Shown one piece after another: positions 1 to 64,000 of a DNA stretch of 64,000 nucleotides. The translations under genes were made by a program, and so were the position numbers. Source of the stretch: Cytophagaceae bacterium. GTDB taxonomy: Bacteria; Bacteroidota; Bacteroidia; Cytophagales; Flexibacteraceae. The DNA lies in contig CANGYH010000001.1 of NCBI GenBank assembly GCA_947458545.1, positions 558,001-622,000 of the forward strand, read 5' to 3'. The notes under the pieces are model-generated. The model was not told the origin of the DNA. It did no database searches and saw nothing but the letters and a program-made list of their open reading frames with translations. The stretch's first letter is position 1. Each line of letters opens with the position of its first letter.

Positions 1-1679
1 CCCATCAATGGTGCCAAGGCATACGCCGCCATTCGATTGTTAGTCGCTGCGCTTGCCGGCATTTTTCCATGGAAGGAAAAAACCATTGTTTCACCAGCCC
101 GGACTACAGGAAGAAGCCACATGGCAACCCCATTGATGGTCGTAGTGGAGTTAAGAGCGCTATCCAGCCGAGCAAATTGAAACCTTGGTTGCAAGCTGTC
201 TATCAAGGATTGACGACTTCCAAATGCCTTTAGATAAAATCCCCACCTTACTTCGGCTCCTTCAGGCAGTTGGATAACAACAGGAATGCTTCGCGCATCA
301 ATATTCCCTTGATTCTGGATAACTACCTGAAAGGGCGTCCAGGTATTAATACGTATGGCCGGGTAGGTAATGAGCTCAGCCGTAACCAGTGGGGGCCTGC
401 CCCCTTCTATGCGGAAAGCTCTGGCCAATACAATGACCGTGTCCGGCCTACCTCTGAATGTCGCCTCCAGGTTGAAGGTACCTGTATCTAATCCGTTAAA
501 ATCAAAGCTTATAAGCAGGTTTCGACCTTCCGTCTGCACAAGACCTGTGTCTAGCACAATGGGGGCACGCCCTCCAAAAGTAGGTACCAGCCTTAACCGC
601 GTGCTGTCTGTAAATGCCTCGCCGGTTATCCTAAGCGTGGCAGTGCCAATGTTGCCGACGGCAGAAGGGGCAATTGCAGTAAGTCTGGGCCTGGTAATGG
701 TAAACGTCCTGGTTTGCAGCGGCGTCCACCTGCCAGAAGAGTCAGCTATCCTTAGCGATAGCCTATGATCGCCCAAGGATAACCCTGTCATCGAAATTCC
801 GCGGATGATATCTACCTCGGCACCAGGTGTGAAACCTATTACTCGAGTAGCGCGGCCTGGGCCTGGATCTCTACCGTCTAAGAAATACTCGGCTTTGGCT
901 AGGCCCCTTCGGCTGTTAGCCTGTGAAGCACTAAGGATGAAAAAGGGGCTAGACCTAACAGCTCCCCAACGCCCCAAGCTATCTGCCATGCGTATACCAA
1001 AGGTGTGGTAGCCCGGTTGCAGCCCTGATGTACCTGCAGAGGCCGTAAATAAGGCTGAGTCTCCTACGATGGCACTTGGCAGGCGGGTAGCCCTCCCAGG
1101 GCCTGGATCTGTATCTATGAACCACTCAGCTCTTGACAAGCGGGCCTTTGTACGGGCAATAGGAGTTCTTATTATCCAGAATACTCGGGCTAGTTGCACG
1201 CCCCATGTGCCGCCTGCATCTTTAAAGCGCACACCAAGGGTATGGATACCATCTGACAAAACAGCTACAGGAACACTCAGGTTCACGTCCACCGAATCTG
1301 CATTGGGTACCGCTGCTATCCGGATTCCATTACCAGGGCCAGGGTCTGTATCAATAAAATACTCGCCAGCGGCGATTCTAGGGGCGGGGCCTTGTGTGGC
1401 TGGCACGCGCACAACCATATACCACCTGCTGGTGGCAACACCCCAACGCCCACGAGCTTTGGCCCGCATGCCCAAGACATGGATACCTTCTGAAACTGCG
1501 CCCCCCGATAGGTTGAAGGTCCGGTCAATACTGTCTGCCGGGGTTATGCTTAGCGGTGTACCGAGGCCTACGCCCGGGTCTGCGTCAACAAAATACTCCA
1601 GGCTCGTAATCGTCTGGCCACTGACATTGCAGGCAAAGCAAAACCAAAGGCCCAGCGCCCAAAAAAGTACCTTTCTCAT
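1..1679 (-). CDS. Secreted multi-repeat protein (C-terminus beyond window)
   Basis: This partial gene starts at ATG 1679 and runs off the left edge with about 559 visible residues and no stop. A signal peptide (MRKVLFWALGLWFCF...) opens the protein. Four tandem repeats of about 78 residues follow, each beginning with a variant of EYFIDTDPGPG and ending with a GxHxxxxRxxDxxGRW-like segment. After them comes an IPT/TIG-like segment (ITRPRLTAIAPSAVG onward), then a CARDB/DUF11-like beta-sandwich (PAIRINTWTPFQVVIQNQG). Such repeats occur in large exported Bacteroidota proteins that often carry a type IX secretion signal, but the C-terminus is outside the window. The gene lies 12 bases after the beta-helix gene on the same strand, so the two probably form an operon. 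The biochemical role is unknown, and an adhesin or surface structural protein is a guess. Confidence 0.8.
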   Translation of the reverse strand, partial: MRKVLFWALGLWFCFACNVSGQTITSLEYFVDADPGVGLGTPLSITPADSIDRTFNLSGGAVSEGIHVLGMRAKARGRWGVATSRWYMVVRVPATQGPAPRIAAGEYFIDTDPGPGNGIRIAAVPNADSVDVNLSVPVAVLSDGIHTLGVRFKDAGGTWGVQLARVFWIIRTPIARTKARLSRAEWFIDTDPGPGRATRLPSAIVGDSALFTASAGTSGLQPGYHTFGIRMADSLGRWGAVRSSPFFILSASQANSRRGLAKAEYFLDGRDPGPGRATRVIGFTPGAEVDIIRGISMTGLSLGDHRLSLRIADSSGRWTPLQTRTFTITRPRLTAIAPSAVGNIGTATLRITGEAFTDSTRLRLVPTFGGRAPIVLDTGLVQTEGRNLLISFDFNGLDTGTFNLEATFRGRPDTVIVLARAFRIEGGRPPLVTAELITYPAIRINTWTPFQVVIQNQGNIDARSIPVVIQLPEGAEVRWGFYLKAFGSRQSLIDSLQPRFQFARLDSALNSTTTINGVAMWLLPVVRAGETMVFSFHGKMPASAATNNRMAAYALAPLM

Positions 1680-1691
1680 AATTGAGAGGGC

Positions 1692-2726
1692 TTAGCGACC
1701 TTTTTGAGCCTTTACTCGAACCTGCAGTGTGCCACCAGGCGCCACACTTGGGTTCAGGATATTAACCATCTCGACGTAGGGCAGCTGTCCGTCATTAGAA
1801 AGCTGGTGATACCAAGGGTATAGCCCACCAGTTGGCCCTATGTTGGTGCCGTCTGTCCCTGCGTTGCGGCCGGGGCTGCTGTTTTGCAACCTGTAGTCGC
1901 TATTTACATCGAAATTGGTAGTGGTTGATAACGCACCAACAAATTGGGGGTCTTGATTTAGGTTGTTAGCACCCACATTAGTACCATAAGGTAATGGGTT
2001 GGTACTGGTCCCAAAGTAAATGTTGTTGTTAAAGGTGCAGTTTGTAGCGCCCGACATACTTCCACCAATGAATATGTTGTTGATGATATTACAGTTGTTG
2101 GCATCGCTAATTCCCCCACCGGGAATAAACAGATTATTAGAAATAAGATCACGACTACGTGCGCCATTAATACCGCCAATAACTATGTTATTAGTAATCA
2201 GCACATTGGAACTGTAAGTACCACCAGCCAGTCGGATGGAGTTTACCCGGCAGTTCTTTATTAGAAAATTTCGGCAAGATCCAAAACGCATATCTAAGGC
2301 ACGTCCTACATCTGAGTCAGTAATCGTTATATTTCTTAAAAAACCCCTAAAATAGGTTTCATCCCATAGGTATAACCCGATGATTTGAGTGCCAGAAGCA
2401 GAACCAAAGCTGTTGGAGTCTAGAGTAATTCCAACAGTTGCCTTTAACCGTTGGCTAAATTGGCCTATAACAGGAGGGTTAGGGTCAAGGCCAGGCCCCA
2501 TGAGTACGAGCCGCTTGGTTATTACCTGGCTACCACTGTAAATGTCTTGCGAAACCGAGAAAAGCAAGGTATCACCCGCGCGGCTGGCCAAATAGGCAGC
2601 ATCAAACGTGGTGTATTGCGCCGGTATGAGCGGATTATTGCTAACCGTAAGGATGGTAGCATGCGAAGGCTGGTTCAGGGCGAACAGAGAGAGCAGCAGG
2701 CAGAGAAGGTGTAGTCTTGACATCAT
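1692..2726 (-). CDS. Secreted right-handed beta-helix repeat protein
   Basis: The 344-residue protein has an N-terminal signal peptide (LHLLCLLLSLFALNQPSHA). Most of the rest is short Asn- and Ile-rich strands such as NNIVIGGINGARSRDLISNN and NCNIINNIFIGG, the pattern of a right-handed parallel beta-helix (pectin lyase-like fold). No catalytic site can be named, and many such proteins are carbohydrate-binding or structural rather than enzymes. The C-terminus (LNPSVAPGGTLQVRVKAQKGR) does not look like a type IX sorting domain. Two adjacent ATGs (2726 and 2723) are equally possible starts. The AT-rich 2727-2880 stretch upstream probably holds the promoter. The repeat-protein gene follows after 12 bases. 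Confidence 0.75.
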   Translation of the reverse strand: MMSRLHLLCLLLSLFALNQPSHATILTVSNNPLIPAQYTTFDAAYLASRAGDTLLFSVSQDIYSGSQVITKRLVLMGPGLDPNPPVIGQFSQRLKATVGITLDSNSFGSASGTQIIGLYLWDETYFRGFLRNITITDSDVGRALDMRFGSCRNFLIKNCRVNSIRLAGGTYSSNVLITNNIVIGGINGARSRDLISNNLFIPGGGISDANNCNIINNIFIGGSMSGATNCTFNNNIYFGTSTNPLPYGTNVGANNLNQDPQFVGALSTTTNFDVNSDYRLQNSSPGRNAGTDGTNIGPTGGLYPWYHQLSNDGQLPYVEMVNILNPSVAPGGTLQVRVKAQKGR

Positions 2727-2996
2727 GGCTAGTTGGAATTAGACAGTGCTAAGTAAGTATTACATATTGGTTTACACAAATGATATTTGATTCTTAATAT
2801 AGAGAACCAATATTGTATACATTTTTCCGAATTTTGTATATCTTAAATAAGATAAATATAAACTATTGCAAGTGAATTCATATCACTTAAACCTATCCTT
2901 TGTCTAGTTATCGAAGTATCAATTTCCCGGTCTGTGCTAATCGTTGGATGATCAAGAGCAGAACCTTTAGCATTGCAAATCATCATATTTGCATCT

Positions 2997-4319
2997 ATGC
3001 GATACATCCCCTACGTGCTTGCCCTGTTGGCCGCAGCTCCTGCTTGGGCTCAGAACAACAGCCCGGCTGCCGCACAGGCTGCGCCGGTGGTGGTAGAAGG
3101 TGCCACCGTCCATGTGGGCGACGGGCAAGTGCTTGCGCCGGGGTATGTGGTGTTTGCCGCAGGCAAAATCACGGCCGTGGGGGCTGGTGCACCCGGGCAA
3201 GTGCCTGCAGGGGCGGTGCGCATCTCGGCACAAGGCAAGCATGTGTATCCTGGCCTGGTGTTGGTGAACAATACGATGGGGCTGGATGAGGTGGCCTCCG
3301 TCCGCGCCACGCACGACTATGCCGAGGTAGGCGATGCCTCGCCCGAGGTGCTGGCCACCACGGCTTACAACGCTGCCTCCGAGCTTATAGAGACGGCCCG
3401 GGCCAACGGGGTGCTCACCGCCATGGTAACGCCCTCTGCCGGGGGCAACAACCTGGCACCTGGGCGCGCCGGCCTTGTCCAACTTGATGCCTGGACGACG
3501 GATGGCGCGGTGATGCGTCGCTCGGTAGGGGTTATGCTGGCCATGCCACCAAGGTATGCCAACACGGGCTGGTGGGCAGAGCCAGGTGCGTCGGTGGTAA
3601 ACGAGGGCCGCACTGCTGCCCTGGCCAAGCTGAAACAACTGCTGGCCGATGCCCAAAGCTATTGCCAAGCACCCAAGGGCAGCCGCCCTTACAACGAGCG
3701 GCTGGAGGCCTTTAGAAACGCCTTTTCAGGCACGGAGGCCGTGTTTATTGACGCCCCCAACGCCCGAGAGATCCTGGAGGCCGTGCAACTTGCCCGCGGC
3801 TATGGGTTTGCCAAGGTGGTGGTAATGGCCGACGCCAGCGCCGTGCGCGTAGCAGACTTTTTGGCCCGGGAGCGCGTACCGGTCATCCTCAAGCGCATCC
3901 ACAGCCTCCCCAGCCGGGGCGACGCGCCCTACGATGAGGTATTTACCGCGCCTGCCCTGCTGCGTGCCGCCGGGGTAGATGTTGCCCTAGACATTAGCGG
4001 AGACATGGAGCCCATGCACGCCCGGAACCTGGGCCTGATGGCTGGCACAGCAACAGGCTTTGGGCTCACAGAAGAGCAGGCGCTTGAAGCCGTGAGCCTG
4101 GCGCCCGCACGTATGCTGGGGGTAGAGCGGCAGCTTGGCTCGCTGGCCGTGGGCAAAGACGCCACCTTGTTTATTGCCGATGGGTCTTTTGCAGACATAG
4201 CGCAAGGGCGGGTGCGGCAGGCATTTATCCAAGGGCGCAACGTTGACCTGAACACCCGGCAGAAAGATCTGTATCGGAAGTATGCCAACCGTTACGGGCA
4301 GCAGATGGAGGCCAATTAG
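2997..4319 (+). CDS. Secreted amidohydrolase-like protein lacking the HxH metal motif
   Basis: The protein has a signal peptide (MRYIPYVLALLAAAPAWAQ) and then a fold typical of imidazolonepropionase-like amidohydrolases: a small beta domain (VVVEGATVHVGDGQVLAPG), a barrel, and the C-terminal signature LGSLAVGKDATLFIADG. Where active family members have PGxxDxHxH, this one reads YPGLVLVNNTMG, so the first two metal-binding histidines are absent. The late Asp motif also looks replaced (ALDISGDMEP). Related Bacteroidota proteins with this substitution are often annotated simply as amidohydrolase, so it may be non-hydrolytic or use another site. ATG 2997 is preferred over an in-frame TTG at 2973 because the signal peptide begins there. 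No clear partner gene is nearby. Confidence 0.75.
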   Translation: MRYIPYVLALLAAAPAWAQNNSPAAAQAAPVVVEGATVHVGDGQVLAPGYVVFAAGKITAVGAGAPGQVPAGAVRISAQGKHVYPGLVLVNNTMGLDEVASVRATHDYAEVGDASPEVLATTAYNAASELIETARANGVLTAMVTPSAGGNNLAPGRAGLVQLDAWTTDGAVMRRSVGVMLAMPPRYANTGWWAEPGASVVNEGRTAALAKLKQLLADAQSYCQAPKGSRPYNERLEAFRNAFSGTEAVFIDAPNAREILEAVQLARGYGFAKVVVMADASAVRVADFLARERVPVILKRIHSLPSRGDAPYDEVFTAPALLRAAGVDVALDISGDMEPMHARNLGLMAGTATGFGLTEEQALEAVSLAPARMLGVERQLGSLAVGKDATLFIADGSFADIAQGRVRQAFIQGRNVDLNTRQKDLYRKYANRYGQQMEAN

Positions 4320-4361
4320 CCAACCTTGGCCCAGCACCCGTAAGGGCCCGAGCGGGTATGG

Positions 4362-4369
4362 TATCTTTG
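4362..4369 (+). promoter_or_regulatory. Bacteroidota -7 promoter element (TATCTTTG)
   Basis: This is an exact match to TAnnTTTG. It lies inside the upstream in-frame ATG context at 4358, so it argues that translation begins at ATG 4394 rather than 4358. The expected transcription start is about 7 bases downstream. Confidence 0.55.
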
Positions 4370-4393
4370 GCTCCATCAAACCCCAAATACGGC

Positions 4394-5782
4394 ATGGCCA
4401 GCCGCCCGATACCTACTGAGAGCAAGTTCCAACAATTGGCAGAGGCCCTTGGGGCCGGTGTTTTTGCCGATAAGAAATCTGTTGCCGGGCATCAACTGCT
4501 AGAGGCCCTGCCGAGCAAGCAGGTAAATCTATTGGTTATTTACCGCCTCAAAGAGCGGTGGGAGCATGAAGCCCAGGCCTTGCGCAGCCCCTTCTTCGAC
4601 TACGAAGCGCCCGCCGTGCGAGATGCGCAGAAGAAGTTCTTAAACATACTGAGCCAGCACATCAGGCTAGAGCAGCCTGCCTACCAGGGCTTGCTGCAAC
4701 AGGCCCTGCATGATGCCTGGCACCTGGCAGCCAGGCCGGCGACGTTCATTACCTCCCTGGTGGAGCCCCTGGCCAAGCCGGGCCTGCAATTAGAGCAGGT
4801 AGAGGCGCTGGGAAAGTACATCCTCTTCCATGGAGAGCTTTTCAGGCAAGTGCTGAAGGAGTTGAGCCTAACGGGCCGCAAAGAGTTTCTTAAAGGCGAC
4901 TTGCTGCGGCAGCTTCAGCAATCGGAGGACCGCCTGCCTGATGCCACCAAGGCCAAGTACCTGGACGAATACACCTACTTTTTGAGCGCCACCGGCATTG
5001 ATTTGGACGATGCCCTGCCCACCGCCGAAGAAGCTCCTGCTGAAGAAACCGAATCACCGGCTGAGGAAGGCTTTGCCTTGGATAGCCTACTGGCAGCCAT
5101 GCCCGCAGAGCCAGAGCCTGAAGCAGAACTCCTCGCCGCCCCTGCCTACGCAAATCAATCAGAGCTAGCAGTTGCTGACCCCTTGCCTGCGCCAACTCTA
5201 GAAGTCGAGCCCCTGCAGGAAGAGTCCGCCGCAGAGCCGGCAACCCTCCAACCAACTTTTGAAGCACCACTAACTACTGCCACCACCGCATTGCTTTGGC
5301 CAGAAGCCAAACAAGAAGACGAGGAAGTGGTACGCACCGAGGCTGAGGAAGACGTTGAGGAGACGCCCCTTGCAGCGGCAGAGCCTTTTGTCTCTGAGAC
5401 TTTTCCCGAGGTCCACGTGCCTAAGGAGGTACCCACCGCGGCAAACAAAAACCTGTTTACCCAAGAGCCGGAAGAGAGCCTGGCAGACAGACTCGGCAAG
5501 CAGTCTGCGGCAGAGGGGCTGTATGCCAAGGTCACTGCGGCACAGACCGAGAACCTGCACGCCATCATCGCCATCGGAGACCGCTATATGATGGTGGATC
5601 AGCTATTTGGCGGAGATATGGCCGCCTACTCGCTTGCCGTGAGCCAGGTGAATGGCATGGCTGGCCTGCAACCGGCCTTGCACTACCTCTGGGAAGAGGT
5701 AGCACCTAACTACAACTGGAATCCAGAGTCTGAAGGATATAAAACGCTGCAAACGGCGCTGCGCCGCAAGTTTGCCGACTAA
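4394..5782 (+). CDS. Conserved hypothetical protein with acidic linker
   Basis: I do not recognise a named family. The 462-residue protein has no signal peptide or membrane segment. Residues 1 to about 210 are predicted alpha-helical. Residues about 215 to 350 form a long Glu/Ala/Pro-rich, probably disordered linker. The last hundred or so residues are a compact helical domain (SLADRLGKQSAAEGLYAKV, then DRYMMVDQLFGGDMAAYSLA) of a type seen at the C-terminus of uncharacterised Bacteroidota proteins. ATG 4358 is rejected as the start because it falls within a promoter element. glyS begins 53 bases downstream without an obvious terminator between, so the two may be cotranscribed. Confidence 0.7.
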   Translation: MASRPIPTESKFQQLAEALGAGVFADKKSVAGHQLLEALPSKQVNLLVIYRLKERWEHEAQALRSPFFDYEAPAVRDAQKKFLNILSQHIRLEQPAYQGLLQQALHDAWHLAARPATFITSLVEPLAKPGLQLEQVEALGKYILFHGELFRQVLKELSLTGRKEFLKGDLLRQLQQSEDRLPDATKAKYLDEYTYFLSATGIDLDDALPTAEEAPAEETESPAEEGFALDSLLAAMPAEPEPEAELLAAPAYANQSELAVADPLPAPTLEVEPLQEESAAEPATLQPTFEAPLTTATTALLWPEAKQEDEEVVRTEAEEDVEETPLAAAEPFVSETFPEVHVPKEVPTAANKNLFTQEPEESLADRLGKQSAAEGLYAKVTAAQTENLHAIIAIGDRYMMVDQLFGGDMAAYSLAVSQVNGMAGLQPALHYLWEEVAPNYNWNPESEGYKTLQTALRRKFAD

Positions 5783-5835
5783 GCCCGCACTCGGCCCGCA
5801 TCCGAATATTCTACGCCCCACCCCAACCCGCCCTT

Positions 5836-7314
5836 ATGGAGGCCCAAGCAACTACAACGCCCACCTTCGAGCTAAAAGACATCATCAGCCATGCCAAGGA
5901 GTATGGCTTCGTTTTCCCATCGTCTGAACTCTACGACGGCTTGCAGGCCGTGTACGACTATGGCCAAAACGGGGTACAGCTCAAAAACAACCTGAAGCAG
6001 CTATGGTGGAAAGCCATGACCCAGGCCCAGCAGTCTATCGTCGGGATTGACGCCTCCATTTTCATGCACCCGCTGACGTGGAAAGCCTCCGGCCATGTAG
6101 ATGCCTTTAACGACCCCATGATCGACAACAAGGATAGCAAGAAACGCTACCGGGCCGATCAACTGCTGGAGACTAAGGCAGAGGCGTATGCCGAAGCCGG
6201 GACACCCGAAAAAGGCACCGCCCTGCTCCATGAAATGGCCCGCCTGCTGGATGCCAACGACCTGGCCGGCGTGCGAGACCTCATCCTGGCAGAAGACATC
6301 CGCTGCCCCATCTCAGGCACCAAAAACTGGACGGACGTACGGCAGTTCAACCTCATGTTCTCTACCCAGGTGGGCTCTGTGGCTGAGGATGCCGACGTAA
6401 TCTACCTGCGGCCCGAGACAGCCCAGGGCATCTTTGTCAATTACCTGAACGTGCAGAAGACGGGGCGGATGAAAATCCCCTTCGGCATTGCGCAGATTGG
6501 CAAGGCCTTCCGAAACGAAATCGTGGCGCGGCAGTTCACCTTCCGCATGCGCGAGTTTGAGCAGATGGAGATGCAGTTCTTCGTCCGCCCCGGTACGGAA
6601 GGCGAGTGGTATGACCACTGGAAAGAGCAGCGCATGCGCTTCCACCAGGCCATCGGCATAGCCCCCGGCCACCTGCGCTACCACGACCACGAGAAACTGG
6701 CACACTACGCCAAGGCCGCCGTGGATGTGGAGTATAAGTTTCCCTTCGGTTTCAAAGAGATAGAAGGCATCCACAGCCGGACGGACTTTGACCTAAAGAG
6801 CCACCAAGAGCTAAGCGGTAAGAAAATCCAGTACTTCGACAACGAGCTGAACCAGAACTACATCCCCTACGTCATCGAGACCTCCGTCGGGGCTGACCGC
6901 CTTTTCTTGGCCACCTTCTGCGAGGCCCTCAAAACCGTCGTTACGGGCGAAGGCGAGCAGGCCCGCGAGCGCACCATCCTGGACCTGCACCCGGCCCTGG
7001 CACCCGTCAAGGCAGCCATCTTGCCGCTGACCAAAAAGGACGGCCTGCCAGAAAAAGGCGAGGCCATCTACAAGGCCCTGCGCACCGAGTTTGAGTGCTA
7101 CTTCGAGGAGAAAGACTCCATTGGCAAGCGCTATACCCGGCAAGATTTGATAGGCACCCCCTTCTGCATAGCCGTAGACCACCAGTCGCTAGAGGATGAT
7201 ACGGTAACGGTGCGGCACCGCAACTCGGGCCAACAAGAGCGATTGCCGATTGCCGCCTTGGCCGATACCATCGGAAAACAGGTAAGCCTTACTTCCATAT
7301 TGCGGAATTTATAA
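5836..7314 (+). CDS. glyS: Glycyl-tRNA synthetase (single-chain, dimeric type)
   Basis: This 492-residue cytoplasmic class II synthetase attaches glycine to tRNA-Gly. The N-terminus (AKEYGFVFPSSELYDGL, YDYGQNGVQLKNNLKQLWW) and the class II motif 2 region (GKAFRNEIVARQFTFRMREFEQMEMQFF) are typical of the alpha2-type enzyme found in eukaryotes, archaea and many bacteria including Bacteroidota. Motif 3 is near ETSVGADRLFLA, and the anticodon-binding domain occupies roughly the last 110 residues. Length is normal for the family. A strong terminator follows at 7341. Confidence 0.96.
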   Translation: MEAQATTTPTFELKDIISHAKEYGFVFPSSELYDGLQAVYDYGQNGVQLKNNLKQLWWKAMTQAQQSIVGIDASIFMHPLTWKASGHVDAFNDPMIDNKDSKKRYRADQLLETKAEAYAEAGTPEKGTALLHEMARLLDANDLAGVRDLILAEDIRCPISGTKNWTDVRQFNLMFSTQVGSVAEDADVIYLRPETAQGIFVNYLNVQKTGRMKIPFGIAQIGKAFRNEIVARQFTFRMREFEQMEMQFFVRPGTEGEWYDHWKEQRMRFHQAIGIAPGHLRYHDHEKLAHYAKAAVDVEYKFPFGFKEIEGIHSRTDFDLKSHQELSGKKIQYFDNELNQNYIPYVIETSVGADRLFLATFCEALKTVVTGEGEQARERTILDLHPALAPVKAAILPLTKKDGLPEKGEAIYKALRTEFECYFEEKDSIGKRYTRQDLIGTPFCIAVDHQSLEDDTVTVRHRNSGQQERLPIAALADTIGKQVSLTSILRNL

Positions 7315-7340
7315 AACAGGTCTTTTTCTTAAGGCCGTGA

Positions 7341-7380
7341 GGGGCAGCCTTTTACCAGAAAGGTTGCCCCTTTTTCTTTT
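7341..7380 (+). terminator. Rho-independent terminator after glyS
   Basis: An 11-base stem (GGGGCAGCCTT with AAGGTTGCCCC, one G-U pair) is followed by a T-rich run, 26 bases after the glyS stop. Confidence 0.85.
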
Positions 7381-7557
7381 TGGTTAGGTTGCCATCGGGC
7401 GCACATCGTCTGCTAGTTGGCGCCCATCCTTACATCCGTATGGGCGAGGGGCTGCCAGGCATAGGTCTGGCAAGGAAGCGTTGCTACATTGTGTCTATAA
7501 AGTAGGTAGCTAACAAGTGCACACAGGCAAAACACAGCAGCACTCAGACTTTCCGGC

Positions 7558-9798
7558 ATGATAAGGCGCTCGCTTAGATTGGTCATCGCCCCTGGCCTTC
7601 CTTTTCAGGATAGCAGGGTGCAGGCTACATTGGAGGATCTGAGGCAGGTGCTGGATCTTAAGGCCTACGACTGCGAGGACATCAGCGAAGTTTTCGATGC
7701 CGTGTCGGAGTATGGCGCAGACTGCATTTGGCTGGATCTTGGCCGCATCAAAAGCGCCACCAAGCGGCAGCTAGACAGCCTGGCCAAGCGCCTGGCAGAG
7801 GCTAGACGGCAAGAGGCACCCCCTACCCTCATGCTCTATAATCAAGCAGAAGCCCAGCCCGCACGATTGTCGAAGCATAACATTATTCAACTGGCCGAGG
7901 CAGAGCTAGACGTGGAGGCTTTGCGCTCCATGCTGATACAGCGCGCCCAGCCTGCCCAAGTGGCCACCTTTGCAGATAAAGAACTACTGACAGACAACGA
8001 TTGCTCGTTCCATTACGAATGGACGGGGCGCAACGTCTGGACGGAGGAGGCCGCGGCCAAAGCCCTATTTGCAGAAGAGCGCTTTAAGCGGCTCATCAAC
8101 AGCGGGCACGACCTTATTTGTGTCATCGAGAATGATGGCTTCATTAAGTTCGTATCTTCTTCGTCTATGCAGATACTGGGCAAGCAGGCAGACGAATTGA
8201 CGGGCAGGTATCTGCAAGACTTTTTCCCCAAGTGCAAACAAAACAACATCCAGCGCTGGCTCAGCCGCAGCGCTACCAAGCAAGGCTTCTCTGAGATAAA
8301 AGCCAGCCATACGCAGGGGCATTTGGTTTTTTTAGAAACAGCCTGCGTGGACATGCAAAGCGACCCAGTAGTGCGCGGACATGTTATCTCTGCTCGAGAT
8401 GTATCAGCCCGCAAACAGGCCGAGCAGCAGCTAAGCTACCAGTCTCGCCTGCTGGCAAACATCCGCGAGGCTGTTTTAGGCCTGGATACGGCAGGAAAGG
8501 TCGTCTATCTGAATACGGCGGCTTGCCGAATGTATCGCACTACGCCCGAGCTTGCCACCGGCCTTTTCTGGCATCAGTTGGCACAGATAGAATGGCTCCA
8601 TCCTGACGAAGAAGCCTTTGCCCAAGAGGCACTGCAAGACCATGGTCAATGGCGGGGCGAGGTAGTGCAGCACCTGGCAGGCGGGCGGCGCAGCCATGTA
8701 GAGGTATCCATCACTGCCCACCAAGACGTGCTGCCCGACAGGTATAGCCTGGTGGTGGTAGTAAGAGACATAAAAGACCGCAAGGTGGTAGAAAGCGTGC
8801 TCTTTGAGAGTGAGAGCCGCTACCGAAACCTGGTCTCGCTCACTAGCGACCTGGTTTGGCATACCGATGCGACGGGCAGGCTAACCTTCATATCACCTAA
8901 GGTAAGTACCCTGCTGGGCTACACCGCCTCAGAACTGGCCGGACGCAACCTGGCCGATCTTATGGATGCCGGTGCCACCGCCGAAAAACAAAGCCTTGCA
9001 GAAGCTTTTGCCAACCGGCAGCCCTTCAGCTATCTGACGGGTACCTTTTTGGCCGCAGATGGCAGGCTCAAATACTTTGAGGTGTCGGCCCAGCCTCACC
9101 TTACCCCCAAAGGTGTACTAGAAGGCTACCACGGCGCCATCAGAGACATTACCGAACGCGTAGAGGCAGACCATGCCATCCGCCAGGCCCTGGCAGAGAA
9201 GGAGACACTCATCAAAGAGATTCACCATAGAGTCAAGAACAACATGCAGATCATCAGCTCGCTGTTGTCGCTGCAGTCTCAGTTTATCAAAGACCCCGGG
9301 ATGTTGGTCAAACTCCAGGAAAGCCAGGATCGGATACGCTCTATGGCTCTGGTACACGAGAAGCTCTACCAAAGCAAGAACCTGAGCAAGATCGACTTCA
9401 TCGACTACCTAGAGACACTTGCCCACCACATCTCCAACTCTTACAGAGAGAAGAACATCCGCCTGTCTATCTTGATGCCAGCATACCCCGTAGAGATTGG
9501 CATTGATACGGCCGTGCCCTGTGGCATGATCGTAAACGAGCTGTTGACTAACGCCTACAAGCATGCCTTTGCTGCGGGCCAGACAGGCACCGTCTCGCTA
9601 GAGCTTTCTGCAGAAGAAGGAAGGGCATCCATTGCCATCGCCGACAATGGTAAGGGTATAACCCATACAGACCTGGCACAGTACGAAGAATCCAGCCTGG
9701 GCATGCAGCTTGTTGCCGCACTCATACACCAAGTCCGAGGTAAACTTGACATTACCAATACGGCAGGCAGCCGGTTTAGCCTCAGCTTTAAGCTTTAG
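7558..9798 (+). CDS. PAS-domain sensor histidine kinase (HisKA_2 type)
   Basis: The 746-residue protein has no membrane segments and is probably a cytoplasmic sensor. Residues 1-130 resemble a degenerate receiver domain: an Asp is kept (CIWLDLGR, D60), but the N-terminal acidic pair and the conserved Lys region are not visible. Three PAS domains follow, at about 170-285, 295-410 and 420-545. The dimerisation domain carries EIHHRVKNNMQ with the phospho-acceptor His at 556/557, the HisKA_2 type. The ATPase domain follows, with N box NELLTNAYKHAF and G1 ADNGKGI. The ligand is unknown. There is no response regulator gene next to it, so the partner is encoded elsewhere. Confidence 0.9.
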   Translation: MIRRSLRLVIAPGLPFQDSRVQATLEDLRQVLDLKAYDCEDISEVFDAVSEYGADCIWLDLGRIKSATKRQLDSLAKRLAEARRQEAPPTLMLYNQAEAQPARLSKHNIIQLAEAELDVEALRSMLIQRAQPAQVATFADKELLTDNDCSFHYEWTGRNVWTEEAAAKALFAEERFKRLINSGHDLICVIENDGFIKFVSSSSMQILGKQADELTGRYLQDFFPKCKQNNIQRWLSRSATKQGFSEIKASHTQGHLVFLETACVDMQSDPVVRGHVISARDVSARKQAEQQLSYQSRLLANIREAVLGLDTAGKVVYLNTAACRMYRTTPELATGLFWHQLAQIEWLHPDEEAFAQEALQDHGQWRGEVVQHLAGGRRSHVEVSITAHQDVLPDRYSLVVVVRDIKDRKVVESVLFESESRYRNLVSLTSDLVWHTDATGRLTFISPKVSTLLGYTASELAGRNLADLMDAGATAEKQSLAEAFANRQPFSYLTGTFLAADGRLKYFEVSAQPHLTPKGVLEGYHGAIRDITERVEADHAIRQALAEKETLIKEIHHRVKNNMQIISSLLSLQSQFIKDPGMLVKLQESQDRIRSMALVHEKLYQSKNLSKIDFIDYLETLAHHISNSYREKNIRLSILMPAYPVEIGIDTAVPCGMIVNELLTNAYKHAFAAGQTGTVSLELSAEEGRASIAIADNGKGITHTDLAQYEESSLGMQLVAALIHQVRGKLDITNTAGSRFSLSFKL

Positions 9799-9828
9799 GC
9801 ACAAACAATAGGCTGCCGGCCGCAGGCA

Positions 9829-10497
9829 TTACTTTTTGGTGGCGGCAAGCCAGCGGTTGTGCTCTATCTGCCGAGACTCGGGCACGATGCTGCGCCACCA
9901 GGCATTGTCGATGATTTTGCAGTAGTAGCCATAGCCTTGCAAAAACTCCATGCATTGGTTTTCAAGCTCTTTGCTGTGGGTTTCTATCAACACATGGCAT
10001 GCGCGGTTGGCCAGGCTGTCTTTCATGCCATGGAGAACGTCTAGCTCGGCGCCTTCAACGTCAATCTTTACAAAGAGGCCCGTAGGATTCACCTTTTGGG
10101 CGATGGCATCTATGGAGATGTGGCGCTCGTCGTCGTGGCTGGCCACAAAAAGGGATAGATACTCGACGCCTGCACCGGCGGCGTTCATCTCCATGTTGTG
10201 GCGCTGCTCGGGGGCCAGTTTGGGGTCTGCCTCAATAAGAAAAACCTGGCCTTGCGGGTTGAACTTCTTGTAAATCAGGCCATAGTAACCGTCTGACGCA
10301 CCGACGTCAATGTAATGGCTACTCTTGCGAGCAAACTCTGTGAACTCTGGCTGAATCTCCCGCTCGTCTAGCCCCAATAGGCGTTGCAACTTAGTATCGG
10401 GGTCGATGTCCATTTCGATACCGGATGCGGCACCGTACTTGATTTTACGGACCCCACGCTCTTTACCAAAAAGAGCCTTTTTCAAAAACGACTTCAC
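9829..10497 (-). CDS. FkbM-family SAM-dependent methyltransferase
   Basis: The 222-residue protein has the FkbM pattern: SAM-binding motif IDVGASDGYYGL near residue 75, then VKIDVEGAELDVLHGM near 145 and HVLIETHS near 170. Family members methylate hydroxyl groups on sugars or small molecules, and the substrate here cannot be predicted. The start is GTG 10497 (MKSFLKKALFGK). No glycan or capsule genes lie nearby, which is unusual because these enzymes often sit in such clusters. It is convergent with the kinase gene, with 30 bases between the stops. Confidence 0.85.
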   Translation of the reverse strand: MKSFLKKALFGKERGVRKIKYGAASGIEMDIDPDTKLQRLLGLDEREIQPEFTEFARKSSHYIDVGASDGYYGLIYKKFNPQGQVFLIEADPKLAPEQRHNMEMNAAGAGVEYLSLFVASHDDERHISIDAIAQKVNPTGLFVKIDVEGAELDVLHGMKDSLANRACHVLIETHSKELENQCMEFLQGYGYYCKIIDNAWWRSIVPESRQIEHNRWLAATKK

Positions 10498-10559
10498 AGG
10501 TTGGGCGGTTAAAGCAAAAAAGTAGCCTTATGGCTTGTAAAGATATGGCAGCAGGCTAA

Positions 10560-11162
10560 CTACCGTAGGCTGTCGCCTCCAAAAGTGGTGCGGACGGTAA
10601 AATAGCTCGGAAACTGCACCACCTGATTGGCGATCAACAACGACGGCCGCACCCGCAATTGCACGTCTGTCGGGTTGCTACTCTGGCCTGCCAGGCCTGA
10701 TACCAAGTTCAATATGGCATCTAACCGCTGCCCGCGCAAGGCCGACGTCAGATTGACGGTGATAGGTATGGGCAGCGTTTGTGTAGCCCCAGGGCCTACG
10801 ATGAAACGTTGCTGGGTAGTGCCCTCCGTCAGCGGTTGGTTTTGTAAGGCGAACTGATATGCTACCTGCGAGAAGGCGGCTGTATCCTTCTGGGGGTTTT
10901 GCACCTCCATGTTGAGGTTAAGCGATAGGTTGAGCCGATTGTTGGCATAGGCCAAGCCCAGGTTAACAAGGTCTGAGCCCGAGAACCCAGACGAGCCATT
11001 GACGGCAATACCCTCTAGCTGGATGTTGCTTACGTTGGCCAGCCGATACTGGCATCGCACCAGGTTGGCGAGCTGGTCTAGCTGTTTGGCCACGTCGCAG
11101 GCGGGGGCCACAAGACCTACCAACAACATCAGAAAGGCGGTCTGGAACAATGATCTAACCAT
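10560..11162 (-). CDS. LEA2/WHy-like lipoprotein
   Basis: The 200-residue protein begins at ATG 11162 with a hydrophobic signal ending in VAPAC, an imperfect lipobox, so it is probably a lipoprotein. GTG 11183 is a less likely start. The mature part is beta-rich (SNIQLEGIAVNG, VNLGLAYANNRLNLSLNLNM, TLPIPITVNL), resembling the LEA type 2 / water-stress (WHy) domain found as lipoproteins in Bacteroidota. Binding or chaperone roles have been proposed for that domain, and nothing in the context refines this. It lies 62 bases upstream of the FkbM gene on the same strand. Confidence 0.65.
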   Translation of the reverse strand: MVRSLFQTAFLMLLVGLVAPACDVAKQLDQLANLVRCQYRLANVSNIQLEGIAVNGSSGFSGSDLVNLGLAYANNRLNLSLNLNMEVQNPQKDTAAFSQVAYQFALQNQPLTEGTTQQRFIVGPGATQTLPIPITVNLTSALRGQRLDAILNLVSGLAGQSSNPTDVQLRVRPSLLIANQVVQFPSYFTVRTTFGGDSLR

Positions 11163-11350
11163 GGCAATTGGGCTGTGGGGCACTCCCCTAGCCTAACGTA
11201 AATATGCCACCCAAGGCGCACAAACTTACCGGAGCAGTACAAGGTTAGGCCAAAAACAGCTTACGGTTAGAAGTTTGGGTTACGTTTACGCCGAAAGAAG
11301 GATAATTAAACCAAGTAACGTAGATTAGCGCTCCATACAAGTTAGAACTG

Positions 11351-12046
11351 ATGCATAATCTAGCCGGCAATCTTAAGTTTCTTAGGCGATCTGTCCAGCC
11401 CAAAATCACGCAAGAGCGGCTGGCGCAACTGTTGGAAGTTAGCCCCTCTACGTATGGCAGCTATGAAGAGGGCCGGGCCGAGCCTAAATTAGACACTTTG
11501 CTAAAGCTATCTGAGCACTTCCGCATCTCTATGCATGATTTGCTCACGCTTGATTTATCCGTAGTTAAACCGCTGGCAGACAAAGAAACAGGCCGCACCC
11601 GCGTACTGGTTGCTACCGTAGATAGCCAGGGTAAAGACAATGTAGAGCTTGTGCCAGCCAAGGCTGCCGCAGGCTACACACGGGGCTATGCCGAGCCTGA
11701 ATTTATCCAGGGCTTGCCGACCTTTCAGGTGCCTTTTCTGGACCCACGGCGTAAGCACCGCGTATTTGCCATTGCAGGCGACAGTATGCCTCCGGTGCCT
11801 GATGGCGCACTTGTGTTTGGGCAGTTTGTAGAAGACTGGTGGAAAATAAAGGACGGCAGTCTGGCCGTAGTGGTAACCCAGGAAGATGGGGTCGTCTTCA
11901 AAAAGGTCTTTAACTACCTTAAAGACAGGGCCTGCCTGGTACTAGCAAGCACCAACCCTGTGTATCAGCCTTTTGTAGTACCAGAAGAGGAAGTGCGCGA
12001 GGTTTGGAGCTTTGCCGGCTACTTTACCAGCGAGTTCAATATATAA
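11351..12046 (+). CDS. XRE-HTH / S24 peptidase LexA-like repressor
   Basis: The 231-residue protein has an N-terminal XRE-type helix-turn-helix (ITQERLAQLLEVSPSTYGSYE, about residues 19-39) and a C-terminal S24 signal-peptidase-like domain. The self-cleavage elements appear intact: a candidate Ala107-Gly108 scissile bond (AKAAAGYTRGY), nucleophile Ser145 in IAGDSMPP, and general-base Lys184 or 185 (VVFKKVF). LexA and CI proteins of this plan cleave themselves when DNA damage activates RecA, so a stress-responsive repressor is inferred. The gene stands alone, with no polymerase V or phage genes nearby, so its targets are unknown. Confidence 0.85.
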   Translation: MHNLAGNLKFLRRSVQPKITQERLAQLLEVSPSTYGSYEEGRAEPKLDTLLKLSEHFRISMHDLLTLDLSVVKPLADKETGRTRVLVATVDSQGKDNVELVPAKAAAGYTRGYAEPEFIQGLPTFQVPFLDPRRKHRVFAIAGDSMPPVPDGALVFGQFVEDWWKIKDGSLAVVVTQEDGVVFKKVFNYLKDRACLVLASTNPVYQPFVVPEEEVREVWSFAGYFTSEFNI

Positions 12047-12049
12047 TAA

Positions 12050-12084
12050 AGGCCCCTACTGAATTCAAGATTCGGTAGGGGCCT
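12050..12084. terminator. Bidirectional terminator between convergent genes
   Basis: A long stem (AGGCCCCTAC-TGAAT with ATTC-GGTAGGGGCCT) lies directly between the stops of the LexA-like gene and the M16 protease gene. Confidence 0.75.
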
Positions 12085-12108
12085 CGTAAGGTAGGTTAAA
12101 GGCAGTGC

Positions 12109-14226
12109 CTAAAGCTCGAAGACGGCGTCTTTGATGCCGCCGTTGGCCTTGGCCTCTTTCAGCGTAAGCTGTAGCTGCATAGGGCCCAGTGGCTGCAAAA
12201 CAGAACCAGGCACCAGCACCTTAGAGCCTGCCACAGGCTTGTAGTCGCTATACTCTGTGGTGAGTGCCACAGGGCCCTGGGGCGAGTTGCGCGTCTCTGT
12301 CTTGCGGATGCGCAAGCCAGATTCTGCATCAAAATGCTCTACCCAGGTATCGCCAGAGGGGTATTTGAATTCGACCTTGTAGGCGTCTTTACCGGCCACC
12401 TTTTCTATGCCGAGCAGGTTGGCGGCAATCTGCGCCTTAGCAGGATCTGCCTCCCAGAAGAAGACCGCACGGGCCAGGGCGTTTTGCAGATCTTTTCCCT
12501 CTTGGTTGTTGATGCCTTGCTGCCCCTTTTGTTTAGACGCTTTACCATTGATGGCCGACCGGTTGATTTCCATAGAGCCTACCATCGCCACCGTTGTCTG
12601 CTTATTGGGCGCTTTGCGGTACACGTCGAGCGTGAAGGGCTGGCCTTGGATCTCTCCCGTGTAGGTGGTAGCGAGGTCTTTTAGCTTGGCAACCTCTGCT
12701 TTGCCGCCTATGGCAGCCAGATACTTGTCTAGCACGGTGATGGCTGTCGTACCGGCGGGTGCAGGCTTTAGCTTGTTAGGCTGCACGGAGTTGCCATTCT
12801 CGTCGAAGTACTGCACCTTGCCGAATTTGCCCAACTTGTCGGCAATCTCTTGGGCATTGCCAACGACCACCACATAAGAGTAGGGCTTCACAAAGCGGGT
12901 ACCCATGGCCTGGATGTCTTGCTTGGTGGTGGCGGCTACGTTTTTGAGGTAGTTCTGATAAAAGTCGGCCGGCATGTTGTAGCGGGCAATGTTGATGGCG
13001 AAGTTGGCCACCGTCTGCGGAGACTCCAGTGAGTTGATGAAGCTGCCCGATACGCCATTGCGCGTCAGTACAATCTCAGAATCAGCCACGGCCTCGGTGC
13101 CGATGCGCTTGAGCTCGTACATAAACTCTGCCAGGGCAGAGTCCGTCACGGCCGTACGCACCGAAGCCCCTGCTGTAAACGAGCCGATGACCTTGTTGGG
13201 GGTCAGTTGGCTGTAGGCACCATAGGTGTAGCCATGGCGCTCGCGCAGGTTGTTGAAGAGGCGCGCAGAGCTACCACCACCGAGGACGTCGTTCATGAGG
13301 CGGGCCTTGATCATATCAGGGTCGTTCATGGTGTAGTTGGCTGTCTGGCCAATGGCAATTACAGACTGTACGGCAGCCGGGCGATCCACCACGGCAATCA
13401 GGTTCTCTGAAAGCGGGGCGGGTAGCGGATAGGTGGCTTTGGGCACCTCTCCGCGCTGCCAGCTGGCAAAGTACTTGTCTACCAAAGCGTGGGCATTGGC
13501 GCTGGTAAGGTCTCCGACGATGGCTAGGTAGCCTACGTTGGGCTTGAAGTAGGTGCTGTAGAATGCCTTGCACTTATCAAGCGTTACGCGCTTGACGGAC
13601 TCTTCAGTGGCAGACTCGCCATAGGGGTGGTTGGCCCCGTACATGAGCTTGTTGCTGACCTTACGGCTGATGGCTGATGGGTCGTTTTTCTGCGCCACCA
13701 AGCCAGAGAGGGTGCGGGTCTTGAGGCGATCAAGCTCTGTACCGTCCATGCGCGGGCGCAAGACGACGTCGCCCATCAGGCCCATAAGCTTGTCGGCATA
13801 GCGAGAAAGGCCTGAGGCATAAACGCCCGTGGCAGAGCTTGAGAGCTGTGCTCCCAGAAAGTCTACCTCCTCGTCGAGCTGGTCTTTGGTCATCGACTGG
13901 GTGCCCGTGCCAATGAGATCTCCGGCCAGAGAGACATAGCCAGCGTCAGCCCCCTCCAGAATCGGATCGTAGTCTAGAATGAGCTGGTAGGTTACGCGGG
14001 GCAGCTTGGTGTCTCGCACAAAGAAGACGCGCAGGCCATTGGCCATAGTCCACTGCTCGGCAGTGGCCAGGTTGATTTTAGGTGCGGGGCCAGGCTGGGG
14101 CTTTTTGCTGCGGTCTAGCTTGGCTTGCGGCGCAGCGGCCTTAGCCTTAGGGGCTGAGACTTTCTGTGCATAGGCTTGGGTACCCAAAGCCAACAGCGCA
14201 GAGAGCGTTAATATCGAAAATCGCAT
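12109..14226 (-). CDS. M16-family protease subunit, inactive type, with C-terminal LolA-like extension
   Basis: The 705-residue protein has a signal peptide (LTLSALLALGTQAYA) and two M16 peptidase-fold halves (about 45-270 and 275-490). At the position of the zinc motif HxxEH it reads AGYVSLAGDLIG, so this subunit cannot bind catalytic zinc. Residues about 495-705 add a beta-rich domain (LDKYLAAIGGKAEVAKLKD, then YKVEFKYPSGDTWVEHFDAE) of the kind seen in lipoprotein-carrier-like proteins. The catalytic partner lies 27 bases upstream. In other bacteria, paired M16 proteins form active/inactive heterodimers resembling the mitochondrial processing peptidase, and the same is inferred here, in the periplasm. 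Confidence 0.88.
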   Translation of the reverse strand: MRFSILTLSALLALGTQAYAQKVSAPKAKAAAPQAKLDRSKKPQPGPAPKINLATAEQWTMANGLRVFFVRDTKLPRVTYQLILDYDPILEGADAGYVSLAGDLIGTGTQSMTKDQLDEEVDFLGAQLSSSATGVYASGLSRYADKLMGLMGDVVLRPRMDGTELDRLKTRTLSGLVAQKNDPSAISRKVSNKLMYGANHPYGESATEESVKRVTLDKCKAFYSTYFKPNVGYLAIVGDLTSANAHALVDKYFASWQRGEVPKATYPLPAPLSENLIAVVDRPAAVQSVIAIGQTANYTMNDPDMIKARLMNDVLGGGSSARLFNNLRERHGYTYGAYSQLTPNKVIGSFTAGASVRTAVTDSALAEFMYELKRIGTEAVADSEIVLTRNGVSGSFINSLESPQTVANFAINIARYNMPADFYQNYLKNVAATTKQDIQAMGTRFVKPYSYVVVVGNAQEIADKLGKFGKVQYFDENGNSVQPNKLKPAPAGTTAITVLDKYLAAIGGKAEVAKLKDLATTYTGEIQGQPFTLDVYRKAPNKQTTVAMVGSMEINRSAINGKASKQKGQQGINNQEGKDLQNALARAVFFWEADPAKAQIAANLLGIEKVAGKDAYKVEFKYPSGDTWVEHFDAESGLRIRKTETRNSPQGPVALTTEYSDYKPVAGSKVLVPGSVLQPLGPMQLQLTLKEAKANGGIKDAVFEL

Positions 14227-14253
14227 GATGTGCGGATGGTTAAAGCGTTGGGG

Positions 14254-15633
14254 CTAGCTGTTCTTTTTTGGCAGGTAGTAGATGAGGGTGCGGTTCTTCT
14301 TGTCGAAGTACTTCTTGGCTACGGCCTGCATCTGCTCTGGTGTGACCTTGCGGTAGCGGTCTAGCTCGGTGTTGATGAGGTTGGCATCGCCGAAGTACAT
14401 CTTGTATTGGGCCAGGTTCTCGGCAATACCTACTGCACTTGAGTTTTGTGATACAAACTCAGACTCTACCTGGTTAAGCACTTTTTGGTAATCGCGGGCA
14501 GAGATTGGCGCTGCCTTAACCCTTTCGACGAGGGCGTCTATGCTCTTGCTAAGGTTATCGATGGCGGTGCCTTGGCTGGCGATGCCATAGAGCACAAACA
14601 GCCCGGGGTCTTCTACCGAGAAAGGGAAGGCTGCTACTGTCAAGGCCTTTTGCTGGCGCTCAACGATTTCTTTGTTGAGGATGGAGCTCTCGCCGCCGCT
14701 CAGGTAGGTGGTGAGCATGTTGAGGGCATAATACTCGGGCGTGCCCTGGGCCGGAATGTGATAGGTCTGAATGACGGCAGGCAGGTTGATGTTGTCGTAG
14801 GTGGTATCTACGCGCTCTGCCTTCTGCTCGGGCTCGGCTGGTACCACACGGTTGATCTCTTTGCCGCGGGGAATTTCGCCAAAGTATTTGGCCACCAGCG
14901 CCTTGGTCTTCTCTATGTCAAGGTCTCCGGCAATGCTAAGGATGGCATTGTTGGGGATGTAGAACTTCTTGTAGAAGCCGATGAACTCGTCGAGTGATGC
15001 GGCGTTGAGGTGCTCAATCTTTCCGATCGTGCTGACTTTGTATGGGTGGGTCGTAAACGACTTTTCGAGCGCGGTGCTGAATACCTGCCCATAGGGGCGG
15101 TTGTCGTAGCGCAGGCGCTTTTCTTCTTTAACAACCTCGCGCTGGGTCTCTACGCCCTGCTGGTCAATTTTGGCATGGAGCAGACGCTCGCTCTCCATGT
15201 ACAAGGCTAGCTCTAGCTGGTTGCTGGGTAGTACCTCGTAGTAAAAGGTGCGGTCTGCGCTGGTGTTGGCGTTCAGCTGGCCGCCTGCGTTTTTGATGGT
15301 ACGCATGTATTCGCCCCGCTTGAGGTTCTCAGAACCCTCGAAGAGTAGGTGCTCAAAGAAGTGGGCAAAGCCCGTACGGTCGGGTTGCTCGTTTTTAGAA
15401 CCTACGTGGTACATCACCGTGACGGCAACCACCGGGGCCGAGTTGTCCTTGTGGAGGATAACGTGCAGGCCGTTGGGCAGGTCGTACTCGGTGAATTTGA
15501 TGCGGGGTGCCTCGGCCGTTTGGGCAGAGGGCTTGGCAGGCATGGCTTTAGCCTGCCCGCCTTTGGGCGCTTGCGCGGCGGCCCAAGGTGCCAGCCCGGC
15601 CAAAGCCAAGCCAGCAAGGAGCAACTTCCTCAT
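14254..15633 (-). CDS. M16-family zinc protease, catalytic subunit
   Basis: The 459-residue exported protein has a signal peptide (LLLAGLALAGLAPWAAA) and an intact inverted zinc motif HFFEH at residues 91-95. The third ligand is expected in the downstream EVVKEEKR region. The family degrades or processes peptides in an enclosed chamber formed by two halves. It is the first gene of a two-gene operon with the inactive M16 subunit. A small perfect hairpin at 15659-15679 lies in its leader. Confidence 0.93.
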   Translation of the reverse strand: MRKLLLAGLALAGLAPWAAAQAPKGGQAKAMPAKPSAQTAEAPRIKFTEYDLPNGLHVILHKDNSAPVVAVTVMYHVGSKNEQPDRTGFAHFFEHLLFEGSENLKRGEYMRTIKNAGGQLNANTSADRTFYYEVLPSNQLELALYMESERLLHAKIDQQGVETQREVVKEEKRLRYDNRPYGQVFSTALEKSFTTHPYKVSTIGKIEHLNAASLDEFIGFYKKFYIPNNAILSIAGDLDIEKTKALVAKYFGEIPRGKEINRVVPAEPEQKAERVDTTYDNINLPAVIQTYHIPAQGTPEYYALNMLTTYLSGGESSILNKEIVERQQKALTVAAFPFSVEDPGLFVLYGIASQGTAIDNLSKSIDALVERVKAAPISARDYQKVLNQVESEFVSQNSSAVGIAENLAQYKMYFGDANLINTELDRYRKVTPEQMQAVAKKYFDKKNRTLIYYLPKKNS

Positions 15634-15658
15634 AAGGGGATGATAGGTTTAGCAGCAA

Positions 15659-15679
15659 CCGGAGAGGATGGCTCTCCGG
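15659..15679 (-). other. Leader hairpin upstream of M16 operon
   Basis: A perfect 8-base stem (CCGGAGAG with CTCTCCGG, loop of five) lies 26 bases upstream of the M16 start codon. There is no T run, so it is not a terminator. It may affect mRNA stability or be chance. Confidence 0.3.
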
Positions 15680-15768
15680 ACCGGCAAGTTAGCAATTGGG
15701 GCAGGTACCTGGGGCAACTGTTTTTGGCCTAATTGAGGCATAGCCGGCGTGGCGCGTCTTAAACAACA

Positions 15769-15801
15769 AAGGCCTCGCAATCAGGTGGATTGCGAGGCCT
15801 T
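15769..15801 (-). terminator. Terminator of the nuo operon
   Basis: A perfect 14-base stem (AAGGCCTCGCAATC with GATTGCGAGGCCTT) lies just after the nuoN stop. Read on the minus strand it is followed by TTTGTTGTTT. Confidence 0.85.
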
Positions 15802-15823
15802 GGATGGAGGTCTGGCCGATAGA

Positions 15824-17236
15824 TTAGAGAAAGAGGCGCAATATGCCCGGGGCCAAACCAAGTGCAAAAGTACCTGCCGTAGCACCCCAAAGCGCCACTT
15901 GCTGGCCCAGAGAAACCTGCACACGGCCCGGAGCCACCTTGTCTGACATGTACATGGCAGCAACTACTTTGAAGTAGTAATACACCGACACCGTGGACAT
16001 AATGATGGCCACCACCGAAATGGCCAGGATGGCCGGATTGGAGAGTGCGTCAGAAAAGATGAAGAGTTTGCCTACAAACCCTGCCGTGAGCGGGATACCA
16101 CCCAGGGATGCCAGGGCAACCGTCAGGATGAATGCCAGCAGGGGCTCGTCTTTACCCAGGCCGCGGAGTGGGTCCAGGCCTTCGGTCTGGTGGCGGTTGC
16201 CAACGAGAATCAGCACGCCAAAGGCGGTGGCGGTGGCAAGGCCGTAGCTTAGGCTGTAGAAGAGCAGGTTGTTGACAGTGTCAGCACTGAAGGCCAGCAA
16301 GGCAATCAGCATATAACCGGCATGGCTGATGCCGCTGTAGGCCAGCATCCGCTTAAAGCTGCTTTGCACCAGAGCAAGTAGGTTGCCTATTAACAGGGTA
16401 AGCACCGTGCTGACAGCCAGAATCTGAAACCAGAAGATGTGGTCGAACAGGGTTGAGAAGGCCTCTAGGAAGATGAGCAAGGCAGCGAAGCCCGCCGTTT
16501 TGACGACGGTGGACATAAAGGCTGTAAAGACGGTGGGAGCACCTTCGTAAACGTCGGGCGTCCAGAAGTGGAATGGGGCAGCAGAGACCTTGAACAGAAG
16601 GCCGATGATGACCAACACCATACCTGCCATGCGCAGATCAACGGGGATGTCTTGGCCGCTGAAGAGATCTGGGCCGGCCATCTGATCTAGGTAAAAGCTG
16701 CCTGCCGAGCCATAGATGAGGGCAAAGCCGAAGAGCAGAATGCCTGTGGCAAACGAGCCCATCAAAAAATATTTCAGGGCGGCCTCGTTGGAGCGGACGT
16801 TGCGCTTGTCTGACCCGGTGAGGATGTACACAGAGATGGACAAAATCTCTAGCCCTACGAACAGCATGATGAGGTTACGGTAGGTAACCATCATGACGGC
16901 ACCGGCCATAGCCCAGAGCATCAGGGCGCAGTATTCGGCCAACTGGGCATGCTCTTGGCGCTCGTAAGCCTTGGCAAACGGTACGATGATGAGGCCGCAG
17001 GTAAGGATTACAGCGGCAAAAAGGCCAGAGGCTGTGCCCATCTCCATCATGCCGTTCATGTAGGCGGAAGCGTAGGCAGCCTCTAGCGCCTCTGGATTGC
17101 GGATTTCATAGAATACGCCCGCCAGTGCCAGCAAAATGCTGAAGGAAGTGGCCCCAATTATACCCTTACGGCCGGTAATCATCCCCATAAACAAGACGAG
17201 GATACCCAGCAGGGATAGTAGTCCGATTGCGATCAT
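15824..17236 (-). CDS. nuoN: NADH-quinone oxidoreductase subunit N
   Basis: This 470-residue polytopic inner-membrane protein is one of the three antiporter-like proton-pumping subunits of complex I. It has about 14 hydrophobic segments and family motifs such as NLIMLFVGLEILSISVYILT and FKVSAAPFHFWTPDVYEGAP. The lysine and glutamate positions expected in the proton path (the GLEILS Glu and the LLFKVSAAPFHFW Lys) are present. It is the last gene of the operon, followed by a terminator, and lies 35 bases after nuoM. Confidence 0.95.
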   Translation of the reverse strand: MIAIGLLSLLGILVLFMGMITGRKGIIGATSFSILLALAGVFYEIRNPEALEAAYASAYMNGMMEMGTASGLFAAVILTCGLIIVPFAKAYERQEHAQLAEYCALMLWAMAGAVMMVTYRNLIMLFVGLEILSISVYILTGSDKRNVRSNEAALKYFLMGSFATGILLFGFALIYGSAGSFYLDQMAGPDLFSGQDIPVDLRMAGMVLVIIGLLFKVSAAPFHFWTPDVYEGAPTVFTAFMSTVVKTAGFAALLIFLEAFSTLFDHIFWFQILAVSTVLTLLIGNLLALVQSSFKRMLAYSGISHAGYMLIALLAFSADTVNNLLFYSLSYGLATATAFGVLILVGNRHQTEGLDPLRGLGKDEPLLAFILTVALASLGGIPLTAGFVGKLFIFSDALSNPAILAISVVAIIMSTVSVYYYFKVVAAMYMSDKVAPGRVQVSLGQQVALWGATAGTFALGLAPGILRLFL

Positions 17237-17271
17237 CTATTTGCGCGCGTGGTGCGAGAGAAAGAAGGATG

Positions 17272-18738
17272 TTATTGAGCTACGGCCTGTGCCAGGAGCT
17301 TCTCCACGGCAGGCTCTACAAGTTGAAGGAAGGGGCTGGGATAGATGCCAATCCAGAAGACGAGCACACAGAGGCTTACCAATGCGATGTTCTCGCCTAA
17401 GTTGAGGGGGCGCAGGGAGGCATCTGTATCGAGCTTTTGGCCCAGCAAGACCGTTTGGAACATGCGGAGCATATAAACGGCCGAAAAGATGACGGTGGCC
17501 CCGGCAAACAGCGCCAGGTACAGGTTGTACTCAGAGAGGCCGTAGAGCATCATAAACTCGCCCACAAAGCCGGAGGTGAGCGGTAGGGCAACGGAGCCCA
17601 GCAGCATGACCATGAAGTAGATGCTGAAGGCGGCCGAGTCTTTGGTGAGGCCGCCCAGGCTGCCTACCTCGCGCCGGCCGAGGCTGCGCTCAACGTGCTC
17701 TACCACAAAGAAGAGGCCCACCACAGTAACCCCGTGCGAAAGCATCTGAATGAGTGTGCCCGTAAGGCCGCTCAAGGTAAGCGAGAACATGGCAGCGCTC
17801 ATCAGGCCGACGTGCGCAAAGGAGCTGTAGGCCACAATACGCTTAATGTCAGACTGTTTGACAGCGATGATGGAGCCATAGACAATGCCAATTACCGATA
17901 GGAGCAGTACCAGCTCTTTGTTTTCGGCAACGCCTAGCGGCACCAACGGCAGCAGCCACCGCAGTACGCCGTAAACGCCCATCTTGAGCATGATGCCAGA
18001 GAGCATCATAGTGCCAGGTGCCGGAGACACGGCGTAGGCATCGGGTTGCCAGGTATGGAAGGGGAAAAGTGGCATCTTGATGGCGAAGGCGGCAAAAAGC
18101 CCCCAAAAGAGCCAGCACTGTACCGTGCCGTCGAACGACCTTGCAACGCCTGCCATGACCTCAAAATCGTCTCTGGCTGGGCCGGTGGTGTGGGCAAAGA
18201 TGTAAATGAGGGCCAGCAGCATTAGCAGAGAGCCTGCCACCGTGTAAATGAAGAATTTGAGCGTTACCTGCTGGCGAAGCTCGCCGCCGAACATGCCCGA
18301 GATAAAGAAGATCGGAATCAACGCGGCCTCCCAGCCGAGGTAGAACAGGAAGGCAGACCGGGCCAGGAACACCGTTGCCAGACCTGCCTGCATCATTAAT
18401 ATCAGCCCCAGCAGCACTGAGGGACGGCCGTAGTCTGACAGGCGAATCGTGTTGAGGATGATGGGCACCAGCAGCGTAGTGAGCAGCAGCGGGATAAGGC
18501 TGATACCGTCGAGCCCGAGCTTGAAAGAGATGCCTAGGTCTTGTATCCAGGGCGTCTCGTAGGTGTATTGCCAGCTTGCGTCTGCTACAAAGCCTTGCAG
18601 CATCAGCACGAATATGCCAAAGGTGATCAGGGAAGAGAGCCTGGCTACCGACTTGGCCACATTTGCCGGGCTGGTAGCAGTTACCACACCAGAAAGCAAG
18701 GGCAGCAGGATCAGAAGCAACGAGTAGGAAATTTCCAT
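17272..18738 (-). CDS. nuoM: NADH-quinone oxidoreductase subunit M
   Basis: This 488-residue membrane subunit of complex I is a second antiporter-like proton channel. Family signatures are YLGWEAALIPIFFISGMFGG, with the conserved membrane Glu, and IKMPLFPFHTWQPDAY. Its length is normal. It sits 21 bases after nuoL. Confidence 0.95.
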   Translation of the reverse strand: MEISYSLLLILLPLLSGVVTATSPANVAKSVARLSSLITFGIFVLMLQGFVADASWQYTYETPWIQDLGISFKLGLDGISLIPLLLTTLLVPIILNTIRLSDYGRPSVLLGLILMMQAGLATVFLARSAFLFYLGWEAALIPIFFISGMFGGELRQQVTLKFFIYTVAGSLLMLLALIYIFAHTTGPARDDFEVMAGVARSFDGTVQCWLFWGLFAAFAIKMPLFPFHTWQPDAYAVSPAPGTMMLSGIMLKMGVYGVLRWLLPLVPLGVAENKELVLLLSVIGIVYGSIIAVKQSDIKRIVAYSSFAHVGLMSAAMFSLTLSGLTGTLIQMLSHGVTVVGLFFVVEHVERSLGRREVGSLGGLTKDSAAFSIYFMVMLLGSVALPLTSGFVGEFMMLYGLSEYNLYLALFAGATVIFSAVYMLRMFQTVLLGQKLDTDASLRPLNLGENIALVSLCVLVFWIGIYPSPFLQLVEPAVEKLLAQAVAQ

Positions 18739-18759
18739 GCTAGGGTTATGGCGATGTCT

Positions 18760-20676
18760 TTAGAACAGGTTGCTTTTGAAAACCAGGGCCAGAAACACGA
18801 CGATGCCTGCTACCATCATCAATAGGTAAGAGCCCGTAGAGCCAGACTGGGCAAAACGCAGGCCTTTGCCCGTGGCGCGGGCCAGTGCCCCTACGCCGGC
18901 TACGGCCAGGTCTATCACCAAATACTCTACAACAAAACCGAGCAGGCGGCTGATGAAACCGATTGGCTTTACGAAGACGATGTCGTAGATCTGGTCTATG
19001 TATAGCTTGTTGTAAACCAGGCGATGCAAGGCAGATGTGGGCTGGCCTTCGGCAGCGGGGAGCGTCTTTTTACCTAGGTACATGGTGTAAGCCGTGCCGA
19101 TGCCAAGCAGGGCCACCGCCACAGATACGGCCATCAGAATATTCTCTAGGGTGTGCAGGTCTGCACCGTGCGCGCCGTGGTCTGCAACAGGCAGGATGGG
19201 GGCCAGCCAGTGGGCCAGCCACGTATTGCCGCCTAGCACCTCGGGCATATTGAGCAGGCCTCCCAGGGTTGCCAACAGCGCCAGGATGACTAAGGGCAAC
19301 GTCATGGCGAAGGGGCTTTCATGCAAGTGTGACTGCTGGTCTGCCGTGCCGCGGAAGCTACCGAAGAAGGTTAGGAACAGCAGGCGGAACATGTAAAAAG
19401 CCGTCAGCAGTGAGCCCGCGAGGGCCATAGCCCAGATGACCTTGTTGTGCAGGAAGAGTTGAAAAAGAATCTCGTCTTTAGAGAAGAAGCCGCTAAAGGG
19501 CGGTATGCCCGATATGGCAATGGTGCCGATCAGAAAAGTGAAGAAGGTAACTGGTAAGGCTTTTCGCAGCCCCCCCATGTGCCGGATGTCTTGCTCGTTG
19601 CTCATGGCATGGATAACTGAGCCGGCACCGAGGAAGAGGAGCGCCTTGAAGAAGGCATGCGTGACGACATGGAAGAGCGAAGAGCTGTAAGCCCCTACCC
19701 CAAGCGCCATAAACATGTACCCCAATTGGCTAACGGTAGAGTAGGCCAACACCTTTTTGATGTCGTTTTGCGCAAGGCCGATGACGGCTCCAAGCAATGC
19801 CGTGGCCGCTCCTACAAAAGCGATAACCTCTAGGCTAACGGGGGCCAGGTTGTAGAGCGCGCTGGAGCGGATGACCATGTAGATGCCAGCCGTCACCATG
19901 GTGGCGGCGTGGATAAGGGCCGATACTGGGGTTGGGCCCGCCATGGCGTCTGGCAGCCAGGTGAATAGTGGTATCTGAGCGCTTTTACCCATCGCACCGA
20001 TGAAAAGGCAGAGGGTGATGGCGAGCAGGGTGGGGTCATTTTCGGTGAAGCGCTGGGCAACCTGGGGGAATATCTCTGCGTAGGATAGAGAGCCAAACTC
20101 TTGCACCAGCAAGAACATGCCGATGAGCAAGCCCAGGTCTCCGATGCGGTTCATGATAAAGGCCTTGCGGGCCGCATCGTTGTAGGCAGTGTTGGTATTC
20201 CAGAAGCCGATGAGCAGGTACGAGCAGAGGCCCACACCCTCCCAGCCGATGAACATGATGAGGTAGTTGCCTCCCAACACAAGCAGCAACATACTGAAAA
20301 TAAACAGGTTGAGGTAAGCGAAGAACTTACCGTAGCCTGCATCGTGGTGCATGTAGGCGGCAGAGTAGATGTGTATGAGCGAGCCGATGCCCGTCACCAT
20401 AAGCAGCATGATGAGGGTGAGCTGGTCTATCTGGAACTCAAAGGGTACAGATAGGCCCTGGAAGGAAATCCAGTCGAAGAGGCGGATGACCATAGCAGCC
20501 TGGCCGCCCTGCATAAAGTCTAGGTACAGGGCTGCAGAGAAGCCGAAGGCAGCAATACAAGCTGACAATCCGATGACGGCTGCCAGGCTGTCGGATATCC
20601 TGCGGAAGCCAATACCGTTTAGAATGAAGCCCAGCAGCGGCACGAGCACCAGCCAGGTTGCGTAGAGTTGGTTCAT
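18760..20676 (-). CDS. nuoL: NADH-quinone oxidoreductase subunit L
   Basis: This 638-residue membrane subunit is the most distal antiporter-like proton channel of complex I, with the long lateral helix expected near the C-terminus. Signatures include MFIGWEGVGLCSYLLIGFW and IGAMGKSAQIPLFTWLPDAM, which retain the conserved Glu and Lys. The start (MNQLYATWLVLVPLLGF) gives a normal N-terminal helix. Confidence 0.95.
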   Translation of the reverse strand: MNQLYATWLVLVPLLGFILNGIGFRRISDSLAAVIGLSACIAAFGFSAALYLDFMQGGQAAMVIRLFDWISFQGLSVPFEFQIDQLTLIMLLMVTGIGSLIHIYSAAYMHHDAGYGKFFAYLNLFIFSMLLLVLGGNYLIMFIGWEGVGLCSYLLIGFWNTNTAYNDAARKAFIMNRIGDLGLLIGMFLLVQEFGSLSYAEIFPQVAQRFTENDPTLLAITLCLFIGAMGKSAQIPLFTWLPDAMAGPTPVSALIHAATMVTAGIYMVIRSSALYNLAPVSLEVIAFVGAATALLGAVIGLAQNDIKKVLAYSTVSQLGYMFMALGVGAYSSSLFHVVTHAFFKALLFLGAGSVIHAMSNEQDIRHMGGLRKALPVTFFTFLIGTIAISGIPPFSGFFSKDEILFQLFLHNKVIWAMALAGSLLTAFYMFRLLFLTFFGSFRGTADQQSHLHESPFAMTLPLVILALLATLGGLLNMPEVLGGNTWLAHWLAPILPVADHGAHGADLHTLENILMAVSVAVALLGIGTAYTMYLGKKTLPAAEGQPTSALHRLVYNKLYIDQIYDIVFVKPIGFISRLLGFVVEYLVIDLAVAGVGALARATGKGLRFAQSGSTGSYLLMMVAGIVVFLALVFKSNLF

Positions 20677-20714
20677 ACTACTTGATGTAGAAGGGCAATA
20701 GGGTTACTGCCTTC

Positions 20715-21044
20715 TTACCACTTGAGGCGGCTAAGCAGGTTGACGTTGGTGGTTTTGATATTACGGTAGATCATCACGATGATGGCCAGGCCTACGGCAA
20801 CCTCGGCAGCGGCAACGGCCATGATGAAGAAGACAAATACCTGGCCGGCAGCGTCAGACCGGTAGGTGGCAAAGCTGGTCAGCAGCAGGTTGACCGAGTT
20901 GAGCATAAGCTCTATGCACATAAATAGGATTAGTGCATTGCGCCGGATGAGCACCCCAAGCATACCGATGCAGAAGAGCGCCGAGGCAAAGAGCAGATAA
21001 TGCGTTATCGGGATGAGTCTGACGACTTCTGGTAGGTCTTGCAT
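20715..21044 (-). CDS. nuoK: NADH-quinone oxidoreductase subunit K
   Basis: This 109-residue, three-helix membrane subunit of complex I resembles MrpC. The two membrane glutamates typical of NuoK are present in LILFMCIELMLNSVNL and AVAAAEVAVGLAI. It lies between nuoJ and nuoL with short gaps. Confidence 0.95.
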   Translation of the reverse strand: MQDLPEVVRLIPITHYLLFASALFCIGMLGVLIRRNALILFMCIELMLNSVNLLLTSFATYRSDAAGQVFVFFIMAVAAAEVAVGLAIIVMIYRNIKTTNVNLLSRLKW

Positions 21045-21085
21045 AGAGAGGAAGGATGGAGGGAACGCGGCAGTTGGATACCTGG

Positions 21086-21610
21086 CTAGAAACTATTGCG
21101 CTCGCCGGGCTCTCGGCGGCCCAGGTAAACGGCACCTACGATGGCTACCAGAAACAGGATGGACGTGAGCTCGAAAGGAATCAGGTACTGGCTAAAGAGG
21201 GTCTGCCCTAGGGTCTGTACCAGGCCTATCTGTGAGTCGAAGGAATCTGTATCTGCAACGGCCTCCAAGGCGGGGCTGCTGGCTTTGGTGGCTGCTACCA
21301 GCACCATCAACACCAACCCCGCCGACACCACGGCTGCAAGCTGTGCCCAGATCGGCGCCATGGGCTCGTTGTGGGTGCGCATGTTGAGGAACATGATCAC
21401 AAAGAGGAAGAGCACCATGATGGCCCCAGCGTACACAATAATGTTGACCGCCGCCAAAAACTGGGCATTAAGCAGGATATAGTGCCCACTAAGCGAGAAG
21501 AAGGTCAGGATCAGGTACAGGACCGAGTGTACCGGATTACGAGACACGACCACCATGAGCCCAGAGGCCAGGGCGAGGAACGTCAGGAAATAGAAGAGTT
21601 TTTCGGCCAT
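21086..21610 (-). CDS. nuoJ: NADH-quinone oxidoreductase subunit J
   Basis: This 174-residue membrane subunit has about five hydrophobic segments. The family signature NIIVYAGAIMVLFLFVIMFL, including the pi-bulge helix region, is clear. It lies between nuoI and nuoK. Confidence 0.94.
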   Translation of the reverse strand: MAEKLFYFLTFLALASGLMVVVSRNPVHSVLYLILTFFSLSGHYILLNAQFLAAVNIIVYAGAIMVLFLFVIMFLNMRTHNEPMAPIWAQLAAVVSAGLVLMVLVAATKASSPALEAVADTDSFDSQIGLVQTLGQTLFSQYLIPFELTSILFLVAIVGAVYLGRREPGERNSF

Positions 21611-21699
21611 CCGATGGGTGGTGCCGGCTTTGGGCTGACTCAGGAGCCTGCCAACGCCTGGCTAAACCAGTTTAAGTGGGCAAAATTAGGCGCAGGTGG

Positions 21700-22287
21700 C
21701 TACTTTTTGAGTTGACGGTTGTAACCTACTGCTATGGGGTCTATATAGGTATCGGTGGCGGTGAGCCTGCGCTTGGGGCCGTCTGTTGGGCGGGTTTTGT
21801 CTTTGGACTCCAGCAGGCGGTCTTTGCCATAGATGACCTCTTCTCGGCCGTAGAAGGCGGGGGCCATTTTGTCGCTCTGGAGGTAGATGGCTTGCTTGGG
21901 GCAGGCCTCTTCGCAAAAGCCGCAGAAGATGCAACGGAGCATGTTGATCTCGTAGACGGCAGCGTACTTCTCCTCGCGGTAGAGATGCTCCTCGCCCTTC
22001 TTACGCTCTTCTGCCACCATGCTGATGGCTTCTGCCGGGCAACTGAGGGCGCAGAGGCCGCAGGCCGTGCAGCGCTCGCGGCCTTCGTCGTCGCGCTTTA
22101 GGACGTGCAGGCCGCGGAAGTTGGGGCTGACGGGGCGCTGCACCTCGGGGTACTGGATGGTGACCTTCTTTTTGAAGAAGTGCTTTATGGTAACACCGAG
22201 GCCGGTGGCGATGGCGGGCAGGTATATGCGCTCTGCAAACGACATGTTCTTGTCGCTTACGTCTTTGGCTCTGTCAGATAAACGCAT
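21700..22287 (-). CDS. nuoI: NADH-quinone oxidoreductase subunit I (two 4Fe-4S clusters)
   Basis: This 195-residue peripheral-arm subunit relays electrons to the N2 cluster. Two ferredoxin motifs are complete: CTACGLCALSCPAEAI and CIFCGFCEEACPKQAI. The N-terminus carries the amphipathic segment (YLPAIATGLGVTIKHFFKKK) that contacts the membrane domain. Confidence 0.96.
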   Translation of the reverse strand: MRLSDRAKDVSDKNMSFAERIYLPAIATGLGVTIKHFFKKKVTIQYPEVQRPVSPNFRGLHVLKRDDEGRERCTACGLCALSCPAEAISMVAEERKKGEEHLYREEKYAAVYEINMLRCIFCGFCEEACPKQAIYLQSDKMAPAFYGREEVIYGKDRLLESKDKTRPTDGPKRRLTATDTYIDPIAVGYNRQLKK

Positions 22288-22320
22288 GGTTGGATGGAGG
22301 TTGATGAAGGGCGCGGCCGA

Positions 22321-23352
22321 CTAGTTAAAAAGAAGGATGACACAGCCCGTCACGATGATGTTGGCGATGGCCAGGGGGATGAGCGACTTCCATCCCAGAG
22401 ACATAAGCTGGTCGTAGCGGAAGCGCGGGATCGTCCAGCGGATCCACATGAAGAAGAAGATAAAGAAGAACGTCTTGGCAAACATGACCGCTATACCGAT
22501 GGCCGTGGCCAGGTTGTGGGGTACATGATCTGCCACCAAGTCCATGCCTGGGTAGTTGTAACCGCCAAAGTATAGCACCGACACAATGGCCGAGGCTACG
22601 AACATGTTGACGTACTCCGAGAACAGGAACAGGCCCAATTTCATGGAGCTGTACTCGGTGTGGTAGCCGCCTACCAGCTCGTTTTCAGACTCAGGCAGGT
22701 CGAAGGGGGTGCGGTTGCACTCGGCAAAGGCGCAGGTGAGGAAGATGATGAAGCCTAACGGCTGGTAAAAGACGTTCCAGTTACCGCCGTGCTGGTCTTC
22801 TACGATTTTGCGCAGGTCTAGCGAGCCGGACATCATCAAAACGGCTACGATGGCCAGGCCCATGGCAAGCTCGTAGCTGATGTTTTGGCTAGCAGCGCGA
22901 ACGGCCCCAAGGAGGGAGAATTTGTTGTTGGAGGCCCAGCCGCCAATCATGATGCCATACACGCCGAGCGATACGATGCCGAAGCTGTATAGTACACCGA
23001 TATTGACTTCTATGCCCTGAACTGGGATGAACTTGTCGCCAATCTCTAGCGTAGAGCCGAAGGGGATTACGGCAGAGCTCATCAAAGCGGTGAGCATGGC
23101 CAGCGACGGGCCGAAGATGAATAGCCACTTGTTGGCGCTTGCCGGTATGAACTCCTCTTTGGTAAAGAGTTTTACTGCATCCGCAATGGGCTGCAACAAC
23201 CCCAGGGGGCCTGCCCGGTTGGGGCCTTGGCGGTCTTGAAGATAAGCGGCTAAGCGTCGCTCGGCCCAGGTAGAATAGGTGGCTATACCCAGGCTGATGC
23301 CGAAGACCAGCAGTATGATGATGGATTTAACCGTTAAGATGTCTAGTTCCAT
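22321..23352 (-). CDS. nuoH: NADH-quinone oxidoreductase subunit H
   Basis: This 343-residue membrane subunit helps form the quinone-binding chamber. Signatures are AERRLAAYLQDRQGPNRAGP near the N-terminus and AFAECNRTPFDLPESENELV in the middle. It has about eight membrane helices, and both length and order are normal. Confidence 0.96.
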   Translation of the reverse strand: MELDILTVKSIIILLVFGISLGIATYSTWAERRLAAYLQDRQGPNRAGPLGLLQPIADAVKLFTKEEFIPASANKWLFIFGPSLAMLTALMSSAVIPFGSTLEIGDKFIPVQGIEVNIGVLYSFGIVSLGVYGIMIGGWASNNKFSLLGAVRAASQNISYELAMGLAIVAVLMMSGSLDLRKIVEDQHGGNWNVFYQPLGFIIFLTCAFAECNRTPFDLPESENELVGGYHTEYSSMKLGLFLFSEYVNMFVASAIVSVLYFGGYNYPGMDLVADHVPHNLATAIGIAVMFAKTFFFIFFFMWIRWTIPRFRYDQLMSLGWKSLIPLAIANIIVTGCVILLFN

Positions 23353-23385
23353 GCAGGAGGGACGGTAGAAGCGTTTGCCAGCCGA

Positions 23386-24504
23386 CTAGCGGTGTTGCAA
23401 AGTTGATGGATCGGCCAGATGTGGGGCAGAGGGCCCGATGGTTTTTTGCACCTTTTCGGGGTGGGCTGTGGGGCTAAGTTGGCCTGTGCGCACATCTACG
23501 GGCAGGTCGTCTATCTGCTTGTAGCCTTCTTGGGCCACGCGAATGGGGAAGCTGGCCTGCTGTGTGCCATTGAGGTAATGGTTGGCCCCGATGACAGAGC
23601 CTGCATCTACCTTGCGGGGGCCCTCGATGACCCAGTCGCTGGTGCGCTTTTTCTCGAAGCGACAGGTGTTGCAGATCCACTCCTCCACCTCGTTCCATTC
23701 GTTTTTGCGGGCGGTGGTGCGCAGCACCTCGTCGCCACGGTACCAGAGGGTGACCTTGCCAGAGCAGGTGGGGCAGTCGCGGTGGGCATCTACGGGTTTG
23801 GTGAACCATACCCGCTGCTTAAAGCGGAAGGTCTTATCCGTCAAAGCGCCGACGGGGCAGACGTCTATGACGTTGCCAGAGAAGTCGTTGTCGATGGAGT
23901 TGGCGATGTAAGTGCCGATCTCGGCGGCATCTCCGCGCTTGAGCACGCCGTGTACCCGCTGGTTGGTAATCTGGTCTGCCGTAAAGACGCAGCGGTAGCA
24001 AAGGATGCACCGCGTCATGTGCAGTTGGATGTAGGGCCCGATGTCAATCTTGTCGAAGACGCGGCGGTCTTCTTCGTAGCGGGTGGTTTGGGCACCGTGG
24101 CTGAAGGCGAAGTTCTGCAAATCGCATTCGCCGGCCTGGTCGCACACGGGGCAGTCTAGCGGGTGGTTGATGAGCAGAAACTCAACGATGCCCTTGCGGG
24201 TCTCGAGCACCTCTGGGTTGGTGATGTTTTCTACCACCATGCCGTCTTGCACGGGGGTGATGCAACTGGCCACCAGCTTAGGCATGGGCCGAGGGTCTTT
24301 GGCAGAGCCTGCGGCCACCTTCACCAGACAGGCCCGGCACTTGCCGCCCGATGCTTTGAGGGGCTTGTAGTAGCACATGGCCGGTGGCACCAGCTCGCCG
24401 CCGATGGCACGGGCTGCCTGCAGGATGCTGGTGCCCGGGGCCACCATCACCTCCTTGCCGTCTATGGTTACTTTATGTAGTTCTGGGGCTTGGGTTTGCT
24501 CCAT
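23386..24504 (-). CDS. nuoG: NADH-quinone oxidoreductase subunit G, short form
   Basis: This 372-residue protein holds the Fe-S part of NuoG only. It has an N-terminal 2Fe-2S domain (GGKCRACLVKV), the His/Cys-ligated 4Fe-4S region (HPLDCPVCDQAGECDLQNFA), a cysteine-rich ferredoxin-like segment (MTRCILCYRCVF), and a further Cys set (CPTCSG and CNTCRF). The large molybdopterin-fold domain of the roughly 900-residue proteobacterial NuoG is absent. Short NuoG proteins are usual in Bacteroidota, so this is probably functional and not a truncation. The C-terminal tail after residue 300 is lineage-specific. Confidence 0.93.
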   Translation of the reverse strand: MEQTQAPELHKVTIDGKEVMVAPGTSILQAARAIGGELVPPAMCYYKPLKASGGKCRACLVKVAAGSAKDPRPMPKLVASCITPVQDGMVVENITNPEVLETRKGIVEFLLINHPLDCPVCDQAGECDLQNFAFSHGAQTTRYEEDRRVFDKIDIGPYIQLHMTRCILCYRCVFTADQITNQRVHGVLKRGDAAEIGTYIANSIDNDFSGNVIDVCPVGALTDKTFRFKQRVWFTKPVDAHRDCPTCSGKVTLWYRGDEVLRTTARKNEWNEVEEWICNTCRFEKKRTSDWVIEGPRKVDAGSVIGANHYLNGTQQASFPIRVAQEGYKQIDDLPVDVRTGQLSPTAHPEKVQKTIGPSAPHLADPSTLQHR

Positions 24505-24514
24505 GATTGCGTAC

Positions 24515-24967
24515 CTAGTTGGATTTGAGGGCTGCTACGTCTTGCACCATGCGCTTGAGCTTAAGGCTCTTGCTTTGCTCGAAAGCGTGCATGATCCAGT
24601 CGGTATCGGCCAATTGTCTGATCTGGTAGCCGAAGAGGGAGTTAACTTCTGCAAGCGTTAGTTGCTCCATGGCTACCAAGGTTTGGATGTACTCGAAGAA
24701 GTTGATGTAGTCCACGAACTTCTCCTGAAGCTCTACCTGGTCTGAAGACCAGGTAGAAAAGGATGATTTTAGAAGCTCGTACTCTTCTGTTTGATAATCG
24801 AGTACGCGCCGCATGTGCTTGTACTGGTCAGTCTCAAAAAACTTCTTGTGTAACTCAGTGATCCAAGTAGCACGACGAAGTCGGCTATTTTGATAGAAGG
24901 TGATGGCGGAAAGAATCACCCCCACACTTCCTAAAATACCAGCGATTTTTAAGACTATGTCAAGCAT
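24515..24967 (-). CDS. Unknown membrane-anchored protein inserted in the nuo operon
   Basis: I do not recognise a named family with confidence. The 150-residue protein has one N-terminal membrane helix (IVLKIAGILGSVGVILSAI). The rest is predicted alpha-helical and soluble, with features such as WITELHKKFFETDQYKHMRR and DYINFFEYIQTLV. It resembles small anchored DUF4760-like proteins in layout only. It sits 12 bases after nuoF and 10 bases before nuoG in the same direction, and its base composition is visibly more AT-rich than the nuo genes. That suggests a later insertion into the operon. It could be an accessory complex I factor or simply a passenger. Confidence 0.72.
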   Translation of the reverse strand: MLDIVLKIAGILGSVGVILSAITFYQNSRLRRATWITELHKKFFETDQYKHMRRVLDYQTEEYELLKSSFSTWSSDQVELQEKFVDYINFFEYIQTLVAMEQLTLAEVNSLFGYQIRQLADTDWIMHAFEQSKSLKLKRMVQDVAALKSN

Positions 24968-24979
24968 GGTAGGGCCGAG

Positions 24980-26326
24980 TTATGCGATTGCAGCTTCGCC
25001 CCGATAGACGGCACCGGGCTGGGTGGCCTCCTGGGGATGCTCGATGTGCCAGATGAACTCGTCGCGGAAGTGGCGGATGGCCGAGGCGACGGGCCAGGCA
25101 GCGGCATCGCCCAAGGGGCAGATGGTGTTGCCTTCGATCTTTTTGGCCACATCTACCAGCAGGTCTATGTCGTGCATGCGGCCTTGGCCAGTCTCGATAC
25201 GGTGGAGGACTTTCTCCATCCAGCCGGTGCCCTCGCGGCAGGGTGAGCACTGGCCGCAAGACTCGTGGTGGTAGAAGCGGGCAAAGCTGTGCGTGTTGCG
25301 GACGATGCAGGTGTCCTCGTCCATGACGATGAACCCGCCAGAACCGAGCATGGTACCTGAGGCAAAGCCGCCTTCTGCCAGCGACTCGTAGGTCATGAGG
25401 CGGTTTTCACCTGCTGCCGTTTTGGTGATGAGCTGGGCAGGCAGGATGGGGACTGAAGAGCCCCCGGCTACGACAGCTTTGAGCTTTTTGCCCTTCCAGA
25501 TACCGCCGCAGTATTGGTCGGAGTAGATGAACTCTTCTACCGGTACGCCGAGCTCGATCTCGTAAACACCAGGCTTATTGATGTGGCCACAGGCAGAGAT
25601 GAGCTTGGTGCCGGTAGAGCGGCCCACGCCGATGGCGGCATAGGCTTCGCCTCCGTTGTTGATGATCCAGGGGGTGGCGGCGATGGTCTCCACGTTGTTG
25701 ACCACGGTGGGGTTTTGCCAGAGCCCTTTGACGGCCGGGAAGGGGGGCTTGTTGCGGGGGTTGCCGCGTTTGCCCTCCAGGCTTTCGATAAGGGCGGTCT
25801 CCTCGCCACAGATGTAGGCCCCGCCGCCAGGAGCGACAAACAGGTCCAGGTCGTAGCCAGAGCCCAGGATGTTTTTGCCCAGCAGACCGGCTGCATATGC
25901 TTCGACAATGGCCTTCTCCAGGATGCGCATGGTGGCCAGCATCTCGCCGCGGATGTAGATGTAGCTCAGGTGCGCCTCGAGGGCGAAGCTGGACACGATC
26001 ATCCCCTCGATGAGCGAGTGGGGCGAGCGCGTCATGAGGTAGCGGTCTTTGAAGGTGCCCGGCTCAGACTCGTCGGCGTTGCAGACGAGGTAGCGCGGGT
26101 TGCCGCTCTTCCTGTCGATGAAGCTCCACTTCATGCCGGTGGGGAAGCCGGCGCCTCCCCTGCCCCGCAGGCCTGATTTTTTGACCTCCTCTACGACGGC
26201 GTCCGGAGACATCGTCTTGAGCGCCTTCTCTACGGCAGCGTAGCCGCCGTGCTGGCGGTACACGGCCAGGGTGTCGATGCCGGGGACATCGATGTGCTGG
26301 GTCAGGATTTTGGTTTGGGTAGCCAT
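24980..26326 (-). CDS. nuoF: NADH-quinone oxidoreductase subunit F (NADH and FMN site)
   Basis: This 448-residue peripheral subunit is where NADH is oxidised. The FMN/NADH glycine-rich motif GLRGRGGAGFPTGMKW and the 4Fe-4S motif ESCGQCSPCREGTGWM are complete. Middle and C-terminal family sequences (GAGAYICGEE-like region GGGAYICGEETALIESLEG) are also present. Start ATG 26326 gives a normal N-terminus. Confidence 0.96.
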   Translation of the reverse strand: MATQTKILTQHIDVPGIDTLAVYRQHGGYAAVEKALKTMSPDAVVEEVKKSGLRGRGGAGFPTGMKWSFIDRKSGNPRYLVCNADESEPGTFKDRYLMTRSPHSLIEGMIVSSFALEAHLSYIYIRGEMLATMRILEKAIVEAYAAGLLGKNILGSGYDLDLFVAPGGGAYICGEETALIESLEGKRGNPRNKPPFPAVKGLWQNPTVVNNVETIAATPWIINNGGEAYAAIGVGRSTGTKLISACGHINKPGVYEIELGVPVEEFIYSDQYCGGIWKGKKLKAVVAGGSSVPILPAQLITKTAAGENRLMTYESLAEGGFASGTMLGSGGFIVMDEDTCIVRNTHSFARFYHHESCGQCSPCREGTGWMEKVLHRIETGQGRMHDIDLLVDVAKKIEGNTICPLGDAAAWPVASAIRHFRDEFIWHIEHPQEATQPGAVYRGEAAIA

Positions 26327-26346
26327 CTTTCTCGCACGCTAAAGGT

Positions 26347-26886
26347 TTAGATCCACTCTTCGGCTATCAACCTGTCCACGGTGGGCTCGTCCAGGTTCTC
26401 GTAGTATTTGTAGTCGCCGTCCAACTGTTTGAGGCGTACCTGCAAACAAGGGGCCATGCCGCAGGCGGCCAGGCACTCCACGGGCTTTACGGTAAAGCGA
26501 CCGTCGGGCGAGGGATGCCCGTGGTGAGCACCGGTTTTGTGCTCCAGGTAGGTGATCAGCTCTTCGGCACCGCGGAGTTGGCAAGGGCCAGTGCGGCAGA
26601 CTTCCAACACATACTTGCCGGTGGGCTCCAGGTTGAACATGGTGTAGAAGCTGGCCACCTCGTACACCTCGATGGGTTGGATAGAGAGCAGCTCTGCCAC
26701 ACGGTCCATGGCCGTGACGGATACCCAGCCAAACTCGTTCTGCACATCGTGCAGAATCTCTAGCACCGCAGACTTTTGCTTGCCTTCTGGGTATTTGGCT
26801 ATGGCCACGCGGGCCTTCTCTAGCAGGGCGTCAGAGAAGTGGGCGTGCTCAGATACTTTTTCGGTTGAGAAGCTGTAGGCTGACAT
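26347..26886 (-). CDS. nuoE: NADH-quinone oxidoreductase subunit E (2Fe-2S)
   Basis: This 179-residue peripheral subunit has a thioredoxin-like fold and the four cysteines for a 2Fe-2S cluster in CRTGPC and CLAACG. The helical N-terminus (FSDALLEKARVAIAKYP) is typical. It lies 20 bases upstream of nuoF. Confidence 0.95.
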   Translation of the reverse strand: MSAYSFSTEKVSEHAHFSDALLEKARVAIAKYPEGKQKSAVLEILHDVQNEFGWVSVTAMDRVAELLSIQPIEVYEVASFYTMFNLEPTGKYVLEVCRTGPCQLRGAEELITYLEHKTGAHHGHPSPDGRFTVKPVECLAACGMAPCLQVRLKQLDGDYKYYENLDEPTVDRLIAEEWI

Positions 26887-26919
26887 TCTGGAGGGTAAGA
26901 ACGGTAGGACAGATCAAGG

Positions 26920-28164
26920 CTATGCGTCTAGCTCGCCTGCGATGACGTTGAGGGAGCTCATGATGGCGATGGCGTCAGACAGGGGCGCGCCCTTGCACAT
27001 CTCGGTGTAAGCCTGGTAATAGATGTAACAAGGCCGGCGGAAGTGTAGCCTGTAAGGCGTTCGGCCACCGTCAGAAATGAGGTAGAAGCCCAGCTCGCCG
27101 TTGCCGCCTTCTACGGCATGGTACACCTCGCCAGCAGGGGCATCAATCTCGCCCATGATAATCTTGAAGTGGTAGATGAGGGCCTCCATGTTGCGGTACA
27201 CCTCTTCTTTGGGCGGCAGATAGTAGTGCGGGGCGTCGGCATGGTAGCCGTCCGTGGGCAGCTTGTCTAGCGCTTGGCGGATGATGCTCAGAGACTGGTA
27301 CATCTCCTCGTGGCGGACCATGTAGCGGTCGTAGGTGTCGCCACTCTTGCCGATGGGAATGTCGAACTCGAACTCGTTGTAGCAGCTGTAGGGGCTGTGT
27401 ACGCGGATGTCATAGTCAACCCCGGCGGCGCGGAGGTTGGGCCCGGTGAAACCGTAGCTCATGGCGCGCTCGGCCGTAATGGGGCCCACGTCTATGGTAC
27501 GGTCCATGAAGATGCGGTTGCGGTTGAAGAGCTTCTCCATCTCTTTGAGCATGGCCGGAAACTCTACCAGCAACTGCCGGATTTTGCGGATGGCGGTCTC
27601 GTTCAGGTCGCGCTCCATACCGCCGACGCGGCCCATGTTGGTGGTGAGGCGGCTACCGCAGATCTCTTCGTAGATCTCGTAGATGAGCTCCCGCTGCTGG
27701 AAGGCATAGAGGAAGCCGGAGTAGGCACCCGTATCCACGCCCAGGATGGTATTGCAAATGAGGTGGTCTGCCAGGCGGGCCATCTCCATGGCGATGACGC
27801 GGATGTACTGGGCCCGTCGGGGAATCTCGATTTGCAGCAGCTTTTCTACCGTCATGTGCCAGCCCATGTTGTTGATGGGCGAGCTACAGTAATTGAGACG
27901 GTCCGTCAGCGGGGTGATTTGGTAGAAGGGCCGGTGCTCGGCGATCTTCTCGAAGGCGCGGTGGATGTAGCCGATGGTAGATACGCCGCTGACGATCTTC
28001 TCACCGTCCATCTGCAGCACGTTTTGGAAAACGCCGTGCGTAGCCGGGTGCGTAGGCCCCAGGTTGAGGGTGGTGAGCTCGTTTATGTAGTTGGCAACCT
28101 CCTGGCTTTGGGTGGGTGCATCTTGCAGGGCGTCGAAGGGGATGGTTTCAGCCGTTGTCTCCAT
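26920..28164 (-). CDS. nuoD: NADH-quinone oxidoreductase subunit D
   Basis: This 414-residue peripheral subunit lines the quinone site, and signatures NLGPTHPATHGVFQ and YCSSPINNMGWHM are present. The open frame extends to 28374, but the extra 70 codons are Arg/Pro-rich and only mirror nuoC in another frame, so the start is set at ATG 28164 (METTAETIPFD). It is separate from nuoC here, with a 32-base gap, not fused as in E. coli. Confidence 0.95.
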   Translation of the reverse strand: METTAETIPFDALQDAPTQSQEVANYINELTTLNLGPTHPATHGVFQNVLQMDGEKIVSGVSTIGYIHRAFEKIAEHRPFYQITPLTDRLNYCSSPINNMGWHMTVEKLLQIEIPRRAQYIRVIAMEMARLADHLICNTILGVDTGAYSGFLYAFQQRELIYEIYEEICGSRLTTNMGRVGGMERDLNETAIRKIRQLLVEFPAMLKEMEKLFNRNRIFMDRTIDVGPITAERAMSYGFTGPNLRAAGVDYDIRVHSPYSCYNEFEFDIPIGKSGDTYDRYMVRHEEMYQSLSIIRQALDKLPTDGYHADAPHYYLPPKEEVYRNMEALIYHFKIIMGEIDAPAGEVYHAVEGGNGELGFYLISDGGRTPYRLHFRRPCYIYYQAYTEMCKGAPLSDAIAIMSSLNVIAGELDA

Positions 28165-28196
28165 GGGGATTGGAACTAGGGGAAAAGGATTACGCC

Positions 28197-28706
28197 TTAG
28201 CGGCCAAATTGAAGGTCCACCTTGTCTCTGCGGGTTGGGTCTTCCAGGGTGTACTCTTTGCGCATGGGATGGTAGTCCATCTCGTCCATGTTGAGGATGC
28301 GCACCAGGTTGGGGTGGCCCACGAAGATGATCCCGAAGAAGTCGTAGCACTCGCGCTCCAACCAGTTGGCGCACAGGTGCACGGGCACGGCCGTGGGCAC
28401 CGACGGATCATCTACGGATACGCTGACTTTGATGCGCAAGCGGAAATTAAGCGGCCAACTGTGGCAGTGATACACGACGTCGAACTCTGCACCGGCACGC
28501 TCTGGGTAGTGGACGGCGGTGATGTCGGTGAGGAAGTTCATCTGGAGCTCGGGGCTCTCTTTGACGAACTCCAGCAGCTCTATCAGGCGCTCGCGCTTGG
28601 TATAGACGGTGAGCATGCCATAAGGCTCGCTGCCGTCAAAGATGTCTGAACCGAAACGGGCCTGCAGGATTTGCAGCGCGGCCTCGTTGCTGATGGCTTG
28701 CTTCAT
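28197..28706 (-). CDS. nuoC: NADH-quinone oxidoreductase subunit C
   Basis: This 169-residue hydrophilic subunit of the connecting arm carries the family signature [18 protein letters not shown] followed by RILNMDE. Its start overlaps the nuoB stop by four bases (ATGA), which indicates translational coupling. Confidence 0.95.
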
Positions 28707-29239
28707 GCCAGGTTATAACTCGCCAGTAGGTTTTGGTATTCTTCGCTGTCGCGGCGGCGCTGAGACTCGTTGGCGGCCAGCTCCTGGATTTTCATCAGGC
28801 CATCCAGAATCATCTCGGGGCGGGGCGGGCAGCCGGGCACGTACACATCTACGGGGATGATACGGTCTATGCCCTGGAGCACGCTGTAAGAGTCGAACAC
28901 GCCACCCGAGGAGGCGCAGGCACCCACGGCGATAACCCAGCGGGGCTCGGCCATTTGCTCGTATACGCGGCGGACGATGGGGGCCATCTTTTTGGCGATG
29001 GTGCCCATGACCATGAGCAGGTCTGCCTGCCGGGGCGAGAAGCTGACGCGCTCTGAGCCGAAGCGGGAGATGTCGTAGTGGCTACCCATGGTGGCCATGT
29101 ACTCGATGCCGCAGCAAGAGGTGGCAAAGGGCAGGGGCCACAGCGAGCTCTTGCGCGCCAGGCCTACGACGGAATCCAGCGTTGTGGCAAAAAAACCAGC
29201 GCCCTCTACTCCGGGAGGGGCTTGTACGACTTCGGCCAT
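28703..29239 (-). CDS. nuoB: NADH-quinone oxidoreductase subunit B (N2 cluster)
   Basis: This 178-residue subunit binds the terminal 4Fe-4S cluster N2. The unusual tandem cysteines ([12 protein letters not shown]), the third Cys ([10 protein letters not shown]) and the fourth (PGCPPRPE) are all present. A 119-base non-coding gap separates it from nuoA, much longer than other gaps in the operon. Confidence 0.96.
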
Positions 29240-29269
29240 GATGCTTTGTTTAAAATGGTTTTGAGGGTT

Positions 29270-29359
29270 AGAGCCCCAGCCTTGGGCTAGGCTCTGCTGT
29301 AAGCGAAACGCCTCTGAATGCTTGATTGTTCAGATTTTGGTATGCAAAGGCACAGAGGC
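29270..29359 (-). other. Paired stem-loops in the nuoA-nuoB gap
   Basis: Two imperfect inverted repeats fill the gap: AGAGCC/GGCTCT arms at 29270-29295 and GCCTCTG/CAGAGGC arms at 29310-29359, the latter reaching the nuoA stop codon. Neither has a T run. RNA processing or attenuation is possible but unproven. Confidence 0.3.
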
Positions 29360-29727
29360 TACTCCCACTTGAAAACACCTTTTTTGACGATGTAGAAGAA
29401 GCCGATGAGCAGGAACGCCATGAAGGTGAGCATCTCTATGAAGCCGACCATGCCGAGCGTTTTAAAGTTGACGGCCCAGGGGTACATGAAGATGATCTCG
29501 ACGTCGAACAAGACGAAGAGGATGGCCACCAGAAAGTACTTAATCGAAATAGGCGCTCGGGCATCGCCGACGGCCTCCAGGCCTGACTCGAAGGTGGCGG
29601 CGTGGGTTTTGCTGCGCTGCTTGGGGCCCAGCAGGTGCGTGGTGACAACGGCAAAAATCACAAACGCCATTGCCAGCGCAAACTGGACTATGACGGGTGT
29701 ATAATCGGCCGGTACGTATTCTTTCAT
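29359..29727 (-). CDS. nuoA: NADH-quinone oxidoreductase subunit A
   Basis: This 122-residue, three-helix membrane subunit is the first gene of the operon. Signatures FESGLEAVGDARAPISIKYF and ILFVLFDVEIIFMYPWAV are typical. A TAAATTTG element lies 35 bases upstream. Confidence 0.95.
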   Translation of the reverse strand: MKEYVPADYTPVIVQFALAMAFVIFAVVTTHLLGPKQRSKTHAATFESGLEAVGDARAPISIKYFLVAILFVLFDVEIIFMYPWAVNFKTLGMVGFIEMLTFMAFLLIGFFYIVKKGVFKWE

Positions 29728-29761
29728 AAAAGAGGCGCGGCGGGAAACAGCGAATCTGCCG

Positions 29762-29769
29762 CAAATTTA
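29762..29769 (-). promoter_or_regulatory. Candidate nuo operon promoter (TAAATTTG)
   Basis: The minus strand carries an exact TAnnTTTG match about 35 bases upstream of the nuoA ATG. The -33 TTG is not well placed (about 14 bases away), so this is a candidate only. Confidence 0.4.
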
Positions 29770-29842
29770 CGGGCTTGTACAGGCAATACCATGCCCGAGG
29801 TGCGATTGTTATCTGCGATTGGAATTTGGAATGCAGGCAAGG

Positions 29843-31018
29843 CTAGTTTAAGAACTCGTAAATGCCCGCTACGCCTTGGCCTCCGCCAACGCAGGCCGTG
29901 ACCATGCCGTACCGTTGCCTGCGGCGGCGCATCTCGTTGAAGAGCTGTATGGAGAGCTTGGCCCCAGAGCAGCCTAGGGGGTGGCCCAGGGCAATGGCAC
30001 CGCCGTTGGGGTTGATGATGGCCGGGTCTAGGTCTAGCGTGCGGATGACGGCCAGGCTTTGGGCGGCAAAGGCCTCGTTGAGTTCTATTTGCTCGATGTC
30101 GGCCTGGCGGAGGCCGGCGCGCTTGAGGGCGCGGGGAATGGCCTCTACGGGGCCGATGCCCATGATGCTGGGCTCTACGCCGGCAGTGGCATAGCTCACA
30201 AGGCGGGCGATGGGCTGCAGGCCTAGCTCTTTGACCATAGCCTCAGACATGACGAGTACAAAGGCGGCCCCGTCGCTGGTTTGGCTGGAGTTGCCTGCCG
30301 TGACGCTGCCACCAGCCGCAAATACGGGCTTGAGTTTGGCCAGGGCCTCCAGGTTGGTGTCGGCGCGGGGGCCTTCGTCCACAGCGACGGTGCGGGTGGC
30401 GGTACGGCGCTTCATATGCTCGTCCACGTATGTTTCGGACACTTCTACAGGGACGATCTCCTCCGCAAACTTGCCGCTCTCTATGGCAGCCGTAGCCTTT
30501 TGGTGGCTGGCCAGGGCGAAGGCGTCCTGGTCCTCACGCGATACATTGTACCGCTCGGCCACTTGCTCGGCTGTGAGGCCCATGCCGAGGTAATAGTCGC
30601 TATGCTCTTTGCTGAGGCTATAGTTGAGGGCCGTTTTGTAGCCCATGACGGGCACCAGGCTCATAGACTCTGTACCGCCTGCGATGATACAGTCTGCCAT
30701 GCCGGCATGGATGCGTTGGCTGGCGATAGCAATAGCTTCTAGCCCAGAGCCGCAATAACGGTTTACCACCATGCCCGGCACATTGACGGGCAGGGAGAGC
30801 AGCGAAATGATGCGCCCCATCTGCATACCAGCCTCGGCCTCGGGCACGGCGTTGCCGACGATGAGGTCATCTACGCTGGTAGGGTCTAGCCCAGGCACCT
30901 GGGCTACCAGGTGTTTGATGACGGCAGCGGCAAGGTCGTCTGGCCTTGTGAAGCGGAAGCCGCCCTTATTGGCCTTGCCGACGGCGGTCCGATAACCGGC
31001 TATGATGTAAGCGTCCAT
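29843..31018 (-). CDS. fadA: Acetyl-CoA C-acyltransferase (thiolase)
   Basis: This 391-residue thiolase cleaves 3-ketoacyl-CoA with CoA in fatty acid beta-oxidation, or runs in the condensing direction. The nucleophile Cys is in [10 protein letters not shown], the catalytic His in [10 protein letters not shown], and the second Cys in CVGGGQG. The start is ATG 31018 ([15 protein letters not shown]), with an upstream 15-codon extension rejected as non-conserved. No fadB-like partner is visible in the window. The FadA versus AtoB distinction is not settled by sequence alone. Confidence 0.9.
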
Positions 31019-31145
31019 GAGGTTAGGTGTTGGTTTTGTTAGGTGGTGCAAGCTAAAGAGCAACTGCTACAATCTAATTACGACCTTAAGTCAATGTCAT
31101 TTGATTCTAGGTACTTGCATGGGAAGCACCCCCTCTCCCCCCAGC

Positions 31146-31172
31146 CCCCTCTCCCCCTCCAGGGGAGAGGGG
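31146..31172. repeat. C-rich REP-like inverted repeat
   Basis: An 11-base perfect stem (CCCCTCTCCCC with GGGGAGAGGGG) is preceded by a second partial copy of the left arm at about 31129-31141. It resembles dispersed palindromic repeats of other bacterial genomes. Only this one is seen in the window. Confidence 0.5.
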
Positions 31173-31271
31173 TAGCCAGTAAGAGTTGATGGACTGTAGC
31201 GTTTTAAAGGGCTTTAAAATAACTAGCAATCTGCTGCAAATAGTTTGCCAGAAAACTTGCACAAATAAAAG

Positions 31272-31305
31272 CAACAAAGCCTGCCGGATGGGGCAGGCTT
31301 TGTTG
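31272..31305 (-). terminator. secDF terminator
   Basis: A stem built on CAACAAAGCCTGCC and GGCAGGCTTTGTTG follows the secDF stop and leads into TTTTATTTGT on the minus strand. Confidence 0.85.
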
Positions 31306-31324
31306 GATTTGCAGTAAGCAAAGA

Positions 31325-34303
31325 TTAGGCAGCGGCCAGCTCTTTCTTTTTGCGGCGGTTGAAGGCATCTACCACAAAGGGGATGGCGATGTACACCGTA
31401 GAGTAGGTACCCGTAATAACTCCGAAGAGCAGGGCCAGGGCCATGCCGCGGATCGTCTCGCCTCCGAAGAGTACCAGGATAAGCACGACGATGAACACGG
31501 TACCAGACGTAACGATGGTGCGGCTCAGCGTGTCGTTCAGGGCTTTGTTTACGACGACCTCGGGCGACTCGTTGATGGTGGATTCGCTGAAGAACTCGCG
31601 CACACGGTCGAAGATTACCACGGTGTCGTTTACAGAGAAACCGACGATGGTAAGCACGGCCGCGATGAAGTTCTGGTCAATCTCGAGCGAGAAGGGCAGC
31701 AGATCTTTGAGCAGCGTGAAGCAGGTCAGGATCACCAGCGTGTCGTGCACGACGGCCAGGATGGCCCCCATGGCATACTCCCACTTGCTGAAACGGATGC
31801 CGATGTAGAGGAAGATCAGGCCGATGGCCAGCGATACAGACCAGATGGCTTTGGTGCGAATATCTGCCGCTACCGTGGGGCCCACTTTAGAGCTGGAGAG
31901 TATCTCGTATTTGGCACCGATTTTCTCCAGGCCTTGGTTTACCTGGGCTTGTACCTTCTCTGCGGCACCTTCTGACTCGTCATCGATCATGTACTTGGTC
32001 GTGATCTGGACTTTGTTGTCTGTACCGACAGTCTTAACTTCTGGGAAGCCTTGCAGGTAAGGGTTCAGGGCAGAGCGAATCTCTTCTGTGCTTACTTGCT
32101 TGTCGGTCTGCACCATGTAGCGCCAGCCGCCTGAGAAGTCTACGCCTTGGTCGAAACCGCGGGTGAACATAGAGATAAGGCCCACCGTGATGAAGATGGT
32201 GCTACCGATGTAGGCGATTTTACGCTTGCCGACAAAGTCGAAATTGACGTTTTTGAACAGGTTTTTGGTAGCAGCCGTGTACACGCGCAGGTTGGTGCCG
32301 CGGTTGATCTGCCATTCGGCCAGCAAGCGGGTGATGTACACCGACGTGAAGAGCGAGGTAGCGATACCGATTACCAGCGTAGTGCCGAAGCCCTGCACGG
32401 GGCCCGAACCAAACACGAGCAGTACCAAACCGGCCAGCAAGGTGGTGATGTTGGCGTCCCAGATGGAGCTGCTGGCCAGTTTGTAGCCGCGGGCTACAGC
32501 TTCTGAGAGCGGGTAGCCGTCTCGGAGCTCGTCTTTGATGCGCTCGTTGATGAGTACGTTGGCATCTACGGCCATACCGATGGTGAGCACGATACCGGCA
32601 ATTCCGGGCAGAGTAAGCACCGCATGCCAGGGCACCAGGATACCCAGGATGAGGAATACGTTGAGCAGTACGGCAGCATCTGCAATCAGACCGCTGTTGT
32701 TGTAGTACACCACCATGAAGATGATGATGGTGAGGAAGCCCGCCAGGATAGAGATGATACCCTGGTTGATGGACTCTTGGCCCAGCGTAGGACCTACAAC
32801 GGCCTCTTCTACAATGCGGGTGGGTACGGGCAGCTTACCGGCTTTGAGGATGTTGGCCAAGTCTTTGGCCTCTTCGATGGTGAAGGAGCCAGAGATAGAG
32901 CTAGAGCCGTTGGGGATTTCGTTTTGCACGCGGGGGGCGCTGTACACGAAGTTGTCCAGCACGATGGCGATGCGCTTGCCTACGTTTTGGGCCGTGAGGC
33001 GCTTCCATTTGCGGGCACCTTCGCCGTTCATTTGCATCAGCACTTCGGGCTCAGAGCCGGTCTGGCTGAAGTCTTGGCGGGCATCTACGATCACCTCTCC
33101 GGTGAGGGGGGCACTGCCATCGCGCTCCTTTTTGATGGCATAGAGGGCCACTACGGCGCCACCGCCTTGCAGATCCAGCGGCTTCACGTCGTAGTAAAAG
33201 GTCATGTTGGCGGGGAATAGCGCCTTGACCTCTGGGCGGGCAAAGAGGCGGTTTACCTTGCCGGTGTCTTTTACGTTTACGCCCAGGCCGTCGTACAGGG
33301 GCACAAAGAGGCGGGCCAGCTGGCTGCTTTGGGCGGTGTCTTTCTTGGCCGTGTCGTTGTTGGCGGCCACGTTTTTGGCAGAGTCTGGCTTGGCAGAATC
33401 TCCGGCCAGGGCGGCCAGGGTGGCCTGCTTCAGCGAGTCTTCTTTGGTAGTAGGGGCCGCAGGGGCCGCGGGCTCGGCCAGGGCTGAGGGCTTGCCGGCC
33501 AGTTTGGCGGCGGCTTCTTCTTTGGCTAAAAAGGTGTTGAGCGCCGTAAAGCCAGCGGAGTAATCTTTAGAGTCATATACCTCAAAGAACTCGAGCTGTG
33601 CCACACCTTGCAGCAGTTTGCGGACGCGCTCGGGGTTATCTACGCCAGGCAGTTCTATCTGAATGCGGTTGGTGCCGCGCAGTTGCTGGATGTTGGGGGA
33701 GGTTACGCCGAACTTGTCGATACGGGTGCGGAGGATCTCGAATGAGCGCTCGATGGTTTCGTCCACATTGTCGCGCAGGTATTTGGCAACCTGATCGTCG
33801 GGCGTGCTGAAATCCACGCGGCCGCGGGTACCCTTGCTGGCAAAGTAGTTGGCCAAAGGCTTACCACCTGCCTCGGCCTTGAGGGCAGCCGCAAACAGGT
33901 CTACGTATGGCGTTTGAGACGATTTGGCCTCTTGCTCAGCTTGGCGGATGGCCTTGTCCAGAATGGGGTCTTTGGGGTTGTTAGACAGGGCACGGACGAT
34001 GTCGGGCGCTGAGACCTCCATAGTTACGTGCATACCGCCTACCAGATCAAGCCCGAGCTTTACCTCGTTCTCTTTAATCTGCTTGTAGGTATAGTCTATG
34101 CCCAGCAGGCTGAAGGCCGGTGTGGTGTAAAGCGAGTCCAGATAAGCCTGGCGCTTGCTGGGATCAATTTTACCGCTTTTGGTACGGCTGAACTCGTCGG
34201 CGTCTGCTTCTATAGACCGAGAGATGAAGGTGAAAGAGAGGTAGTACAGACACAGCGCAGATATGATAGCCGTGAGTACGATAAGAATACCCTTGTTACG
34301 CAT
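31325..34303 (-). CDS. secDF: Protein translocase subunit SecDF (fused)
   Basis: This 992-residue inner-membrane protein uses the proton gradient to help pull preproteins through SecYEG. SecD (N-terminal half) and SecF (C-terminal half) are fused, as is normal in Bacteroidota. The first membrane helix (ILIVLTAIISALCLYYLSF) and the D1 motif LGLDLVGGMHVTME are followed by a periplasmic region with an Ala/Lys/Asp-rich low-complexity insert (about 270-325). Then come the SecD channel (GMAVDANVLINERIKDE) and the SecF half (DQGVDFSGGWRY, VGFSVNDTVVIFDRVRE). A small hairpin (GCCTTGG/CCAAGGC, 34335-34352) lies in its leader. Confidence 0.96.
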   Translation of the reverse strand: MRNKGILIVLTAIISALCLYYLSFTFISRSIEADADEFSRTKSGKIDPSKRQAYLDSLYTTPAFSLLGIDYTYKQIKENEVKLGLDLVGGMHVTMEVSAPDIVRALSNNPKDPILDKAIRQAEQEAKSSQTPYVDLFAAALKAEAGGKPLANYFASKGTRGRVDFSTPDDQVAKYLRDNVDETIERSFEILRTRIDKFGVTSPNIQQLRGTNRIQIELPGVDNPERVRKLLQGVAQLEFFEVYDSKDYSAGFTALNTFLAKEEAAAKLAGKPSALAEPAAPAAPTTKEDSLKQATLAALAGDSAKPDSAKNVAANNDTAKKDTAQSSQLARLFVPLYDGLGVNVKDTGKVNRLFARPEVKALFPANMTFYYDVKPLDLQGGGAVVALYAIKKERDGSAPLTGEVIVDARQDFSQTGSEPEVLMQMNGEGARKWKRLTAQNVGKRIAIVLDNFVYSAPRVQNEIPNGSSSISGSFTIEEAKDLANILKAGKLPVPTRIVEEAVVGPTLGQESINQGIISILAGFLTIIIFMVVYYNNSGLIADAAVLLNVFLILGILVPWHAVLTLPGIAGIVLTIGMAVDANVLINERIKDELRDGYPLSEAVARGYKLASSSIWDANITTLLAGLVLLVFGSGPVQGFGTTLVIGIATSLFTSVYITRLLAEWQINRGTNLRVYTAATKNLFKNVNFDFVGKRKIAYIGSTIFITVGLISMFTRGFDQGVDFSGGWRYMVQTDKQVSTEEIRSALNPYLQGFPEVKTVGTDNKVQITTKYMIDDESEGAAEKVQAQVNQGLEKIGAKYEILSSSKVGPTVAADIRTKAIWSVSLAIGLIFLYIGIRFSKWEYAMGAILAVVHDTLVILTCFTLLKDLLPFSLEIDQNFIAAVLTIVGFSVNDTVVIFDRVREFFSESTINESPEVVVNKALNDTLSRTIVTSGTVFIVVLILVLFGGETIRGMALALLFGVITGTYSTVYIAIPFVVDAFNRRKKKELAAA

Positions 34304-34381
34304 GGGGATGGATTGGCGGACTTAATAAGACATAGCCTTGGCATACCAAGGCCTGGGGTGGGTTTAAGACTTGAGAGAAAA

Positions 34382-34425
34382 TGCCACACAGTTTGCAGGC
34401 TGCAAGGCATGCAAACTGTGTGGCA
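34382..34425 (-). terminator. Terminator with perfect 16-base stem
   Basis: Arms TGCCACACAGTTTGCA and TGCAAACTGTGTGGCA with a 12-base loop are followed on the minus strand by TTTTCTCTC. It lies 20 bases after the stop of the small secreted-protein gene. Confidence 0.8.
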
Positions 34426-34445
34426 GGCTAGCACCGGCTTGGCCG

Positions 34446-34775
34446 CTAGGGGGCCCGGGTAGCCAGGTGAGTCTTAAGGCAACGCCTGCCCAGGGGCTCG
34501 GTATAAATGCCACCGGCTTTGAGGGGCACCAGATACTCGTTGGCAGGTGCCTGAAAATTTGCGAATGCAGGGGCTACCGGCAACAAGGCCTGAAAGTCTG
34601 GCACGTGTAGCTCTACCACGCTGGTAGGGGCAGCTACGGCTTTTGCCAGGGTGGGCTCGTCTTGCTGTTGCTTGGTTGCCTTGGCCTTACCTGCAGGCCC
34701 ATAGGCAGTAGCCATGGGCTGCGCGCCGGCCAATAGCCATAGCGGGAGCAGGATAAACAAGAAGACCTTACGCAT
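34446..34775 (-). CDS. Small secreted hypothetical protein
   Basis: I do not recognise a family. The 109-residue protein has a strong signal peptide (MRKVFLFILLPLWLLAGAQP) and a Lys/Gln-rich linker, then a short segment (VVELHVPDFQALLPVAP) ending in TEPLGRRCLKTHLATRAP. The start is ATG 34775, since the 36 extra codons upstream are not signal-peptide-like and span the promoter. It is monocistronic, with its own promoter element and terminator, which supports a real gene. Confidence 0.65.
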   Translation of the reverse strand: MRKVFLFILLPLWLLAGAQPMATAYGPAGKAKATKQQQDEPTLAKAVAAPTSVVELHVPDFQALLPVAPAFANFQAPANEYLVPLKAGGIYTEPLGRRCLKTHLATRAP

Positions 34776-34782
34776 CGGGCCA

Positions 34783-34790
34783 CAAAAATA
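34783..34790 (-). promoter_or_regulatory. Promoter of the small secreted protein (TATTTTTG)
   Basis: An exact minus-strand TAnnTTTG lies 7 bases upstream of ATG 34775, with a TTTG about 21 bases further upstream at a normal -33 spacing. Confidence 0.55.
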
Positions 34791-34864
34791 TCGCTTGTTG
34801 TGGGTAAAAGGCAAACCGTATGATTTTGTAGGCGCTTGGCCGGGTTGGCACCTGCCTTCTGGCC

Positions 34865-34872
34865 TATTTTTG
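34865..34872 (+). promoter_or_regulatory. Promoter of the esterase operon (TATTTTTG)
   Basis: An exact TAnnTTTG lies 28 bases upstream of ATG 34901. It is divergent from the minus-strand element at 34783. Confidence 0.5.
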
Positions 34873-34900
34873 CCAGCGCACATCGCCTGGCGTGCATTCC

Positions 34901-35788
34901 ATGGTTTTTTCGGGCCTTTCTGGCTTATTGCTTATCGCACCGCTTGCATTCAACTGGCTACGGATTTTGAGCTCGCGCGAGGAGCGGGTGGTACTGTACC
35001 CCCGCTGGCGCAGCAAAGTGATGGACAAGCACTTCCGCATAGAGGTTTGGTTGCCGCCGGGCCGTACTAAGGGCCGCTGCCAAGACTGCCACGTGCTGAT
35101 TGCCAACGACGGGCAAGATCTGCGTGCCATGCACCTGCGCCAGACGCTGGATAGCCTGGTGGTAACAAGGCAGATTGCCCCCGTAATTGTAGTTGGCATA
35201 CATGCCGGAGCGCGGATGCAAGATTATGGGGTAACCAACCATCCAGATTATTTGCGGCGCGGCGGCCTGGCGGGCAACTACGCCCGCTTTGTTACCAAAG
35301 AGCTGCTGCCGTTTATCTACAAAGAGTTTAAGTGTAAGGAGGGGCCGGCCCACACCAGTATCATGGGCTTTAGCCTGGGGGGGCTCTCTGCCTTCGACAT
35401 TGGCTTTAATTATCCGCAATATTTTGGGCAGGTTGGCGTCTTCTCTGGCTCTTTTTGGTGGCGCAGCCGGGCCTATGGAGAAGGGTACACGGATGCAGAC
35501 CGAATAATGCAGTCTGTAGTGCGGGCCAGTGCCAAGGCACCTGCTTTGCGCTACTGGTTTCAGGTTGGGGCGCAAGACGAAAGCAACGATCGCGACGGAG
35601 ACGGTATCATTGATGCCATCGAAGATACCCGAGACCTGATAGCCGAGCTTAAGACCAAAGGACTGGACGATGATATACACCTGACTTACTACGAAATGCC
35701 CGATGGCCATCACAACCAAGAGACGTGGGGCCGTGCGCTGCCCGTATTCTTAAAGTGGGCCTTTCCTTACAATCAGAGCCAGAACTAG
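34901..35788 (+). CDS. Esterase-family alpha/beta hydrolase with embedded Ca-loop motif
   Basis: The 295-residue protein starts at ATG 34901; an in-frame GTG at 34892 is less likely. The N-terminus is hydrophobic (GLSGLLLIAPLAFNWL), suggesting export or a membrane anchor. The body matches the esterase D / enterochelin-esterase family: HVLIANDGQDL, nucleophile Ser in MGFSLGGLSAFD, and a C-terminal His near MPDGHHNQETW. An aspartate-rich loop, ESNDRDGDGIIDAIED, looks like a DxDGDGxxD calcium-binding motif. The substrate is unknown. It is the first gene of a plus-strand run that continues with DUF1599. Confidence 0.8.
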   Translation: MVFSGLSGLLLIAPLAFNWLRILSSREERVVLYPRWRSKVMDKHFRIEVWLPPGRTKGRCQDCHVLIANDGQDLRAMHLRQTLDSLVVTRQIAPVIVVGIHAGARMQDYGVTNHPDYLRRGGLAGNYARFVTKELLPFIYKEFKCKEGPAHTSIMGFSLGGLSAFDIGFNYPQYFGQVGVFSGSFWWRSRAYGEGYTDADRIMQSVVRASAKAPALRYWFQVGAQDESNDRDGDGIIDAIEDTRDLIAELKTKGLDDDIHLTYYEMPDGHHNQETWGRALPVFLKWAFPYNQSQN

Positions 35789-35809
35789 GCCGTTACCCAA
35801 CTACCCCGC

Positions 35810-36349
35810 ATGGAGACGCAAGCCGCCTTTGAACAACTGCTGGCCGAAAGCCTGACCCTTTTTGAGGCGAAGACCCAAGACTATGGCACCGCTTGGCGCG
35901 TGCTGCGCCTGCCCAGCATTACAGACCAGATTTACATCAAGGCCAACCGCATTCGGTCCATCCAAGAGAAGGGCGTGGCCCTGGTGGACGAAGGCATAGA
36001 GGGCGAGTTTGTGGCCATCTTCAACTATGCAGTGATGGCCCTGATACAACTACACCTGCCTGCCGATGCACCGCTAGAGCTTGACCCAGCCCAGGCCACG
36101 GACCTGTACAACCAAGAAGCCCAGGCCAACATCTCTCTGCTGACAAAGAAGAACCACGACTATGGCGAAGCCTGGCGGCAGATGCGCGTAAGCTCTATTA
36201 CAGACATCATCTTAATGAAGCTGCTACGCATTAAGCAAATAGAAGACAACGCGGGCCGCACCCTGGCCAGTGAGGGCGTAGAGGGCGGCTACCGCGACAT
36301 CTTTAACTATGCGGGGTTTGCCCTTATCCACCTGCGGGGATGGGCATAA
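35810..36349 (+). CDS. DUF1599 protein (tandem duplicated domain)
   Basis: The 179-residue cytoplasmic protein consists of two homologous halves: KTQDYGTAWRVLRLPSITD in the first and KNHDYGEAWRQMRVSSITD in the second, each followed by a similar IxQKxxRIxxIQ helix and an IFNYA motif. It matches DUF1599, which has been linked to nucleotide modification, though its enzymatic role is not established. It lies 21 bases after the esterase gene and just upstream of the BT_3928-like gene, an arrangement common in Bacteroidota. Confidence 0.85.
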   Translation: METQAAFEQLLAESLTLFEAKTQDYGTAWRVLRLPSITDQIYIKANRIRSIQEKGVALVDEGIEGEFVAIFNYAVMALIQLHLPADAPLELDPAQATDLYNQEAQANISLLTKKNHDYGEAWRQMRVSSITDIILMKLLRIKQIEDNAGRTLASEGVEGGYRDIFNYAGFALIHLRGWA

Positions 36350-36415
36350 GCCTTGATGACGCACCGGCACGGCCGATGGCTTGCTAAAAAGTTATCATTA
36401 CCACAGATTGTACCT

Positions 36416-37522
36416 ATGAAAAATACCCTTGCCCCGTTGCGGATCGTCCTTGGCGGTTTGTTCATCTTCTCTGGCCTGGTTAAACTGAACGACCCGGTCG
36501 GCACGGCCATTAAGCTGGAGGAGTACTTCGAGGTCTTTTCGGAGTCTTTCTCGCCGCTGTTTCACGCTTTTATACCCTGGGCCTTGCCGATGTCGCTGGC
36601 ATTTTGTGTGGCAGAGGTGGTGCTAGGGCTAGCCGTATTGCTGCGGCACCGGATGCGGCTCACGATGTGGCTGATGCTGCTGCTGATTGTCTTCTTTACC
36701 TTCTTGACGTTCTACTCGGCCTACTTCGATAAAGTGACCGACTGCGGCTGCTTTGGAGACTTTGTCAAGCTCAAACCCTGGACGAGCTTCGGCAAAGACG
36801 TCTTTTTGCTGGTGCTTACGCTGGTGCTGCTTGTGTACAGCAACCGTATGCCCAATATGCTACCCCGCAAGCAGGGCGACGGCATCCTGGCGCTGGCCTC
36901 GCTCTTGTTTGGTTTTGTGGGTTACTGGGCCATCGTGCATTTGCCTTATGCCGATTGGCGGCCCTATAAGATGGGCAACCACATCCCAACGCAGATGAAG
37001 CCGAGCGCCGCCTTTCAGTACAGGTATGTGATGGAAAAAGACGGCAAACGCGAGGAGATGGAAGAGTATCCGACCGATACGACCTACAAGTTTATCGAGA
37101 TGGAGATCTTGAACCCTGAGGCAGCCCCCAAGATTACCGATTACCGGGTATGGAACGACGAGGCCGACTATACCGACAGCACCTTTGTGGGCAACAAGCT
37201 GCTGATTATCGTCCGCGCAGACGATAAGATACCCGCAGGGGAGATGGCCAAGATAAACGCCCTTGTCTCGGGCCTGGGCCAGGCTAAGCCCAAGGTGGAT
37301 GCCTGGGTGGTAACCAGCCTGGATAGGCAGCGCTACGAGGCTTTCAGGCACGAGGCGCAACTGGCTGCGCCCTACTTCTACGCCGATGCCACCGTGCTTA
37401 AGACAATCATGCGGACGCAGATAGGCACCTGGTTGCTAAAGGATGGCAAAGTAGCCGGCAAGTGGGGCCTGGCAGATACACCCACAGCCGACGAGGTGCG
37501 CCAAAGCCTGGCCCAAGACTGA
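36416..37522 (+). CDS. BT_3928-like DoxX/MauE-type membrane protein
   Basis: The 368-residue protein has four or five membrane helices in its first 200 residues (MKNTLAPLRIVLGGLFIFSG, then WLMLLLIVFFTFLTFYSAYF) and a MauE/DoxX-type motif DCGCFGDFVKL. The second half is a soluble, thioredoxin-like domain (GNKLLIIVRADDKIPAGEMA). A redox or thiol-related function is plausible but unproven. The start is ATG 36416, since the earlier 21-codon extension is not conserved-looking. Its stop overlaps the next gene by one base (TGATG), indicating coupling. Confidence 0.8.
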   Translation: MKNTLAPLRIVLGGLFIFSGLVKLNDPVGTAIKLEEYFEVFSESFSPLFHAFIPWALPMSLAFCVAEVVLGLAVLLRHRMRLTMWLMLLLIVFFTFLTFYSAYFDKVTDCGCFGDFVKLKPWTSFGKDVFLLVLTLVLLVYSNRMPNMLPRKQGDGILALASLLFGFVGYWAIVHLPYADWRPYKMGNHIPTQMKPSAAFQYRYVMEKDGKREEMEEYPTDTTYKFIEMEILNPEAAPKITDYRVWNDEADYTDSTFVGNKLLIIVRADDKIPAGEMAKINALVSGLGQAKPKVDAWVVTSLDRQRYEAFRHEAQLAAPYFYADATVLKTIMRTQIGTWLLKDGKVAGKWGLADTPTADEVRQSLAQD

Positions 37523-38901
37523 TGCTGCCGGCGCACTATCTGCAATACATTGGCAATCAATTGCCTGGCGCTTGGATAGAGCGCCTGGCAGAAGGTGCCA
37601 AAACAGAAGGCCTGACCTCGGTAAGGTTACACCCAGGCAAGACAGGCACCCTGCCCTACCCTGCCGCGCCCGTACGATGGTGCGCCCAAGGGCGCGTGCT
37701 GGCCAGCAGGCCAAGCTTTACGCTGGATCCGCGGTGGCATGCCGGTGCATACTATGTGCAAGAGGCTGGCTCTATGGCCGTGGCAGAGGCCGTGAAGGCG
37801 CTGCTGCCCGCAAACGCGCAGGCCGTGCTGGACCTTTGCGCCGCACCCGGCGGAAAATCTACCCATTTAACGACGGTGCTGCCGCCTGGCTGTTTGCTTG
37901 TGGCAAACGAGGTGATCAAGTCTCGCGTGGCGCGCCTTGAGGAAAACCTGGAGCGCTGGGGCTTACCGGCCCATGCCGTTACGCAGCTAGACCCTGCCTA
38001 CATCGGCAAGCAGGCCGCAGCCATGTTTGATGCCATCGTTATGGATGCACCCTGCTCGGGCGAGGGGCTTTTTCGCAAAGACCCGGCCGCCATAGCAGAG
38101 TGGAGCCCAGAGCACGTCGAATTTTGTGCCGCCAGGCAGCAGCGCATTCTGGCAGACATCTGGCCCGCGTTGCGCCCGGGCGGGCTGCTTATTTACAGCA
38201 CTTGCACCCTCAATACGGCAGAGAATGAAGGCGTGCTGGCCTTTGCCGAAGTCCAACTGGGCGCAGCCATGGTGCCACTGCCGGCGGCCCTGCTGCATGC
38301 AGGCCTGCCTTCTGAGCAATTTGCGGGCGCTGTGCGCTTTTTGCCAGACGGGCACGGCACAGAAGGTCAGTTTGTAGCCGCCTTGCTAAAGGGCGGCAGT
38401 GCAGATCATGTAACCGAGCTAAGCCACAAGAAAAAGGGCAAGCCACCTTTACGGTTAGCCGCGCCCAAAGGGGCTGCGGCAGGAGCCCTTGCTGCGCTGC
38501 TGCCGGGCCGCGAGGCAGAAGATTTTTTTGTTTTTAAAGAAACGGTGCGCTTGCTGGGCCAGGCACCAAAAGCAGTGGCAGAAGCGCTGCTGGCCAAAAT
38601 ACCCGTTGTGAGCCTGGGCATTGGTGTGGCCGAGCAGATGGCCAAGGGACTGCTGCCCCTGCAAGGGCTGGCTACCCTTGCCGGGCCACCCCCTGGCCTA
38701 CCCAGCGCCGACCTTACCGAGCAAGATGCGCTTGCCTATCTGCATAAAGACGACCTGCGCGGACGGTTAGACCTGCCCGCAGGCATATATGTGGCTACTT
38801 ATCAGGGATTGGGGTTAGGCTTGCTAAAAGCCATAGCGGGTGGGCGCATCAACAACCTGCTGCCCCTTGCCCGGCGCATACGCATGGATATTGATGCTTA
38901 G
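37522..38901 (+). CDS. RsmF-like rRNA (cytosine-C5) methyltransferase
   Basis: The 459-residue enzyme is predicted to methylate cytosine C5 in 16S rRNA. The motifs are SAM-binding DLCAAPGGKSTHL, catalytic DAPCSGEGLF, and YSTCTLNTAENE with the second Cys. The C-terminal roughly 180 residues form an RNA-binding PUA-like region. The start ATG overlaps the previous stop, which fixes it. Exact target position and the name RsmF versus a Bacteroidota paralogue cannot be decided from the sequence. Confidence 0.88.
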   Translation: MLPAHYLQYIGNQLPGAWIERLAEGAKTEGLTSVRLHPGKTGTLPYPAAPVRWCAQGRVLASRPSFTLDPRWHAGAYYVQEAGSMAVAEAVKALLPANAQAVLDLCAAPGGKSTHLTTVLPPGCLLVANEVIKSRVARLEENLERWGLPAHAVTQLDPAYIGKQAAAMFDAIVMDAPCSGEGLFRKDPAAIAEWSPEHVEFCAARQQRILADIWPALRPGGLLIYSTCTLNTAENEGVLAFAEVQLGAAMVPLPAALLHAGLPSEQFAGAVRFLPDGHGTEGQFVAALLKGGSADHVTELSHKKKGKPPLRLAAPKGAAAGALAALLPGREAEDFFVFKETVRLLGQAPKAVAEALLAKIPVVSLGIGVAEQMAKGLLPLQGLATLAGPPPGLPSADLTEQDALAYLHKDDLRGRLDLPAGIYVATYQGLGLGLLKAIAGGRINNLLPLARRIRMDIDA

Positions 38902-39009
38902 ACCCAGCCGCAGCCCTTAAGCCTACCCAAGAGCAGGTTTTAGAGACATAATGTGCGTTTGCGGCTATATTGGCCAACCTATTGCCAGCATGGCTACACT
39001 AAGAAATAC

Positions 39010-39669
39010 ATGACAGAGACGACCTGGCTTATCGCCACGATTCTTTTGGCCTACCTGCTGGGCTCCGTGCCTACGGCCGTTTGGGTGGGTAAATGGTTTT
39101 ATGGGGCCGACGTGCGGGATTTTGGCTCTGGTAATGCCGGGGCTACAAATACGTTCAGAGTTTTGGGCCGCTCGGCGGGTATCATCGTGATGCTGGTAGA
39201 TGTACTGAAGGGTACGGCCGCCGCCGCCTTTGCTAACGTCTTGCTAGACGCTGGCATGGTCGCGCCTGGTTCGCTCACCTTCTGGCAAATTGTGCTGGGC
39301 ATAACGGCCATTCTGGGGCACATTTTTCCGGTTTTTGCGCAGTTCAGGGGCGGCAAAGGCGTAGCAACCATGGTTGGGATGATTTTCACGGTGCAGCTAG
39401 AGATTGCCTTGATCTGCATCGGAATCTTCTTTGTGGTGTTGTTAGCTACGCACTACGTGTCGCTGGGCTCGATTATTGCCAGCCTGGCCTTTCCGTTTTT
39501 GCTTATGTTGCCTCAGTTCGAGGCTGGCTCGCTAGATGTGGCTACGCAGTCTATAAGCTTCGGCCTGTTTGCCATCGTGGTCATAACGCATACCAAGAAT
39601 ATCAAGCGCTTGGTGGCCGGCAATGAGAACAAAAGCGTTATCCGAATACGCAAGAAGCCCGTAGCCTGA
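39010..39669 (+). CDS. plsY: Glycerol-3-phosphate acyltransferase PlsY
   Basis: This 219-residue inner-membrane enzyme moves the acyl group from acyl phosphate to glycerol-3-phosphate, the first step of phospholipid synthesis. Motifs are GSVPTAVWVGKWF, GSGNAGATNTFRVLG, and GHIFPVFAQFRGGKGVAT. The start is ATG 39010 (MTETTWLIATILLAYLLG), with an upstream 19-codon extension rejected. A long perfect terminator follows. Confidence 0.96.
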   Translation: MTETTWLIATILLAYLLGSVPTAVWVGKWFYGADVRDFGSGNAGATNTFRVLGRSAGIIVMLVDVLKGTAAAAFANVLLDAGMVAPGSLTFWQIVLGITAILGHIFPVFAQFRGGKGVATMVGMIFTVQLEIALICIGIFFVVLLATHYVSLGSIIASLAFPFLLMLPQFEAGSLDVATQSISFGLFAIVVITHTKNIKRLVAGNENKSVIRIRKKPVA

Positions 39670-39682
39670 GCCTATATCGGAC

Positions 39683-39730
39683 GTACCAAAGAAAAGGGCT
39701 CTCCTCATGGAGAGCCCTTTTCTTTGGTAC
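39683..39730. terminator. Bidirectional terminator with perfect 22-base stem
   Basis: Arms 39683-39704 and 39709-39730 (core AAAGGGCTCTCC) are perfectly complementary with a TCAT loop. Both arms have A/T-rich outer ends, so the element can stop transcription from plsY and from the minus-strand gene ending at 39746. Confidence 0.9.
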
Positions 39731-39745
39731 AAGTAATACTGCCTG

Positions 39746-40192
39746 CTACTTGCCCATAGAGCTCGTAACCAGCCCTGGGGCATACTCGAAGCCGACCAAT
39801 GAGAAGAGCAGCACGGCCGTGCCCAACGCCGTAAGCACAAACAAAATGCGGTGGCGGCCTTCGGGCAATGGCATCTTTTTGCCGCGGGTGCGTGCCAGCG
39901 TGAAAAGAATTACGGCCAGTAGGTTGAGGCTGATATGCTCTACCGTCCAATAGCGGCTCATGGGGTCAGAGAGGCCGTCGAAACGGACGCGTGGGCTTAC
40001 GAAGTACAAGACCAGCCCTACCAGAAGCTGAATGTGTACCGAGATGAAGAAGAAAAGCGACAATTTATCGTCTAGGCCGGTGAAGGGCTTGCGCTGCAGC
40101 CAACCGTCTAGCGATTTGGCCAAAACGGCAATCATCAGCAAAAGGACAACATAGCGGAGCCCGCTGTGGGCATGTAAGAGACCTACGTACAT
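39746..40192 (-). CDS. Four-helix membrane protein (cytochrome b561-like annotation)
   Basis: The 148-residue protein has four membrane helices. The N-terminus MYVGLLHAHSGLRYVVLLLM and a central histidine-bearing helix (FISVHIQLLVGLVLYFV) recur in small Bacteroidota membrane proteins sometimes labelled cytochrome B, though heme binding is not shown. Conserved His in helices 1 and 2 and in YWTVEHISLNLLAV could be ligands. It follows the symporter gene by 58 bases on the same strand. Confidence 0.65.
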   Translation of the reverse strand: MYVGLLHAHSGLRYVVLLLMIAVLAKSLDGWLQRKPFTGLDDKLSLFFFISVHIQLLVGLVLYFVSPRVRFDGLSDPMSRYWTVEHISLNLLAVILFTLARTRGKKMPLPEGRHRILFVLTALGTAVLLFSLVGFEYAPGLVTSSMGK

Positions 40193-40250
40193 CTGTTGGT
40201 ATGAAGAATAGAATTAGTTGGAAGGTGCCTGGCGCACATGCCGGTGCAAG

Positions 40251-41738
40251 TTAGGCGTTTTGAGGGACCTTTGCCTCTGATGCGTACATAGGCGGGGCAG
40301 AGCTGACGGCCCACATCCCGGCAAATACAAGCAAACCGTTGAGTATGAGCAGCTCGAAGCCAAACTGATACCCCGACGGGTTTTGCTTGGCCAGGGTATC
40401 GGCCCCAAAGCAGAGCAGCGGTGCGGCAACGCAGATGGCCGGTATGTAGCGGCCACGTACGGTGCGCTTGGTCAGAATACCGAAGGCGAACATGCCCAAC
40501 AGGGGCCCGTAAGTATAGCCCGCCAGGGTAAACACCACCGTGATGAGACTGCCCGCCCCTGCCTGATGAAAAATCATAGACAGGACGAAAAGCAGCGCCG
40601 TAAAGCCAAGGTGGACCCCGTGCCGCAGCCTGTCTGGGTTGGCGTGGGTGCCGTTTTGAATCTCCAGTATGTCCACACAAAAGCTGGTAGTTAGCGCAGT
40701 CAGGGCGCTGTCTGTGCTGGCGTAGGTGGCCGCTATGATGCCCAGCAGGAATGTGATGGCCGCGGCCGTACCCAGATGTTGCAGGGCTATGAGCGGAAAG
40801 AGCTGGTCTGGCTTGGGCGGCAGTGCCAGGCCCTTTTGCTGGGCATACACCCATAGGGCACCGCCCAGCACCAGAAACAAGAAGTTGACACCCACCAAGA
40901 TACCCGTAAAGCTGACCATGTTGATCTGCGCCTCGCGCAGGTTGCGGCAGGTCAGGTTTTTTTGCATCATATCCTGATCTAACCCCGTCATCACGATAGC
41001 TATAGAGGCCCCGGCCAAAAACTGTTTGGGGAAGAATGCCGCGGAGCGCCAATCCCAAGTGAAAATCTGGCCTTTGGGGCTAGAGAGCACGTCGGAGACA
41101 AGGGTGGGCACGTCTCGGCCCAGGCTTTGGGCTATCAGGTAGAGGGAGAGGCCCAGGGCCAGCAACATGCAGGCCGTCTGCAAGGTATCTGTAACGATGA
41201 TGGTTTTGACCCCGCCCTGAAAGGTGTAGAGCCAGATGAGCAATAGCCCTATGATGACAGTGAGCCAGAAGGGCACGGCCAGCGCCTCGAACACGGCCAG
41301 ATGCAGTACACCCATCACCAGATAAAACCGCGCCGCAGAGCCCAGCGACCGGCTTAGGGCAAAAAACCAGGCCCCGGTTTTAAAGGCAGGCCGCCCAAAG
41401 CGCTCGTTGAGGTAGCCGTAAATGGAGACGAGCTGCAGCCGGTAGTACAACGGCATGAGCACAAAAGCTATAACGCCGTACCCAACGATATAGCCCAGCA
41501 CCACCTGGAAATAGGCAAAGCCAGCCTGGCTAACCTGCCCAGGCACAGAGATAAACGTTACACCAGATAAAGACGTGCCTATCATGCCGAAGGCCACCAG
41601 ATACCAGGCAGAATTGCGGTTGGCCGAAAAAAACGCGGCATTGTCTGCCTTGCCCTTGGTGGCCAGGCTGATGATGAACAGTACCAGAAAGTAAAGTGCA
41701 ATAAGCCCCAGCACCAGATATGGACTAGCCCCCGTCAT
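40251..41738 (-). CDS. Sodium:solute symporter (SSS family)
   Basis: The 495-residue transporter has about 13 membrane helices of the LeuT-like fold. Features include an N-terminal helix (YLVLGLIALYFLVLFIISLA), the FGMIGTSLSGVTFISVPG helix typical of the family, and GGVKTIIVTDTLQTACML. The substrate cannot be assigned. The start is ATG 41738, because an eight-codon upstream GTG extension is hydrophilic and close to the neighbouring terminator. Confidence 0.88.
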   Translation of the reverse strand: MTGASPYLVLGLIALYFLVLFIISLATKGKADNAAFFSANRNSAWYLVAFGMIGTSLSGVTFISVPGQVSQAGFAYFQVVLGYIVGYGVIAFVLMPLYYRLQLVSIYGYLNERFGRPAFKTGAWFFALSRSLGSAARFYLVMGVLHLAVFEALAVPFWLTVIIGLLLIWLYTFQGGVKTIIVTDTLQTACMLLALGLSLYLIAQSLGRDVPTLVSDVLSSPKGQIFTWDWRSAAFFPKQFLAGASIAIVMTGLDQDMMQKNLTCRNLREAQINMVSFTGILVGVNFLFLVLGGALWVYAQQKGLALPPKPDQLFPLIALQHLGTAAAITFLLGIIAATYASTDSALTALTTSFCVDILEIQNGTHANPDRLRHGVHLGFTALLFVLSMIFHQAGAGSLITVVFTLAGYTYGPLLGMFAFGILTKRTVRGRYIPAICVAAPLLCFGADTLAKQNPSGYQFGFELLILNGLLVFAGMWAVSSAPPMYASEAKVPQNA

Positions 41739-41777
41739 ACGGCAAAGGTGCAGAGCCAACACCTAATTGCAAGTCAT

Positions 41778-41808
41778 AAAAAAGGTGCCCCTGTTGTAAA
41801 CAGAGGCA
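41778..41808 (-). terminator. Terminator of the bTHX gene
   Basis: On the minus strand, TGCCTCTGTT-TAC-AACAGGGGCA is followed by CCTTTTTTAT, 30 bases after the bTHX stop. Confidence 0.75.
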
Positions 41809-41837
41809 ACCGATTAGTGGCCCTTACAAGGGCAGGG

Positions 41838-42002
41838 CTATTTTTTAGCAGCCTTTTTAGCCGCAGCCGCCGGTTTTTCTGCAACGGCTGGTTTGGCCGC
41901 CGCGGCGATGGCAGACGCGCTGGCGCGTTTGCGGGGCCTGCTGGCACCAAAGGTGCCCATAGAAATTTTGCCCTTTTTGCTCTTCTTGTCTCCTTTGCCC
42001 AT
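41838..42002 (-). CDS. 30S ribosomal protein bTHX
   Basis: This 54-residue, very basic protein is read from ATG 42002 (MGKGDKKSKKGKISMGTFGA, SRPRKR) to TAG 41838, with an Ala/Lys-rich tail (AEKPAAAAKKAAKK). The N-terminus matches the Thx family of small ribosomal proteins that fit in the 30S head, characteristic of Bacteroidota and Thermus. A TAGCTTTC promoter-like element lies upstream, and a terminator follows. It is short and easily missed by ORF callers. Confidence 0.88.
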   Translation of the reverse strand: MGKGDKKSKKGKISMGTFGASRPRKRASASAIAAAAKPAVAEKPAAAAKKAAKK

Positions 42003-42100
42003 GGGTATGCGTCGTTGTTAGAAAGCTAGGTTAGAATTGATTGGTCTTGCGGTTGCTACCGCAACGTAATTATGAACTGTAAGGCTTCAAATAGGCAAAC

Positions 42101-43012
42101 CTACTCGGCCATGAGCTTGGCCGACGGCATACTCTCTAAGTACTCCATAAACTCGCGTACACCTGCCAGCGCCTTGTAGTTGGGGCTTTTGGGCAATTGC
42201 AGCGTGGGGTCAGAGAAGAGGCTGCCACCGACAACGACCAACCCGTAGGCGTTTTCTTTTATCAACCGATGAAGGTAAACCTCGGTCGCCTCGCGCCCTG
42301 CATGGATGTTGAAGATGCCGAAGACGTAATCTGGTTGTACGACCTTAACCACGGTGAGCACATCATCTACGGGTAGGCTTTGGCCCAGATAGAGCACGGA
42401 GTGGTTACGAGACTTGAGCAGGTAATAGGCAAAAAGCAGGCCCAGCTCGTGCATCTCCCCCTCGGGTAAAAAGAGGATGAACTTACGCGTACGTTCCGTG
42501 GCCACCACCGAGCAGCGGTCTATGGCCACGATCATCTTTTGGCGGATGAGGTTGGTGATGAAATGCTCTTGCGCTGGGTTGATGGCCCCTGTCTGCCATA
42601 AAATGCCGATGCGCGTCAAAAACGGATAGACCACGTCTAGCATGGTCCGCTCTAGGCCGATGCGGTCTATGTTTGACGACATCACACGGTCGAACCGGGC
42701 CTCGTCCATGTCCACCATGGCCAGGCATAGGCTCTGGATTTGGTCTGGGTAATGGCAGTACTCCTGGCTCAGGCGCTGTACTTCGGCCTGCATCTCCTCG
42801 CGCGTCATGCGGCTGATTTTGGAGATGCGGTAGCCATGGTCGTTCAATACGCTGATATTGAGCAGCAGCTTAAGGTCGTCGTTGTCGTAAAAGCGGATGT
42901 TGGTGGGCGTACGCTTGGGGTTGAGCAACTCGTAGCGTTGCTCCCAGATGCGCAGCGTATGCGCCTTGATGCCAGAGAGGTGCTCAAGGTCTTTGATGGA
43001 ATACTGGCTCAC
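42101..43012 (-). CDS. CarH-type B12-binding MerR regulator (putative photoreceptor)
   Basis: The 303-residue protein has an N-terminal MerR helix-turn-helix (YSIKDLEHLSGIKAHTLRIW, residues 4-23), a helical B12-cap domain, and a C-terminal Rossmann-like cobalamin domain (about 175-295). The Wx9EH motif is intact (W139, E149, H150). The lower-ligand motif ExHxxG is also intact (E186, H188, G191). In CarH proteins, adenosylcobalamin bound this way keeps the tetramer on DNA in the dark, and light breaks the Co-C bond and derepresses carotenoid genes. The gene overlaps crtZ by four bases (ATGA), so it probably regulates the carotenoid genes it is transcribed with. Confidence 0.85.
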   Translation of the reverse strand: MSQYSIKDLEHLSGIKAHTLRIWEQRYELLNPKRTPTNIRFYDNDDLKLLLNISVLNDHGYRISKISRMTREEMQAEVQRLSQEYCHYPDQIQSLCLAMVDMDEARFDRVMSSNIDRIGLERTMLDVVYPFLTRIGILWQTGAINPAQEHFITNLIRQKMIVAIDRCSVVATERTRKFILFLPEGEMHELGLLFAYYLLKSRNHSVLYLGQSLPVDDVLTVVKVVQPDYVFGIFNIHAGREATEVYLHRLIKENAYGLVVVGGSLFSDPTLQLPKSPNYKALAGVREFMEYLESMPSAKLMAE

Positions 43013-43476
43013 GATTTCTTCTCCTCTATGCTTTCAAAAACAGACTTGCGCACAAACAGCAGACCAAACGAGCGGCTAGGCTGTTTGGCCAGATAACGAT
43101 GGTGGATTTTATGTGCCCGCCGGATACGCCCGAATAAAGGCAACCTGCTCCAGAAGCGGCTCTTTATGCGGTTGTGGATGGCAACGTCGTGCAGAACGAA
43201 GTAAACCATGCCATATGCCGTAACGCCCAGGCCCACGCCAGCCAGGGCGTAGTTGCCGCTTGCCAGCCCCAGGTAAATGGCCAATGCTGCCGAGCCGCCG
43301 AAGATGAGCGAGAACACATCGTTCCACTCAAAAAAACTCTTGCTGTGCTGGTGATGCGTCTTGTGGATATGCCACAAAGGGCCGTGCATCACATATTTAT
43401 GAAAAGCCCAGCTAAAGGCCTCCATGCCAAAAAAACCGACTATGGCCAGGCTAAACAGTTGGGTGGTGGCGCTCAT
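43009..43476 (-). CDS. crtZ: Beta-carotene hydroxylase CrtZ
   Basis: This 155-residue membrane di-iron hydroxylase adds a 3-hydroxyl to beta-ionone rings. All the histidine clusters are visible: FHKYVMHG, IHKTHHQHS, VAIHNR, and AHKIHHRY. Four hydrophobic segments surround them. It is followed immediately by the CarH-type regulator, and the cruF-like gene lies 72 bases upstream. Confidence 0.93.
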   Translation of the reverse strand: MSATTQLFSLAIVGFFGMEAFSWAFHKYVMHGPLWHIHKTHHQHSKSFFEWNDVFSLIFGGSAALAIYLGLASGNYALAGVGLGVTAYGMVYFVLHDVAIHNRIKSRFWSRLPLFGRIRRAHKIHHRYLAKQPSRSFGLLFVRKSVFESIEEKKS

Positions 43477-43496
43477 GGTTGATAGTGCAAAAACTT

Positions 43497-43534
43497 AGGT
43501 TTTCCGGGAAAGGTTTTAACGTAGTTGGAAACCT
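43497..43534 (-). promoter_or_regulatory. AGGTTTT repeats upstream of crtZ
   Basis: The leader between cruF and crtZ holds AGGTTTT twice in direct orientation (43497-43503 and 43511-43517) and an inverted copy AAACCT near 43529-43534. It is a plausible operator for the MerR-type regulator, but a match to a known CarH site cannot be confirmed by eye. Confidence 0.3.
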
Positions 43535-43548
43535 GTGCAGACAAAAAA

Positions 43549-44247
43549 TTACATGTCGGCAAACACAAACCAGCTCAGCACGAAGAAGAACCCAAACTGA
43601 CACCACCACACAACGGCAGCAAGCGGATTGTGGGCCGGTGGCAATAGCTTTAGCCTAAGCCACAACACGGGCAGGCCGGTTAGCCACCAGCCCAAAAAGT
43701 TTTGGCCGGGCACATAGCCTCCAGGCCAGTGCCAGAAACCAAGGCCACGGGCGGCAGGCTCCATGCAGGCATCAAAACCTACCAGCAGCAAGGCACCCAG
43801 GGCCACCTTGGCGGCCATAGGCTGGGCAAGGTGCCGCACCATGCCTCCGGCGCAATAGCCCAGCACGGCCCAGTTGATGCCTATGAGCAAAGGCACCTCC
43901 AGCACCTTGGGCCCCAAGACATTGCCATAGTAGTAAGTACCAAACAGCCAGCCCTGGGCTACGCCCAACGCCTCGGCTAAGAGGGATATTATGGCTGCAG
44001 CAGCCACATAAAGGGCCAGTTTGAGCTTGGCATCTGGATGGGCGCTTAACAGCAGGAGGCTAACCAAAACCAGGTGTACTGGCGTTAGGGCCAGCATCAG
44101 CGGGCGGGTGGGGGCGTAGCTTATGCCAGCCAGGCCCACCAAATGCAGCAATACGACGACCCCTGCCGGCAGGCGGTGCCCAGAGCTTAAAGCCAGGCGA
44201 CCGAGACGCTCTGCCGGGTTGCGCTCCTGAAGCGTTACCTTTGACAT
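43549..44247 (-). CDS. cruF: CruF-type carotenoid 1',2'-hydratase
   Basis: The 232-residue membrane protein has about seven hydrophobic segments and the signatures FGTYYYGNVLGPKVLEVPLL, GINWAVLGYCAGGM and GFWHWPGGYVPGQNFLGWW of the COG2324/CruF family. CruF adds water to the linear end of gamma-carotene- or lycopene-type molecules. Together with crtZ this points to monocyclic hydroxylated carotenoids. The start is ATG 44247, shared within 3 bases of a plus-strand ATG (44246). The true ftsK start is 44258, so the divergent genes are separated by about 10 bases. Confidence 0.8.
   Translation of the reverse strand: MSKVTLQERNPAERLGRLALSSGHRLPAGVVVLLHLVGLAGISYAPTRPLMLALTPVHLVLVSLLLLSAHPDAKLKLALYVAAAAIISLLAEALGVAQGWLFGTYYYGNVLGPKVLEVPLLIGINWAVLGYCAGGMVRHLAQPMAAKVALGALLLVGFDACMEPAARGLGFWHWPGGYVPGQNFLGWWLTGLPVLWLRLKLLPPAHNPLAAVVWWCQFGFFFVLSWFVFADM
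44236..44243 (+). promoter_or_regulatory. ftsK promoter inside the cruF coding region (TACCTTTG)
   Basis: An exact TAnnTTTG is positioned so that transcription would begin near 44250. It supports ATG 44258 as the ftsK start and excludes ATG 44246. Confidence 0.55.
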
Positions 44248-44257
44248 GAGAGGAGAA

Positions 44258-46846
44258 ATGGCTGCCCAAAATACGTTTAAAAGCAAGGCAACGGTAGAAC
44301 CAACCGCGCAAAGAACCGCAAGGTTTAAGCTGCCCGAGCTAAAGTTAGGCCAATGGATGGCAGACCGAAGGGTGCAAGTTGTGGCTGGCATCGGGCTCGT
44401 TTTCTTGTCTTTCTTTTTGTTGGTTTCATTTGTAAGCCATGTCTTTACCGGCCGGGCAGACCAGAGCGTTCTGCATGCAGAAGAAGATTTGACCCTACGT
44501 CAAGCCGGGCAAGAAGCCGAAAACTGGATGGGCTTTGCCGGTGCCTGGGTGAGCGACCTGGCCATGTACCAAGGCTTTGGGGTGGGTGCGCTGCTGCTGC
44601 CCTTTTTGGTGTTTGCCCTGGGCTACCGCATCATTTTTGGCCGAAACGTACTTATGGGCAAAAAGGGCCGCGGCAGGGCCCTGATTTTTATCTGCCTTTG
44701 GACAAGCATTCTGCTGGGGCAGTTCATTCTGAGCTTTGGCCTGGAGCAGAAATACGGCTGGCTATCAGGAGCTGTAGGCTATGAGCTGACGTCTATCGTT
44801 TACGAAATGCTGGGCTGGGGTGCATGGTTAGTTATCGCGCTGGCGGCCGTTGTTTTTGTGGTGTTTTACTTTAACGCCACCTCGCTAGGCCAAGTAAAAA
44901 AAGAGGTTCGTGCTGATGTAGCCAGCCTAACGGCCCAAAGCAGGCTGGAGGCCGAAATGGCACACCAGATGGAACAAGCCGAGCGTACGGCACCTGCCAA
45001 CAAGGGCAAAACACCTGTGGCCGCAACGCTAGACGATGCCCTTGCTGATGAGGAAGAACCAGAAGACGAATCGGGCCTGGCAGACGTGCCGATCACCTTC
45101 GAGCTAAAGGTTAATGGGGCTACGGTGCCGTCTCCCTTTACGCCTGCGCCGCCAACCCCTAAGGCCATGCCTGCCGAGCCCATGCAGGCCAAAGGCGAGC
45201 CGACCTTCGAAATACTGACGCCTGTGGCCGAGCCCGTGAGCGCCGCTCCGGCGCCGCCGATGTCGGCCAACGGCACGTACCTCGTGTCTGACGAAGCCAA
45301 CGCAGAGGCCTTGGTGGCCAAAGCCGGCTTTTACGACCCTACGCTAGATCTGGCTACGTACCGCTATCCGGTGCTAGACCTGTTGGAAGACCATGGCCGC
45401 GGCAATATTCTGGTAGATCAGGCGGAGCTGGAATCTAACAAAGACACCATCATCACCACGCTGAAGCAATTTGGCATTGGTATCGCCTCTATTGCGGCCA
45501 CACCGGGGCCTACAGTAACGCTGTACGAAATCGTACCCGAGGCCGGCGTGCGCATCTCTAAAATTCGCGGACTGGAGGACGACATCGCCCTGAGCCTTGC
45601 CGCACTTGGCATACGGATGATTGCCCCTATGCCAGGCAAAGGCACCATCGGCATAGAGGTGCCCAACAAAAAGCGCGAGGTGGTAAGCTGCCGGTCTGTG
45701 CTTGAGACGGAGCGCTTTAAGCGCACGGATATGGCCCTGCCCATTGCGCTTGGCCGCACCATCAGCAACGAGGTCTTTATAACAGACCTGGCCAAGATGC
45801 CCCACCTGCTTGTGGCGGGCGCTACGGGCCAGGGTAAATCAGTAGGGCTTAATGTAATCCTGGCCTCGCTGCTGTACAAGAAGCACCCGAGCCAGTTGAA
45901 GTTTGTGATGGTGGACCCGAAGAAGGTCGAGCTATCGCTCTTTTCGGCCATCGAGCGGCACTTTCTGGCCAAGCTGCCCAATGCAGAAGAGGCCATCATC
46001 ACCGACACCAAAAAGGTAGTCTCGACGCTGAACTCGCTGGTGATTTTGATGGAGCAGCGATACGAGCTGCTGAAAGACGCGGGCATGAAACAGATCCGCG
46101 AGTACAACCAGACGTTTACCGAGCGCAAACTAAACCCAGAGCGGGGGCACCACTACATGCCCTACATCGTACTGGTGATAGACGAGCTGGCCGACCTGAT
46201 GATGACGGCCGGCAAAGAGGTAGAAGGCCCCATTGCGCGCCTGGCGCAGTTGGCGCGTGCGGTAGGCATCCACTTGGTGCTGGCCACGCAGCGCCCGTCG
46301 GTAAACGTTATCACGGGCTTAATCAAGGCCAACTTTCCGGCGCGGCTGGCTTTCAGGGTTATCTCTAAAATAGACAGCCGCACCATTCTGGATGCCAACG
46401 GGGCAGACCAGCTCATCGGCTACGGAGATATGCTCTTTATGCAGGGCTCAGAGCTTACGCGCTTGCAGTGTCCGTTTATTGATACGCCCGAGGTTACGCG
46501 CCTGTGTCAGTTTATCGGAGAGCAGCGAGGCTATCCGAGCGCATTCATGCTACCGGAGTACATCAGCGACGGTGAGCTAGACGATATTGAGGATATCGAC
46601 CTAAGCAACCGAGACAAGATGTTTGACGATGCTGCCCGCTGCCTGGTGCAGTATCAGCAGGGCTCAACGTCTCTGTTGCAGCGCAAGCTCAAACTGGGCT
46701 ATGCGCGCGCGGGCCGCGTGATGGATCAACTTGAGGCCGCAGGCATTGTCGGGCCTTTTGAGGGCTCTAAACCCAGAGAGGTGATGTACCGAGACCTGGC
46801 ATCGCTAGAGCAATACCTGAACCAGTTGAACGATATGCGGTCTTAG
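44258..46846 (+). CDS. ftsK: DNA translocase FtsK
   Basis: The 862-residue septal DNA pump has four N-terminal membrane helices (first VVAGIGLVFLSFFLLVSFVS), an Ala/Glu/Pro-rich linker (about 210-345), and a RecA-like motor with Walker A GATGQGKS (about residue 522) and Walker B VLVIDELADLMM. The C-terminal gamma domain (STSLLQRKLKLGYARAGRVM, QLEAAGIVGPF) recognises chromosome-orienting sequences. The linker is short compared with E. coli. Downstream, a LolA-like gene follows after 32 bases. Confidence 0.96.
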   Translation: MAAQNTFKSKATVEPTAQRTARFKLPELKLGQWMADRRVQVVAGIGLVFLSFFLLVSFVSHVFTGRADQSVLHAEEDLTLRQAGQEAENWMGFAGAWVSDLAMYQGFGVGALLLPFLVFALGYRIIFGRNVLMGKKGRGRALIFICLWTSILLGQFILSFGLEQKYGWLSGAVGYELTSIVYEMLGWGAWLVIALAAVVFVVFYFNATSLGQVKKEVRADVASLTAQSRLEAEMAHQMEQAERTAPANKGKTPVAATLDDALADEEEPEDESGLADVPITFELKVNGATVPSPFTPAPPTPKAMPAEPMQAKGEPTFEILTPVAEPVSAAPAPPMSANGTYLVSDEANAEALVAKAGFYDPTLDLATYRYPVLDLLEDHGRGNILVDQAELESNKDTIITTLKQFGIGIASIAATPGPTVTLYEIVPEAGVRISKIRGLEDDIALSLAALGIRMIAPMPGKGTIGIEVPNKKREVVSCRSVLETERFKRTDMALPIALGRTISNEVFITDLAKMPHLLVAGATGQGKSVGLNVILASLLYKKHPSQLKFVMVDPKKVELSLFSAIERHFLAKLPNAEEAIITDTKKVVSTLNSLVILMEQRYELLKDAGMKQIREYNQTFTERKLNPERGHHYMPYIVLVIDELADLMMTAGKEVEGPIARLAQLARAVGIHLVLATQRPSVNVITGLIKANFPARLAFRVISKIDSRTILDANGADQLIGYGDMLFMQGSELTRLQCPFIDTPEVTRLCQFIGEQRGYPSAFMLPEYISDGELDDIEDIDLSNRDKMFDDAARCLVQYQQGSTSLLQRKLKLGYARAGRVMDQLEAAGIVGPFEGSKPREVMYRDLASLEQYLNQLNDMRS
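44267..44273 (-). promoter_or_regulatory. Candidate cruF promoter inside ftsK (TATTTTG)
   Basis: A minus-strand TAnTTTG, one base shorter than consensus, lies about 20 bases upstream of the cruF ATG and within the first codons of ftsK. Confidence 0.3.
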
Positions 46847-46878
46847 GCCCGTTTTAGCTAAAAGCCGCCACCTCCACC

Positions 46879-47538
46879 TTGAAATCTCTCTTTTCTGCCC
46901 TAGCCCTTCTGCTTTGTTCTGCCGTCTGCCAAGCCCAAAAAGCCCCCGTGCAAGACCCTGCCGCTGCAGAGGTGCTGGCTGGCATGGCCAAAAGGTATAA
47001 GGCCTATCAGTCGTTTTCGGCCAATTTTACGCGCACCACCGTCAACGCCGCAGGCAAGACGATTGAGCAAGACAAGGGCAGCGTTATAGTCGCCGGGCCT
47101 AAGTTTCGGATAGAAACAGATGCTCTGAAGCTCTTTTGCGACGGCAAGACGCTATACACTTACGTGATGTCGTCTCAGGAGGTTAATATCACAGCCTACG
47201 AGCCAGACCCTACCGAGATTACGCCCGTGAACGTGTTTGACATCTATAAGCAAGGCTACAAGTACATGCTGGCCGCCCAGCTAAAGACGCCCACCGGTTT
47301 TGTTGACATCATAGACCTTGAACCTGAAGACATTACCAGAGACATAAGCAAGGTGCGGCTGGTGGTTGACAAAAAGACGTTTGCCCTACGCAGGTATATC
47401 CTGACGGAGCGGGGCACCAACAACCGCAGCACCTTTACCATCGATCGTTTTACGCCCAACCCGAAGGTGGTGCCTAGCACCTTTGTGTTTGAGAAGAAGC
47501 GTTATCCGGCCGTAAAAAAGGTAGTAGATCTGCGCTAA
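46879..47538 (+). CDS. LolA-like outer-membrane lipoprotein carrier
   Basis: The 219-residue exported protein (MKSLFSALALLLCSAVCQAQ) belongs to the LolA fold, which carries lipoproteins through the periplasm: YKAYQSFSANFTRTTVN near the start, GPKFRIETDALKLFCDGKTL, and the C-terminal STFTIDRF strand. The start is TTG 46879, the only initiation codon that gives an intact signal peptide. It is 32 bases after ftsK and 4 bases before pyrF, an ftsK-lolA-pyrF operon. Confidence 0.82.
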   Translation: MKSLFSALALLLCSAVCQAQKAPVQDPAAAEVLAGMAKRYKAYQSFSANFTRTTVNAAGKTIEQDKGSVIVAGPKFRIETDALKLFCDGKTLYTYVMSSQEVNITAYEPDPTEITPVNVFDIYKQGYKYMLAAQLKTPTGFVDIIDLEPEDITRDISKVRLVVDKKTFALRRYILTERGTNNRSTFTIDRFTPNPKVVPSTFVFEKKRYPAVKKVVDLR

Positions 47539-47542
47539 TCTT

Positions 47543-48355
47543 ATGCCAACCCAAAGCCTGCAGGGCCTGATAGAAACCAAGCAATCGTTTTTGTGCGTAG
47601 GGCTAGACCTAGACCCAGCCAAGCTGCCTGCAGGGCTTAAGCCAACGCCTGCAGACATGCTGGCCTTCAACAAGGCCATCATTGAGGCTACGTTGCCCTA
47701 TGCGGTTGCCTACAAGGTCAATACGGCTTTTTACGAGGCCATGGGAGCTGCCGGCTGGGCATTGCTAGAGCAAACGCGAAGCCTGCTGCCGGCCAGCGTC
47801 TATACCATTGCCGACGCCAAACGAGGAGACATAGGCAACACGGCCCGGCAATATGCCAGGGCCTTTTTGTCGGTGCTAGACTTTGATGCCCTTACGGTAA
47901 ACCCCTACATGGGCATAGACACCCTAGAGCCATACCTGCGGGAGCCTAAGGGAGACATTTTTGTGCTGGCGTGCACATCTAACCCCGGGTTTGCCGATTT
48001 TGAGGGGCTGAAAACCGAGAAGGGTACCTACTTGTACGAAGAGGTGGTGCTGCGTAGCGAGGCACTGCAGCAAAGCGGGCGCGTACACTACGTGGCGGGC
48101 GCCACAAGGCCAGAGATGCTGGGCAATGTGCGCAAGCTAGCCCCCGGGGCCACGCTGCTGGTGCCAGGCGTGGGGGCCCAAGGTGGAGATTTGGCCTCCT
48201 GCTTTGCGGCAGGCTATACAGTAGGCGGGCCGCTGTTGATCAATGCAAGCCGTAGCATTCTCTATGCAGGGTCTGGGCCAGATTTTGCCGAATTAGCCGC
48301 CAAAGAGGCAGCACAAATGGCGCATGAGATGGGTGTTATGCTGGCTAGCCTCTAG
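47543..48355 (+). CDS. pyrF: Orotidine 5'-phosphate decarboxylase
   Basis: The 270-residue enzyme makes UMP from OMP in the last step of de novo pyrimidine synthesis. The catalytic DAKRGDIGNTA motif and the phosphate-binding C-terminal region (LINASRSILYAG) are present. Length and motif belong to the longer (type 2) family. It is the third gene of the ftsK operon, starting 4 bases after the LolA-like stop. Confidence 0.96.
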   Translation: MPTQSLQGLIETKQSFLCVGLDLDPAKLPAGLKPTPADMLAFNKAIIEATLPYAVAYKVNTAFYEAMGAAGWALLEQTRSLLPASVYTIADAKRGDIGNTARQYARAFLSVLDFDALTVNPYMGIDTLEPYLREPKGDIFVLACTSNPGFADFEGLKTEKGTYLYEEVVLRSEALQQSGRVHYVAGATRPEMLGNVRKLAPGATLLVPGVGAQGGDLASCFAAGYTVGGPLLINASRSILYAGSGPDFAELAAKEAAQMAHEMGVMLASL

Positions 48356-48573
48356 TGGCCCGGCATAACAGAGGGCACATCGGTTGTAAGCAAAAGGGCA
48401 GCTATGCGCTTGCCATGGGCTAGCAGTACCTACCAATTTTGAAGTGTGCCTGGCGCCTACGGTTTTTAGCCGTAAACGACTCTGGCACAAAATTCAAAGC
48501 CCAGTCACATAGCTAAATCCGTGGCTATATGATGCAGGGCACTTTACGCCACCCACTCCCAGGTTAGCGTGCT

Positions 48574-49029
48574 ATGAAAAACACATTTCTACTCCTGTGC
48601 CTATTGCTAGGTACCCATGCCTGGGCCCAAAGCATCCCCAGCAACGACCAGCCCCGGTTTACGCTAGAGGGTGCCATGCCAGGCAGCAGGGCCGGCACTG
48701 TGTTGGTAACGTTTGGCGTGTCTATGTCAGACTGTATCAAAGCAGTAGAGATTGAGAACATCGACACAAAACGCAAATACATTGTGTACCCCACGCTAGA
48801 CCATTACTACGTCCGCGACAGCGACATGGAAGAAATCTACGCGAAGATTCCGGTAGGCAAAATCAAAAAACTTGTTCACAAAAAGAAAGGTCTGCATGCG
48901 CAGATAACGGTCATCTCAAAGTCTGGCAGGTGCGTTTATCGAGGTAAGGCAGCCCTCGAGATGCTGACGGCCGACGACGAAGACTCTGACGACACCAAGC
49001 GCGACGAGCGCACCGCCAGCCGCTCTTAA
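48574..49029 (+). CDS. Secreted hypothetical protein
   Basis: I do not recognise a family. The 151-residue protein has a signal peptide (MKNTFLLLCLLLGTHAWAQ), then a beta-rich segment (GTVLVTFGVSMSDCIKAVEI) with two cysteines that could pair (SDCIK, GRCVYRG), a Lys-rich stretch (IKKLVHKKKG), and a charged tail (DDEDSDDTKRDERTASRS). It stands alone, and a strong terminator follows. Confidence 0.65.
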   Translation: MKNTFLLLCLLLGTHAWAQSIPSNDQPRFTLEGAMPGSRAGTVLVTFGVSMSDCIKAVEIENIDTKRKYIVYPTLDHYYVRDSDMEEIYAKIPVGKIKKLVHKKKGLHAQITVISKSGRCVYRGKAALEMLTADDEDSDDTKRDERTASRS

Positions 49030-49082
49030 CCGGCACAGGCAGCAAAGACAGTACAATTAGACAGCTATGGATACGTGGTTTG

Positions 49083-49120
49083 CACCGGCACCCTTCTCTG
49101 AAGGGTGCCGGTGTTTTGTT
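49083..49120 (+). terminator. Rho-independent terminator
   Basis: A perfect 14-base stem (CACCGGCACCCTTC with GAAGGGTGCCGGTG, loop TCT) is followed by TTTTGTTTT. It lies 53 bases after the stop at 49029. Confidence 0.9.
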
Positions 49121-49191
49121 TTAAGCTTACTGTGGTTAACCCAGGGCGCTAGTTGCAGATTGTGGTCTGCCGGTACTAGCTTGTGTAGGAA

Positions 49192-52488
<3,297 letters not shown>

Positions 52489-52493
52489 TTTAT

Positions 52494-52508
52494 TGCAACA
52501 ATGTTGCA
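52494..52508. promoter_or_regulatory. TGCAAC-AAT-GTTGCA palindrome (operator candidate)
   Basis: A perfect 6-3-6 inverted repeat sits just upstream of and touching a CATCTTTG -7 element (52507-52514), an ideal position for a repressor of the lipoprotein-merC operon. A Fur-family metal regulator (such as Zur) is a guess from the palindrome and the downstream MerC gene. Confidence 0.55.
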
Positions 52509-52514
52509 TCTTTG
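52507..52514 (+). promoter_or_regulatory. -7 promoter element of the lipoprotein-merC operon (CATCTTTG)
   Basis: A 7 of 8 match to TAnnTTTG. It puts the transcription start near 52521, downstream of ATG 52501 and upstream of ATG 52534. Confidence 0.45.
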
Positions 52515-52533
52515 TATCGTTACCAAGGCAGCG

Positions 52534-53325
52534 ATGCAAGGCAAGATAGGGATTTGGCTTTGGGGGTTATGCGCAGTGCTTGGCCTGGCAAGCTGCTATC
52601 GGTGGGAGGCAGACGATAAACCTGTATCTGGCGTAAAGCTTTTGGCGCAGGGCAACGACTTTGTGCTGACGCAAGACGGCGGCTTCCCCTTTGGGGGTAG
52701 CGTAGTCGGCATACAATCAGATACACTCACGGTGGGGGTGGTTTTCAGGCCGGTTGGCTTCGAGCGGTTTTCTGGTGGGCCATTGTCGTTCTACCAACAG
52801 ATAGAAAAGCGTAAACTTCAGACTTCCGTTGCAAACGTCTCAGATACGCTGCTCGTCTTAAAAGATGCTCCGGCAGGCCGATATCAGTTCTTTAGCGTAG
52901 TAAGCGACAGGCTAGGCGGCCGATCTGACACGAATGCCACGCTGGCTCGCGTCCGGGCAGACTTTTACCCTTTTGCCTACAATACCACCCCTACCCTGGC
53001 AGAAACGGCCACCTTGGCAAGTCCTGGCGACAGTGTGCTGCTAAACTTTACGGCAGAGGCTGGGGTAGGCCCAGCAGGTGGTGTAATAGACTCGGTGTAT
53101 TACAGAATGTGCGCCGTTCTGGGCCAAGGTGCCCTAGCCTGCCAGACGCAGCGCGTCTTGGCAGGCGATTCTATCCCTGCCAATACATTACGGCTTACGC
53201 GCCGGGCCAAAATAGAAATACCCCTTGGGGCCGTGGCTGGGCAACGCTTTAGGCCGCAAATCGTCATCGTAAACTCGGCAGGATACCGCTATACCTGGCA
53301 GCCACTCTATGAAATCAGACCATAA
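52534..53325 (+). CDS. Putative lipoprotein, operon with MerC-like protein
   Basis: I do not recognise a named family. The 263-residue protein begins at ATG 52534 (MQGKIGIWLWGLCAVLGLASC), whose signal ends in the lipobox GLASC. ATG 52501 would add 11 residues and lies within the promoter palindrome, so it is rejected. The mature protein is beta-rich, with immunoglobulin-like segments such as RYQFFSVVSDRLGGRSDTNA and ending in RPQIVIVNSAGYRYTWQPLY. It overlaps the start of the MerC-like gene by 17 bases. A cell-envelope role related to metal homeostasis is inferred only from its operon partner. Confidence 0.7.
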   Translation: MQGKIGIWLWGLCAVLGLASCYRWEADDKPVSGVKLLAQGNDFVLTQDGGFPFGGSVVGIQSDTLTVGVVFRPVGFERFSGGPLSFYQQIEKRKLQTSVANVSDTLLVLKDAPAGRYQFFSVVSDRLGGRSDTNATLARVRADFYPFAYNTTPTLAETATLASPGDSVLLNFTAEAGVGPAGGVIDSVYYRMCAVLGQGALACQTQRVLAGDSIPANTLRLTRRAKIEIPLGAVAGQRFRPQIVIVNSAGYRYTWQPLYEIRP

Positions 53326-53749
53326 CCATACCCAGCACTGCCAAGCAACGGGCCATACGGGCACTGCCACCGGCGCTGCACCCCGCACGGGCATTTGGTT
53401 GCCTTTGGCCTGTGCCGTCCATTGCCTGGGCATGCCACTACTGGTGGCTGCTGCCCCAGCGCTCACGGGCCATGTACAACAATTGGCGTGGATAGAGTGG
53501 GGCACGCTTGCCCTCGCCTTATGGTTGGGCTACAAACAGCTGTGGCCAGGTTACCAAGTACACAAAAATGGTTGGAGCCTGGGCGTGGCCGTGGCGGGCG
53601 GGGCCACTTTTGTGGTTGGTATCTTGGCACACGACTGGCACCTAGACGCAATGCATACCCCATTGATGGTGGCAGGCAGCTTACTGCTTGCCACGGGGTT
53701 TTGGCTCAACTACAGAGCCCAAAAGGCGCAGGTGGCCAACTGCTGCTAG
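53309..53749 (+). CDS. MerC-domain membrane protein
   Basis: The 146-residue protein has a His-rich N-terminus (SDHNHTQHCQATGH) and four membrane helices with the MerC motif LACAVHCLGMPLL (Cys-x2-His-Cys). MerC proteins carry mercury(II) in resistance operons, but many Bacteroidota homologues have no mercury genes nearby, and here no merR or merA is present. Transport of another soft metal such as zinc or copper is possible. The C-terminus ends in a Cys pair (VANCC). Confidence 0.78.
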   Translation: MKSDHNHTQHCQATGHTGTATGAAPRTGIWLPLACAVHCLGMPLLVAAAPALTGHVQQLAWIEWGTLALALWLGYKQLWPGYQVHKNGWSLGVAVAGGATFVVGILAHDWHLDAMHTPLMVAGSLLLATGFWLNYRAQKAQVANCC

Positions 53750-53826
53750 GCAAGTTGCGCGTTTGAGCGGCCTGGCTGACATATAGGGCATTTTTGTAGG
53801 GGAGGCTACCATCTTTGCCCCTGCAC

Positions 53827-55677
53827 ATGGAAACAAGGAGATTTGGCATTTTGGCGCTGCTGATGTGGCTGTGCAGCGCACCAACCTGGGCGGCCTTTTC
53901 GCTCAACCGCGTGGAGCCTGCCTTTTGGTGGGTAGGCATGAAAAACCCAGAGCTGCAAATCTTGTTGCAGGGCAAAAACATTGGCCAGGCGCAAATAAGC
54001 CTTGCCCCCTACCCTGGGGTAAGCCTAAAGCGCGTAGCCAAAGTAAAAAACCCAAATTATACCTTCGTGTATGTAGAGATTGGCCCAGAGGCCAAGGCGG
54101 GCGACCTGAAATTTACCTTTGCTGGTGCTGCCAAGGGCAACCTGGCCTATACACTGAAAGCACGAGACTCTAAGGTGAAGGCCCAGGGCTACACTCCTGC
54201 CGATGTGGTGTACCTGATCATGCCAGATAGGTTTGCCAACGGCAACCCCAAAAACGACTCGGTGAAGGGAATGCTGGAGGCAGCACGCCGCAAGCAAGAC
54301 TTTGGCCGCCACGGTGGCGACATCGAAGGTATTACAAATCAACTTGGGTACTTTAACAAACTGGGTGTTACGGCATTGTGGTTAAACCCGGTGCAAGAGA
54401 ACGACATGGCTGCCTCTAGCTACCATGGCTATGCCATTACAGACTACTACGCCGCAGACCGCCGGTTTGGCGGGAACGAAGCTTACCTAAAGTTTATCCA
54501 ACAGGCACATGGCGCAGGCCTTAAGGTGGTGATGGACATGGTGATGAACCACATGGGTACCAACCATTACTGGCTTAAAGACCTGCCCGACAGCAGCTTT
54601 ATCAACTTCTGGCCTAAGTACACGCCCTCTAACTTTAGGGCAACGGCGCAAGTGGACCCCTACCGAAGCCAGTACGACCAGGACCGGATGTCAAAGGGCT
54701 GGTTCGACAAAACGATGGCCGACATCAACGGGGCCAACCCGCTTGTGGCCGACTACCTGATACAGAACTGCATCTGGTGGGTAGAGCATGGCTGTATAGA
54801 CGATATCCGTATGGATACCTATCCCTACCCAGACAAGCAGTTTATGAACCAGTGGGCCACCCGGCTAACGGCCGAGTACCCCAAGCTCAACCTGGTGGGC
54901 GAGGTGTGGGTAGATGACATTCCGCTGGCAGCCTATTATGCTAAGAACAACAAGAACTTCAACGGCTTTAACTCTACGGAGCCTACGGTGATGGACTTTC
55001 CGCTGCGGAATGCCATCGTCAATGGCCTCAACGACGAAAAGCCCGACTATAGCAACGGCCTGGTGAAGATCTACAATACACTGGCACAAGACTTTGTGTA
55101 CGAGACGCCCGAGCGGAACATGACCTTCTGCAACAACCACGACATGTCTCGCACAGCAACGTCGCTAAAGGGCAGCGTGGCCAAAACGAAAATGGCCCTA
55201 ACGCTGCTGCTGACACTGCGCGGCGTTCCCCACCTCTACTACGGCGAGGAGTGGTTTATGACAGGTGACGGCAAGCACCACCCAGACGTGCGCAAAGATT
55301 TTGCCGGGGGCTGGGCCGGAGACACCGTCAACTTCTTTACCGGCAAGAACGTGCCTGCCCAGCGGCAAGAGGTTTTCAACTATTACCAAAAGCTGCTGCA
55401 ATGGCGCAAGACGGCCACGGCCATCCACAACGGGCGGATGACGCAGTTTGTGCCAGACAGCAATGTGTATGTGTACTTCCGCCATCTGCCCGCCAAGCAG
55501 GTGATGGTGGTAGTAAACGGCAACAACACCCGCAAGACGCTAGACCTGCAACGCTTTGCCGAGCGCCTCGGCACGGCAAAAAAGGGTATGGACATTGTCT
55601 CTGGCATGGGAGTGGACTTTACACAGCGAACGCTCCGGCTAGAGCCCATGACGAGCTATATCATAGAGGTAGAGTAG
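53827..55677 (+). CDS. Secreted alpha-amylase family (GH13) glycosidase with N-terminal cyclomaltodextrinase-like domain
   Basis: The 616-residue protein has a signal peptide (METRRFGILALLMWLCSAPTWA), an N-terminal beta domain (about 25-120), a GH13 barrel, and a C-terminal beta domain. Catalytic residues are visible: the nucleophile Asp in IDDIRMDTYPYPD, the acid/base Glu in LVGEVWVDD, and the third Asp in FCNNHDMSR. The layout resembles neopullulanase or SusA, suggesting starch or maltodextrin breakdown outside the cytoplasm. No susC/D genes are nearby. The start is ATG 53827, because TTG 53815 overlaps a CATCTTTG promoter element (53810-53817). Confidence 0.92.
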   Translation: METRRFGILALLMWLCSAPTWAAFSLNRVEPAFWWVGMKNPELQILLQGKNIGQAQISLAPYPGVSLKRVAKVKNPNYTFVYVEIGPEAKAGDLKFTFAGAAKGNLAYTLKARDSKVKAQGYTPADVVYLIMPDRFANGNPKNDSVKGMLEAARRKQDFGRHGGDIEGITNQLGYFNKLGVTALWLNPVQENDMAASSYHGYAITDYYAADRRFGGNEAYLKFIQQAHGAGLKVVMDMVMNHMGTNHYWLKDLPDSSFINFWPKYTPSNFRATAQVDPYRSQYDQDRMSKGWFDKTMADINGANPLVADYLIQNCIWWVEHGCIDDIRMDTYPYPDKQFMNQWATRLTAEYPKLNLVGEVWVDDIPLAAYYAKNNKNFNGFNSTEPTVMDFPLRNAIVNGLNDEKPDYSNGLVKIYNTLAQDFVYETPERNMTFCNNHDMSRTATSLKGSVAKTKMALTLLLTLRGVPHLYYGEEWFMTGDGKHHPDVRKDFAGGWAGDTVNFFTGKNVPAQRQEVFNYYQKLLQWRKTATAIHNGRMTQFVPDSNVYVYFRHLPAKQVMVVVNGNNTRKTLDLQRFAERLGTAKKGMDIVSGMGVDFTQRTLRLEPMTSYIIEVE

Positions 55678-55725
55678 GCATTTAAGCAATCGTAATTAAA
55701 CCGCAGCCAGCCAAGCTTTTATACC

Positions 55726-56109
55726 TTGCCACGTCTGCAAACTACGGCCCACACAATAGGCAGGTCTGCCCTGCTGGATTTGCGGCGGCTAGAGCATGCG
55801 CACATAGCCCTTTGGCTGATAAAGGATACCTGCTGGCTGCTGGGATACAAGACGCTGGCCTTGCTGCTGGCGTTGCCTACACTGGGCCTGGCATTGTGGA
55901 TTGTCTGGCGCAGCCGCAGGTTGTGGCAAGAGCTGGCACCCAACCTGGCCGTTTGCGCATGGATATGCGGCAACGTAACCTGGATGGTGGGCGAGTTCTT
56001 TTACAACGATACCTGGCGGCCTTATGCCCAATGGTTCTTTGTTTTTGGCCTGGGGGTTATGGCTGTGCATTATGGGGTAATGCTTAGGGCCAAGGGGGGG
56101 CGCCCATAA
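55726..56109 (+). CDS. Small three-helix membrane protein of unknown function
   Basis: I do not recognise a family. The 127-residue protein has three membrane segments (WLLGYKTLALLLALPTLGLA, NLAVCAWICGNVTWMVGEFF, FVFGLGVMAVHYGVML) and an Arg-rich N-terminus. No ATG is available near the start; TTG 55726 is the best candidate, which lowers confidence. It lies between the amylase gene and maeB. Confidence 0.5.
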   Translation: MPRLQTTAHTIGRSALLDLRRLEHAHIALWLIKDTCWLLGYKTLALLLALPTLGLALWIVWRSRRLWQELAPNLAVCAWICGNVTWMVGEFFYNDTWRPYAQWFFVFGLGVMAVHYGVMLRAKGGRP

Positions 56110-56159
56110 ACGCGGCCAACCCTGGCGGCAAGCCCCTGCCCCAGGCAGAGGCTTAGGCT

Positions 56160-56167
56160 TACCTTTG
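56160..56167 (+). promoter_or_regulatory. maeB promoter (TACCTTTG)
   Basis: An exact TAnnTTTG lies 32 bases upstream of ATG 56199. It makes the GTG at 56181 an unlikely start. Confidence 0.55.
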
Positions 56168-56198
56168 CAGTCTTTTTTTAGTGTGCCAACCCCTCCTC

Positions 56199-58496
56199 AT
56201 GGCCAAAGTAAGAGACCAAGACGCCCTTAACTACCACCAGTTTCCGACTCCGGGTAAGATGGAGTTGGTGCCCACCAAACCCGTTTCTACGCAGCGAGAT
56301 TTGAGCCTGGCCTACAGCCCAGGCGTAGCCTATCCCTGCCTGGAGATTGCCGAAGACCCCGAAACGGTTTATAAATACACCTCTAAGGGCAACCTGGTAG
56401 GTGTTATTACCAATGGCACGGCCGTATTGGGCTTGGGCGACATTGGCCCGCTGGCTTCTAAGCCGGTGATGGAGGGCAAGGGGGTACTCTTCAAGAAGTT
56501 TGCCGGGATTGATTGCTTTGATATCGAAATCAACTGCAACGACCCGTACGAGTTCATCCGCACGGTGCGGGCGCTGGAGCCTACGTTTGGCGGCATCAAC
56601 CTGGAGGACATCAAGGCACCGGAGAGCTTCTTGATCGAGTCTGAGCTGAAGGCATCGATGAAGATCCCCGTCATGCACGACGACCAGCATGGCACGGCCA
56701 TCATCAGCGGGGCGGCACTGCTGAACGCCCTGAAGCTGGTGGACAAGAAGATCGACAAGATCAAGCTGGTAGTGCTGGGTGCGGGCGCCGCCGCCATTGC
56801 CTGCACGCGGTTTTGGCTACAGCTTGGTGTGCAGCGCAAGAACCTGGTGATGGTGGACAAAATCGGCGTGTTGACGGCCGAAAATGTTACGCCCGGCGAC
56901 CCGCGGTATGACTTCATCACCGACCGAAAGGTATCTACCCTGGCGGAGGCCATGGTGGGGGCCGACGTTTTCTTGGGCTTATCTGCAGGTAACCTAGTGA
57001 CGCCGGCCATGCTGCAGAGTATGGCCGGCACCCCCATTGTGTTTGCCCTGGCCAACCCTACCCCCGAGATTGACTATGATGTAGCCATTGCCAGCCGGCC
57101 AGACCTACTGTTGGCAACCGGCCGCAGCGACAGGCCCAACCAGGTGAATAACGTGCTGGGCTTCCCCTACATCTTCCGCGGAGCGCTGGATGTGCGCGCC
57201 ACGGCCATCAACGAAGAGATGAAGATGGCCGCTACGCACGCCCTGGCAGCTCTAGCGCTAGAGCCCGTGCCAGATACGGTAACCAAGGCCTACTCAGACG
57301 ACAACCTAAGCTTTGGCCGCGCCTACCTGATACCCAAGCCGCTAGATCCTCGTCTTATCACGACGGTGGCCCCGGCTGTCGCCAAGGCTGCTATGGCCAG
57401 CGGTGTAGCCAAACGCCACATTACAGACTGGGATGCTTACCACCTGGAGCTACTGGCGCGCGTGGGCATTGGCCAAAAGCTGATTACACGCATCAACGGC
57501 CTGGCGCGCTCGGCACCCAAGCGGGTAATCTTTACCGAGGCCGACAACTTTAAGGTGCTAAAGGCTGCCCAGATTCTGAAAGACGAGGGGCTGGGCTATC
57601 CGATTCTGATGGGGCGCAGCGGCATTATCCGCCAGATGATCGCCCAAAACAACTTGGAGCTTGAGGATTGCCCCATATTAGACCCACTGCAAGAGGCCGA
57701 CATGGCCGAAGCCTACGGCCGCATCTTGTTTGAGAAGCGCAAGCGCAAGGGCGTGACACTGGCTGAAGCCATCCGCCTGATGCGAGACCGTACCTACTTT
57801 GGGGCGGCCATGCTGGAGGCCGGTGCAGGAGACGTTCTGATATCGGGCCTGACGCGCGACTACGGCCAGACCATCACCCCTGCCCTGCGGCTGATTGGGC
57901 CCGAGCCCGGCACCAGCCGCGTGGCGGGGATGTATGTGATCAACACCAAGAGCGGCACCTACTTTTTTGCCGATACGACGGTGAACGTGAAGCCCACCGC
58001 CGAAGAACTGGTAGAGATCATCGGTTTGACGGCACGAACGGTGCGGTTTTTTGGGTTCGAGCCTCGGGTGGCCGTGCTGAGCTACTCCAACTTTGGCAGC
58101 AGCCGAGGCGAGGACAGCGAGCGGGCCTCGCGGGCGACGGCCATGGCCAAAGAGCGCTACCCAGATCTGATTATTGACGGCGAGATGCAGGCCAATGTAG
58201 CCCTGAACACAGAGCTACTGCGCGAGCACTACCCCTTCTCGGCACTGGCGCAGCAGGGGGCCAATACGCTCATATTCCCAGACCTGAACGCGGGCAACAT
58301 TGCCTACAAGTTGTTGCAGGAGATGGGCGGGGCAGAGGTCATCGGCCCTGTGCTGATGGGCATGCGCAGGCCTGTCCACATTTTGCAGCAGGGCAGCTCC
58401 GTACGCGAGATCGTCAACATGGCCGCCATCGGTGTGGTAGATGCACAGGTGAAACACAACCCCTCTCTGGCAGACCGCGACATGTTTGCTATGTAA
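56199..58496 (+). CDS. maeB: NADP-dependent malic enzyme with phosphotransacetylase-like C-terminal domain
   Basis: The 765-residue enzyme oxidatively decarboxylates malate to pyruvate, giving NADPH. The N-terminal malic-enzyme domain (about 1-430) has PGVAYPCLEIAEDPETVYKY, the active-site region VMHDDQHGTA, and the nucleotide-binding VVLGAGAAAIACTRF. The C-terminal half (about 440-765) is a phosphate acetyltransferase-like domain, probably regulatory since similar MaeB proteins are modulated by acetyl-CoA. The start is ATG 56199 (MAKVRDQDALNYH). Confidence 0.95.
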   Translation: MAKVRDQDALNYHQFPTPGKMELVPTKPVSTQRDLSLAYSPGVAYPCLEIAEDPETVYKYTSKGNLVGVITNGTAVLGLGDIGPLASKPVMEGKGVLFKKFAGIDCFDIEINCNDPYEFIRTVRALEPTFGGINLEDIKAPESFLIESELKASMKIPVMHDDQHGTAIISGAALLNALKLVDKKIDKIKLVVLGAGAAAIACTRFWLQLGVQRKNLVMVDKIGVLTAENVTPGDPRYDFITDRKVSTLAEAMVGADVFLGLSAGNLVTPAMLQSMAGTPIVFALANPTPEIDYDVAIASRPDLLLATGRSDRPNQVNNVLGFPYIFRGALDVRATAINEEMKMAATHALAALALEPVPDTVTKAYSDDNLSFGRAYLIPKPLDPRLITTVAPAVAKAAMASGVAKRHITDWDAYHLELLARVGIGQKLITRINGLARSAPKRVIFTEADNFKVLKAAQILKDEGLGYPILMGRSGIIRQMIAQNNLELEDCPILDPLQEADMAEAYGRILFEKRKRKGVTLAEAIRLMRDRTYFGAAMLEAGAGDVLISGLTRDYGQTITPALRLIGPEPGTSRVAGMYVINTKSGTYFFADTTVNVKPTAEELVEIIGLTARTVRFFGFEPRVAVLSYSNFGSSRGEDSERASRATAMAKERYPDLIIDGEMQANVALNTELLREHYPFSALAQQGANTLIFPDLNAGNIAYKLLQEMGGAEVIGPVLMGMRRPVHILQQGSSVREIVNMAAIGVVDAQVKHNPSLADRDMFAM

Positions 58497-58506
58497 GGCC
58501 GCAAGG

Positions 58507-58881
58507 TTAGGTTACCTCTTGGGCGGCAAGCTCGGCCTGCACCTTTTTGGTAAGGCCGCTGCGCACTTTGTCGTAACTGGCGCGTAGCATCAGCAGTGCC
58601 TCGGGCTGGCGAATGTTAGCCTCTGGCAGCACGGTGACCCAGTTTTTGCCGGTGGAGTGGCTCATCTTTTCGATACCCTCCTGGGCTACGAGCTCGTCCC
58701 AATGGTCTGGATTATCCACCTTGAGGGAGAAACTTTCTATACGGGCCTCGTCTGCAAAGCTCATGACGCTGAACATCTTACCGCCTACCTTCCAAACCAG
58801 GTGGTCTCCCCATTGGATGACATTGGTTACACCCGGCCATGCCGAGAGCTGGTTGGATATAACGTCTAACGAATAATACAT
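58507..58881 (-). CDS. MmcQ/YjbR-family protein
   Basis: The 124-residue protein matches the YjbR/CyaY-like family: a small alpha/beta fold with WPGVTNVIQWGDHLVWKVGG and SHSTGKNWVTVLPEA. Its function is unknown; DNA binding has been proposed for the fold. The start is ATG 58881, since the eight extra codons upstream overlap the promoter region of the divergent gene. It is convergent with maeB, with 10 bases between stops. Confidence 0.85.
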   Translation of the reverse strand: MYYSLDVISNQLSAWPGVTNVIQWGDHLVWKVGGKMFSVMSFADEARIESFSLKVDNPDHWDELVAQEGIEKMSHSTGKNWVTVLPEANIRQPEALLMLRASYDKVRSGLTKKVQAELAAQEVT

Positions 58882-58891
58882 GGCCAGCAAA

Positions 58892-58899
58892 TATCTTTG
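58892..58899 (+). promoter_or_regulatory. Promoter of the DUF4920 gene (TATCTTTG)
   Basis: An exact TAnnTTTG lies 18 bases upstream of ATG 58917, implying a leader of about 10 bases. Confidence 0.55.
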
Positions 58900-58916
58900 T
58901 TGCAAACTCTTGCCGT

Positions 58917-59495
58917 ATGCTACGACTCAATCTATGGATGGCCGCCGGTGCCTTGTTGCTGCTGACCCAATGCAGCCAAAAGCCCGAAAGTGCTACCGCT
59001 GAAACCGCTGAAACTACCCAAGCCGCCCCTGTGGTATTGACCAAAGCTCAAATTGCCGAGCAGTTTGACGTTAAAGGCGACACCATCCAGCCGGAAGGCG
59101 CCGTAACCGCCGCCGAGCTAGAGACCATGCTGGGCGAAAAAACCGAGGTGGATACCACCGTAGCCGCCCCCGTAGAGGCTGTCTGCAAAATGAAGGGCTG
59201 CTGGATGAAAATCAAACTACCCAACAGTGGCAAGCTGGTGCACGTCACCTTCAAAGACTACAGCTTCTTTGTACCCAAAGACATGGCCATCAGCACCAAT
59301 GTGATCTTCAAAGGCCACGCCTACCAGGATACGCTGACGGTAGAAGAACTGCAGCACTACGCCGAAGACGATGGCAAATCTGAGAAGGAGATTGCCGCCA
59401 TCACCAAGCCTGAGGTTACTTACCTCTTCAACGCGACGGGCGTGCTGATTCCTAAAAAGGCCGAGACGCCTGCCGTTTCTACGACGGCCAAATAA
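58917..59495 (+). CDS. DUF4920 lipoprotein
   Basis: The 192-residue protein has a lipoprotein signal (MLRLNLWMAAGALLLLTQCS, lipobox LTQC) and an Ala/Thr/Glu-rich linker. The conserved domain has AVCKMKGCWMKIKLPNSG and VTFKDYSFFVPKDM, typical of DUF4920. Two cysteines (CKMKGC) could bind metal or form a disulfide. No function is known. It has its own promoter and a terminator. Confidence 0.85.
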   Translation: MLRLNLWMAAGALLLLTQCSQKPESATAETAETTQAAPVVLTKAQIAEQFDVKGDTIQPEGAVTAAELETMLGEKTEVDTTVAAPVEAVCKMKGCWMKIKLPNSGKLVHVTFKDYSFFVPKDMAISTNVIFKGHAYQDTLTVEELQHYAEDDGKSEKEIAAITKPEVTYLFNATGVLIPKKAETPAVSTTAK

Positions 59496-59523
59496 TCAAG
59501 CCGGCAAAGCCCTTTTGTTCGGA

Positions 59524-59552
59524 AGCCTGCCTGACCATGGCAGGCTTTTTTG
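59524..59552 (+). terminator. Terminator after DUF4920 gene
   Basis: An AGCCTGCC/GGCAGGCT stem (loop TGACCAT) is followed by TTTTTTG, 29 bases after the stop. Confidence 0.8.
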
Positions 59553-59555
59553 TGC

Positions 59556-60719
59556 CTAAACCAAAATGCGGAAGGTGGTACCAGCGCCGGGCTCGCTGCG
59601 TTTCACGTAGAGGCGGCCTTTGTGGTAGTTTTCCATAATGCGGCGGCTTAGGGTGAGGCCCAGGCCCCAGCCGCGCTTTTTGGTGGTGTAGCCAGGGTCG
59701 AAGATGCGCTTGTGCATACCCTTTGGGATACCCTTGCCAGAGTCTGTCAGGTCTATCTGAGCTTGGCCGTCGGGCCGCAGGCTAATTTCTACGTTGATGC
59801 TGCCTTGCCCGCCCGGTATGGCATCTACGGCGTTGCGGACGAGATTGTCTAGCACCCACTCGAAGAGGGCCCGGTTAACCTGCGCACAGACGGGCTCGGC
59901 AGGTGCGGCAAGCGAGAGTTTGATTTTGGTCGGGATACGCCGGGCCATATAATCGAGCAGGTCGCTGACGATGGGTGTCAGGTCTTCTTCTTTGAGCTGG
60001 GGCACCGAGCCTATATGCGAGAAGCGGTTGGCAATCATCTGGAGCTTCTGCACGTCCTTTTCGATTTCGCCTACAAACTCCTCGCCAGCCAGTCGCTCGT
60101 CGGTTTTGAGCAACTCTACCCAGGCCATCAGCCCGCTAATCGGGGTGCCCAACTGGTGGGCTGTCTCTTTGGCCATGCCTACCCAAACGCGGTTTTGCTC
60201 TGCACGGCGGCTTTGGCTAAAGGCCAGATATGCCAGGATACCGAAAAACGCGATAACGGAAAGCTGTATGTACGGGTAATACTTGAGCTGGGTGAGCAGG
60301 TCTGAGTTGCGGTAATAGACGTATTGTGTGAGCCCCGGAATCTCAATTTTGATGGCTGGGTACTGCTCTTTCATCTCGACCAGCTCGCGCTCCAGGATGG
60401 CATCTCTCTGCTTTTGAGAGAGCTTGTCGGAAAGGCGGATGTTCCGGCTGCTGATGATGGAGCCTCTGTCGTCCGTCAGGATGACGGGGATGCTGTTGTT
60501 GGTCTCGATGATTTCCAAGAACAGAAAGCTCTGATTGTCGCTGTTATCGGCCGAGCCGATGACTTTGTAGCTCTTGGCGGTAAGGTCTATGAGCTTCTTC
60601 TCTCTGCTTGCCAGCGTATCTACCAGCTTGCGGGTGTACCAGAGCGAGATGGCTGAAATAGCGGCTGCCATCAGCAGCAGGCCTATTTTTATGGTGTCTC
60701 GGTTGCGGTAAAAATTCAT
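59556..60719 (-). CDS. Two-helix membrane sensor histidine kinase
   Basis: The 387-residue kinase has TM1 (11-29), an extracytoplasmic region (about 30-148), and TM2 (149-167). A HisKA-like segment follows with phospho-acceptor His188 (MAKETAHQLGTPISG), then an ATPase domain with N box VLDNLVRNAVDAI, G1 DSGKGIPKG, and G2 KRGWGLGLTLS. The ligand is unknown. No response regulator gene is adjacent. It ends just downstream of the DUF4920 terminator, tail to tail. Confidence 0.9.
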   Translation of the reverse strand: MNFYRNRDTIKIGLLLMAAAISAISLWYTRKLVDTLASREKKLIDLTAKSYKVIGSADNSDNQSFLFLEIIETNNSIPVILTDDRGSIISSRNIRLSDKLSQKQRDAILERELVEMKEQYPAIKIEIPGLTQYVYYRNSDLLTQLKYYPYIQLSVIAFFGILAYLAFSQSRRAEQNRVWVGMAKETAHQLGTPISGLMAWVELLKTDERLAGEEFVGEIEKDVQKLQMIANRFSHIGSVPQLKEEDLTPIVSDLLDYMARRIPTKIKLSLAAPAEPVCAQVNRALFEWVLDNLVRNAVDAIPGGQGSINVEISLRPDGQAQIDLTDSGKGIPKGMHKRIFDPGYTTKKRGWGLGLTLSRRIMENYHKGRLYVKRSEPGAGTTFRILV

Positions 60720-60803
60720 TTTTAGATAGACCTGGGCCAGTAAGTGTAGGCCAGGCCTTGCTTGAGGGGCGAGATACTGCTAAGAAACCATCAAATTTGA
60801 GCC

Positions 60804-61367
60804 ATGAACGCACTCTCTGAAGCTGGCAACCGCATCCGATCCACGACCGTATTGGCCGTGCAACATAATGGGCAGGTAGCCCTTGGGGCCGATGGCCAAG
60901 CTACGCTCAACAATACGATTGCCAAAAACAACGTAAAGAAGGTGCGCCCATTGCAAGAGGGCAAGGTGCTGTGCGCGTTTGCAGGCTCTACGGCAGATGC
61001 CTTTACGCTGATAGAAAGGTTTGACGCCAAGCTGTCTTCTTACCCGGGCCAAATGCGCAGGGCTGCCATAGAGCTGGCCAAAGACTGGCGCACCGACCGC
61101 TACCTGCGCCGCCTAGAGGCTATGATGGTAGCCGCAGATAAGGATGGGCTGTTGATTGTGTCTGGCACCGGAGATGTGCTAGAGCCTGAAAACGGCATTG
61201 CAGCTATAGGCAGCGGGGCCATGTATGCCCAGAGTGCAGCATTGGCCCTCAAAAAGTTTGCGCCTCACCTCTCGGCAGAGGAGATGGTGCGCGAGGCCCT
61301 GACCATAGCAGCCGACATCTGCATTTACACCAACCACAACCTGACCATCCACACGTTAAAGCCTTAG
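60804..61367 (+). CDS. hslV: ATP-dependent protease subunit HslV
   Basis: The 187-residue N-terminal nucleophile protease subunit works with HslU. The catalytic Thr lies in [19 protein letters not shown], preceded by a 13-residue N-terminal extension ([13 protein letters not shown]) that must be removed to expose Thr1. In E. coli only the first Met is removed. Other core motifs (GDGQATL-like [30 protein letters not shown]) are intact. No hslU gene is adjacent. A CAAATTTG element at 60792 is so close to ATG 60804 that any promoter there would give a leaderless mRNA. The next gene overlaps by one base. Confidence 0.92.
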
Positions 61368-62578
61368 TGGAAACTGCCCGGCCCCACGTCAGCATTATTG
61401 CCGATGCGCCAACGCCTAGGCTGGCGTATGCGTGCCAGGTGGTGTTTGGGCGTTTGCTGGGCTGGGGCTACCGCGTGCGCGCCCTGTCGGAGGCTGGCTC
61501 TGGGCCCGAGGATGGGCCCGTTCTTTTTTATACCCAAGCCCCTGGCCCGTTTGGCCTGCACCTGCGCCCACACGGCTTGCTGAGCGCATCCGGCACGGAG
61601 CCAGTAGGCAACCTTGCGGCGTTGGAGCAAGACTTGCTGGCTGCCGTCTTCTGGCTCTGTACGCATTATGCAGCCTACAGCCCAACTCATCCGGTAGATG
61701 CCCATGGTAGGCCCCTACCAGCATACTTGCCAGGCCTGACAGACCCAGAGGTACCCGCCTGCCACGTATTGGCTGCCCGGCTGGCGGCAGCTTTGGGGCA
61801 GCAAGGTGCGCCTGCCAGGCCGCTAGAAGTTATCCATACTGTTGACGTGGACAATGCCTATGCCTACCGAGGCAAGGGCCCTTGGCGTTGGTGGGGCGGT
61901 CTTGCCAAAGATGTACTTGCTGGCAAGGCAAGGCATGTGTACCGGCGGCTGGGCGCTGCCATGGGCCTGCTGGCAGACCCTTACGACAACCACGCCCGGT
62001 TGCTTGGCAGTCTGCATGGCCCCGGCAAGACGGTTTTTTTTCTGATGGCCTCGCACGGCCGGTACGACAAAGCCATTGCCCATTCACATCCGCTATTTGC
62101 AGCCCTGGTGGCCCGCTACCAGCAGGCCGGCTGGCGGGTGGGATTGCACCCCAGCTATGGGGGCGGGCAAAACGCGCAGGCTATCAGGCAAGAGGCCAAG
62201 GCCCTTGCCCCACATACACAGGATGCCATAACACAAACAAGGCATCACTATCTGCGGTGGAAGATTCCGCATACCCCGCGGCTGGTGGCAGAGTTAGGCT
62301 TTACAGACGATTACTCGCCGGGGCCTGTGGTGCCGGGATTTTGGCAGGGCATCTCCGTTCCGTTTTTGTGGTATGATGTTGAGCGCGATGAGGTGTCTGG
62401 CCTTACGCTGCACCCTGCCGCCTGGATGGACGTCCACTGGGCCATGCGCCCGGCAGAGGGCATAGCTACCCTGCAACGCTTGTGGGCTGCGTTAAAACCC
62501 TTCGGGGGGCAACTGGTTCTTATTTGGCACAACGACTATTTTTCGGTATTCCAATCCTACGTTGGCCAGTTGAAATAG
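61367..62578 (+). CDS. Polysaccharide deacetylase-like protein
   Basis: The 403-residue protein starts at GTG 61367, overlapping the hslV stop by one base (TAGTG), so it is translationally coupled. Motifs fitting the family are VIHTVDVDNAYAY, with the metal-binding Asp pair, FFLMASHGRYDKAI, and GLHPSYGGG. The N-terminal roughly 130 residues match the DUF7033-like extension seen in Bacteroidota homologues. It has no signal peptide. Its substrate, probably a cell-envelope sugar, is not known, and why it is coupled to hslV is unclear. Confidence 0.75.
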   Translation: METARPHVSIIADAPTPRLAYACQVVFGRLLGWGYRVRALSEAGSGPEDGPVLFYTQAPGPFGLHLRPHGLLSASGTEPVGNLAALEQDLLAAVFWLCTHYAAYSPTHPVDAHGRPLPAYLPGLTDPEVPACHVLAARLAAALGQQGAPARPLEVIHTVDVDNAYAYRGKGPWRWWGGLAKDVLAGKARHVYRRLGAAMGLLADPYDNHARLLGSLHGPGKTVFFLMASHGRYDKAIAHSHPLFAALVARYQQAGWRVGLHPSYGGGQNAQAIRQEAKALAPHTQDAITQTRHHYLRWKIPHTPRLVAELGFTDDYSPGPVVPGFWQGISVPFLWYDVERDEVSGLTLHPAAWMDVHWAMRPAEGIATLQRLWAALKPFGGQLVLIWHNDYFSVFQSYVGQLK

Positions 62579-62616
62579 CATTTTAAGCATACGCTGGCCT
62601 ATCTTCGGCAAAACCT

Positions 62617-64000
62617 ATGCGGTACCTCAGCCTGTTGCTTTGCCTGTTTGCCGCAGCCCCGGTGCTGGGGCAAGGGCGCGGCGTTCGTGTAGCCGCTGCC
62701 CATAGGCACCCCACTGCCCAGTTTGTTGAGAACAACGGCCAGTGGCAGGGTGCTTTTAGTGTACAGACGCGCATACCGGGGACGCTGGCCACAGCTTTTT
62801 TTGACGGGGGCGTCTGGGCATTTGTGCAGAAGATGCCGCTAAACCATGCCGACCCCACGGCGGTAGAGAAAGCCAGGCAATCCAATCTGCCGAAAGCCTT
62901 TGCCTGGCGCATGCGGTTCATAAATCAGGCGCCGGGGGCCAAGGCCGTGGTTGCGGGTACGGCAGAGGCACCTATCCATTATCTGACCTCTAGGGGCAGG
63001 CAAACCGTTGTCCCCAGAGCTGAAGGGCGTGTGACAGGCCTCTACCAAGGCATAGATGCGCTTTTGTTCTATGACCAGGGTAGGCTACGTTACGACCTGC
63101 ACCTTGCCCCAAAGGCAGATCCTGCACAGATACGCTTGCGCTTTGAAGGTACAACCGCCGCGCTTGAAGGCGGTACCCTGGCTCTTGCCAACCCTTATGG
63201 CAAGGTGTATATTTCTGCTCCCAAGGCTTTCCAGATCCGGGGCCAAGACACCACGTGGGTGCGGGCTAAGTACAAGCTGGTAGCAGGGGTCGTAACGTTT
63301 GCCCTGGGCCGCTACGACACGAAGCTCCCCCTGGTGATAGACCCGCAGTTGGTGTTCTCTACCTACAGCGGGGCGTTGTCTGACAACTGGGGCTCTACGG
63401 CCACCTTCGGGCCAGACGGGGCTGTGTTTGCGGGTGGGGCTGCCTTTGGGGCTGGTTTTCCGGTTACGGTTGGCGCGCTGGATACGTCTTACAACGACAA
63501 CGTGGACATCGCCATCCAAAAGTTTAGCGCAGACGGCAGCCGGTTGGTATGGTCAACTTATCTGGGTGGCAGCAGTACGGAAAACGCCGTTAGCCTGGTG
63601 GCAGGGCCGCAAGGACAGCTTTATGTGATGGGTGTTACCAGCTCGGCCGATTACCCCACCACAGCCGGTGCGGCGCAGCGCACGTTTAGCGGCGGGCCTG
63701 TGGTAGATCCACTGGGCTACCAGTTTTACAATTACTACTTCCCCAACGGATCAGATCTGATTCTGTCTTGCATCAGCCCAGACGGCAGTACACTTACGGC
63801 ATCTACCTTTCTGGGAGGTACGGGCACCGACGGGCTATTGCTTGATGCGGCCAACAGCCCCCTGCATCGCAACTATGGCGACTGCTTCCGCGGCGAGGTT
63901 ATTCTGGATGCGGCAGGGCGACCATGCATCGCCACAAGTTCGCTTTCAGCCAATTTTACGGTAGCCAGGCGGCGGGCCGGTCGCCTGGGTACAGACGGGC
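62617..64000 (+). CDS. Secreted SBBP-repeat protein (C-terminus beyond window)
   Basis: This partial gene has 461 visible residues and runs off the right edge. It has a signal peptide (MRYLSLLLCLFAAAPVLGQ) and a DUF7948-like N-terminal region (FVENNGQWQGAFSVQT, LVIDPQLVFSTYSG). The first SBBP beta-propeller-type repeats follow: AIQKFSADGSRLVWSTYLGG, YVMGVTSSADYPTT, then ISPDGSTLTASTFLGGTG. In Bacteroidota such proteins usually end in a type IX secretion or gliding-motility C-terminal domain. The role is not known. A TATCTTCG promoter-like element is at 62600-62607. Confidence 0.8.
   Translation, partial: MRYLSLLLCLFAAAPVLGQGRGVRVAAAHRHPTAQFVENNGQWQGAFSVQTRIPGTLATAFFDGGVWAFVQKMPLNHADPTAVEKARQSNLPKAFAWRMRFINQAPGAKAVVAGTAEAPIHYLTSRGRQTVVPRAEGRVTGLYQGIDALLFYDQGRLRYDLHLAPKADPAQIRLRFEGTTAALEGGTLALANPYGKVYISAPKAFQIRGQDTTWVRAKYKLVAGVVTFALGRYDTKLPLVIDPQLVFSTYSGALSDNWGSTATFGPDGAVFAGGAAFGAGFPVTVGALDTSYNDNVDIAIQKFSADGSRLVWSTYLGGSSTENAVSLVAGPQGQLYVMGVTSSADYPTTAGAAQRTFSGGPVVDPLGYQFYNYYFPNGSDLILSCISPDGSTLTASTFLGGTGTDGLLLDAANSPLHRNYGDCFRGEVILDAAGRPCIATSSLSANFTVARRRAGRLGTDG

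Follow-up and report, generated by a model that had tools for sequence, protein, structure and literature searches.

A gene for a probable CarH-like cobalamin photoreceptor and a candidate dyad operator at a remote ECF sigma factor-carotenoid operon in a Cytophagaceae bacterium

The stretch of Cytophagaceae bacterium DNA analysed here (64,000 nucleotides, referred to as the window) encodes a MerR-family regulator that probably acts, with adenosylcobalamin (AdoCbl), as a dark repressor of a remote operon in which an ECF sigma factor gene precedes the carotenoid genes, in a circuit resembling LitR-LitS. The assignment of the regulator as a cobalamin photoreceptor tied to carotenoid synthesis, which had been put forward from the window sequence in the original prediction, is supported, in a CarH-like (class I LitR-like) form, by its sequence, its predicted fold and its gene context. 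The residues, fold and gene order, together with a dyad that is unique in this genome and associated with carH, were established by computation; cobalamin binding, photochemistry, DNA binding, repression and the sigma factor targets are what we infer.

The split carotenoid cluster

The regulator gene (42101..43012, minus strand) begins at a GTG codon and encodes a 303 aa protein with a MerR helix-turn-helix, a four-helix B12 domain and a Rossmann B12 domain. It is the last of three genes that read cruF-like, crtZ, regulator on the minus strand, and the crtZ stop codon and the regulator start codon have four bases in common (43009-43012), as the original prediction had it. In Pfam profile searches the regulator exceeded the cut-offs for MerR_1 (59.5 bits) and B12-binding_2 (43.4 bits), and its Rossmann domain matched B12-binding (PF02310) more weakly, at 21.6 bits versus a cut-off of 32.1. 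The crtZ gene (43009..43476, minus strand) is of the beta-carotene hydroxylase type; its product had no match to Pfam and NCBIfam profiles at E≤0.001, and its identity is based on its histidine boxes (HKYVMHGPLWHIHKTHH and HKIHH) and on its homologs in the crt clusters of relatives. The cruF-like gene (43549..44247, minus strand, with the start judged by alignment) matched PF04240 at 96 bits, confirming the CruF-type enzyme that had been proposed. The cruF start at 44247 (minus strand) and the probable ftsK start at 44258 (plus strand, following AGGAG) are divergent, with their start codons ~10 bp apart (window 44245-44260), so that each promoter should fall within the coding sequence of the other gene. 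Downstream of the regulator gene, a small basic open reading frame (MGKGDKKSKKGKISMGTFGASRPRKR...) is found at 41838-42002 (minus strand), followed by a possible terminator; its product may be a small ribosomal protein of the THX type.

The 3.23 Mb genome contains a single carH-type gene. Its sole phytoene synthase gene is located 0.83 Mb from carH, in an operon of the order ECF sigma-crtI-crtB-lycopene cyclase (crtYcd)-ispH (locus L032). In Algoriphagus and many other Cytophagales, these genes form one unbroken cluster, cruF-crtZ-carH-ECF-crtI-crtB-crtYcd-ispH, which indicates that the window carries one half of a cluster that is split in this genome. The upstream neighbor of carH in relatives is most commonly cruF and frequently crtZ. 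In most relatives the gap between the ECF gene and crtI is only 0-25 bp, and a search for an ECF-type promoter motif before crtI in these relatives yielded none that could be derived, the two genes being nearly contiguous. Pairs of carH and ECF genes that have no nearby crt genes were also observed (L110, L120, L121, L125 and L128), and dyads are present at most of them.

A candidate operator before the ECF gene

Comparative footprinting of the regions upstream of the ECF genes revealed a common dyad, TGTTTAA-N16-TTAAACA. With as many as two mismatches allowed, 33 of 39 such regions contain it, the one of this genome included, compared to a mean of 0.56 and a maximum of 2 in shuffled sequences; because the pattern was first spotted on part of the same sequences, this count is descriptive, and the genome-wide scans serve as the independent checks. 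In this genome the dyad reads TGTTTAG-N16-TTAAACA and lies at G000:C1:1435215-1435244, 22 bp upstream of the start codon of the ECF gene. Its 13-base core, TGTTTA-N17-TTAAACA, has exactly one perfect match in the 3.23 Mb genome, at the ECF-crt promoter, and the reversed-pattern control has none; core matches with one mismatch elsewhere in this genome mostly fall within long open reading frames and were taken as chance. Across 100 loci (1.83 Mb in total, some of them overlapping), dyads matching with no more than one mismatch are concentrated before ECF, carH, cruF, crtZ or ispH genes, against 3 matches in the reversed-sequence control. The dyad was found upstream of 37 of the 50 ECF genes identified in 59 genomes; the other 13 orthologs have no dyad within 200 bp, which counts against the remote-operon reading.

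The half-site TAAACA agrees with the half-site TnnACA of known CarH operators. Those operators are tandem 11-bp direct repeats, whereas the arrangement here is a dyad, often doubled, with a usual distance of 44 bp between the two copies. The element TAnnTTTG, which we take to be the Bacteroidota -7 box, accompanies the promoter-proximal dyad, within or beside its spacer, in 41 of the 68 regions that carry a dyad (pooled sets in which some sequences are shared). The corresponding -7 element of the ECF promoter in this genome (TTAATTTG) is weaker than in the relatives, and this counts against the reading that we prefer.

The original prediction named crtZ and cruF as the direct targets of the regulator, with negative feedback arising from cotranscription, and proposed a search for cognate sites upstream of both genes. 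At up to three mismatches, this search detected no copy of the dyad near cruF, crtZ or carH, either in the cruF-crtZ intergenic region (43477..43548, minus strand) or upstream of cruF within the 5' part of ftsK (44248..44560, minus strand), and the sole exact match to its core stands before the distant ECF-crtI-crtB-crtYcd-ispH operon. Elsewhere in the window, three-mismatch matches at 11283, 17855 and 22302 are far from the cluster, and no plausible site is located near cruF, crtZ, carH or the SSF gene. Direct control of the cruF-crtZ-carH operon by its own regulator, with local negative feedback, is thus unlikely, even though the four-base overlap with crtZ implies cotranscription and relatives do have dyads before carH, cruF-carH or crtZ-carH (L047, L057, L075, L088, L105, L112, L120, L123 and L125). 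Lacking a dyad at its own genes, the sensor probably does not regulate its own expression through this element; local feedback may operate through another type of site.

Under the remote-repressor model, AdoCbl would be bound in the dark between W139, E149 and H150 in the helical bundle and the Rossmann-domain residue H188, and the holo-protein on the ECF-proximal dyad would block RNA polymerase at the ECF-crtI-crtB-crtYcd-ispH operon. Green or blue light would break the Co-C bond and dislodge the repressor, allowing the operon to be transcribed, and the ECF factor may then relay the signal to further promoters in the manner of LitS in Streptomyces. We favor repression because the dyad overlies the -7 region and because this is the known mode of CarH. 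An alternative is that the protein activates the ECF promoter in the light, in the classical MerR manner, with the dyad placed between the promoter elements; its MerR-type helix-turn-helix, the coverage of both the spacer and the -7 element by the proximal dyad, and the description of LitR as promoting litS transcription in the light would all be compatible with such a role. This appears improbable, as the characterised CarH proteins are dark repressors and the downstream half-site sits past the -7 element, where a bound protein would obstruct the polymerase.

Conserved residues and fold of the regulator

Both cobalamin motifs named in the original prediction are retained at the residues given there. 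In a column-by-column alignment with Thermus CarH, W139, E149 and H150 of the Wx9EH motif (codons at 42563..42598, minus strand) correspond to W131, E141 and H142 in the four-helix bundle, and the lower axial ligand motif D/ExHx2G/P is matched by E186-M-H188-E-L-G191 (ExHxxG codons at 42440..42457, minus strand). The published signature of light-responsive cobalamin domains consists of GxxW, EH, GxxH and GxxxP, and it is complete in the regulator as G136-W139, E149-H150, G185-H188 and G210-P214. The recognition helix reads RIWEQRY, of the RxWERRY type, and none of the 103 relatives departs from its R21, W23, E24 and R26. W139 and E186 are likewise unchanged in all 103, with E149 conserved in 100, H150 in 101 and H188 in 98; this conservation rules out that the motif set matches by chance.

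All of the key residues are retained in 98 of the 103 relatives. In the remaining five, all from Saprospiraceae-type contigs (L111, L115, L124, L129 and L130), H188 and one of E149/H150 have been lost together; judged by marker genes, these homologs have no carotenoid neighbors, and they have no dyad at one mismatch. From sequence, they are probable B12-independent derivatives. The original prediction held that many Bacteroidota homologs have lost B12 binding: such losses do occur in the phylum, yet at five in 103 they are rare among these close relatives.

By sequence, the closest solved structures are those of Thermus CarH, and matches to CtMerR and to a photocobilin-type protein were also obtained. 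When folds were compared, full-length Thermus CarH gave the top matches to the predicted structure (mean pLDDT 87), followed by CtMerR. Thermus thermophilus CarH (PDB 5c8d, 5c8e) resembles the regulator in domain order, the Wx9EH and ExHxxG motifs, the RxWE(Q/R)RY recognition helix, fold and the link to carotenoids. The regulator differs from it in having Q140 in place of His132, in the loss of the nucleotide-tail motif SxT, at Arg176 and Asp201, and at both interface Gly positions; Arg176, Asp201 and the interface Gly sites matter for assembly of Thermus CarH. Gln is present at the His132 position in 62 of the 103 relatives. The SxT motif is replaced by IFN (233-235) with the GG (262-263) retained, and the Ser of SxT is missing in nearly all relatives as well (V/I/A-x-T). 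Because of Q140 and IFN, ligation in the light state and binding of the nucleotide tail may not be the same as in Thermus CarH. The regulator also scored 100.8 bits against the NCBIfam equivalog TransRegCarH, below its cut-off of 400, which counts against the name CarH; because of this score and the SxT deviation, we call the protein a CarH-like Bacteroidota form and not CarH proper. Chloracidobacterium CtMerR (PDB 8jbs) shares the signature in its B12 light-sensing domain and likewise lacks a His at the position of His132, but it is 21% identical to the regulator over the matched fold and is not known to be linked to an ECF-crt operon.

The substitutions Q140 and IFN, together with the five Saprospiraceae-type homologs that demonstrate loss of H188 and of one EH residue within the phylum, could be taken to indicate a CarA-like carotenoid regulator that binds DNA without cobalamin, no longer senses light through B12 and answers to another signal. 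This is quite improbable given that all of the signature residues are present, that the Trp of Wx9EH, lost in Myxococcus CarA, is retained, and that the His132 position varies among proven photoreceptors, being Gln in the light-responsive SasPcob and Arg in CtMerR. A supply of AdoCbl for the favored B12-dependent repressor is plausible, since genes for a cob(I)alamin adenosyltransferase and for other B12-binding proteins are present in the genome.

Association of the dyad with carH and ECF genes

In many relatives the photosensor gene is adjacent to the ECF sigma factor gene, and the two are linked further by the common dyad at ECF promoters and by their co-occurrence. Among the 59 genomes, carH and the ECF gene are often on separate contigs or far apart, and the dyad remains with the ECF gene. 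Among crtB-bearing genomes the ECF gene tracks carH (46/3 versus 1/4, Fisher p = 0.0005, in a hand-compiled table that ignores phylogeny), and the sole exception in this table, G041, is 84% complete. Where crtI-crtB follow carH with no ECF gene (G020, G025 and contig 46 of G024), the dyad is found before crtI or carH; in G024 a second carH is followed by a partial ECF-like open reading frame with dyads (L236). With one mismatch allowed, no dyad was detected at the crt clusters in four genomes without carH; a two-mismatch match at one of these clusters (L239) is 2.4 kb away. As an association observed in sequence, this pattern points to CarH as the protein that binds the dyad. That the dyad belongs to a different transcription factor, with CarH acting elsewhere, is very unlikely: some dyads do precede genes of no obvious role in light (fasciclin, DUF4397), but dyads also occur at carH promoters with no ECF gene nearby (L047, L057, L088 and L105), they shift to crtI or carH when an ECF gene is missing from the crt operon, and they are absent at up to one mismatch from the crt clusters of carH-lacking genomes.

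A proposed wider regulon and comparison with known systems

The dyad is likely to mark a Cytophagales-wide light regulon, in which CarH-like B12 photoreceptors would govern the ECF gene and carotenoid operon and, in several genera, genes for rhodopsin, photolyase, a CrtD-like desaturase and a divergent pterin enzyme. Dyads with at most one mismatch precede microbial rhodopsin genes in eight carH-bearing genomes, and the rhodopsin genes of three carH-lacking genomes have no dyad at up to two mismatches (0/3). Other dyads in relatives precede a photolyase gene, a flavin reductase/TetR pair, fasciclin and DUF4397 genes, and CrtD-like desaturase genes with divergent 6-pyruvoyl-tetrahydropterin synthase genes. 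The placement of the dyad before both rhodopsin and photolyase genes suggests a light-response system common to the group. In the present genome, the region upstream of the rhodopsin gene (G000:C2:37007-37672, L276) has no dyad at up to three mismatches, only a single TTAAACA half-site. If the proposed regulon is correct, a B12 sensor responding to green light would control rhodopsin expression in these relatives.

Several characterised systems resemble parts of this arrangement. The LitR-LitS pair of Streptomyces coelicolor likewise links a MerR-family B12 photosensor to an ECF sigma factor gene and to carotenoid synthesis; as far as the description of that system allows the comparison, the present case differs in that the crt operon directly follows the ECF gene, 0.83 Mb from the sensor gene. 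The regulon of the Pseudomonas class II LitR proteins (PplR/PmlR), with its photolyase, pterin/folate and flavin enzyme genes, resembles the dyad-linked genes of the Cytophagales, but proteins of this class have no Rossmann B12 domain and act together with a LOV protein. Within the Bacteroidota, light-induced pigmentation has been reported, for example in Chryseobacterium lacus, with no proven sensor, and the myxol gene cluster of Nonlabens begins with an uncharacterised MerR-family gene. A search of the open-access literature found no Bacteroidota CarH operator, ECF target or CarH control of rhodopsin; in that literature the dyad operator, the regulon, the ECF target and the rhodopsin link appear to be undescribed. 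The candidate operator, the sigma factor target and the rhodopsin-containing candidate regulon make the question directly testable, and a dyad-type operator would be an addition to a photoreceptor family that is used in optogenetics. Rhodopsin genes stand immediately downstream of a dyad with at most one mismatch at L242, L246, L256, L265, L274, L275, L278 and L279, and exact dyads adjoin fasciclin and DUF4397 genes in several families (L244, L245, L247, L254 and L259).
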